A DNA stretch of 29,001 bases from a virus: IMG/VR virus record IMGVR_UViG_3300007735_000579, positions 1 through 29,001 of that record. The stretch is one strand, 5' to 3'. Made by a program: the position numbers and the translations under genes. The notes under the pieces were generated by a model. The model worked only from the letters and a program-made list of their open reading frames with translations. It did not search any database and had not been told where the DNA came from. The first letter of the stretch is position 1. Each line of letters starts with the position of its first letter. Below, in pieces: positions 1 through 29,001 of the stretch.

Positions 1-1150
1 GAGCCGCGGACCCGAGGCCGCGATGAGCGTAGACAAGGGCATCGACCATGTCGTCGTGGTCCGCGACAGGGAAGCCCAGAAGCTCTCTCGAGAACTCGCC
101 CGGCAGGTCCGGGGACAGCCAGACCATACCTTGCTCGAACCGGGCTTGAATCCCCGTAAACCGCGTGACCTTGTCCTTGTCCGGCCGGACCCCGACGACG
201 GGTAGATTCGTCGTCCGCAGAAGCTCGGTTACCACGGCCGCCTGGTATTGGATCTGTTCTACCGCGATGACCTGGGGGTTCCACTTCGCAGACATTGCCT
301 TGATGAACTCGAGGACCGCATGGAACGGAGCCCGGACCCGGGCCACGTCCAAGATCCACAACTCGCCTTTCCGATCCCGGCCAAGGGCGACGGCCGCGGT
401 CCAGTCCGCCCCGTCCTTCGTCGAGATTGCCAAGTCCACCCCGACCGAGACCTCGAGCTCATTCCTGGACGGGGGCTCCCCGACCTTGACCCATTCCCGC
501 CTGAGCAGGGCCCCGGCCGCGGACACGAACTCGGCCCCGAACTCCCGACGGAAGACGATCGCGGGCAAGGTCCCCCGGGCCGAGTCGATCTCGCCGGGGT
601 CTAGGTGCGGGTTCGTCCATGACGGCAACTGCCACGCGCGGACCTCGGGGTCTTCGCCCTGGCCTCGCTGAACAAGCTCATGGAACCATCCGCCTTCGAC
701 ATTCGGGGTCGAGATGATCAGCGCCTTCCCCTTCCGGTCCGCGAGGGCAGGCCTGAGCACTTCTTCCCATACCCGCCGCGCGACGAAGTCGGCCTCGTCC
801 ATCACGAGGAAGTCAAGCCCCTCGCCTCGCAGGTTGTCCGGGTTGTCCGCGGACTTGAACGTCACGAATCCACCGCCCGGGAACTTGAGCGTCCGGGTTG
901 ACTCGAGGGCCGTCACCCCGAGCCCCCGGGACATCGCCCGGACTTGCTCCCACGCGATGCCTGAGATCGAGTAGGTCGGGGCCACCCACCATACCCGCTT
1001 GCCCTCGAGCCCGGCCTTGAGTGCGAGGGCCGCTCCGAGCCGGGTCTTCCCCCATCGCCGCCCGCAGACCAAGACCCGGAATCGAGCGGGGTCCTTGGCG
1101 ACCTCGAGTTGCGCCCGATGGAGCTTCGGGAGCCGGATGATCAGGGACAT
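1..1150 (-). CDS. terL: Terminase large subunit, partial (runs off left edge)
   Basis: Packaging motor that uses ATP to pump DNA into the prohead and cuts the concatemer. I translated 383 codons from the ATG at 1150 with no stop before the window edge. Visible parts: Walker A CGRRWGKT (about residues 29-36), Walker B FLVMDEAD (114-121), a motor-to-nuclease linker, then an RNase H-type nuclease domain with Asp239 (VGVDLAIS), Glu298 (IAVEQIQ) and Asp367 in HDDMVDAL. Both catalytic domains are thus essentially complete, and only a short C-terminal tail (families run about 420-480 residues) should lie outside. The start overlaps the preceding tiny membrane-protein ORF by 10 bases, so translation is probably coupled. 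It is the last gene of the leftward run, and a portal gene would be expected next. Function is certain; the exact start is likely. Confidence 0.95.
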   Translation of the reverse strand, partial: MSLIIRLPKLHRAQLEVAKDPARFRVLVCGRRWGKTRLGAALALKAGLEGKRVWWVAPTYSISGIAWEQVRAMSRGLGVTALESTRTLKFPGGGFVTFKSADNPDNLRGEGLDFLVMDEADFVARRVWEEVLRPALADRKGKALIISTPNVEGGWFHELVQRGQGEDPEVRAWQLPSWTNPHLDPGEIDSARGTLPAIVFRREFGAEFVSAAGALLRREWVKVGEPPSRNELEVSVGVDLAISTKDGADWTAAVALGRDRKGELWILDVARVRAPFHAVLEFIKAMSAKWNPQVIAVEQIQYQAAVVTELLRTTNLPVVGVRPDKDKVTRFTGIQARFEQGMVWLSPDLPGEFSRELLGFPVADHDDMVDALVYAHRGLGSAA

Positions 1151-1266
1151 CCGCCGCCACTGGCCAAGGTCACGAGGATCGCGACATGCCCCGCGAGGAC
1201 CACGGCAAGGGCGACGAAGTCCCAGAAACACCAGTCCGACGGGGCCGGGGCGAGTTGTCCGGTCAT
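1141..1266 (-). CDS. Tiny single-span membrane protein between methyltransferase and terminase
   Basis: A 41-codon ORF. Its ATG overlaps the methyltransferase stop in an ATGA quartet, and its stop lies 10 bases inside terL. After a short polar N-terminus containing Trp and Cys, residues about 15-36 form one hydrophobic helix (FVALAVVLAGHVAILVTLAS), followed by a short Gly-rich tail ending Cys-Pro. Third codon positions are strongly G or C, as in neighbouring genes, which supports real coding. No family is recognised. It could be a membrane-tethered accessory factor, a small holin-like protein, or a coupling ORF whose main role is to deliver ribosomes to terL. The reading frame is clear; function is unknown. 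Confidence 0.6.
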   Translation of the reverse strand: MTGQLAPAPSDWCFWDFVALAVVLAGHVAILVTLASGGGCP

Positions 1267-2510
1267 GCGAAGAGCCTCAGTTGCCCGGGCAGGGCGTCGG
1301 GGACATGGGCCTCGGTGACAGGCTCCGGGGCAACGTGACCCACGGCATGCCGGATGCGCGCCCTGGCTATCTCGGTGTATTCCGGCGATAGCTCGATCCC
1401 GAGGAACCGGAAGCCCTCGAGGACCGCCCCCTTGCCCGTGGAACCCGATCCCGTGAACGGGTCAAGCACCAAGCCACCAGGCGGCGTCACCAACCTGCAC
1501 AGATAGCGCATAAGGTCCGTGGGCTTGACGGTAGGGTGGATGTTGGCGCGCCCCTCTGCCCGCAGCCCTTCCTCCCGGTCCCGCTTGCTGGCCTTGGCGG
1601 AATAGAAGAACCGGGCCGCGCTGCCGCCTGCGTCGTCGTGGCCTGTCCTTTCGTGCGGCGCCTTCCCGTTTAGATGCATGGTTGTGACGTTGTAGGATAG
1701 GCCGCCAGATTTGCTCGGCCCCGTATCCGGAAACATCCCCACGATCTCCTCGCTCCCGTCGTGGATCAGGTTCGCGGGCCAGCGGCCTAATGGATTTGGC
1801 TCCGCGTGCATCTGTCCACCATTCCATCCGGTCACTCCATTGCTTGAACACGTTTTTTTGGAGTGTCCTTGTCGAACACTAGACTCATTAAGCCAATCGC
1901 ATGCCACCCTGCACCCGTCGATGTTGATCGCCCCGGTTCCATGCGCCAGGACGTTCTCCGCCACGGTCCCGACAAGCGGCTTCCGCGCCACGACGATCGG
2001 CTCGTGCGCGGGCTTGAGCGCGGTTCCCCAGCCCTGCCACCGCTGGGCCTCGGGGGTTGCGGGAGCGGTGATAGCGAATTCGAGACTTCTGTAAGTCTCG
2101 AATTGATGATCGCTCTTAGATCCGGCGTCACGACGGGTCATGCCAACCACCTCACGCTCCGCGCCAGCCGCCGCGTCGATCGCCTTGCTCACGTCAAGCG
2201 ACTTCGGAAACCCAGACCCATAGACCCACATGATTTGATCTCGAATCTCGAACCCGGCATCCTCGATCGCCACGGCCATGCGGTGGTAGGTCCGGCTTCC
2301 CGAGAACGCAAGCAGGTGCCCCCCCGGCTTCAGAACGCGCAGGGCCTCGCGCCAGACCTCGACCCGGAAGGCCACGCCCGACGCGTCCCAGGACTTGCCC
2401 ATGAACCCGAGCTCATACGGAGGATCGGTCACGATGGAATCGACGGACGAATCCTCGAGCGTCCGCATCACCGCGAGGCAGTCCCCCGTCCGGACCTCGA
2501 ACCGGGTCAC
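1263..2510 (-). CDS. DNA methyltransferase (beta-class N4/N6-type)
   Basis: S-adenosylmethionine-dependent DNA methyltransferase of 415 residues, probably modifying adenine-N6 or cytosine-N4. The catalytic motif IV DPPY is near the N-terminus (residues 29-32), and the SAM-binding motif DPFTGSGSTG is near the C-terminus (about 350-359), preceded by HPTVKP. This permuted order defines the beta class. The middle, about residues 100-300, is the expected target-recognition region and is locally less G+C-rich, with a 7-A run and a perfect inverted repeat (separate entry). The start is a GTG in a GTGA overlap with the terminase small subunit, with GAAGG about 9 bases upstream. The C-terminus ends GQLRLFA, which fits the clamp-binding pattern QLxLF. 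It probably protects phage DNA from restriction or marks it; the target sequence cannot be read from the gene. Confidence 0.9.
   Translation of the reverse strand: MTRFEVRTGDCLAVMRTLEDSSVDSIVTDPPYELGFMGKSWDASGVAFRVEVWREALRVLKPGGHLLAFSGSRTYHRMAVAIEDAGFEIRDQIMWVYGSGFPKSLDVSKAIDAAAGAEREVVGMTRRDAGSKSDHQFETYRSLEFAITAPATPEAQRWQGWGTALKPAHEPIVVARKPLVGTVAENVLAHGTGAINIDGCRVACDWLNESSVRQGHSKKTCSSNGVTGWNGGQMHAEPNPLGRWPANLIHDGSEEIVGMFPDTGPSKSGGLSYNVTTMHLNGKAPHERTGHDDAGGSAARFFYSAKASKRDREEGLRAEGRANIHPTVKPTDLMRYLCRLVTPPGGLVLDPFTGSGSTGKGAVLEGFRFLGIELSPEYTEIARARIRHAVGHVAPEPVTEAHVPDALPGQLRLFA
2077..2104. repeat. Perfect 12-bp inverted repeat inside the methyltransferase gene
   Basis: Arms AATTCGAGACTT (2077-2088) and AAGTCTCGAATT (2093-2104) are exact reverse complements separated by the 4 bases CTGT. 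The element lies in frame within the methyltransferase, encoding about residues 136-145, in a segment visibly richer in A+T than the rest of the gene. It would form a strong RNA or cruciform hairpin. It could be an operator, a mobile-element scar or a recoding/attenuation hairpin. The structure is certain, the role is not. Confidence 0.85.
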
Positions 2511-2866
2511 CCCTCGCCGCCTTCCTCGTCCGCCCATCGGATCACAACCTCGGTCTTGTCCGACCCCTCGGGCCTGCGGTCCTGACGCCCGAAGCGGTCC
2601 GGATGCTTGCGCTCGAGGTACCACGCCGCCGCGGTCCAGGTCTTGTCCGCGAGGGCCGCTTCCCGAATGCAAGACAGCATCTCGCCCTCCGCTTGCGCCT
2701 CGGCCTCTTTTACGGCGTCAGCAAAGTCTAGGTCGTCCTTGATCCACGAGTAGAAGAACTCCTTCGACACCCCGGCCGCCTTGATCGCGGTCTCGTGGTA
2801 GTTCCCCGCTCGGATGTACCGGAGCAGGGCTTCCCGGACCTCGGGGGTCCGCTTCGTCTTAGCCAT
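2507..2866 (-). CDS. terS: Terminase small subunit-like DNA-binding protein
   Basis: A 119-residue protein with an N-terminal helix-turn-helix of the kind found in phage small terminases: about residues 9-45, with the pattern RYIRAGNYHETAIKAAGVSKEFFYSW. A helical region follows, then the segment WYLERKHPDRFGRQD, which closely resembles the small-terminase motif wLLERRxPxRfG. The C-terminus is acidic (DEEGGEG). It should recognise the packaging site and load DNA onto TerL. Its ATG at 2866 overlaps the previous gene by 8 bases, and its stop overlaps the methyltransferase GTG. Oddly, it is separated from terL by the methyltransferase and a tiny membrane ORF. A general HTH regulator is the alternative; context favours terminase. 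Confidence 0.75.
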   Translation of the reverse strand: MAKTKRTPEVREALLRYIRAGNYHETAIKAAGVSKEFFYSWIKDDLDFADAVKEAEAQAEGEMLSCIREAALADKTWTAAAWYLERKHPDRFGRQDRRPEGSDKTEVVIRWADEEGGEG

Positions 2867-3197
2867 GATCTTTCCCTCGCTTCTTCTTGCCGTCGGGGTC
2901 CTTGACCTGCGAGATCCGGACTTGTCCCCGCTCGGTCTTCCATCGTGCGACGAGGCCGTCCTTCGCCCGCATGAAGACGACCCGGACCGGGGTTGTATCC
3001 CCCAGGACCGGGGTCATGTCGGGCAGGTGCTCGAGGGCAACCGCGGCGATCGCCCCGGGGTCCTCTTCAACCATCCGATGGACCTTGTCGCTCATCTTGC
3101 CCTCGATCCCGAGGACAATGTCGCCTTCCGGGGTCTCGCCGATCGAGAACTTGCCACCCGCGGCCAGAATAGCCCGGAACGCCTCGAGGGGGGTCAC
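2859..3197 (-). CDS. Hypothetical protein with possible TubC-docking-like N-terminal fold
   Basis: 112 residues from a GTG at 3197 that forms a GTGA overlap with the preceding zinc-ribbon gene; a purine-rich GGGGGAGA lies just upstream. The N-terminal half (LEAFRAILAAGGKFS ... VLGIEG ... EEDPGAIAAVALEHL) has a helix, short hairpin, helix rhythm like the TubC N-terminal docking fold found in many phage and plasmid proteins. The C-terminus is very basic (DPDGKKKRGKDHG), as if it contacts nucleic acid. The fold likeness is by eye only and no enzymatic motif is seen. It sits between a zinc-ribbon protein and the terminase small subunit and overlaps the latter by 8 bases, so it is part of the same translationally coupled block. 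Confidence 0.6.
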   Translation of the reverse strand: MTPLEAFRAILAAGGKFSIGETPEGDIVLGIEGKMSDKVHRMVEEDPGAIAAVALEHLPDMTPVLGDTTPVRVVFMRAKDGLVARWKTERGQVRISQVKDPDGKKKRGKDHG

Positions 3198-3388
3198 TGT
3201 CTCCCCCGCTGCTCGATGCTGACCCACCGACGGCGCTCCTTCCGCAGTTCGGCACTTGCCCGACGGTCGAGGTCCATCCAATCGTCGAAGCATCTTCGAC
3301 AGAGCATCTCGCGATGGAGCTTGGTCCCGTCCGGGACAAGAGTTAGCGTAGCACACCCGGAGCACCGAATCTCGACGGGCTTAAGCAT
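3194..3388 (-). CDS. Small zinc-ribbon protein
   Basis: 64 residues starting at ATG 3388, overlapping the RusA-type gene by 8 bases and ending in a GTGA overlap with the next gene. Two cysteine pairs (CSGC at residues 8-11 and CRRC near residues 29-32) form a compact zinc ribbon. A charged, arginine-rich helix follows (DLDRRASAELRKERRRW) that could bind nucleic acid. No enzymatic motif is present. Small Cys4 proteins of this size are common in phage replication and recombination clusters and may be DNA- or RNA-binding adaptors. The Zn-ribbon call rests on the four visible cysteines; the role is unknown. Confidence 0.65.
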   Translation of the reverse strand: MLKPVEIRCSGCATLTLVPDGTKLHREMLCRRCFDDWMDLDRRASAELRKERRRWVSIEQRGRQ

Positions 3389-3764
3389 CGTCCGAGACCC
3401 GGATGACCGCCACCCATCGGGGGCTTGTCTTGGTCTTCGGCCTCTTCCGGACGACGAGGTCGATGACCTGTTCATCGTCAAACCACGCGATACCGTTGAG
3501 CGCGTCCATGACCCCTCCTGCGAGGTTGTCGACATCCCCCTTTCCCGTCCAGAACCATAGCTCCAGACTGAGTCTATCTTGACGCCAGACCGGGCAGGCA
3601 CTCAAGGCCAGAGCGACACGTCCGGCGATCTGCCGCTTCCAGGTCATATAATCCGCGGGCATGTAGATATGCCCGGTCTGGGTCGTCCGTGGCCTCGGCT
3701 TGACCCGGGCCGGGAATCCATCGGATCGGATCGTCAGGGTCCCGGCCTCGAGCACGACGCTCAA
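3381..3764 (-). CDS. rusA: RusA-family Holliday-junction resolvase with altered catalytic Lys
   Basis: 127 residues, close to the usual RusA length of about 120. RusA dimers cut four-way DNA junctions, here probably clearing branches before packaging. The signature acidic motif reads GDVDNLAGGVMDALNGI (about residues 76-92), followed by FDDEQV (95-100), matching the family pattern DxDN...DaLng...DDxqV. In E. coli RusA the second Asp is followed four residues later by a catalytic Lys; here that place is Gly83, so activity may be reduced or the active site rearranged. The start is taken as TTG 3764, which forms a TTGA overlap with the upstream gene, as elsewhere in this genome. The Shine-Dalgarno is weak, and GTG 3755 is an alternative. 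Confidence 0.85.
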   Translation of the reverse strand: MSVVLEAGTLTIRSDGFPARVKPRPRTTQTGHIYMPADYMTWKRQIAGRVALALSACPVWRQDRLSLELWFWTGKGDVDNLAGGVMDALNGIAWFDDEQVIDLVVRKRPKTKTSPRWVAVIRVSDDA

Positions 3765-4000
3765 GGGTTGTAAATCGTCTTGAGATCGTCGCTGAGCCTT
3801 TTTCCGCACCCCCGACACGTCGTCGGACCCCGCTTCGCGCTGACCTCGTGCAGGCCGCAGGCCGGGCAATGGTGATGAGGGATGGTCAGGAACTCGCCGC
3901 ACGCGAGGCATTGCCACGGGAACCCGTCGCCCTTCACCCGCATCCTTCGATTCTGAGGCCCCTGAGAGCCCCCAGAGCGGGACTTGACCGATCCACCCAT
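3761..4000 (-). CDS. Small double zinc-ribbon protein
   Basis: 79 residues from ATG 4000, with AGGGGG about 9 bases upstream. Three CxxC pairs are visible: CLAC (about 31-34), CPAC (45-48, preceded by three histidines) and CRGC near residue 62, so at least one full zinc ribbon and a half or shared second one are present. The N-terminus is basic and Gly/Ser-rich. No catalytic motif is seen. It ends in a TTGA overlap with the RusA-type gene, implying coupled translation and perhaps a shared role in DNA processing. Function is not recognised. Confidence 0.6.
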   Translation of the reverse strand: MGGSVKSRSGGSQGPQNRRMRVKGDGFPWQCLACGEFLTIPHHHCPACGLHEVSAKRGPTTCRGCGKRLSDDLKTIYNP

Positions 4001-4013
4001 CCCCTCGCACCCC

Positions 4014-4352
4014 CTAGCCCTCTTGCGTCGCTTCTAGGGGCTCGTAGCGCGTCCGGTTGGTCGTCCACCATCGGATGATGCCTTCCCGATTATCGCGGAG
4101 CCGGGTCAGGATGTCACCGGGGACCTCGAAGCCGGGTTCGACCGTCAAGGCGATCCCCCGATCTGGGTCCGACTCGAACCAGATCATCCCCGTCGCCCCG
4201 ATGTCCGCGAGGATCTCGGACACCGTCCGGTCCCTCGTCTCGCGATCCCATCCCTCGAGCTCACCTTCGCGGGTCCACTCGGAACACGGGACGAGGGTCC
4301 ATTCCGGTTCGACCTGGGGGGCCGACGCCTTCGATCCGGGCTTCTTTCTCAT
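4014..4352 (-). CDS. Hypothetical protein with possible TubC-docking-like domain
   Basis: 112 residues. The ATG at 4352 overlaps the previous stop as ATGA. The C-terminal half (TVSEILADIGATGMIWFE ... IALTVEPGFEVPGDI ... LRDNREGIIRWW) follows the pattern of the TubC N-terminal docking fold: a helix, a beta hairpin with a small acidic loop, then a helix with the characteristic L..LR..R..I...W spacing. This domain is common beside phage and plasmid primase genes, usually as an add-on. The N-terminus is basic (MRKKPGSK). No enzymatic residues are seen. The fold assignment is by eye and moderate; function is unknown. Confidence 0.6.
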   Translation of the reverse strand: MRKKPGSKASAPQVEPEWTLVPCSEWTREGELEGWDRETRDRTVSEILADIGATGMIWFESDPDRGIALTVEPGFEVPGDILTRLRDNREGIIRWWTTNRTRYEPLEATQEG

Positions 4353-4834
4353 AGCCCGTATTCCTCGATGATCTCGTTCTTGACGAGTCTCTTCGCAAGG
4401 GTCACGACTTCTTGCATCTCGCCAGTTACCTTGACCTCAAGCTTGTCGATGTATCTCAAGATCATCTTTTTGTTGATTGCATCGAACCCGGTTCCGGTTC
4501 TGCGGATGTCGTTTTGCTCGGCGTAGCTTTTCGCGTATTCGCGAATCGCGATGACATGAAGGTTGAACTCGTCGTCAATCTTGTCATCCCGCAGGAAGAC
4601 CATTCCGTTGTGAATGCGGAACAACGTTCCATCAAGGGCCTTCTCGATCGCGGCGTGCTTCTTCTTCTTGAGTTGCTCCTTGGCCTTGTAGATCTCATTC
4701 GACATTGCGAAGAGAGAATGGATTCTCGGCTTGCTTGCGACGTTCATCAGAATCCTAGCCGCGTCTGCCTCGTAGCCTCCGTTCTCGACAATCGCGAGAA
4801 CAACCTTGGCTAGCAACTCGTTTGACATTCTCAT
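4349..4834 (-). CDS. Lysine-rich hypothetical protein in a low-G+C island
   Basis: 161 residues from ATG 4834, chosen because AAGGAG lies 7 bases upstream; ATG 4828 and an upstream ATG at 4858 are less well placed. The protein is mostly helical and basic in the middle (KAKEQLKKKKHAA, about residues 50-62), with no recognised motif. Its base composition and codon choice (AAA, ATT, GTT, TTG) differ clearly from the G+C-rich neighbours. Together with its own candidate promoter upstream, this suggests a recently acquired accessory (moron-type) gene. It ends in an ATGA overlap with the next gene, so it has been integrated into the operon. Function is unknown. Confidence 0.65.
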   Translation of the reverse strand: MRMSNELLAKVVLAIVENGGYEADAARILMNVASKPRIHSLFAMSNEIYKAKEQLKKKKHAAIEKALDGTLFRIHNGMVFLRDDKIDDEFNLHVIAIREYAKSYAEQNDIRRTGTGFDAINKKMILRYIDKLEVKVTGEMQEVVTLAKRLVKNEIIEEYGL

Positions 4835-4975
4835 TCCGTTTCTCCTTTTCCTTATCATGTTTCGCTTTTCTTTTTTGTCAAGGCGTCCGGGGTGGTCCCC
4901 GGTCCCGGCCACAAGTTTCGGCCTTAGAACTACCCCTTTCCTATTTTTTCTCTCTCTCTCATTTTTTTCATGGGT

Positions 4976-5004
4976 TTTATAGATAGGACCAATGTACCAG
5001 TCCA
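4976..5004 (-). promoter_or_regulatory. Candidate sigma-70-type promoter for the 4834 gene
   Basis: On the minus strand TGGACT (5004-4999) and TATAAA (4981-4976) are separated by 17 bases. Matches to the consensus are moderate at -35 and good at -10. The whole 4835-5071 gap is unusually A+T- and purine-rich on the minus strand (A-runs, a GA-repeat tract) and holds no convincing gene. Two direct copies of GGTCCCC at 5044-5060 lie just upstream. Transcription would start near 4970 and give a leader of about 135 bases. Prediction by eye only. Confidence 0.45.
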
Positions 5005-5071
5005 GAAGAACACAATAACCGTGCGGTTTTCAGGCTGTTTTTTTGGTCCCCAGCGGTCCCCAAGGTACACG

Positions 5072-7240
5072 TCATCGGACGATCCTCAGGCCCGGGAAGA
5101 CCCTCGGCCGAGACCCGCCGTTGTCCCTCGGCCTGGTCACGGTCCTGCGGAAGTGCCTCTCAAGCTCGGACTCGAAGGTCCGGGCCGCGAGGGGGTGGTA
5201 CCCGTTCGTCCCGCACCATGACCGATAGTCCTCATGAAGTTTCGCCGTCTCGACGGTGCCGAGGCCCGTGTCGTCGATCCGGTCATCGACCCATTGCAGG
5301 AACGGGTTGACGGCCTCGCGGTATCGCGCCTTGGTGTTGCTCATCTCGAGGGATTCGCCGATGCCGTGGGCCTTCAGAAGCTCGAGACCGTAGATCGCCC
5401 AGTTGAAGATCCCCGGTAGCTCGGCCCTGAGCTTGTCCAAGATGGAATAGTCCTTCTCTTCCTGCCGGATCTTGACGCCGAACGGGAAGATCAGAAGCCT
5501 CCGCCAGATCGCGTCCGTCCGGTCCGCGAACCGGGGTAGGACATTCGTCGAGAAGGTCAATCGGGCCGTCGGCCTCGCCTGATACGGGTCCTTGTGCTTC
5601 CTCTCGAAGGTCATTTCCTCGCCCGAGATAAGTTGCTTCAAGACGCCTTCCGCGGCCTTGTCGATCTCGCCCATCTCGTGCGCGATGTTCGCCGACTTTC
5701 CCACCATCGCCGCGAGGTCGAATCGTTCCCCGAACCGCTCGAGGGGTACCGTGGAATAGTTCCCCCGGCCGACGAGGTCCCCCAGTATCTCGAGGACGGT
5801 AGACTTGCCGTTCGACCCGTCGCCGACAAGGATCGCGGCGAGTTGATGCGAGATGTCGGGCACCATGTTGAGCCCGAACCATTGTTGAAGCCGCGTCCGC
5901 GTTTCCTCGTCCGGCATGATCTTCTCGAGGACCGACATCCAGAGCGGGCAGTCGGCCTCCGGATCGACCTCGAAGGGCAGGCAGACCGTGGCCAGAAGGT
6001 CCGGATCGTGGGGCTTGAGCCAGTCGTCCCGCTCGGCAAGGTACGCATCGACATCGACGATCCCGTTCCGGGCCACGATAGACAGGGGGCCGCCCCCGGA
6101 AGTCCACCCCCCGAGCTCTATTTCGTTCGGGATGCGAACTCGGGACGCGAGGTTCGCTACCACGTCACCTACGAATGCCCGTTTACACTTGCTGACCAGT
6201 TCCGGGGCCTGCTGCATCCTGGCCAAGACCAGATGCCCGACCTCCTCGTCCGTCGTCCGGTCATAGCATCGGCCGTTGAACTGAAACCAGAAGCCACGAT
6301 GCAGGACTAGGGGCTTGTCCTCGGTCGCCTCGATGTAGGCCCGGGCGATGTCGTCCGGCTGGATGCCCTTCTTCTCGTCGCCCTCGGGTTGCTCGACCTT
6401 GAGCCCGGATGCTAGCCCGACCTTGATCCGGCGTGCCGGGGTCCCGGCCGCGTACCCGTCGACGACCCGCTCGGCGATATCGACGAGGACCCGGTCCTCG
6501 AGCGGGGGGACGACCGCGGTCTCATTCGTCGCCCGCAGGCTTGCCAAGATCGCCTCATACCCGAGGCCCTGCGCCCGCAGGGACGACGCGATCTTGAAGA
6601 CCGCCTCGTTCCGGCCACCCTCGCGGATCAGGCCGTCGGCATCCGTCCGAGTCTGGGGAGCCTGAGCCCGGGGCCGCGATGCCTGCTTCAAGGCCTCGTC
6701 GAGCCACCCGGGGACGGGTTGCGGTTCATCCTGGCTCTCGGTGTCGACCGCGTACATGCGGCCGTTCCGATGAATGGAGCCCGGGGCCACGACGAAGCCC
6801 CGTTCCCCGCGGACATCGACCCCCGGGGCGAGTGCGCCTGCCGAGTTCCGGACGTCCCACCCCGGATGCCGATAGTAGACGTGCGCCCCGCGCCCGGTCC
6901 TGACCATGAAGAACGGGGCATCCTGGTTCCGCTCCTCGAACCAGACGACCGCGTCCTCGTTGTCGAGATCCAGTAGCAGGAGCCCGGTCTCGGCACCGGT
7001 CACAATGCCCGCGTTCCGGCCGTCCCTGAACCATCGCTCGACGGCCGAGGCCGGATGCTGCGCTCCTGGGGCCTGCCAGCCGCGGTCGATCGGATGCTTG
7101 CCCTGCGAGTCGCAGGTCTCGCGGCCGCAGGTACAGGTCCCGTCCTTCTTGACGTGATGCACCGCGATGAAGACACGGCCGAGCCCGGCGACGGACTCAA
7201 GCTCTCTCAAACGGGATTCGATGGGGTACAATTGCAACAT
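5072..7240 (-). CDS. Prim-Pol primase / D5-type SF3 helicase
   Basis: 722-residue replication protein that joins an N-terminal primase-polymerase to a C-terminal helicase. The N-terminus has a small Cys cluster (C36, C38, C43) followed by GKHP and the Prim-Pol metal motif LLLLDLDN (about 87-94), then GRGAHVYYRH and GVDVRGERGFVVAPGS. A D5-N type linker follows. The C-terminal ATPase has Walker A GDGSNGKST (473-481), Walker B-like IAHEMGEID (about 519-527), and the SF3/D5 segment FERKHKDPYQARPTARLTFSTN (546-566, split for description) ending in WRRLLIFPF. It should prime and unwind phage DNA. At ATG 7240 the AGAGAGG directly touches the start codon, so a TTG at codon 4 is also possible. It begins a new unit after a strong hairpin. 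Confidence 0.93.
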   Translation of the reverse strand: MLQLYPIESRLRELESVAGLGRVFIAVHHVKKDGTCTCGRETCDSQGKHPIDRGWQAPGAQHPASAVERWFRDGRNAGIVTGAETGLLLLDLDNEDAVVWFEERNQDAPFFMVRTGRGAHVYYRHPGWDVRNSAGALAPGVDVRGERGFVVAPGSIHRNGRMYAVDTESQDEPQPVPGWLDEALKQASRPRAQAPQTRTDADGLIREGGRNEAVFKIASSLRAQGLGYEAILASLRATNETAVVPPLEDRVLVDIAERVVDGYAAGTPARRIKVGLASGLKVEQPEGDEKKGIQPDDIARAYIEATEDKPLVLHRGFWFQFNGRCYDRTTDEEVGHLVLARMQQAPELVSKCKRAFVGDVVANLASRVRIPNEIELGGWTSGGGPLSIVARNGIVDVDAYLAERDDWLKPHDPDLLATVCLPFEVDPEADCPLWMSVLEKIMPDEETRTRLQQWFGLNMVPDISHQLAAILVGDGSNGKSTVLEILGDLVGRGNYSTVPLERFGERFDLAAMVGKSANIAHEMGEIDKAAEGVLKQLISGEEMTFERKHKDPYQARPTARLTFSTNVLPRFADRTDAIWRRLLIFPFGVKIRQEEKDYSILDKLRAELPGIFNWAIYGLELLKAHGIGESLEMSNTKARYREAVNPFLQWVDDRIDDTGLGTVETAKLHEDYRSWCGTNGYHPLAARTFESELERHFRRTVTRPRDNGGSRPRVFPGLRIVR

Positions 7241-7264
7241 CCTCTCTAGTCGGGGCGGATAACC

Positions 7265-7299
7265 GAAACCCCCGGAGCCTCCTTCGCCCCGGGGGTTTC
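7265..7299 (-). terminator. 14-bp hairpin with GAAGGAG loop between ssDNA-binding and primase genes
   Basis: In minus-strand RNA, a stem of 14 pairs closes a 7-base loop GAAGGAG (plus 7279-7285). The left arm reads GAAACCCCCGGGGC and the right arm GCUCCGGGGGUUUC. One pair is G.U in the leftward RNA but A.C in the plus-strand RNA, so the structure fits the leftward transcript better. A UUUC follows but there is no long U-run, so termination may be partial. It occupies most of the 80-base gap before the primase. The same loop recurs at 9448 and 12023, so a role in RNA-protein control is also possible. Confidence 0.65.
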
Positions 7300-7320
7300 A
7301 TCATACCTGAGTCGGGACCC

Positions 7321-7734
7321 CTAGAACGGGATCTTCTGCGCGGCCTTCTTCGCCGACAGGTCAGGCAAGACGGCCTCGACCTTGGTCCTCGCGGTACCGT
7401 TGGCCGACACCTTCTCCTTGACCTCGACGAAGCAGGACAGCCCGACGAGACCCGCGATGTCCGGGTCCCCGTCCGCGTCGACGCCGTCCCATGCCTTGTT
7501 GCCGTTCAGGCTCTTGGCCCACGCAAAGGCCTTGGACTTCTCGCTCCACGCCTGCGAGGTCGAGCCGCTGACCATATCACCCTCGTGATCGCCGTCCGTG
7601 ATCCGGAAGACCCATTCGACGATGTCCGTCGGTCCTTCGGCCGTCGTGATCGTCTTCGCGTCGAGGTTGTGGAGGATCGCTTGATACGTGCCCGGGCTGA
7701 CCTGGGCGAACGTCGTGGTCCGCTTCATCTTCAT
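7321..7734 (-). CDS. Phage ssDNA-binding-type protein (OB-fold, DUF669-like)
   Basis: 137 residues, the usual size for phage single-stranded DNA-binding proteins. The layout GTYQAILHNLDAK, then VEWVFRITDGDHEGDMV, then a helix TSQAWSEKSKAFAWAKSL, then LSCFVEVKEKVSANG resembles the DUF669-like phage SSB pattern: strands around one helix, with conserved eG and Gly-x-x-C positions. It would coat single-stranded DNA during replication or recombination. ATG 7734 has AAAGG 11 bases upstream; ATG 7728 is an alternative. It lies between the nuclease-HIRAN gene and the primase-helicase, a typical place for an SSB. The family call is by eye. Confidence 0.7.
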   Translation of the reverse strand: MKMKRTTTFAQVSPGTYQAILHNLDAKTITTAEGPTDIVEWVFRITDGDHEGDMVSGSTSQAWSEKSKAFAWAKSLNGNKAWDGVDADGDPDIAGLVGLSCFVEVKEKVSANGTARTKVEAVLPDLSAKKAAQKIPF

Positions 7735-7754
7735 GTCTGGTTTGCCTTTCTTGC

Positions 7755-8804
7755 TTAGAGGTCGGAGCCGTGAAGCTCGATCTCGATGTTGAGTCCGTGG
7801 TTCTTGCCGGGACCACCCCCGGTAACCTCGGTCACTCGTGCGGAGGCTGTTCCGCCTGCCGCCAAGTGATCCGAGACTATCTCTGCCGTCGGGCTTCCCG
7901 TCGCCGGGAGGAACCCGATATGAGCACCCTCGAGCAGGACCTTGACCGCCTGGGCCGTCCCGTCGACCCTGCGGGGGCCGTGCGGGTTGTCCTTGTCCCA
8001 CTCAAGCTCGAGCGGGTACCCGGCCTCGCAGGTCGTCCAGTCCGGGCCACCATTCCGGAACGTGGTCCCGACGACCTTCGTGTTGATATGCCGGAACCGC
8101 TGTCCACCGTCCTGCCGCGCCTGTTCGACGAGGGCCTTGTTGCATGCCTGCTTGACCTCGCACCATCGGCACTCGGCAACCTGCTCATACCGCGGAAGCG
8201 TCCCGTCCTTGACGTGCTCCTTGATGACCTCGGCCCGGATGTCCATCTTGCGAGCAACCGCAGGATCGACCTCGAGCGGAAGGACCTGGTAGGTCGGGTC
8301 CAGTTCCCCGGACTTCGGCTTGAGCCCGGCCGGGATAGTGCCGTTCTTGTTGATGTAGACGATCGCCGCGGCCTTGCAACCCGCCTGTACCGCGTACCAC
8401 GTCACCTGTCCGATATGCTCGGGCTTCGGGCCGCTCTTGAAGACCTCTACGTACCCTTCGACGTTGATGGTCTTGAGATCCATCAAGATCCCGTCCTCGA
8501 CGAGTCGCAAGTCCGAATGACCTGTCATCGAGCCCGAATCCCACGTCTCCTCCGCGGGGACCTCGGGCAGGTTGCCCTGGACGATCTCATGGGTCTTCGT
8601 CCCGACCTCGAAGGCGAGGGCGAGCTTCCGGGGAAGCTGGATGACCTCTTGCGGGTCGAGCCGGGCCGCGAGGACCTGGGCCCGGGCGCAACGGTGGATA
8701 CCCGAGGGACGGACCTTCCACTCGCCCCGGGCACGTTGCCCGAGGCGGTCGAGTGCGAGGTCCATCATGGCCTGGACCTTGTTGATGATCTCGTCCCCGT
8801 TCAT
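7755..8804 (-). CDS. Cas4/RecB-like Fe-S nuclease fused to a HIRAN domain
   Basis: 349 residues in two parts. Residues about 1-230 form a PD-(D/E)XK nuclease: HRCARAQVLA (Cys39), GTKTHEIV (His72), GHSDLRL (Asp98), LMDLKT (Asp109, Lys111), the QxxxY motif GQVTWYAVQ (Gln133, Tyr137) and CRWCEVKQAC (Cys212, 215, 221). One N-terminal and three C-terminal cysteines are the iron-sulphur signature of Cas4 and AddB-type nucleases. Residues about 242-346 match the HIRAN domain: VVGTTF, GYPLELEWDKDNPHGPRRV, HIGFLPA, then a strand-rich end. HIRAN domains (as in HLTF/Rad5) bind 3-prime ssDNA ends. The fusion suggests an exonuclease steered to DNA ends for recombination or replication restart. The start ATG 8804 overlaps the previous stop as ATGA. 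Both domains are clear by eye. Confidence 0.88.
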   Translation of the reverse strand: MNGDEIINKVQAMMDLALDRLGQRARGEWKVRPSGIHRCARAQVLAARLDPQEVIQLPRKLALAFEVGTKTHEIVQGNLPEVPAEETWDSGSMTGHSDLRLVEDGILMDLKTINVEGYVEVFKSGPKPEHIGQVTWYAVQAGCKAAAIVYINKNGTIPAGLKPKSGELDPTYQVLPLEVDPAVARKMDIRAEVIKEHVKDGTLPRYEQVAECRWCEVKQACNKALVEQARQDGGQRFRHINTKVVGTTFRNGGPDWTTCEAGYPLELEWDKDNPHGPRRVDGTAQAVKVLLEGAHIGFLPATGSPTAEIVSDHLAAGGTASARVTEVTGGGPGKNHGLNIEIELHGSDL

Positions 8805-9157
8805 GCTACTTCCTCCGCGTCGCACTCGATGTCCAGTTCGTTGATTAGGAATGCGACGGCCTCGGCGTAGGTGTCGTGCCACTCGCCCAGTCGGGTAGCG
8901 GTCACCGCAACGTTGTTTCCGATAAAGATCCCGTTCTGGTAGGTCAGGGTCACGGCCCCGACGGTGACCTCGGCCATGCCCGCGGGGTCCTCGATGATGA
9001 CCTCGTCCCGACGGCATGACGACAGGATCGACCAGTTGTCCGAGGTCGGGGTGACGCTCGAGACCTGGAGCTGGACCAAGTCCTCGACAACCGTCACCGC
9101 AAGGGCCACCCGGAACAAGGGGAACTCGCCCGCGGTCTGCTTGATGAAATTAACCAC
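8801..9157 (-). CDS. Hypothetical beta-rich protein
   Basis: 118 residues starting at GTG 9157, with GAAGGAGG about 10 bases upstream inside a small hairpin. The gene overlaps its upstream neighbour by 8 bases and ends in an ATGA overlap with the nuclease-HIRAN gene. The sequence alternates hydrophobic strands (FRVALAVTVVEDLVQLQV, AEVTVGAVTLTYQNGIFIG) and ends with a helix, WHDTYAEAVAFLINELD, then an acidic tail. No family recognised. Its tight coupling to the nuclease gene suggests a partner or regulator of that enzyme, but this is context only. Confidence 0.6.
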   Translation of the reverse strand: MVNFIKQTAGEFPLFRVALAVTVVEDLVQLQVSSVTPTSDNWSILSSCRRDEVIIEDPAGMAEVTVGAVTLTYQNGIFIGNNVAVTATRLGEWHDTYAEAVAFLINELDIECDAEEVA

Positions 9158-9437
9158 GGTGGAAGCCCTCCTTCTGGGCGAGGATCATTTCGACGAATGC
9201 AACGGGGACACTGTACCGGACAGAGGCCCTGACTATCGCTTTGAGCGTGTCACGGGTCAGGCCGCCGAAGACCTCGGCCGCCGCGCCTGGATCGAGCTCA
9301 TAGACTCTGCGGACCACGTCGATGAGCGCACGCTCGGCGACGTCGTGGTATCCCTCGAGGTCGAGGGCCGCGGCCCCCAGGTTGTCGAGGGCATTGGACA
9401 GCCGGACCGCTTCCGGCGAGGGGATCATATCGGGCAT
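9150..9437 (-). CDS. Hypothetical helical protein
   Basis: 95 residues from ATG 9437. The Shine-Dalgarno AGGAG lies 10 bases upstream in the loop of a 6-bp hairpin. The protein is predicted all-helical (SNALDNLGAAALDLEGYHDVAERALIDVV, shown in two spans of the gene around residues 13-41), with DTLKAIVRASVRYSVPVAFVEMIL near the end. No family recognised. It is one of four consecutive small unknown genes feeding the nuclease-HIRAN gene. Start choice is firm because longer versions lack a plausible RBS and would overlap the preceding genes. Confidence 0.6.
   Translation of the reverse strand: MPDMIPSPEAVRLSNALDNLGAAALDLEGYHDVAERALIDVVRRVYELDPGAAAEVFGGLTRDTLKAIVRASVRYSVPVAFVEMILAQKEGFHRG
9165..9179 (-). 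promoter_or_regulatory. Ribosome-binding-site hairpin with AGAAGGA loop
   Basis: The RBS of the GTG-9157 gene (GAAGGAGG) is partly enclosed by GCCC/GGGC arms (9176-9179 and 9165-9168) that close a 7-base loop AGAAGGA in the leftward RNA. The four-pair stem is modest. It lies within the 3-prime end of the upstream gene, so translating ribosomes would open it. Confidence 0.4.
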
Positions 9438-9439
9438 GA

Positions 9440-9634
9440 CTAGCGGCCTCCTTCGCCGCTGGTTTCGACCTGCTCGAGGCTGTCGAGCAAGAAGGGACGC
9501 ATGTCCCAGACCCGATGCGGGACGTTCATCCCGATCCGGTCTGCGAGATGCAAGGCAAGCAAGACCCGCTCGACATCGTGGTCCTCTGGATTCGCGAGGA
9601 TGTCCTCGATGAGCGCCTCGATGGAGGCCCGCAT
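9440..9634 (-). CDS. Small hypothetical protein
   Basis: 64 residues. The ATG at 9634 shares its A with the preceding TAA (TAATG). It is acidic and helical (ALIEDILANPEDHDVERVLL), with no recognisable motif and a C-terminal GEGGR that is encoded by the hairpin described separately. It is translationally linked on both sides. Function is unknown. Confidence 0.55.
   Translation of the reverse strand: MRASIEALIEDILANPEDHDVERVLLALHLADRIGMNVPHRVWDMRPFLLDSLEQVETSGEGGR
9442..9460 (-). promoter_or_regulatory. RBS hairpin AGCGGC-GAAGGAG-GCCGCT
   Basis: A perfect 6-bp stem closes a 7-base loop GAAGGAG (plus 9448-9454), 4 bases before ATG 9437, so the Shine-Dalgarno is displayed in the loop. The stem reaches into the stop codon of the upstream gene (TAG 9440-9442), which links unfolding to translation termination there. 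A GGA displayed in a loop is the form bound by CsrA/RsmA proteins; this is a hypothesis only. Confidence 0.55.
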
Positions 9635-9828
9635 TAGCGGACCACCACGAACGCCGCGAGATGACCGATATACTGCAACCCGAGTTCAAGCGTTGCGGCC
9701 TGCCAATCGGGCTTGATGAAATCGTCATACGAGATAAACGCGATCTCATCGGTGCCGAGAATGACTTCGGCTTCGGCGCGGTCGACCGCGAAACATGCGG
9801 GAGCGCCGTTGCTCATTGTGAACTTCAT
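9634..9828 (-). CDS. Small hypothetical protein, first gene of a small-gene operon
   Basis: 64 residues from ATG 9828, with a textbook Shine-Dalgarno AAGGAG 7 bases upstream. The sequence FAVDRAEAEVILGTDEIAFISYDDF suggests a short alternating strand/helix fold; no family recognised. It is the first gene after a 104-base control region with a promoter and an operator-like palindrome, so this gene and those downstream (through the nuclease-HIRAN and SSB genes) may form one regulated unit. Confidence 0.55.
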   Translation of the reverse strand: MKFTMSNGAPACFAVDRAEAEVILGTDEIAFISYDDFIKPDWQAATLELGLQYIGHLAAFVVVR

Positions 9829-9840
9829 CTTTGACTCCTT

Positions 9841-9856
9841 GGGGAACTGGGGAACT
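9841..9856 (-). repeat. Tandem 8-base repeat GGGGAACT
   Basis: Two exact head-to-tail copies of GGGGAACT (9841-9848 and 9849-9856, plus strand) directly upstream of the RBS of the 9828 gene. The core GGGGAAC also occurs in the palindrome at 9915-9933 and upstream of the HTH gene at 12150. These could be extra binding sites for the same regulator. Confidence 0.6.
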
Positions 9857-9906
9857 GTTTGTGCCGGTCGGGGGACCCTGGATTGGTGCGCCCCGACCGT
9901 GTTTCT

Positions 9907-9936
9907 AATGTACTACGGGGAACATGTCCCCGTCAA
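9907..9936 (-). promoter_or_regulatory. Promoter with embedded operator palindrome
   Basis: On the minus strand TTGACG (9936-9931) and TACATT (9912-9907) are separated by 18 bases. The spacer is filled by an inverted repeat, ACGGGGA (9915-9921) and TCCCCGT (9927-9933), with a 5-base centre ACATG. Outer arms GTACT (9910-9914) and AGTAC (9936-9940) extend the symmetry with a 2-base offset. The -35 box overlaps the stop of the upstream zinc-knuckle gene. A repressor dimer at this site would block RNA polymerase. Part of the palindrome could also act as a terminator for the upstream gene. Confidence 0.55.
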
Positions 9937-10595
9937 GTACCTTCTAGAAAGTTTTTCGGGAAGGCCGCGTCATAGGCCATTCGCCAGAGCAAGAGCTTGC
10001 CGAGGACGTAGGTGATCTCGTTCTTGTTGACGCGGTTCCGTTGCCGAGCCCGCGAGCATGGGTTGCATTGCGGATGGACGGCCCCCGTCCGGACGTTGAC
10101 GTAGAACAACTCCGCGGGCAGGGTCTCGAGACAGGCATTGCACTTGTGCATGGGGTCCTCGAGATGCCGCAGACGAGGCCGCCCGCCCTTCTTGAGTCGT
10201 GGTCTCGAGTCGGCAACCTTCGCCGCTTCGATCCGCGCCCGAGCCGCGATCAACCTGGCCTGCTCCTTCGCGGTCCGGATGTCTTCGGCCGTCGGCCCCT
10301 CCAAGGGGACCGGGACGGGGTCCCGGGGCTTCCGCCCGGCCTTCTTCTTTTCCTCTTTCTTGCGGGCCTCCTTGGCCCTGCGATCGGCCTCGAGGAAGCA
10401 CGGCTTGCAAGTCGCCATGACCGACCCATCCGTCCGCTTGTAGAAGTCGGCCAGGGGCCGGACGACGTGGCACCGCGAACAGATCTTGTCCTTGGTGATA
10501 GCCGACCGGGCCCGGATGCACCCCTCGCAGAGACCGCCCACAAGGGCCGAGAAGAGCCGCGCACAGACGTTACAGGACTCAAGACCTCGCGGCAT
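9933..10595 (-). CDS. Three-zinc-knuckle protein with duplicated ribbon and GRP motifs
   Basis: 220 residues from ATG 10595 (AGGAAGG 9 bases upstream; a GTG at 10631 would be less well spaced). Three Cys4 sites: C8/C11-C23/C26, C39/C42-C63/C66 and C152/C155-C177/C180. The second and third are clearly duplicated: CSRCHVVRPLADFY...CKPC and CNACLETLPAELFY...CNPC. This ribbon type also accompanies endonuclease VII-like proteins, but no HNH or other nuclease residues are seen. Between them lies a charged helix (RRAKEARKKEEKKK) and two basic GRP-type sequences (AGRKPRD, GGRPRLR) like AT-hook cores. It is likely a DNA- or RNA-binding protein, perhaps a late or middle regulator. The gene ends at the operator palindrome. 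Confidence 0.75.
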   Translation of the reverse strand: MPRGLESCNVCARLFSALVGGLCEGCIRARSAITKDKICSRCHVVRPLADFYKRTDGSVMATCKPCFLEADRRAKEARKKEEKKKAGRKPRDPVPVPLEGPTAEDIRTAKEQARLIAARARIEAAKVADSRPRLKKGGRPRLRHLEDPMHKCNACLETLPAELFYVNVRTGAVHPQCNPCSRARQRNRVNKNEITYVLGKLLLWRMAYDAAFPKNFLEGT

Positions 10596-11247
10596 CGGAA
10601 CCCGCCTTCCTGAGCCCCTCGAGGCGGTCACGATGGACGACGGGAGCGATGACCGCTTGCCCGCGCCAACGGGAGTCCGGTTCGGTCTGCTGGTTCGGTG
10701 ATTGCATCATCACCCGCACGACCCCGGACTCGTGGATCTCGAGTTGCACCCCGTGCGCGGTCATGCCGAAGGAGTGGTCGATCGCGGTCATAAGGTACCC
10801 CCCGTTAACCGCGGTTGTCGCGGCCCCCCAGCAAGGGGCCTCGATCCGCATCATCCCGACCCGCAGGAACCCTCCCCCGATCTCGATCTCGACGGTCTTG
10901 TCCTTGCCGCCGTGGATCTGGGCGAGCCTGCGTCGCTCCTGGATGTCGGCGAGGGCCGCACGAATCAGGGGCGAGACATCCCGCCCGGGGGCGATGGTCA
11001 CCGCCTGAGCCCGGCTGACCTCGGCCTCGTGGGGGGTCTCGGGATGCCCGAGGGTCTTGTCGAGGATGTCCATCGGGACCTGGCCCTCGTGGTCCTTGCC
11101 CCATAGCTTGACGGCGAATGCCGCCCCCCGGTCCGGGGACCAGAGGAACCCGAGGTCCCGGTCCTTGTCGATCAGGATCTCGACCGCGTCTAGGGCCTGA
11201 GCCGCCCGGTAGAGATCCTGTACCGCCTGTGGTTTGAGCTTGATCAT
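10579..11247 (-). CDS. Possible sliding-clamp-like protein
   Basis: 222 residues. ATG 11247 overlaps the previous stop as ATGA. The pattern VEIEIGGGFLRVGMMRIEAP, then VNGGYLMTAIDHSFG, then VQLEIHESGVVRVMMQ, then AVIAPVV is like the beta-strand/helix/beta-strand order of a DNA-polymerase clamp domain, where N-x-x-YL begins the helix. Size is near one-and-a-half clamp domains, similar to T4-type phage clamps. The N-terminal half (VEILIDKDRDLGFLWSPDRG) could form the matching domain. The methyltransferase C-terminus QLRLF is a clamp-binding pattern, which fits. This is a tentative call from sequence appearance; an unrelated beta-rich protein is possible. Confidence 0.6.
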   Translation of the reverse strand: MIKLKPQAVQDLYRAAQALDAVEILIDKDRDLGFLWSPDRGAAFAVKLWGKDHEGQVPMDILDKTLGHPETPHEAEVSRAQAVTIAPGRDVSPLIRAALADIQERRRLAQIHGGKDKTVEIEIGGGFLRVGMMRIEAPCWGAATTAVNGGYLMTAIDHSFGMTAHGVQLEIHESGVVRVMMQSPNQQTEPDSRWRGQAVIAPVVHRDRLEGLRKAGSDAARS

Positions 11248-11582
11248 GGCTGAATGACTCCGATTGCCTGACACAACTTGATCGCCCTTTCGACAGCAGG
11301 GACGACGATGTAGGTCTCGTTTTGACGGTAAACATAGTTTCGCCGCCAAAGACTCTGAACGACGGATCGATTGACCTCATAAGACCGCCCGAGGGCCTTG
11401 TGAACTTGAGTGATGGTCTGCGGACCCTTGAGCAGATGAGCAAGAGTCATCATGCGAACCGGAGAAAGGACACGTTGCCACCGCATCTCAGGCCATATCT
11501 TGTCGAGGCACGATTGACATGGATTCCAATGATGCGTTTCGCGGTGTTGGCATGCGTCCGGTTGATGCCATATCGAGCTCAT
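11244..11582 (-). CDS. Zinc-containing winged-helix protein
   Basis: 112 residues with ATG 11582 in an ATGA overlap. The N-terminus holds a metal-binding-type cluster: DACQHRETHHWNPCQSC. A winged-helix fold follows (about residues 39-95): VRMMTLAHLLKGPQTITQVHKAL, then SVVQSLWRRNYVYRQNETYIVV, like MarR-type wings that read DNA. The gene is less G+C-rich than its neighbours, which suggests separate acquisition. It is likely a transcription factor acting on phage or host promoters. No operator was assigned to it. Confidence 0.65.
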   Translation of the reverse strand: MSSIWHQPDACQHRETHHWNPCQSCLDKIWPEMRWQRVLSPVRMMTLAHLLKGPQTITQVHKALGRSYEVNRSVVQSLWRRNYVYRQNETYIVVPAVERAIKLCQAIGVIQP

Positions 11583-11827
11583 GCCTCGATCCTTTCTACC
11601 GTGGGGCGATTCTCGGCCCCCATGTTGAGCACGTCCAGCGCATTCAGGAACGCCCGCTCGGCATCGTTGAGCTTCCGCAGGAGTTCGCGGTTCGGCCCGT
11701 GGGTCATGACCTCCTTGGTCACTCGCCAGAACTCGAAGGCCAGCCGGAGCGCGTGGTCCCGGCCCTGGATGTCGATCTCGGCCCGTTGCAACCCCCGGAA
11801 GAGGTCGTCAAGTCCCTGAGCGATCAT
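11579..11827 (-). CDS. Small helical hypothetical protein
   Basis: 82 residues from ATG 11827 in an ATGA overlap, ending in another ATGA overlap. The sequence is fully helical and amphipathic (GLDDLFRGLQRAEIDIQG, LRKLNDAERAFLNALDVL) without cysteines or membrane spans. No family recognised. Overlaps on both ends show it belongs to the coupled block from the HTH gene to the zinc-knuckle gene. Confidence 0.6.
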   Translation of the reverse strand: MIAQGLDDLFRGLQRAEIDIQGRDHALRLAFEFWRVTKEVMTHGPNRELLRKLNDAERAFLNALDVLNMGAENRPTVERIEA

Positions 11828-12012
11828 TTCCGGAGCACCAAGGCATGGACGCCCGGGACCTTGCCCTCGAGCTTCGCGGTAGCCCAGACGATACCGTCGA
11901 TCACCGCGAGCCCTGCGAACCAGAATGCGAGGGCCGCGATGCTGAGCGCGACGAACCGCGCAACCGCAAGAGGCGTTCCACTGAGTCGCCTGTGATTATG
12001 AATTGCTGACAT
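11824..12012 (-). CDS. Single-span membrane protein overprinting the HTH gene
   Basis: 62 residues from ATG 12012. AGGAGG lies 9 bases upstream in a short hairpin loop. A basic N-terminus (HNHRRLSG) precedes one membrane helix at about residues 19-41 (FVALSIAALAFWFAGLAVIDG); the C-terminus is basic. Its first 37 codons overlap the end of the HTH gene in another frame. The strong RBS and ATGA overlap with the next gene support real translation. Could be a superinfection-exclusion type or lysis-accessory membrane protein, but no family is recognised. Confidence 0.6.
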   Translation of the reverse strand: MSAIHNHRRLSGTPLAVARFVALSIAALAFWFAGLAVIDGIVWATAKLEGKVPGVHALVLRK

Positions 12013-12137
12013 TTCCTCGGGCCTCCTTCGCCCTTGGGGTTGACGGCGATCAGGTCACCCGACCAGATCCACCGCCGTACTGTGATCGGCGTGACGCCGA
12101 AGATCTCGGCCGCCTGCCTCGTTGTGTAGTATTCCAT
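11901..12137 (-). CDS. Small helix-turn-helix protein (MerR/excisionase-type)
   Basis: 78 residues from ATG 12137, with GGGGA about 8 bases upstream. Residues 1-60 form a MerR/excisionase-like HTH: YTTRQAAEIFGVTPITVRRW, a short wing (GDLIAVNPKGEGGPRKCQQF) and a closing helix with DSVERLLRLR. The Ser/Arg-rich tail after residue 60 is unlikely to fold and overlaps a membrane protein ORF in another frame. Such proteins act as excisionases, repressors or early regulators. A palindrome over its own RBS (12141-12158) suggests self-regulation. No integrase is in the window, so a regulator role is favoured over excision. Confidence 0.8.
   Translation of the reverse strand: MEYYTTRQAAEIFGVTPITVRRWIWSGDLIAVNPKGEGGPRKCQQFIITGDSVERLLRLRGSSRSASRPSHSGSQGSR
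12019..12033 (-). promoter_or_regulatory. RBS hairpin GGGC-GAAGGAG-GCCC
   Basis: A 4-bp stem closes the 7-base loop GAAGGAG (plus 12023-12029). Within it, AGGAGG is the Shine-Dalgarno of the ATG at 12012. The loop is identical to those at 7279 and 9448. It lies inside the HTH coding region, so translation of the HTH gene would unfold it. Confidence 0.5.
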
Positions 12138-12140
12138 AGA

Positions 12141-12158
12141 ATGATCCCCGGGGAACAT
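12141..12158 (-). promoter_or_regulatory. Operator-like palindrome over the HTH ribosome-binding site
   Basis: Near-perfect inverted repeat ATGnTCCCC / GGGGAnCAT with no spacer (only the n positions mismatch), beginning 4 bases upstream of the HTH start codon and containing its Shine-Dalgarno. The 11-base string CGGGGAACATG here (12149-12159) is repeated exactly at 9916-9926 in the other control region. It is a good candidate autoregulatory site. Confidence 0.5.
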
Positions 12159-12186
12159 GATAGAGGTCACAAATCCCAAAGTCCAT

Positions 12187-12219
12187 CCCCCCCGAGACCT
12201 GTGCTTTTTCTCGGGGGGG
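12187..12219 (-). terminator. Perfect 11-bp hairpin without U-tract
   Basis: CCCCCCCGAGA (12187-12197) and TCTCGGGGGGG (12209-12219) are exact reverse complements with an 11-base loop containing a T-run (plus strand). In the leftward RNA no U-tract follows, so it is not a standard Rho-independent terminator. It stands about 50 bases before the HTH start and could block upstream transcription or control the HTH mRNA leader. Confidence 0.5.
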
Positions 12220-12428
12220 ACTGGGGGGCCTTCGCCGCGGATAACCGCGCCCGCCCTGATAGTTGGAATCGTCGGCATGGACACGGCACTTCGGCCCGAC
12301 ATCAAGATACACGAATCCCCCGCCGGACGCCTCGCCCGATTAGAGGGAGGAACCAGAGACGGGGGAATGAGCCGGGCTCTTGGAAGCCCGTCGGCGGGTC
12401 AACCGCCCGGAAGCGGAAGGAACGGCCG

Positions 12429-12448
12429 CCGGTCACCGAAGCGACCGG
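12429..12448 (-). terminator. UUCG-capped hairpin after the holin gene
   Basis: In leftward RNA, CCGGUCGC-UUCG-GUGACCGG forms an 8-pair stem (one G.U) with a UUCG tetraloop, 12 bases after the holin stop. This very stable hairpin lacks a U-run, so it may mark the end of the structural/lysis transcript, aid Rho-dependent ending, or protect the RNA 3-prime end. Confidence 0.5.
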
Positions 12449-12460
12449 ATTAATATCCTA

Positions 12461-12766
12461 TCAGACCTTCGCCTTCCGCGCAAGTTGCCAAGCACCGACG
12501 GCCGCGAGGAAGGCCCCGACGGCCTCGACAACGTGTTGCCCCACGACCTCGGGGGACACGGCCTCCATGGACCCCTGAGCGGCCGCAGAAGCAAAGACAG
12601 ACCCGAGGGCCAGGACCGCGGCAAGCAACCGCACGCCCGGACCACCGGACGGACCGACCGGGGCCTTCTTGACTGCCTCGGTCACCGCGGCAACCGCGGC
12701 ACCCTGAACCGCGGGCTGAGAGATGAGCCACCCGGCCGCTTGGCCTGCGACGTTGATCCAGTCCAT
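12461..12766 (-). CDS. Holin candidate (two membrane helices)
   Basis: 101 residues; ATG 12766 shares its A with the endolysin TAA (TAATG). An amphipathic N-terminus is followed by two hydrophobic helices (RLLAAVLALGSVFASAAA, about residues 46-63, and VVEAVGAFLAAVGAWQLARK, 79-98) and a basic tail. Size, two spans and position right after the endolysin gene fit a class II holin, which opens the inner membrane to release or activate the endolysin. No sequence signature beyond this is available, so the call rests on topology and context. Confidence 0.7.
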   Translation of the reverse strand: MDWINVAGQAAGWLISQPAVQGAAVAAVTEAVKKAPVGPSGGPGVRLLAAVLALGSVFASAAAQGSMEAVSPEVVGQHVVEAVGAFLAAVGAWQLARKAKV

Positions 12767-13224
12767 TAGATCTTGCCCCCGTGCGCCTTTATAGCCATGC
12801 GAAGCTCGACCGGGATCGCCTGATACTTGCCCTTGAGTTGCGCCCAGGTCGTCGGCTTCCCCCCGATCCGAGGCCGGATGTCGACGTGGATGAAGCCCCG
12901 GCCCGGGTAGATCCCAATCCCCCCGATGCCTTTTATGTTGCTGGCGATTGCCGCGGCCTTGAGTTGCTCGGCGTCCGAGTTCATCAGGATGTCGGCCGCG
13001 ATGCCCGCGCAATGCTGAGAACCCGGGGCCCCGCCGATCTTCTTGTTGTAGGCCGGGGACCGATAGCCGCTCGAGATCTTGAGCGGTCGTCCGAGGGCCT
13101 CCCGCAGGGGTTCGAGGGCGAGTTCGCACAAGTCCTTGAGCGACTCGACCGCCTCCGGGGACGGCTTGACCGGGTCGTTCTCTGACAGGAACTCACCGAT
13201 CGCGAAGTGCTTAGACAGGCTCAA
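12766..13224 (-). CDS. Endolysin, M15-family peptidase
   Basis: 152 residues. Zinc-dependent D,D/L,D-carboxypeptidase-type enzyme that cuts peptidoglycan cross-links. Key residues are visible: SGYRSPAYNKKIGG (about 52-65), SQHCAGIAADI with zinc ligands His71 and Asp78, and GFIHVDIRP with His113 and Asp115, as in the Peptidase M15_3 family. The start is taken as TTG 13224, which makes a TTGA overlap with the previous stop and has GGGGGGA about 8 bases upstream; the family usually begins near this LSKHF sequence. ATG 13257 would add 11 residues but has no good RBS. No signal peptide, so release depends on the holin. Confidence 0.9.
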   Translation of the reverse strand: MSLSKHFAIGEFLSENDPVKPSPEAVESLKDLCELALEPLREALGRPLKISSGYRSPAYNKKIGGAPGSQHCAGIAADILMNSDAEQLKAAAIASNIKGIGGIGIYPGRGFIHVDIRPRIGGKPTTWAQLKGKYQAIPVELRMAIKAHGGKI

Positions 13225-13448
13225 GGCCGGGTCCCCCCGAAGTGCGCGGCGAACCATCCCGAGGCCGCAGCCACGGCCGCGGTACCCATGCGCTCCCAGA
13301 AGCCGCGAGAGATGCCCGACCGGATCGCCTCGATGTTGCGGACCCGCTCGTCCAGGCGATCGACCTTCTCGCGAAGCCCAGGGGCAACCGTCGTCCCGAC
13401 GACTGCCGCGTGAAGTTCGGCCAACATCCTCTCTTGATTCGCGTCCAT
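13221..13448 (-). CDS. XhlA-like coiled-coil membrane protein
   Basis: 75 residues from ATG 13448, with AGAGGA 6 bases upstream; ATG 13454 would abut the RBS directly. About residues 24-44 form a heptad-like coiled coil (LREKVDRLDERVRNIEAI), followed by a single C-terminal membrane helix (MGTAAVAAASGWFAAHF). This plan matches the XhlA/hemolysin-type phage lysis accessory family, which anchors lysis proteins to the membrane. It lies directly before the endolysin, with a TTGA overlap. Role in lysis is inferred from topology and location. Confidence 0.7.
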   Translation of the reverse strand: MDANQERMLAELHAAVVGTTVAPGLREKVDRLDERVRNIEAIRSGISRGFWERMGTAAVAAASGWFAAHFGGTRP

Positions 13449-13458
13449 GGTCATTCCT

Positions 13459-15996
13459 CTAGTACGATGCCGGAATGGCCCCGGCAGGCAGAACGGGGGA
13501 GCCGATCGCTATGTTTTTGATGGTCTCAAAGGTCGTCGAGCCGTTGATGAGCTCGAGCGCCGGGGGCCTGATCCACGAGGTTGCCGTCGGGGTGTTCGTC
13601 GAGACAAGAACGCCGTCGATGTAGAGCTTGAGTTGGACGGTCCGGACGCCGCTGATCGTGTAGTTCGTCCACTCGATCCGCCACTTCCGGTAGACGCCGT
13701 CGAAGACCGAGGCCCCGGGGGTGTAGGACACGAACGGAGACCCGGTCGTATGAGTCTTGGCGAATGCGATCGTATGGCTTGCCGTCGCCTCAGAACTCGC
13801 CCGGGCAATCGCGAATCCGTACGCGTTCGGGGTGTAGATGCTGGTCAGGTTCCCAAGAATGATCCGGGTCGACAGGTTCGGATTTCCGGTCTCGCTCAAG
13901 CAGATATCGGCCTCGACATATCCGTTCTGCGTCAACCATTCCGGCCACTCCCACCCGCGGGCACGATAGACCGGAGCCGCTTGCGTCTCGATGTACGGGG
14001 CCGAGAGTCCGCCCGTCGTCGTGGTTGCGAAGTTGTAGTCGCCTTCGGACGCGATCCACGCTTGAGCATGCGCGAAATAGTAGGTGATCGCGCCATTCGA
14101 CCGGATCTGCAAGGAAACATCCGTGACCCCTGCTGATAGCTTCCGATGCACCGTAGCCCGTCGCCACTGGTCATCCATGTTCGAGAATGAAAGTTCCGTG
14201 TTTCCGGAGGAGGACGATGTCTCCGCGATTCTCATCGCGAAGTCTGAATCCGGCGTCGCCGTGCTGTTCTTGACCCACACCGAGAAGACCACGGTCTTCC
14301 CAGACAGGCCTTCCGCGTTCAAGAGAAGTTGTTGAAGACCGACGTTCGCGCCCGCGAAAGCGACCGACGAGGCATCCGTGACCCCAGAAGGCCCGACCTG
14401 CCGAGTAGCGGTAACCGGGGCAGTACCGCCCGCGACATACCAGAGACCGCGAGTCGTTGCGCTTGCGGTCTGCTTGTCGAACCTGTTTGAATAGGCAAGC
14501 AGGTTCTCGAGCGGCCGGACGCCGACGATGTCCGCGAATCGCCGTTGCGTCGTCGAGGTCGTGGGGATGTAGCTTGTCGCGTTCGCCGCCGTCTGACCCG
14601 CAGCTAACTCGACCTGGACGCCCCAGATCTGAACATCGGCCGCGTTGTAGATCATCGGCGACGGTTCATAACTTGAGAAGGCGAGGGAATAGGCCGCGGC
14701 CGTTCCGGTGACGAGGTATTGATAACGCGCCCAGTTCGTGCCCGTCGTTATGGTCGACGCGGCAAGGATCGCGCCCATCGAGACGGAGATCGTCTGTGTC
14801 CCGGCCGAAGTTGACCGGGCATAGAACGAGACAACGTAGGGGGCCGCGGTCAAGGTCACTGACTGCGACAGGCTCCCCAGCATGCCCGCGGTGAACTGGA
14901 CCCGGGTACCCGTCGTGGTACCGTCGGGGGCCGTGCCGTTGTTGTTCGTCACGGTCACCATGGATTGAACCCACGTCGTCCCGAGGGCCTGCGACTGAAG
15001 GATCAGGTTCGTCCTGTCTGGCTCGACGACGAGGCCCGCGTCGGCGGCATCAAAGGTTCCCGAGTTCCCGAACCGCGGCACGTCCGGACCGTACAGCGTC
15101 AGTCCGGCCGAGGTCGTAAAGGCCGATGTCGCAGCGTAGGCGCGCTGCTGGCGCGTGTTGTAGAGGACGACGGGCCCGACCTCGGACAAGGTCTCCTCGA
15201 GCCCCTCATAGCGCCACCGGGTCCCGTAGATCGAGGACGCGATCGTCCCCGTGATGAGCGTCCCGTTGGCTTCCTCATACCGCAGGACCGAGGCCCCCGG
15301 GGGTACGAACAGACCATGCGCCTCGGTGATGGTCACGACACCGCCCGAGACCGGGGTCACGGAGATCCTCTTGGTGTACCCGGGAGCGGTGCATCGGACG
15401 TAGAACCGCGTCGTCCTGGGGCCTGAGACCGAGATGGTCAGGACCAAGGGTGTCGGGGCCGTCCCCGCGTTCGTGACCGCAGGGGAAGCCCCCGCGGCAA
15501 GGGCAAAGGACCCCGTGTTGATCAGGGACTCGCCGTTCGCGACCATCCCATAAGCCGAGCCCAGATAAGCCCCGAAGAGCGCGGTCCAAGTTGCCGGGAC
15601 CGCGGTCCCCTTCATGGAATAGTCCAACTGGACGCGATGCGCCTTGAGCCGCTCGACGACCGGGGCCTCGGGGATGACCTCGAGCCCGAGGGCACCCATC
15701 TGCAAGATCGACACCGAGCCCGCAGTCCCCGCGAGGTTGTAGAGTCGGTCAAGCCGATCGTACCCTTCCGCAAGACCGTTGACCTGGAGCAGGTACCCAG
15801 GCAGGTCGAGGTCCTTCGGGGGATAGGCGACAGCCGTCGGGATGACCCGGACGGGTCCCCCGAAGGTCGATTGAATGGAGCCGATCGCCCGGGTTGCCGG
15901 GGTCGAGAGGCCTGTCTCCTCGTTCCATCGGAATCGCGTGTTGATTCCGTCGTCAAGGTGAGCGGCCCCGAGGATGGGTCCTGCGGGCTGGGTCAT
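13459..15996 (-). CDS. Tail fibre / receptor-binding protein with carbohydrate-binding-type domains
   Basis: 845 residues, beginning at ATG 15996 with no good Shine-Dalgarno. The N-terminal about 250 residues resemble the virion-attachment part of tip proteins (DLPGYLLQVNGLAEGYDRLD). Two Ser/Thr/Ala-rich beta-sandwich segments follow, about residues 330-480 and 495-660. The first ends in the well-known fibre pattern VQIWGVQVELAAGQT...SYIPTTSTTQRRFAD; the second repeats the plan, with YSVW-type strands and a WRRATVHRKL segment. Residues about 690-845 look like a LamG/concanavalin-type lectin fold (WRIEWTNY, VQLKLYIDGVLVS). It probably binds a surface glycan of the host. No enzymatic (depolymerase) motif was seen. 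Confidence 0.8.
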   Translation of the reverse strand: MTQPAGPILGAAHLDDGINTRFRWNEETGLSTPATRAIGSIQSTFGGPVRVIPTAVAYPPKDLDLPGYLLQVNGLAEGYDRLDRLYNLAGTAGSVSILQMGALGLEVIPEAPVVERLKAHRVQLDYSMKGTAVPATWTALFGAYLGSAYGMVANGESLINTGSFALAAGASPAVTNAGTAPTPLVLTISVSGPRTTRFYVRCTAPGYTKRISVTPVSGGVVTITEAHGLFVPPGASVLRYEEANGTLITGTIASSIYGTRWRYEGLEETLSEVGPVVLYNTRQQRAYAATSAFTTSAGLTLYGPDVPRFGNSGTFDAADAGLVVEPDRTNLILQSQALGTTWVQSMVTVTNNNGTAPDGTTTGTRVQFTAGMLGSLSQSVTLTAAPYVVSFYARSTSAGTQTISVSMGAILAASTITTGTNWARYQYLVTGTAAAYSLAFSSYEPSPMIYNAADVQIWGVQVELAAGQTAANATSYIPTTSTTQRRFADIVGVRPLENLLAYSNRFDKQTASATTRGLWYVAGGTAPVTATRQVGPSGVTDASSVAFAGANVGLQQLLLNAEGLSGKTVVFSVWVKNSTATPDSDFAMRIAETSSSSGNTELSFSNMDDQWRRATVHRKLSAGVTDVSLQIRSNGAITYYFAHAQAWIASEGDYNFATTTTGGLSAPYIETQAAPVYRARGWEWPEWLTQNGYVEADICLSETGNPNLSTRIILGNLTSIYTPNAYGFAIARASSEATASHTIAFAKTHTTGSPFVSYTPGASVFDGVYRKWRIEWTNYTISGVRTVQLKLYIDGVLVSTNTPTATSWIRPPALELINGSTTFETIKNIAIGSPVLPAGAIPASY

Positions 15997-16008
15997 GGAT
16001 CTAGCTTA

Positions 16009-16026
16009 ACCGCGGGCCGCGATCTG
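16009..16026. repeat. 18-bp repeat, copy 1 (intergenic)
   Basis: The 18 bases accgcgggccgcgatctg occur here, in the gap between hub and fibre genes, and again exactly at 25306-25323. The core CGCGGGCCGCG is an almost perfect palindrome. Base bias makes short matches common, but an 18-base exact match is notable. Confidence 0.6.
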
Positions 16027-16030
16027 GTCA

Positions 16031-18652
16031 CTAGGCCGAGTAATCGAGCAGGGTATAGGTCGCCTCGAAGTCCTCGCGGCCTCCGCTGTCCGTGATAGCC
16101 CAGACGAAGAGATCCCGGGATGACCCGTCGCCGAGGGTCACGTTGACCGTATCACCGAGATCGACCCGCGGGTCTAGCATCGCGGACACGGTATAGGTCC
16201 GGCCTTGCCGCACGTACTCGTCGAGGTACGATTCCGCGATCCGCCTGCACTCGACTTGGTTGATACGGGTCAGGTCCACGAATTCCCGGCGATACCCGGC
16301 CGAGGACCATGTCGCGTTGTAGGACGGGAGGACCCGCTTGAGATAATCGCTCGAGGCATACCGGAAGGACCGCGCCCGGCCGACATCCCTGACCCACCAA
16401 AACGGCCCGAAGCCTTCCGTGTTGAGCGTCGTCCACCCGGACGGGGCCGACCCGGTCCCCGCGGTCGTGTCGTCTGTCAAGTAGGCCGCCCATCCGGTCT
16501 CGATGTTGGAATAGGCCCTGATCTCATAGACCTGGGCTGTCAAGGTCGAGGCCCCCATGGTGTCGTCATAGAACTTGAGCACGATTCGCCATTCGGCCGT
16601 GTTGACCCCGCCGAGGGACGCGAACATGTCCTCTAGCTGCTTCTCGTCGATGACCGTCGGGGCCGTGCTTGAGAGCGTGAAGTAACCCGAACCCTCGAGT
16701 TGCCGGGACCGGGACGCGGTACCGGACGTGTCGTACCGCTCCCCGTAAACCTCGAAGACGCCCCGCTCGCCGAAGACCTCGATCTTGTTGACCATCGGGA
16801 AGATCGTCCCGTCCTGATGCCGGACGCGGAAGGTCACCGTCGCCCCGCTCGTGGCCGTTGCCGCGTTCGTGGTCTCGACCCCGTCGAAGAGCCGTTGCCC
16901 GTCGGTCCAGGTACCGCCAAGGGTAGGCTCGAGTTCCGTCGTCACGATGCGCGGTTCCCCGACCGACCGGACGGTGACCTGAGAGACTGGCTCCGGAAGG
17001 CTTCCGATCTGCACCCCGAGGACGTTCCCGAGGACGAGGTCCGGGGCTGTCTTCTGCCGGAAGGCCGAGACCAATAGCTTCCCCGCGGGGCGATCGTGGA
17101 TGTACCCGTTCGGCGGAAGGCCGTCTCTGCCGATCTCGTCTAGGACCTCGTCGACACCGATCAGGGTCCGCGAGAAGTTCTTAAAGTAGGTCAGGAGGGC
17201 ATTCCCGGTCTCGAAGTCGCCCGCGGCATAAAGAGACAGGCCCGAGACTAGAAGGGCATAGTAGAACGACTCGAGGCGATTGTCCGTCCCGACCGCCCCG
17301 GTCGTGTCCAAGAGGTACCAGATCGTCGAGGCGTAGACCTCGGTCGAGGCCGTGAGCCAATGCCGGGTTGACCGCGCCCGCATGATCCCGGCCTGCGGCA
17401 AGAGCTCGAAGAGCCCTCGTGGGTAGGACGTGACCATCGCGGATGACGTGAAGAACCCCGGGTTCGCCGCGGTCTGGCCGCTGTCCCGGTTATGCCGTTC
17501 CCACGCCCGGAAACACTGGGTCGTGACAAGTCGGATCAAGTCCCCTTCGGCCGGGGCCGCAGAGAACGCGGAAACCGTGATGACCCCCGCGCCCGATACG
17601 CTCGAGATCTGCCGGACTTCAACCGCCCCGGTTGATGCCGAGGTCCATTCCAAGTATTCCGTTGGGCCGCTTGTCACCGCGACGACCCCGGTACCGGACT
17701 TGAAGGGCTCCGGGTCCTTGACCGTGATCAGGGTCGTGGTACAGCCGGACGCAGCAAGAGTCGCGAAGTCATCGGCGATCGTCCGCTTGACCCGGGTTTC
17801 GCCGTAGGTGTAGGTCACCGCCCCAGGGGGGACCCGGACGAAGAACGGACGGCCTGCGGTTGCGTTCTGCAAGATGCCCCAGTATGCCACCGCGAAGAAG
17901 CGGACGAAGTAGGTCCCGGCACCGATCGCGACGAGCGGATTCAGGTATGCCGCTGCATTCGCCTCAGGGGCCGCGGTCCCGGCCTCGTTCGTGATGGTGT
18001 AGTCCACCCCGTACACGAGAGGGCTAGAGAAGTCCGAGTTGTTGTCGACGATGACCCCGGGGAATGATCCGGTCCCGACCGTTATATCTACCGTTCCGCC
18101 CGCGTTCGTCCCGGGGATCAGGTACCGCATACCGACCGAAAATGGCCCGGTCATCGTGACGTAGTGGGCCTGAGCCATGCCCGTCATCGACCCTGCGAAG
18201 GATGCCCGGACCGGGGTCACCGAGATAGCGTTGACATCAAACCCCTTGGTCCGTTGCAAGACCCCGAAGGACTGGATCTCATAGACCCGGACCAAGGCCC
18301 CGCCGTCCATCGTCCAGGCCTCGGACACCGAGTCGATCGGCCCGGTATGATACGGCCAAGCGTTGCCCGCGTCGTCGATCAAGTCGACCTCGAGTTGATA
18401 ATAGGCGAGAGGCTCGGTCAACTCGGGCAGAGCATCGGCAAGGATGCCCATGGTCAGTTGCCATGTCCCCTCGTCGAGGGCCGTCGACCGGGACCGCTGG
18501 ACCACGGCCTCGGCCGGGATCTCGTAGTACGTCCATCCCGTTGTGCTATTTAAGACCCCATTCGTCGCCGCAATCCGGACGGACCAGACGAGGTCGATCG
18601 CCTCCCCCAGGTCCGAGGGCAAGGCGACGCCATTACGGTCTGCCGTGTTCAC
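16031..18652 (-). CDS. Tail hub / baseplate protein
   Basis: 873 residues from GTG 18652, which forms a GTGA overlap with the tape measure stop. The N-terminal region (about 1-130: WTYYEIPAEAVVQRSRST, then YQLEVDLIDDAGNAW) and the C-terminal segment (RIAESYLDEYVRQGRTYTVS, LDPRVDLGDTVNVTLGDG, then a closing strand) match tail-hub proteins, in which a late beta domain with the GDxVxV pattern closes the tail tube. The long middle is beta-rich and may hold carbohydrate- or tail-tip-type inserts. It probably sits under the tape measure at the tail tip. Dit and Tal functions may be merged here because no separate distal tail gene is present. No lytic domain motif was seen. Confidence 0.75.
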   Translation of the reverse strand: MNTADRNGVALPSDLGEAIDLVWSVRIAATNGVLNSTTGWTYYEIPAEAVVQRSRSTALDEGTWQLTMGILADALPELTEPLAYYQLEVDLIDDAGNAWPYHTGPIDSVSEAWTMDGGALVRVYEIQSFGVLQRTKGFDVNAISVTPVRASFAGSMTGMAQAHYVTMTGPFSVGMRYLIPGTNAGGTVDITVGTGSFPGVIVDNNSDFSSPLVYGVDYTITNEAGTAAPEANAAAYLNPLVAIGAGTYFVRFFAVAYWGILQNATAGRPFFVRVPPGAVTYTYGETRVKRTIADDFATLAASGCTTTLITVKDPEPFKSGTGVVAVTSGPTEYLEWTSASTGAVEVRQISSVSGAGVITVSAFSAAPAEGDLIRLVTTQCFRAWERHNRDSGQTAANPGFFTSSAMVTSYPRGLFELLPQAGIMRARSTRHWLTASTEVYASTIWYLLDTTGAVGTDNRLESFYYALLVSGLSLYAAGDFETGNALLTYFKNFSRTLIGVDEVLDEIGRDGLPPNGYIHDRPAGKLLVSAFRQKTAPDLVLGNVLGVQIGSLPEPVSQVTVRSVGEPRIVTTELEPTLGGTWTDGQRLFDGVETTNAATATSGATVTFRVRHQDGTIFPMVNKIEVFGERGVFEVYGERYDTSGTASRSRQLEGSGYFTLSSTAPTVIDEKQLEDMFASLGGVNTAEWRIVLKFYDDTMGASTLTAQVYEIRAYSNIETGWAAYLTDDTTAGTGSAPSGWTTLNTEGFGPFWWVRDVGRARSFRYASSDYLKRVLPSYNATWSSAGYRREFVDLTRINQVECRRIAESYLDEYVRQGRTYTVSAMLDPRVDLGDTVNVTLGDGSSRDLFVWAITDSGGREDFEATYTLLDYSA

Positions 18653-20754
18653 GCCATTCTCCTGCTACGGTCCGTCCGCCCTGAGGCCGCACGGTTCGAC
18701 GTGTTAGCCGAGACGCCGGACACCGATTGCCCGGCATCGACTCCGCGGCCCGAGCCGACAGGCCGGAAGAACATCCCACGCGGTGCCCGCGTGAACTCGT
18801 CCTTGCCCGCGGCAACGTCGAACACGAAGAGCGGTTGCCGCTCCGTCATCCCCTGCCCGGATTCGTCGAGTTGCATGGAGTAGATTTCGCGCATGATCCG
18901 GACAAGTTCCGAGAATGCCGCTTCCGATTGCGCCTTGGCGAGTTCCTGAGGGGCAGGCCCCGGAGCCTCGCCACCGGGGGACAAGAGGCCGCCTTCCCCG
19001 GGGCGCCCCGTGATGGTGCCGGGCAACTTGGACGGCCCAAGGACATTTTCCATGTAGTTCTTCTGGACCGCGGCCGCGTCAACCGGGCCGAGGGTCAGGG
19101 TCTCGCCGACGGCAGGCAAGCCCTGAGTCCTGCGGTTCCCGGGCTGCGAGTTCGGGTTCCGTGCCGCGTCCATCGCCCGGGCGATATCGCTCTCGGTCAG
19201 ACCCGCGGCCCGTGCGATGTCCTTGGCCTTCTCGATCCGCCGTTCCCGTTCGGCCTCGGTCATGGCCTGCCCGGCCTGAGTCAACCTGTCCCCTGCTTCC
19301 CTGAGCTTGTCTGCCGCGGTTTGCTGGGGCTTGAAGCCGTCTACAATCGCCGCGACGACCTCGACACCCACCCCGGCAAGAGCGGCCCCTATTGGACCGC
19401 CTAGAGCGCCACCCGCGGCCCCGGCAACGCCACCGAAGGCCCGGATCAGACCGCCGAGTGACGCGTCACCGCGGACAATGTCCACAAGCAACCGCCCCGC
19501 GGCCGTGATGCCCGAGGCGAAGTCCCTGTTTGCCTGCTCGATGAGCGATTGAGCGGTCTCGAATGCCTTGACGGTCTCCTCGTTTCGCTTCTTGTTGGCC
19601 GCGTCAAAGTTGTCGATGATGTCTTGTGCGGCCTTGTTGTCCTTGACGATCTGCGCCTCGTTCGCGGCGATCTTGTCCTCTAGCAACCGCCGTTCGAATG
19701 CCGCCGCCTCGTCCTGCTTCCGGATTAGTTCCTGTTGTTTCCGGGTCGCGTCATCCGTACCGCGGCCTCGGGGACGGTCGGCCGGAGCAACGGGCTTCTT
19801 CTCTTCCGGAGCCTTAGTCGGTTCCTTGCCCTTCATAAATTGGGCCGTGAGGGATCCCGGACCGAAGAGGTCCTTCCCGCCGACCCCGGTCGCCTCGACG
19901 ATCTTCCCGGTCAACGGGTCGATGACTCTCGCGGTCTTGATGAGCGATTCCGTGACCCCGCCCATCTTGTTCGCGAGCCCCGTCGCCGCGTTCGTGGCAT
20001 CGGTCAAGAACTGAAGGAAGGCCGATTGCGGCCCGGCAAGCAGGCTTCCGAGGGCCTGGTTGAACTCGCCTTGAGCCTTCTTGAGACCTTCCGTCGCACC
20101 CCGGAGCCCGCCTTGAGCATCCGCGGCACCCTTCGCGGCCTTCTCGCCCCGCTCGAGGATCTGGGCCATAATCTCGCCGCGGTCTGCGCCTTCCTTGGCG
20201 ACGATGCCGAACTCCCGCAGGCCTCGGGTAGAACCGTTCAGGCCGAGGGCCAGCTTGTTCGCCGCGGTATCAAGGTCCGTTCCGAAGACCGTGGCAAGGT
20301 TCACCGCGGCCGGAAGTAGCTTGCTGATCTCCTGTTCCGTCAGGTCGAAGGCCCGCAGAGCCGCGGCCGCCGACTTGATCGCGTCGTCGTCAAAGAACAC
20401 GGTCGACCCGGCGAGGGCCTCGGCCTGGGCCGTCAGTCTTCCGGCCGCGCCTTCCGCCCCGTCGAAGACCGCGATCAACTTCGAGGTCACCCGCTCGGCG
20501 TCGATGACCTCGGCATTCATCGCCTGAATCGCCCGGCCTGCGGACTCAAAGGCCCCCATTACCGCGGTCACCCCGAGTTGAGCCGCACCGAAGGCCGCGG
20601 TAAGCCGCCCGAAGTCGGACCGGAAGGCATCGGCAACCCGTGACAGGCCCGATGTAGCCCGGCCGAAGTCCTGCATCGCGGACGAGGCTTGGTCCGTGGC
20701 GCGAACAAGACCCGAGGCATCCCCCGTAATCAGCACCTCGACTCTATCTGCCAC
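18649..20754 (-). CDS. Tape measure protein
   Basis: 701 residues from GTG 20754, overlapping the T reading frame by 11 bases; GGGGGG lies upstream. The N-terminus (MADRVEVLITGDASGLVRAT) and the KLLPAAVNLATVFGTDLDTAANKL segment (about 146-169) fit the tape measure family. A charged coiled-coil region is at about 335-415, and a glycine/alanine-rich hydrophobic stretch at about 436-472 (VAGAAGGALGGPIGAALAGV). The protein runs through the tail lumen and sets its length; at the usual 0.15 nm per residue the tail would be about 105 nm. No muralytic motif was found. Confidence 0.92.
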   Translation of the reverse strand: MADRVEVLITGDASGLVRATDQASSAMQDFGRATSGLSRVADAFRSDFGRLTAAFGAAQLGVTAVMGAFESAGRAIQAMNAEVIDAERVTSKLIAVFDGAEGAAGRLTAQAEALAGSTVFFDDDAIKSAAAALRAFDLTEQEISKLLPAAVNLATVFGTDLDTAANKLALGLNGSTRGLREFGIVAKEGADRGEIMAQILERGEKAAKGAADAQGGLRGATEGLKKAQGEFNQALGSLLAGPQSAFLQFLTDATNAATGLANKMGGVTESLIKTARVIDPLTGKIVEATGVGGKDLFGPGSLTAQFMKGKEPTKAPEEKKPVAPADRPRGRGTDDATRKQQELIRKQDEAAAFERRLLEDKIAANEAQIVKDNKAAQDIIDNFDAANKKRNEETVKAFETAQSLIEQANRDFASGITAAGRLLVDIVRGDASLGGLIRAFGGVAGAAGGALGGPIGAALAGVGVEVVAAIVDGFKPQQTAADKLREAGDRLTQAGQAMTEAERERRIEKAKDIARAAGLTESDIARAMDAARNPNSQPGNRRTQGLPAVGETLTLGPVDAAAVQKNYMENVLGPSKLPGTITGRPGEGGLLSPGGEAPGPAPQELAKAQSEAAFSELVRIMREIYSMQLDESGQGMTERQPLFVFDVAAGKDEFTRAPRGMFFRPVGSGRGVDAGQSVSGVSANTSNRAASGRTDRSRRMA

Positions 20755-21264
20755 GAACCCGCCCCCCTGTTGCTTGCGCCTTCGCCCTGACCTGCCGTTC
20801 CGCTTCCTCGAGGGCCTCGATCTTCCAAAGGCCGATCCATAACTCGAACTCGGCCGCGGTCATCGTCTCAAGTAGCTCCCCGAGGGTCTTGCCCAGCTCC
20901 CGGCACAACCGCATCGCGATCCGGAGCTCAGGGAGCTTCTCTAGTTTCCCTGGGCCTCCTTGCTAGAGTCCGCCGCGAGACCGTTGATCTTCTGACAGGC
21001 CTCGAGCAACCGTCCGAGCGCCGATTCGGAACCGTCGACCTCGTCCGCCGAGGCCCATACCGGGGACCCATCCTCGTCGAGCACGGCCCGGAAGAGCAAC
21101 TGGGCGATCCAGTCGTCCGAGAGCTTTCCGTCCTCGAGCACGGAAACGGCCCTCCATGAGATCCGCTCCTTGAGAGAGAGTTCCTTGATCTGCACCCGCG
21201 CCCCTTGGCCAAGCTCGAATGGCTCGACCTTGGGGGCGAGGATCGCCTTGAGGCTGTCCTTCAA
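20744..21264 (-). CDS. Tail assembly chaperone G-T fusion by -1 frameshift
   Basis: Ribosomes that shift -1 at GGGAAAC (20950-20944) leave the G frame just before its TAG and read 66 more codons to a TAG at 20744-20746, giving a 173-residue G-T protein. The T part reads, from the shift, LEKLPELRIAMRLCRELGKT..., then TMTAAEFELWIGLWKIEALE, matching the DUF4035-type T pattern (tMs..El..W...y..ep). G-T proteins bind tape measure and tail-tube proteins during assembly. The G/T junction lies in the normal place, directly before the tape measure gene. The T frame has no plausible start of its own near a Shine-Dalgarno, which supports frameshifting over independent initiation. Shift efficiency cannot be known from sequence. 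Confidence 0.85.
20941..21264 (-). CDS. Tail assembly chaperone G (zero-frame product)
   Basis: 107 residues from TTG 21264 (Met in the protein; no ATG/GTG with a good RBS). Sequence includes RVQIKELSLKERISWRAVSV and a helix ending in EACQKINGLAADSSKEAQGN, typical of short tail-chaperone proteins of siphoviruses. Most ribosomes end here at TAG 20941-20943; a fraction shift to make G-T (separate entry). It should hold the tape measure in an unfolded state before the tube polymerises around it. It follows the second tail-tube-type gene with a 16-base gap. Confidence 0.75.
   Translation of the reverse strand: MKDSLKAILAPKVEPFELGQGARVQIKELSLKERISWRAVSVLEDGKLSDDWIAQLLFRAVLDEDGSPVWASADEVDGSESALGRLLEACQKINGLAADSSKEAQGN
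20944..20950 (-). promoter_or_regulatory. -1 programmed frameshift heptamer GGGAAAC
   Basis: G frame codons are CAG GGA AAC TAG, so the heptamer is read as G GGA AAC, exactly the X XXY YYZ form. After the shift the tRNAs re-pair on GGG AAA and the next codon is CTA. A Shine-Dalgarno-like AAGGAGG (20961-20955) stands 4 bases upstream, as in some stimulated sites. A short AGCTC/GAGCT hairpin follows but is weak. Confidence 0.85.
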
Positions 21265-21280
21265 CTGCTACCCGCTTTCT

Positions 21281-21676
21281 CTAGGCGCGGCTTACTGCGC
21301 CCGTGGCCGTCAGGCTCGCAGAGAAGGCGATGAGCCCGTCCACCGCGGCCGTCGTCTCATATGATGCCACAAGGCAGGACCCGGAATAGGTCACCGTGGT
21401 ACCCGTCCCGAAGACCAGAGAGAACGCGACACCGTCGGTGTCGGCGAAGGCCGTGGCGAGGACCGCGTCCGGACCCGTCGAGGCCGTCGGATCGAAGTAG
21501 CCCGAGATCGTGATCGTCGCCGAGCGGAGACCCTGGATGAACTCGCGGTCCGAGTCTCCGAACGTGGTCACGTCGAGCGTGTCGCCGTTCCGGGTCAAGG
21601 ACACGTTGCTCAGGAACGTGCCGATCGCCACCGCGTTCAAGCTGAAAGTGACGTTCTTACCTGCTACGAAAGGCAT
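21281..21676 (-). CDS. Tail-tube-type protein, shorter paralogue
   Basis: 131 residues from ATG 21676, with AGGAGG 6 bases upstream. It is clearly homologous to the N-terminal part of the gene just upstream: both begin M-x-FVAGK/R, both have a NVS..RNGD/A..DV..FGD.DR.F span (about residues 24-47), and both then have SATITISGYFD / SATMSGFID. Tail tubes of siphoviruses consist of stacked hexamers of such a beta-barrel. Which of the two makes the main tube is unknown; this one is the more compact, likely the main tube. Confidence 0.75.
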   Translation of the reverse strand: MPFVAGKNVTFSLNAVAIGTFLSNVSLTRNGDTLDVTTFGDSDREFIQGLRSATITISGYFDPTASTGPDAVLATAFADTDGVAFSLVFGTGTTVTYSGSCLVASYETTAAVDGLIAFSASLTATGAVSRA

Positions 21677-21685
21677 GGGGTCCTC

Positions 21686-22396
21686 CTATGGCCTGCGGCC
21701 GAACGCGACCGCGAAGGTCTGGGTGTTGCGGGCAGAAGACAAGTTCGCCCGGACATATCGGCGGATCGTCCCCGAGATCTCAAGGGTCTGCGAGGTCGCC
21801 GCGGTGAAGTTCGAGAAGGTGCCGATGGTCAGGAAGCTCATGTTGTCCGCGGAATCCTGAACCAGAACGGTCCCGGTCCCCGAAGCCCCGGCCGCGGTGA
21901 CATGCAAGTTTGCGACGGCACCATTCGTTGTAGCCGACCCACCATCGACCGCGGTATAGGCCCCGGTCGCGGTCTCGACCCCGAGGGCATGCAACGAGAC
22001 CGCACGATCCACGCGCCCGGTAAACGCGAGGTTCGCCGCGATAGCCTGGACCCCATCGACCGGGGCCGAGTCCTCGTAGGACCCCTCCCACCCGGCACCG
22101 CAGATACCCGGTGACCCGATAGCATCAGCATCCCAGAAGATCGAGACAGCCCGGGTAGAGGTTCCGGTCAGGAACGACGAGAGCACGGGTTCCGATGCCC
22201 CGGCCACGGTGTCGATGAAGCCGGACATAGTCGCCGACGCACCCTGCATCGTCTTGAGAAAGTCCCGGTCCTGATCCCCGAAGCACGACACGTCGGCGAG
22301 ATCCGCGTTCCGGACCGCCGAAACGTTGTTCAGGAAGGCCGAAAGGTCGTATTCACCGATCAAAACCTTCGCCCGACGCCCCGCAACGAATGCCAT
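21686..22396 (-). CDS. Tail-tube-type protein, longer paralogue with added C-terminal domain
   Basis: 236 residues from ATG 22396. Residues 1-135 are related to the next gene (MAFVAGRRAKVLIGEYDLSA, then NADLADVSCFGDQDRDFLK). Residues about 136-236 form an added beta-sandwich-like domain (VANLHVTAAGASGTGTVLV, TLEISGTIRRYVRAN) rich in Ser, Thr and Ala, like surface Ig or carbohydrate-binding folds on tail tubes. It may be a decorated tube subunit, a terminal ring or a second tube protein. The RBS is weak (AGGGGG about 12 bases off), suggesting lower expression than the paralogue, whose AGGAGG is strong. Confidence 0.7.
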   Translation of the reverse strand: MAFVAGRRAKVLIGEYDLSAFLNNVSAVRNADLADVSCFGDQDRDFLKTMQGASATMSGFIDTVAGASEPVLSSFLTGTSTRAVSIFWDADAIGSPGICGAGWEGSYEDSAPVDGVQAIAANLAFTGRVDRAVSLHALGVETATGAYTAVDGGSATTNGAVANLHVTAAGASGTGTVLVQDSADNMSFLTIGTFSNFTAATSQTLEISGTIRRYVRANLSSARNTQTFAVAFGRRP

Positions 22397-22401
22397 GCGT
22401 T

Positions 22402-22668
22402 TTAAGCCCCCTGGTAGGCGTCTGCGGCCGCGTCGCCCTCGCCAAGGTCGCCACTATCAGGGGCCTCGACGAGCGGGGCTTCTGGGGCATCCTGCGCGGT
22501 CACTTTTTCGGCCTCGGCCAAATATTGACCCTTTTCGACCACGACACCCTCCTCGACCAGCCACGGGGACGCCTTGACCAGAGCCGCGGGCACTTCGTCG
22601 CCCGGGAAGACCTCGATCCCGAGGCCTTCATTCTGGATGTGGCCCCGAGAGATGTAGACCTTCGGCAT
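22402..22668 (-). CDS. Small phage protein, Gly-Asp-rich fold
   Basis: 88 residues from ATG 22668, sharing its A with the stop of the previous gene (TAATG). The segment ISRGHIQNEGLGIEVFPGDE resembles short phage proteins with the pattern G..v.pGd...a.aL...., also seen at 24214. The rest is acidic (APDSGDLGEGDAAADA). Its place between the tail-terminator-like gene and the tail-tube genes suggests a tail or connector accessory; function unknown. Confidence 0.6.
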   Translation of the reverse strand: MPKVYISRGHIQNEGLGIEVFPGDEVPAALVKASPWLVEEGVVVEKGQYLAEAEKVTAQDAPEAPLVEAPDSGDLGEGDAAADAYQGA

Positions 22669-23072
22669 TAGCAGATGACCTCGACGGTAAAGTCGCATCC
22701 TAGATAGGACACGCCCCCCATATCGTAAACGCCCAGCCCTTGGGCACTCAAGACCCGGGTAACGTTGGCCGCGCCCCCGAGGGATGGGTCCGCCTCGATC
22801 GCCGCCTTGACCGACAACGCCCCCGATCCGTCGAGGTACTGCTCGAGCCGCTCTTGAGCCGAGCGGTCCGTAGCCTTGCCGACAAGGATTCGGACAGGGT
22901 AGGTCATCCGGTCTGCCGCCCGTTGGTAGACGAAGTCAAAGACGATCGAGGTTGGCATCCCGACGATCGCGGCCGGGGGGCTGAACTGATCGGGGATGGT
23001 CTCATAGCACCGGAGGCCCGAGATTGTCGCAAGTCGGGTCTTGAGTCCTGAGCGGACGGAAGCGATATTCAC
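22668..23072 (-). CDS. Tail terminator / tail completion-like protein
   Basis: 134 residues from GTG 23072 (AGGAGGGG 3-4 bases upstream; GTGA overlap with gp10-like gene). The text NIASVRSGLKTRLATISGLR, then PPAAIVGMPTSIVFDF, then MTYPVRILVGKATDRSAQERLEQYL fits the tail-terminator and tail-completion group (lambda gpU / DUF3168-like), which caps the tail before head joining. Position after the gp10-like gene and before the tail tube genes matches other siphoviruses. Family membership is moderate from sequence by eye. Confidence 0.7.
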   Translation of the reverse strand: MNIASVRSGLKTRLATISGLRCYETIPDQFSPPAAIVGMPTSIVFDFVYQRAADRMTYPVRILVGKATDRSAQERLEQYLDGSGALSVKAAIEADPSLGGAANVTRVLSAQGLGVYDMGGVSYLGCDFTVEVIC

Positions 23073-23599
23073 AGACCCCTCCTCGCCCGGATCTTCCGGA
23101 CGACCTCGGCCAGGTTCCGCACGATCTGGCCCTGATACTGCTCGAGCGATCCCCGCAGGTATCGCCGGGGCAGAAGGCCACCGCGGCGCGTGATAGCGTC
23201 GGCGATGACCTCGGCATCGTGGAACGTGCCGCCCCGGCCCTTCCTCTCGGCCCAGCCCATAAGTGCCGCAGGGGGGACGACGTGCCGCTTCCGAGGCCAC
23301 GATGGATGATCATGGACAAGGCCCGTCCCGAACTCCATGAAAGCCCCGTACGGCTTGCCGTTCTTCCGGACGTTCGTCCCGATGGATGCGGTCACCTTCT
23401 GACCCTCGACCTTGACTTGGTCGTTGATCGAGGTCCGCAGGAGGCTCGTATCCACCGGGGCACGCCTGCGGGCCTCGCTCGCAACGACCTTGGCCGCGGC
23501 GTCGATGTATTCCCGCAGAACGTCAACCGCGTCCCGCTCGAGGTCCAAGGCCCGGACGATCTGGTCCAGGCCTCGGACTTGGATCTCGTAGCTCGACAT
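23069..23599 (-). CDS. HK97 gp10-family neck/tail-completion protein
   Basis: 176 residues starting at ATG 23599 (TGATG overlap with the connector stop). The family pattern is visible: YIDAAAKVVASEARRRAPVDTSLLRTSI (about 31-58), then an alternating strand region (VTASIGTNVRKNGKPYGAFMEFGT) with the characteristic FxEFGT (about 86-94), and a C-terminal basic helix. HK97 gp10-like proteins act at head-tail joining or tail completion. The longer reading frame upstream has no support. A confident family call. Confidence 0.88.
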   Translation of the reverse strand: MSSYEIQVRGLDQIVRALDLERDAVDVLREYIDAAAKVVASEARRRAPVDTSLLRTSINDQVKVEGQKVTASIGTNVRKNGKPYGAFMEFGTGLVHDHPSWPRKRHVVPPAALMGWAERKGRGGTFHDAEVIADAITRRGGLLPRRYLRGSLEQYQGQIVRNLAEVVRKIRARRGL

Positions 23600-24210
23600 C
23601 AGACCAGATCGACGAGGCCGATCTTCCGGTACGGTGCAAGCAATACGCCCGCGTCCGGATCGACCGCCCGTAGCGCAACCGACTGACCCACCTCGCCGCC
23701 CCCGGCGACGCCGAACGGGGCGTCCTTTCTCTTGAAGTACCGGGCCGCCGTGATAAGGCATGCCTCGTTGACGGCATCGGGTACCGTCGCCCATCCCCAC
23801 GTCCCCGTGACCTTGACCATCTCGAGCCCAAGATCAAAGGAATCGCCCGCGAGGGGCTTGATCCGGATCTCGGTGAAGGGCCAGGAAGATACCGCGTTGT
23901 TGAGCGGTCCAAGCTCATAATCCGCGGCCGGGATGACGTTCGACCATGTCCGGTCGAGGTTCCGGTCCGTCGCGATCGCCGTGACCGTCACAACGTCATC
24001 GCAGAATGTCAGGACCTCGGATGCCGGACTGAAATATCGGACTTGACCCGCCGAGGTCTGATAGAAGAACCGATTGCAGAATTTGTCGATCATCCGGGAC
24101 GCGGCCTCGATGACCGCCTCCATGATCGAGTCGTCCGCGGTATCGGACACCGGGACGCCCATTCGAGCCTTGAGCTCGTTGAGCGTCGCGTACCCGTTGA
24201 CGATTGCCAC
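23599..24210 (-). CDS. Head-tail connector, gp6-like
   Basis: 203 residues from GTG 24210 (GGAAGG 9 bases upstream). N-terminal helical part reads ATLNELKARMGVPVSDTADD, then EAASRMIDKFCNRFFYQT, a good match to gp6-like adaptor proteins (HK97 gp6/ DUF3199-type), with the typical Arg-Phe-Phe region, then a beta-rich middle and a C-terminal helix around NEACLITAARYFKRKDAPFG. Connector rings of this kind bind below the portal. It sits between a small acidic protein gene and the gp10-like gene as expected. Confidence 0.88.
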   Translation of the reverse strand: MAIVNGYATLNELKARMGVPVSDTADDSIMEAVIEAASRMIDKFCNRFFYQTSAGQVRYFSPASEVLTFCDDVVTVTAIATDRNLDRTWSNVIPAADYELGPLNNAVSSWPFTEIRIKPLAGDSFDLGLEMVKVTGTWGWATVPDAVNEACLITAARYFKRKDAPFGVAGGGEVGQSVALRAVDPDAGVLLAPYRKIGLVDLV

Positions 24211-24213
24211 GGG

Positions 24214-24414
24214 CTAGGCCTTCCGGCGCAGTCCGCGGATCTTCGGAGCCGCTTCTACAACCTCGACTTCCGCGGCCTGTTCCCGGGATTCGACTTCCGC
24301 GAAGGATGCGGCCGAGTCGGCGAGAAGAACGGCCTCGAGCTTCGGGTCCTCGATGATGTCGCCCGGGGCGAAGGACCCCGCCGAAGAGGAATACTTGCTG
24401 ATGCACTTGAGCAT
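24214..24414 (-). CDS. Small acidic phage protein
   Basis: 66 residues from ATG 24414 (AAAGG about 12 bases upstream). The sequence (SKYSSSAGSFAPGDIIED, then LEAVLLADSAASFAEVESR) shares a G-D-I-I-x-D plus helix plan with the protein at 22402. Common in phage head regions before connectors; often of unknown function. It ends 3 bases before the next GTG start. The role is not known. Confidence 0.65.
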   Translation of the reverse strand: MLKCISKYSSSAGSFAPGDIIEDPKLEAVLLADSAASFAEVESREQAAEVEVVEAAPKIRGLRRKA

Positions 24415-24429
24415 GATGATCCGGCCTTT

Positions 24430-24840
24430 CTAATCCGACTGAAGGATGACATGGACCTCAAACGTCGCGTCCGCGGTCCCTGATTCCGTGGCAACAACCC
24501 TCATCTCGGGTAGGAGCGGTCCTGAGCACAACCCGTAGTAGGCCGTGGCCGTGTTGGCCGTGATCGCGATCGGCGTCATGTTGAGATCCGCCCATGCGTG
24601 CGTATCGTCGATCCGGCCTTGGAGCTTGACGGTAAATTGATTCGTCCCGGGGTTGTTGCCAGACCCCGCGGTCTGGTTGATGAAGACCCCCGCGTCCTTG
24701 AAGAAGCCGCGGTAGATCCGGGTCTGCGGGTCGTTCAAGGTCCAGTAGGTCCGGAACATGTTCCCGTTCGTCGTCGCCGTCCGCTGAGCGAGGGGCAACG
24801 CGTCAACCGCTTTCATCACCCCGAAGACGGGTCCGTTCAT
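24430..24840 (-). CDS. Putative capsid-surface or decoration protein
   Basis: 136 residues from ATG 24840, with GGAAGG about 7 bases upstream. All-beta sequence (TVKLQGRIDDTHAWADLNMT, then ITANTATAYYGLCSG), with many Thr and Asn, in the part of the head cluster where decoration proteins usually lie, just after the capsid gene and its partner. No named family. A decoration, head-fibre or other small structural protein is most likely; mass-spectrometry of virions would decide. It is preceded by a strong hairpin at 24862-24892. Confidence 0.6.
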   Translation of the reverse strand: MNGPVFGVMKAVDALPLAQRTATTNGNMFRTYWTLNDPQTRIYRGFFKDAGVFINQTAGSGNNPGTNQFTVKLQGRIDDTHAWADLNMTPIAITANTATAYYGLCSGPLLPEMRVVATESGTADATFEVHVILQSD

Positions 24841-24861
24841 CTCGATCCTTCCTTATGGTTC

Positions 24862-24892
24862 GGGGGGCTCGGGACCGAAGCCCCGGCCCCCC
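24862..24892 (-). terminator. Strong UUCG-type hairpin between capsid-region genes
   Basis: Leftward RNA: GGGGGGC and AGCCCCCC pair (one bulged A) below a 6-pair stem CGGGGC/GUCCCG capped by UUCG. It fills most of the 66-base gap between two capsid-region genes and lacks a U-tract. It may lower downstream transcription or stabilise the upstream capsid mRNA. Confidence 0.6.
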
Positions 24893-24906
24893 GGCTTGCC
24901 TATCGC

Positions 24907-25341
24907 CTAGACGCCCTGACAGTCCATGAGGACGTAGACCACAACCGCGAGATCCGCGGTCACGGCATCCCAGGTACCCGAGGTCGTGATCTCGACACCG
25001 AGCTTCTGGCCTGCCGTCGCCTTGACCGACGACTGGGGGAACACGGCAGTCGCCGCGGTCCCGGTCGTGATGGTCTGAGTCGTTGCCGTCTGTTCCGTAC
25101 CGTCGAGAGTGACGCCGACCGCGAGAGAACCCATGGTCGCCGCCGCACTCGTGTTGATGGAAATCCCCACAACCCGTCCGGCCCACGGAAGTGAAAGGCC
25201 GTCAATCGCGAGAGTGACGCCGCCTGCGACTTCTTGGATGTTCAACTGAACGTCGGTCTGACTTGCCGCCACCGCGTCTTGGACGAACACGAAGGGGAAA
25301 ATCTGACCGCGGGCCGCGATCTGTTCGAACTGCTTAAGCAT
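24907..25341 (-). CDS. Putative capsid accessory / decoration protein
   Basis: 144 residues from ATG 25341, 14 bases after the capsid stop (AGGAT near the stop could be the RBS). It begins MLKQFEQIAARGQIFPFVFV and is then strand-rich with Thr, Ala and Val (VTLAIDGLSLPWAGRVVGIS, ATTQTITTGTAATAVFPQSS). Such proteins after the capsid gene often form head fibres or decoration trimers. No named family is recognised. The 18-bp repeat at 25306-25323 is inside its N-terminal coding part. Confidence 0.65.
   Translation of the reverse strand: MLKQFEQIAARGQIFPFVFVQDAVAASQTDVQLNIQEVAGGVTLAIDGLSLPWAGRVVGISINTSAAATMGSLAVGVTLDGTEQTATTQTITTGTAATAVFPQSSVKATAGQKLGVEITTSGTWDAVTADLAVVVYVLMDCQGV
25306..25323. 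repeat. 18-bp repeat, copy 2 (inside accessory-capsid gene)
   Basis: Exact copy of the 18 bases seen at 16009-16026. Here it encodes QIAARG in the capsid-accessory gene, so either the protein sequence requires it or the intergenic copy was derived from it. Confidence 0.6.
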
Positions 25342-25354
25342 TTTCGTTCAGATC

Positions 25355-26713
25355 CTACAGGGTGATGTTGTAGAGGACCGAAGCGGCCTCGATGCTGCTC
25401 GCCGAGCCGCTCGGGGCGTACCGACCGAAGCCGAGACGGAACGAGGCGACAAGGCGGGACTGCTGCATGCCGGGCATCCGCTCGAGCTCGAGGGTGACAG
25501 CCTTCCGGATGCCGACCTTGAACGCGTTGCGGTTGAAGGCGATGAGCTGGCCCTTGGTGTTGTTCGCGGCCGTGGCCGAGATCTTACCGTCGGCCTCGGT
25601 CAGGCCCATGGCCATGGTCGAGATGACGGGGCAGCCGAGGACGTTGCCGACCTGACCGACGAGAACCCCGGCCTGGGGGCCGAACTTGTCGACGGTGACG
25701 ACCTGGTCAAGCTGAGCAATCGCGTCCGCGGTCTGGGGATCGCAGACGTAGATCAGATCCTGCGACCGGACGGGATGACCCCAATCGATCTTGTAGGTCG
25801 AGTCGATCATCTTGCCCTTGAGCCCGGCAAGCTGGCTCAGAGCGATGGAGCCCGCGGCATTGGTGCCGTTGGCCGTGTTATCCACCAAGCCGACGTGGCG
25901 CAGGCCGTCGAAGGCGAGGTAGAACTTGTCGTCCGCGGGGTCGGCGTCATCGCTGTTGATGTTGCCCGTGGCCGCGTTCGTGGTATCGCCGTTCAGGATG
26001 ACCGAGTCAGAGTAGAAGGCCAGCGACGCGGCAACCTGGGCCCGGATGAAGGGCAGGAAGGGGATGATCGCATCCTCTTCGAGCTCGTACGTCCAGATCT
26101 GGTTGATCAACATCTTCTTCGCGGTCACGGACACGCGGTTCGAGCCGACGCGACCAGTCCCGGCGAGGAAGCTGTTTTCGGTCGTGTTCTCGCCCGAGAG
26201 GATGGGCTCGGGAAGATCCGCGACGACGGGCAGGTAAGCCGAGGGATGGATCATCTCGAACGTGTCGAGCAGACCGAAGACCCGGCTATCCTGACGAGCG
26301 GCATCCCAGAGTTCAGAGACGTACTGGACGCCGACGAGTTCCTGACCGTAGCCCGCGGCGCCCTCGTTCTGCGTCGCCTTGGTGAAGGGGACCGCGGCGA
26401 GGTTCGCGGGGTAGGCCTTGATGTACCGCTTCGACACGGCCTCGGCCGCGTTGGTCAGTTCCTCGGAAGGACCGACCCCGGTCTGATGACGGGCAGACTT
26501 CATGATGTCATGCAGCATCTGCACATCACCCGAGGTCATCCCGGCGAACTTCGACCCAGCCGTGTTGGCATCGCCCGAAAAGGCGATCTTGCGGGCGAGA
26601 CCCGGGTTCGCCTTGACCACGGCCTCGATCTCACCGATGCGGCCCTCGAGGCTTGCGCCCTTGGCCTCGACCTGGGCGACGAGGTCGCTCAGGAGCTTCT
26701 CAACGTCGCTCAC
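25355..26713 (-). CDS. Major capsid protein, HK97-fold
   Basis: 452 residues from GTG 26713, with strong GGAGGA upstream and a GTGA overlap with the protease gene. An N-terminal coiled-coil (VEKLLSDLVAQVEAKGASLE) resembles the delta scaffold removed by the protease. The main part has the expected order: the A-loop/P-domain region (NEGAAGYGQELVGVQYVSEL), IWTYELEEDAIIPFLPFIRA near the spine helix, and a late DSTYKIDWGHPVRSQD span plus FNRNAFKVGIRKAVTLELER near the C-terminus. It assembles the icosahedral shell. Confidence in the family is high. Confidence 0.93.
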   Translation of the reverse strand: MSDVEKLLSDLVAQVEAKGASLEGRIGEIEAVVKANPGLARKIAFSGDANTAGSKFAGMTSGDVQMLHDIMKSARHQTGVGPSEELTNAAEAVSKRYIKAYPANLAAVPFTKATQNEGAAGYGQELVGVQYVSELWDAARQDSRVFGLLDTFEMIHPSAYLPVVADLPEPILSGENTTENSFLAGTGRVGSNRVSVTAKKMLINQIWTYELEEDAIIPFLPFIRAQVAASLAFYSDSVILNGDTTNAATGNINSDDADPADDKFYLAFDGLRHVGLVDNTANGTNAAGSIALSQLAGLKGKMIDSTYKIDWGHPVRSQDLIYVCDPQTADAIAQLDQVVTVDKFGPQAGVLVGQVGNVLGCPVISTMAMGLTEADGKISATAANNTKGQLIAFNRNAFKVGIRKAVTLELERMPGMQQSRLVASFRLGFGRYAPSGSASSIEAASVLYNITL

Positions 26714-28200
26714 TTGTTGGGTCCTCCAATTGCGGCCACCGCCGCTTTAAGTGCTGCTACCAGTGTTTCCGGGTTGCCGGATTCTTGTCCAGCCCCCCCC
26801 GCCTTCGCGGAGTCCTCGACGACCGGGGCTTCTTCCTCGGGCATCTCTTCGTCTTCGTTGTAGCCCTCGAGCATCGCGTCGACGACAGCGGCCGCGGCAA
26901 CAAGATGATCCCGCAGGTTCATCAGTTGCTCGTTCTTGGCCATGGGCTTCTTCGGCTTGTCGCCGCCCATCCCCTGTTCTTCTTCCATTGGCTTTTCCAT
27001 ATATGACCCCTTGGCGAGTTCCGCCACCGACTCCGGCAGGTCGACGCCCGCCTTGTCATAGTACCGTCCCACGACACGCGCCATGCGACGCCGATCTTCC
27101 GGGCTCAGGTTTCCCCCGCCCTGACCGCCTGCGAGGATGTTCGCGATGATCTGGATCGGCCTGATATGGGCGACAAGACGGTCATCGACGACATCGGCGA
27201 ACGGGTAACCGTACCCGCCGAAGTCCTCTTCCATCCCCTCGCGCACAAGCATGAAAGCCCGGGCGTACCGCTCCCAATCCATCGACTCCTTGTCCCCCGA
27301 GCCGTCGGACGAGGCCCACCGACGGACCCGATCCTGGGCCGCGGGCTGATTCCATTCGAGGTCGTCCGGGGCGAGGGGCAGATCACCGAAGGGCTGAACG
27401 GCCTTGACCCGGAGCGCGGTCGGGTTCGCGGGGATCGCGACAAGGGATACCTCGAGGAGTTCCTTCTGGACATGATGCATGGTTCGGCCTTCCTTCCGGC
27501 GCTGGGTCGACCGGAATCCGACCGAGACCGCGTTGAGCATCCCTTGTTCAACAAGTGTCTTCGCCACCTTGCCCCGTTCCGTGGCCGCGAACTCAATGTC
27601 CACAACCCACCCGGAACCCTCCCGTCGGGGCTCACCCACGGCCTTACCGACGATGTCCTCGATCGACTCATACCGATGGGTGTCGAGGATGACCGGGTTC
27701 TTCATGAAGTTGCCGAAGTCCCAGCCGTCGACCTCGACGACCTCGCCTTGTCGATCGAGGGCATCGGTCGTCATCACGAATGACGCCTTCCCGTCCTTCA
27801 AGGACAGGGGAGCGCGGAACTCGCGACGATCCCGAAGCCGCTCTTTTTCTGACATGATCACGTCTCGCATGTGGTCCAGACCTCTCGAGCCTATGACAAG
27901 CCACTTGATCTGCGCAACCACCCCCGCAAGCCGGAAGTCCTCGAGATGACGCGCGGCCCACGCCTCGCGGAGCCGGACCGCTTCCTCTTCGGTGTCGGTC
28001 TCGGGGGACCGACGAGCCCGGGCCATGGGCGCAAGCCTGTTGAACTGCTTGTCCCCGAGGATGTTGCCGCCCCGGTCCCAGATCTCGGGCCATTCGTCCT
28101 TGAGAGCCTGAGCCTCGTCGAGGGGGAAGAGGGGATACCTGCTAGACCGCAGGGATACCGGGGAGTCGCCGCCCTGCTCGGGAAAGTTCGTGATCGGCAT
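26710..28200 (-). CDS. Multidomain HK97-type prohead protease
   Basis: 496 residues, far longer than the usual about 200. Protease core (about 125-270) has FVMTTDALDRQGEVVEVDGW, ILDTHRYES with His175, the SVGF segment with Ser226 and ELLEVSLVAIPANPTAL, matching Peptidase_S78/U35 (His/Ser, acidic third residue). An N-terminal domain of about 115 residues (LDEAQALKDEWPEIWDRGGN, then REAWAARHLEDF) precedes it. A domain of the pattern EWNQPAAQDRVRRWASSDGS... (about 282-385) follows, seen in other phage protease proteins. The C-terminal tail is acidic (YNEDEEMPEEEAPVVED) and helical, perhaps scaffolding. It probably cleaves scaffold and capsid tails inside the prohead. TAG of MuF directly precedes its ATG. 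Confidence 0.9.
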   Translation of the reverse strand: MPITNFPEQGGDSPVSLRSSRYPLFPLDEAQALKDEWPEIWDRGGNILGDKQFNRLAPMARARRSPETDTEEEAVRLREAWAARHLEDFRLAGVVAQIKWLVIGSRGLDHMRDVIMSEKERLRDRREFRAPLSLKDGKASFVMTTDALDRQGEVVEVDGWDFGNFMKNPVILDTHRYESIEDIVGKAVGEPRREGSGWVVDIEFAATERGKVAKTLVEQGMLNAVSVGFRSTQRRKEGRTMHHVQKELLEVSLVAIPANPTALRVKAVQPFGDLPLAPDDLEWNQPAAQDRVRRWASSDGSGDKESMDWERYARAFMLVREGMEEDFGGYGYPFADVVDDRLVAHIRPIQIIANILAGGQGGGNLSPEDRRRMARVVGRYYDKAGVDLPESVAELAKGSYMEKPMEEEQGMGGDKPKKPMAKNEQLMNLRDHLVAAAAVVDAMLEGYNEDEEMPEEEAPVVEDSAKAGGAGQESGNPETLVAALKAAVAAIGGPNK

Positions 28201-29001
28201 CTAGTCCAGGACCTCGGTCTCATTCACGCCCGCGGGGATCTCTTCGACATCCGGGGCGAAGCCGACGATCGCCTCCATGCTGCACCGACAGTTGATGTCC
28301 TCGCCCGGTTCGCCCATTTGCCCGGGGGCCGGGCCGGAAGCCCCGGACACCGAGACGAAGTTCTCGCCGATCGGCACCCGCTGATCATGGAGGATCGCGT
28401 GGGTTTCGCGGGTCCGGTCGTCGAGGGCCGCGAGCCACACCTTAGCCTGAACGTTGCCCGACTGCCGGAAGCCTTCCTCGAGGCCCCCGTTGTATGCCCC
28501 GATGACCTCGGTCCGGGCGATCATCTCGGCCCGCTCAGGCCGGAAGGCCGGGAGGTCTTGGACGATCTCGACGAGGTTGTCGATGCTTGTCCCGGCTTCC
28601 ATCGCCCGGGATAGCTTGGTCTTGAGTTCCCGCCACGCGGAGTCCGCAACCTGCTCGACGAAGCGTTGTTCGCGACGGCGGAGCCACCGTTCCGCCTGCG
28701 GGTTTCGCACGTCGAACGAGATCCCGACCCGGGCCTTCAGCAGACCAGACCGTCCCCCCGCGGCGAAAGCCCGGTCGATGACCGGGAACGTCGTCCGGTA
28801 GGCGTCGGCGATGAAGTCCCGGTTCTCGTCGTCCTCGTCAAGGTCCAGGTCCCCGGCGTCGGCCTTCGTGGTCCCCCGGATCTTGGCCGAATAATGCGCG
28901 ATGAGTCCCTCTTGGACATCCCGTACCGCCGAGGTCATCGACCGCTCGAACGGACGGACCGCCCGGTCCCGGGCCGTCATCGCCGCACGATGAAGGACGG
29001 A
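28201..29001 (-). CDS. MuF-like minor head protein, N-terminus beyond right edge
   Basis: Frame is open from the right window edge; an ATG at 28980 lacks an RBS, so the true start is probably outside. The C-terminal part holds the MuF/SPP1 gp7 signature: PAFRPERAEMIARTEVIGAY, then AALDDRTRETHAILHDQRV, then PGEDINCRCSMEAIVGF (the DdRTr..H and CRC elements). These minor head proteins associate with portal and DNA inside the head. A portal gene is expected just upstream, or the two could be fused. The stop TAG directly precedes the ATG of the protease gene. Confidence 0.88.
   Translation of the reverse strand, partial: SVLHRAAMTARDRAVRPFERSMTSAVRDVQEGLIAHYSAKIRGTTKADAGDLDLDEDDENRDFIADAYRTTFPVIDRAFAAGGRSGLLKARVGISFDVRNPQAERWLRRREQRFVEQVADSAWRELKTKLSRAMEAGTSIDNLVEIVQDLPAFRPERAEMIARTEVIGAYNGGLEEGFRQSGNVQAKVWLAALDDRTRETHAILHDQRVPIGENFVSVSGASGPAPGQMGEPGEDINCRCSMEAIVGFAPDVEEIPAGVNETEVLD

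Follow-up and report, generated by a model that had tools for sequence, protein, structure and literature searches.

A conserved gene joining a Cas4-like nuclease to a divergent HIRAN-related domain among the replication genes of uncultivated phages

Whether a phage can carry a Cas4/RecB-type nuclease and a HIRAN domain in one polypeptide, and what such an enzyme might do, is the question raised by a single open reading frame in IMG/VR record IMGVR_UViG_3300007735_000579, a complete record of 29,001 bases without an exact terminal repeat, which was analysed at its full length and is called the window here. An earlier note on this DNA had read the frame as a Cas4-like nuclease fused to a C-terminal HIRAN domain, had taken the pairing to be undescribed in phages, and had named two findings that would overturn this reading, namely the lack of a HIRAN domain and a frameshift or assembly error joining two genes. 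Both were looked for, and neither was found.

The fusion gene, its relatives and its neighbours

The position of the gene (7755–8804), its single frame encoding 349 aa, the numbering of its key residues (C39, D98, D109, K111, Q133, Y137, C212, C215, and C221), and its motifs VVGTTF, DNPHGPRR, and HIGFLP were all exact in the earlier note, which left the minus strand unstated (Table 1). The start of the fusion gene overlaps the end of the upstream 118-aa frame by 4 bases; in one relative (L003), an in-frame stop lies just 5′ of the fusion start, which supports ATG 8804 as the start codon.

A search for homologous fusions, as called for in the earlier note, recovered the same fusion in six other IMG/VR contigs by protein and alignment scans (L002–L007; five distinct sequences, two being identical here), with proteins 70–97% identical to that of the window. 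The frame is full length in L003–L007, internal stops are absent from all complete relatives, and the copy in L002 is stop-free up to the contig end that cuts it; a frameshift or an assembly join of two genes is thus ruled out. Both halves of the protein are under purifying selection (dN/dS of 0.08–0.32 in the nuclease half and 0.08–0.36 in the HIRAN half, with the lower value in the HIRAN half in most pairs), and the HIRAN half is the better conserved of the two (82–97% identity to the window protein). In most pairs, dS was also lower in the HIRAN-coding part (7764–8090) than in the nuclease-coding part (0.51 versus 1.20 for the pair L004 and L007), which suggests either an extra constraint at the nucleotide level or recombination.

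The fusion gene is real and is conserved in a family of uncultivated phages, where it is found among DNA-replication genes; L003, L004, L006, and L007 share the order fusion, SSB-like protein, primase-helicase, RusA. An SSB-type gene and a primase-helicase gene directly follow the fusion, as the earlier note had claimed, the SSB-like assignment being sub-threshold (DUF669 E = 0.015 in the window and 0.01–0.02 in four orthologues, below the Pfam cut-off; E = 0.04 with PHROG 378, SSB). In phage HK620, a DUF669 protein reportedly behaves as an SSB in vitro (PMC5928155). A start of the SSB-like gene of the window further upstream, inside the HIRAN region, is unlikely, since in L006 the added stretch and the SSB gene are in different frames. 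The primase-helicase also matched PHROG 1156 (DNA primase; E = 2e-88), and the 118-aa protein encoded upstream of the fusion matched neither Pfam nor PHROG.

Other parts of the window showed features of their own. The endonuclease VII-like protein encoded at 9933–10631 was matched along two stretches, which points to a tandem domain duplication. The gene at 4349–4912 was matched in one relative only (L003, 34% identity), with its flanking genes conserved, and may be an exchanged cassette lying between the primase-helicase gene and the RusA gene. A DNA methyltransferase gene adjoins that of the terminase small subunit (1263–2672 and 2507–2866), and head genes start at the opposite end of the record (from 28980 downward); no large terminase was seen in the record, which may therefore be an incomplete genome.

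Table 1. Positions in the window of the fusion gene, its parts and its neighbouring genes.
Feature	Position	Strand	Extent	Basis or remark
Cas4-like nuclease-HIRAN fusion gene	7755..8804	(-)	349 aa	ATG 8804-8802, stop 7757-7755
Cas4/RecB-type PD-(D/E)XK nuclease domain	8109..8744	(-)	residues ~21-232	PHROG, invariant residues, Foldseek
HIRAN-related domain	7764..8090	(-)	residues ~239-347	Pfam sub-threshold, hhalign 93%, phage-HIRAN HMM, Foldseek
Family-specific insertion GPRRVDG	7959..7979	(-)	residues 276-282	immediately after NPH; alignment with HLTF and 74 phage HIRANs
SSB-like protein, DUF669-type	7321..7734	(-)	137 aa	directly downstream of the fusion
Prim-pol/D5-like primase-helicase	5072..7240	(-)	722 aa	Prim-Pol E 1.5e-23, DUF5906 E 4e-22
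RusA-type Holliday junction resolvase	3381..4010	(-)		RusA E 2.4e-14; same replication/recombination block
Protein with no assigned function	8801..9157	(-)	118 aa	directly upstream of the fusion; conserved in L002, L003, L006

The two halves of the protein

The nuclease half matched PHROG 1706 (“CRISPR/Cas system associated”; E = 9e-19) and PHROG 1990 (“Cas4-domain exonuclease”; E = 1.5e-10), and Pfam PDDEXK_1 gave a sub-threshold score (15 bits) in relatives. The six catalytic residues (H72, D98, D109, K111, Q133, and Y137) and the four cysteines C39, C212, C215, and C221 (C...CX2CX5C) are invariant in the six aligned fusion sequences. These residues and the PHROG matches bear out the Cas4/RecB-type nuclease with all key residues that had been proposed. 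Foldseek searches with a low-confidence AF2 model of the nuclease half alone (mean pLDDT 56) gave LHK-Exo (E = 1.7e-3, probability 1.00), Cas4 SSO0001, lambda exonuclease, and RecE as the best PDB neighbours; the lambda exonuclease/RecE class of fold thus heads the matches, yet at E values of 1.7e-3 and weaker. SSO0001 is a 5′→3′ ssDNA exonuclease with an Fe-S cluster held by four cysteines and has been proposed to make 3′ overhangs (PMC3466216). By analogy, the fusion nuclease probably carries an Fe-S cluster, and we infer the same 5′→3′ polarity for it.

In the C-terminal half, Pfam PF08797 gave 16 bits (E = 0.011) on the window protein, short of the gathering cut-off of 24.7 bits, and had no match at E ≤ 1 in the relatives; Pfam alone would therefore leave a HIRAN domain undecided. 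The homology was settled by three other lines of evidence. Profile-profile comparison with phage HIRANs (hhalign) reached a score of 43 (93%), as compared to a mean of 11.3 ± 2.4 and a maximum of 27.5 for shuffles (n = 300). An HMM built from ~75 other viral HIRANs matched all six fusion sequences (34–45 bits; E = 5e-9 to 1e-12, with 2.8e-12 on the HIRAN-related domain of the window), the best non-HIRAN among 2,706 ORFs and reversed ORFs having E = 0.5. Foldseek with the full-length AF2 model, again of low confidence (mean pLDDT 57), returned the HIRAN protein 3k2y as the top PDB match (E = 6e-5, probability 1.00), with Rad5 (6l8o) lower in the list (E = 0.019, probability 1.00). The shuffle control and the independent HMM rule out a chance Pfam match, and the C-terminal HIRAN domain of the earlier note is confirmed as a homologue, with a Pfam score below the cut-off.

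The signature N-x-[YFH]-D, with its invariant Asp, is absent from the fusion family. The position of HLTF D94, a residue that helps bind the 3′-OH in HLTF, is occupied by Asp in all 74 aligned phage HIRANs and by Gly in all five fusion-family sequences, and a seven-residue insertion, GPRRxDG, lies beside the replaced Asp, where other HIRANs read NP[YFH]D. Because of this replacement and the insertion, we file the C-terminal part as a divergent HIRAN-related domain, akin to the HIRAN of human HLTF, which grips DNA ends. D281 of the insertion might take over the role of the signature Asp. The counterpart of HLTF Asn91 is kept (N273), as is an aromatic residue at the position of Y72 (F249); the Y93 position holds H275 (His also in 18 of the 74 other phage HIRANs), and the position of K113, a Lys/Arg site, holds Ala (also in 21 of the 74). 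In HLTF, Y72 and Y93 bracket the bound dinucleotide (PMC4666394). Rad5 of K. lactis binds ssDNA with just two of the ten HLTF ssDNA-binding residues retained (PMC7804152); ssDNA binding by the fusion HIRAN may thus survive and is, by this analogy, plausible. Specificity for a 3′-OH cannot be assumed from the sequence, and the loss of the signature Asp speaks against it. The Cas4-like/HIRAN architecture and the replication setting of the earlier note are supported; a DNA-end sensor plus processor is plausible, with the reading of 3′ ends weakened by Gly at the D94 position and the seven-residue insertion.

Candidate roles of the fusion protein

The nearest isolate relative in our first search, the nuclease of Nitratiruptor phage NrS-3, matches PHROG 434 (“RecE-like recombination exonuclease”; E = 8e-30) and its gene is immediately followed by those for an annealing protein of the RecT family and an SSB. 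Taken together, this RecT context, the PHROG matches, the conserved residues, the structural neighbours, and the activity of SSO0001 favour a recombination exonuclease. We consider it somewhat probable that the fusion is an exonuclease of the Cas4/RecE/lambda-exonuclease kind serving phage replication or recombination, probably containing an Fe-S cluster, and that its divergent HIRAN domain binds DNA ends or ssDNA near the active site. Under such a scheme, the nuclease would degrade the 5′ strand of phage DNA ends that arise in replication or by breakage, the HIRAN domain would keep the enzyme there or on the 3′ strand so exposed, the product of the neighbouring SSB-like gene would coat the single strand, and the primase-helicase and the RusA resolvase would finish recombination-dependent replication. 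The main gap in the exonuclease reading is a recombinase partner, as Pfam and PHROG scans recognised no single-strand annealing protein in the window; it is possible that one hides among the window ORFs without assigned function.

A more specific form of the exonuclease reading, in which the Cas4-like domain resects the 5′ strand and a HIRAN domain with its GPRRxDG loop keeps hold of the opposite 3′ end, is put forward tentatively. If true, it would make the fusion protein the first enzyme of the Cas4-HIRAN type, and its HIRAN the first in prokaryotes to be given a defined part in resecting DNA ends, with a reshaped pocket standing in for the invariant Asp. Prokaryotic HIRAN domains have been stated to be uncharacterised (PMC11090510); a small phage HIRAN-nuclease offers a direct, testable read-out of how such a domain affects DNA-end processing, and the altered signature motif provides a natural experiment on the HIRAN residues needed to recognise DNA ends.

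The pocket changes would also fit a HIRAN domain that has become a docking module for the SSB-like protein, the primase-helicase, or the host replisome, placing the exonuclease at phage forks, a reading that we regard as possible but doubtful. The signature Asp is gone, a basic loop (GPRR) is inserted, and the K113 position is Ala; the HIRAN half is the better conserved one, both in identity and, mostly, in dN/dS versus the window, as would be the case for an interaction surface; and in some members of its family the Rad5 HIRAN helps PCNA binding/ubiquitination (PMC7804152). On the other hand, N273, the aromatic F249, H275, and the overall fold are retained, and the His and Ala substitutions recur in other phage HIRANs at the frequencies given above.

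That the fusion is a structure-specific flap or fork endonuclease, guided by HIRAN to stalled forks like the eukaryotic HIRAN-bearing VRR-NUC proteins, is improbable. Eukaryotic HIRAN does occur with a VRR-NUC nuclease (PMC7762302), and a Thermococcus Cas4 is reported to process branched DNA (PMC12538437), but the nearest relatives of the fusion nuclease in both sequence and fold are exonucleases, and the phage already encodes a RusA resolvase and the endonuclease VII-like gene.

Identity with a CRISPR-associated Cas4 (CAS-Cas4) is ruled out by the replication context and by the absence of cas genes among those scanned. A Cas4 turned against host CRISPR immunity by capturing host-derived spacers, as proposed for Campylobacter phages (PMC4283603, discussed in PMC5704561), is highly unlikely, given that the gene lies within a replication block, that neither cas1 nor cas2 was found among the window genes scanned, and that HIRAN has no known role in such a process. 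A nuclease for host-DNA degradation, defence, or counter-defence, with HIRAN sensing damaged DNA, would fit the many viral HIRAN genes that lie beside repressors and integrases or are themselves HipN-type antitoxins, but is very improbable in view of the strict synteny with the SSB-like and primase-helicase genes in the relatives.

Distribution and comparison with known systems

No Cas4-HIRAN fusion was found in isolate phages (INPHARED, 50,697 records, protein search), the listed tblastn matches being nuclease-only or HIRAN-only. A plasmid search gave one match, to the nuclease part alone; short peptide patterns recovered no relatives from bacterial genome contigs; and further scans of viral contigs returned the same contigs only. 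Foldseek matches covering both domains came from some BFVD entries (e.g., H9C0I7, 288 columns, rmsd 24 Å); these were compared at the level of structure, and an undetected fusion in a known virus may be among them. Our literature search found neither a single Cas4-HIRAN protein nor biochemistry of the fusion family; the texts that name both domains concern Stenotrophomonas phages and, where consulted, describe separate genes. The view that the pairing was undescribed in phages thus stands for Cas4 in the literature searched, but joining HIRAN to a nuclease is not new as such, HIRAN with VRR-NUC being known in eukaryotes (PMC7762302).

The 80 other viral HIRAN loci that we compared are mostly stand-alone (~95–150 aa), and a census of their neighbours revealed no general link to exonucleases, the neighbours being mostly repressors and integrases, with a few DNA ligases; this counts against the exonuclease reading. 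One of these loci (L068, IMGVR_UViG_3300012949_000486) encodes a second, unrelated nuclease-HIRAN fusion, a 431-aa protein with a T7 endonuclease I/DUF790-type nuclease (residues ~214–319; DUF790 E = 1.4e-9, PHROG endonuclease E = 8e-13) and a C-terminal HIRAN (residues 343–408, matched at 3001–3174; E = 2.5e-13). Like the window protein, it is a viral nuclease with a C-terminal HIRAN, from which it differs in its nuclease subfamily and its canonical NKYD motif. Other arrangements were also seen. A 350-aa protein of IMGVR_UViG_3300013307_000024 (L070) has a HIRAN and a C-terminal BRCT domain, and the HIRAN locus of L080 is HipN-like, with L111 looking alike by sequence. In Staphylococcus phage SauPS-28 (L112:931-1785), a 285-aa protein annotated as a “restriction endonuclease” ends in a HIRAN (E = 3e-11), with no Pfam match in its N-terminal part; its gene adjoins repressor and MazF-like genes near an integrase and is possibly an accessory or defence gene.

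Phage Cas4-/RecE-like exonucleases (PHROG 1706, 1990, and 434; e.g., those of NrS-3 and Sulfitobacter phage M39) share with the fusion the PD-(D/E)XK motifs and a replication/recombination setting. The isolate relatives examined, however, are without HIRAN, and NrS-3 has an adjacent RecT partner where none was recognised in the window. LHK-Exo, lambda exonuclease, and RecE come closest to the nuclease model in structure; they are without HIRAN and are not known to carry the four-Cys motif. With Cas4 SSO0001 and MGE-Cas4, the fusion has in common the RecB-type motifs and the four-cysteine cluster, while it differs in not lying beside cas1/cas2 and in its extra HIRAN domain.

The HIRANs of HLTF, Rad5, L. 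plantarum lp_0118, and the stand-alone phage proteins share the fold and the VVG...NPx...AVKV...IGFLP core with the fusion, which keeps N273 and F249 but differs from them in Gly for the signature Asp, in the seven-residue insertion, and in its score below the Pfam cut-off. A HIRAN fused to a nuclease of the restriction-endonuclease fold was reportedly described by Iyer et al. in 2006. In bacteria, HIRAN is found beside or fused to HipA-type kinases/antitoxins (PMC8262856). Among Bradleyvirinae phages (DLP4 and relatives), the DLP4 genome has both a Cas4-type nuclease and a HIRAN (PMC6469090), but as separate genes ~15 kb apart, the nuclease being of the PHROG 69/DUF2800 type. A bacterial or phage origin of the eukaryotic HIRAN has been proposed (PMC7762302, citing Iyer 2006). 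The eukaryotic HIRAN-VRR-NUC proteins likewise combine HIRAN with a nuclease of the PD-(D/E)XK superfamily in a single chain (PMC7762302); their nuclease family differs from that of the fusion, in which Pfam gave no VRR-NUC match. Given these eukaryotic proteins and L068, the joining of HIRAN to a nuclease appears as a repeated theme, of which the Cas4-type version is new.
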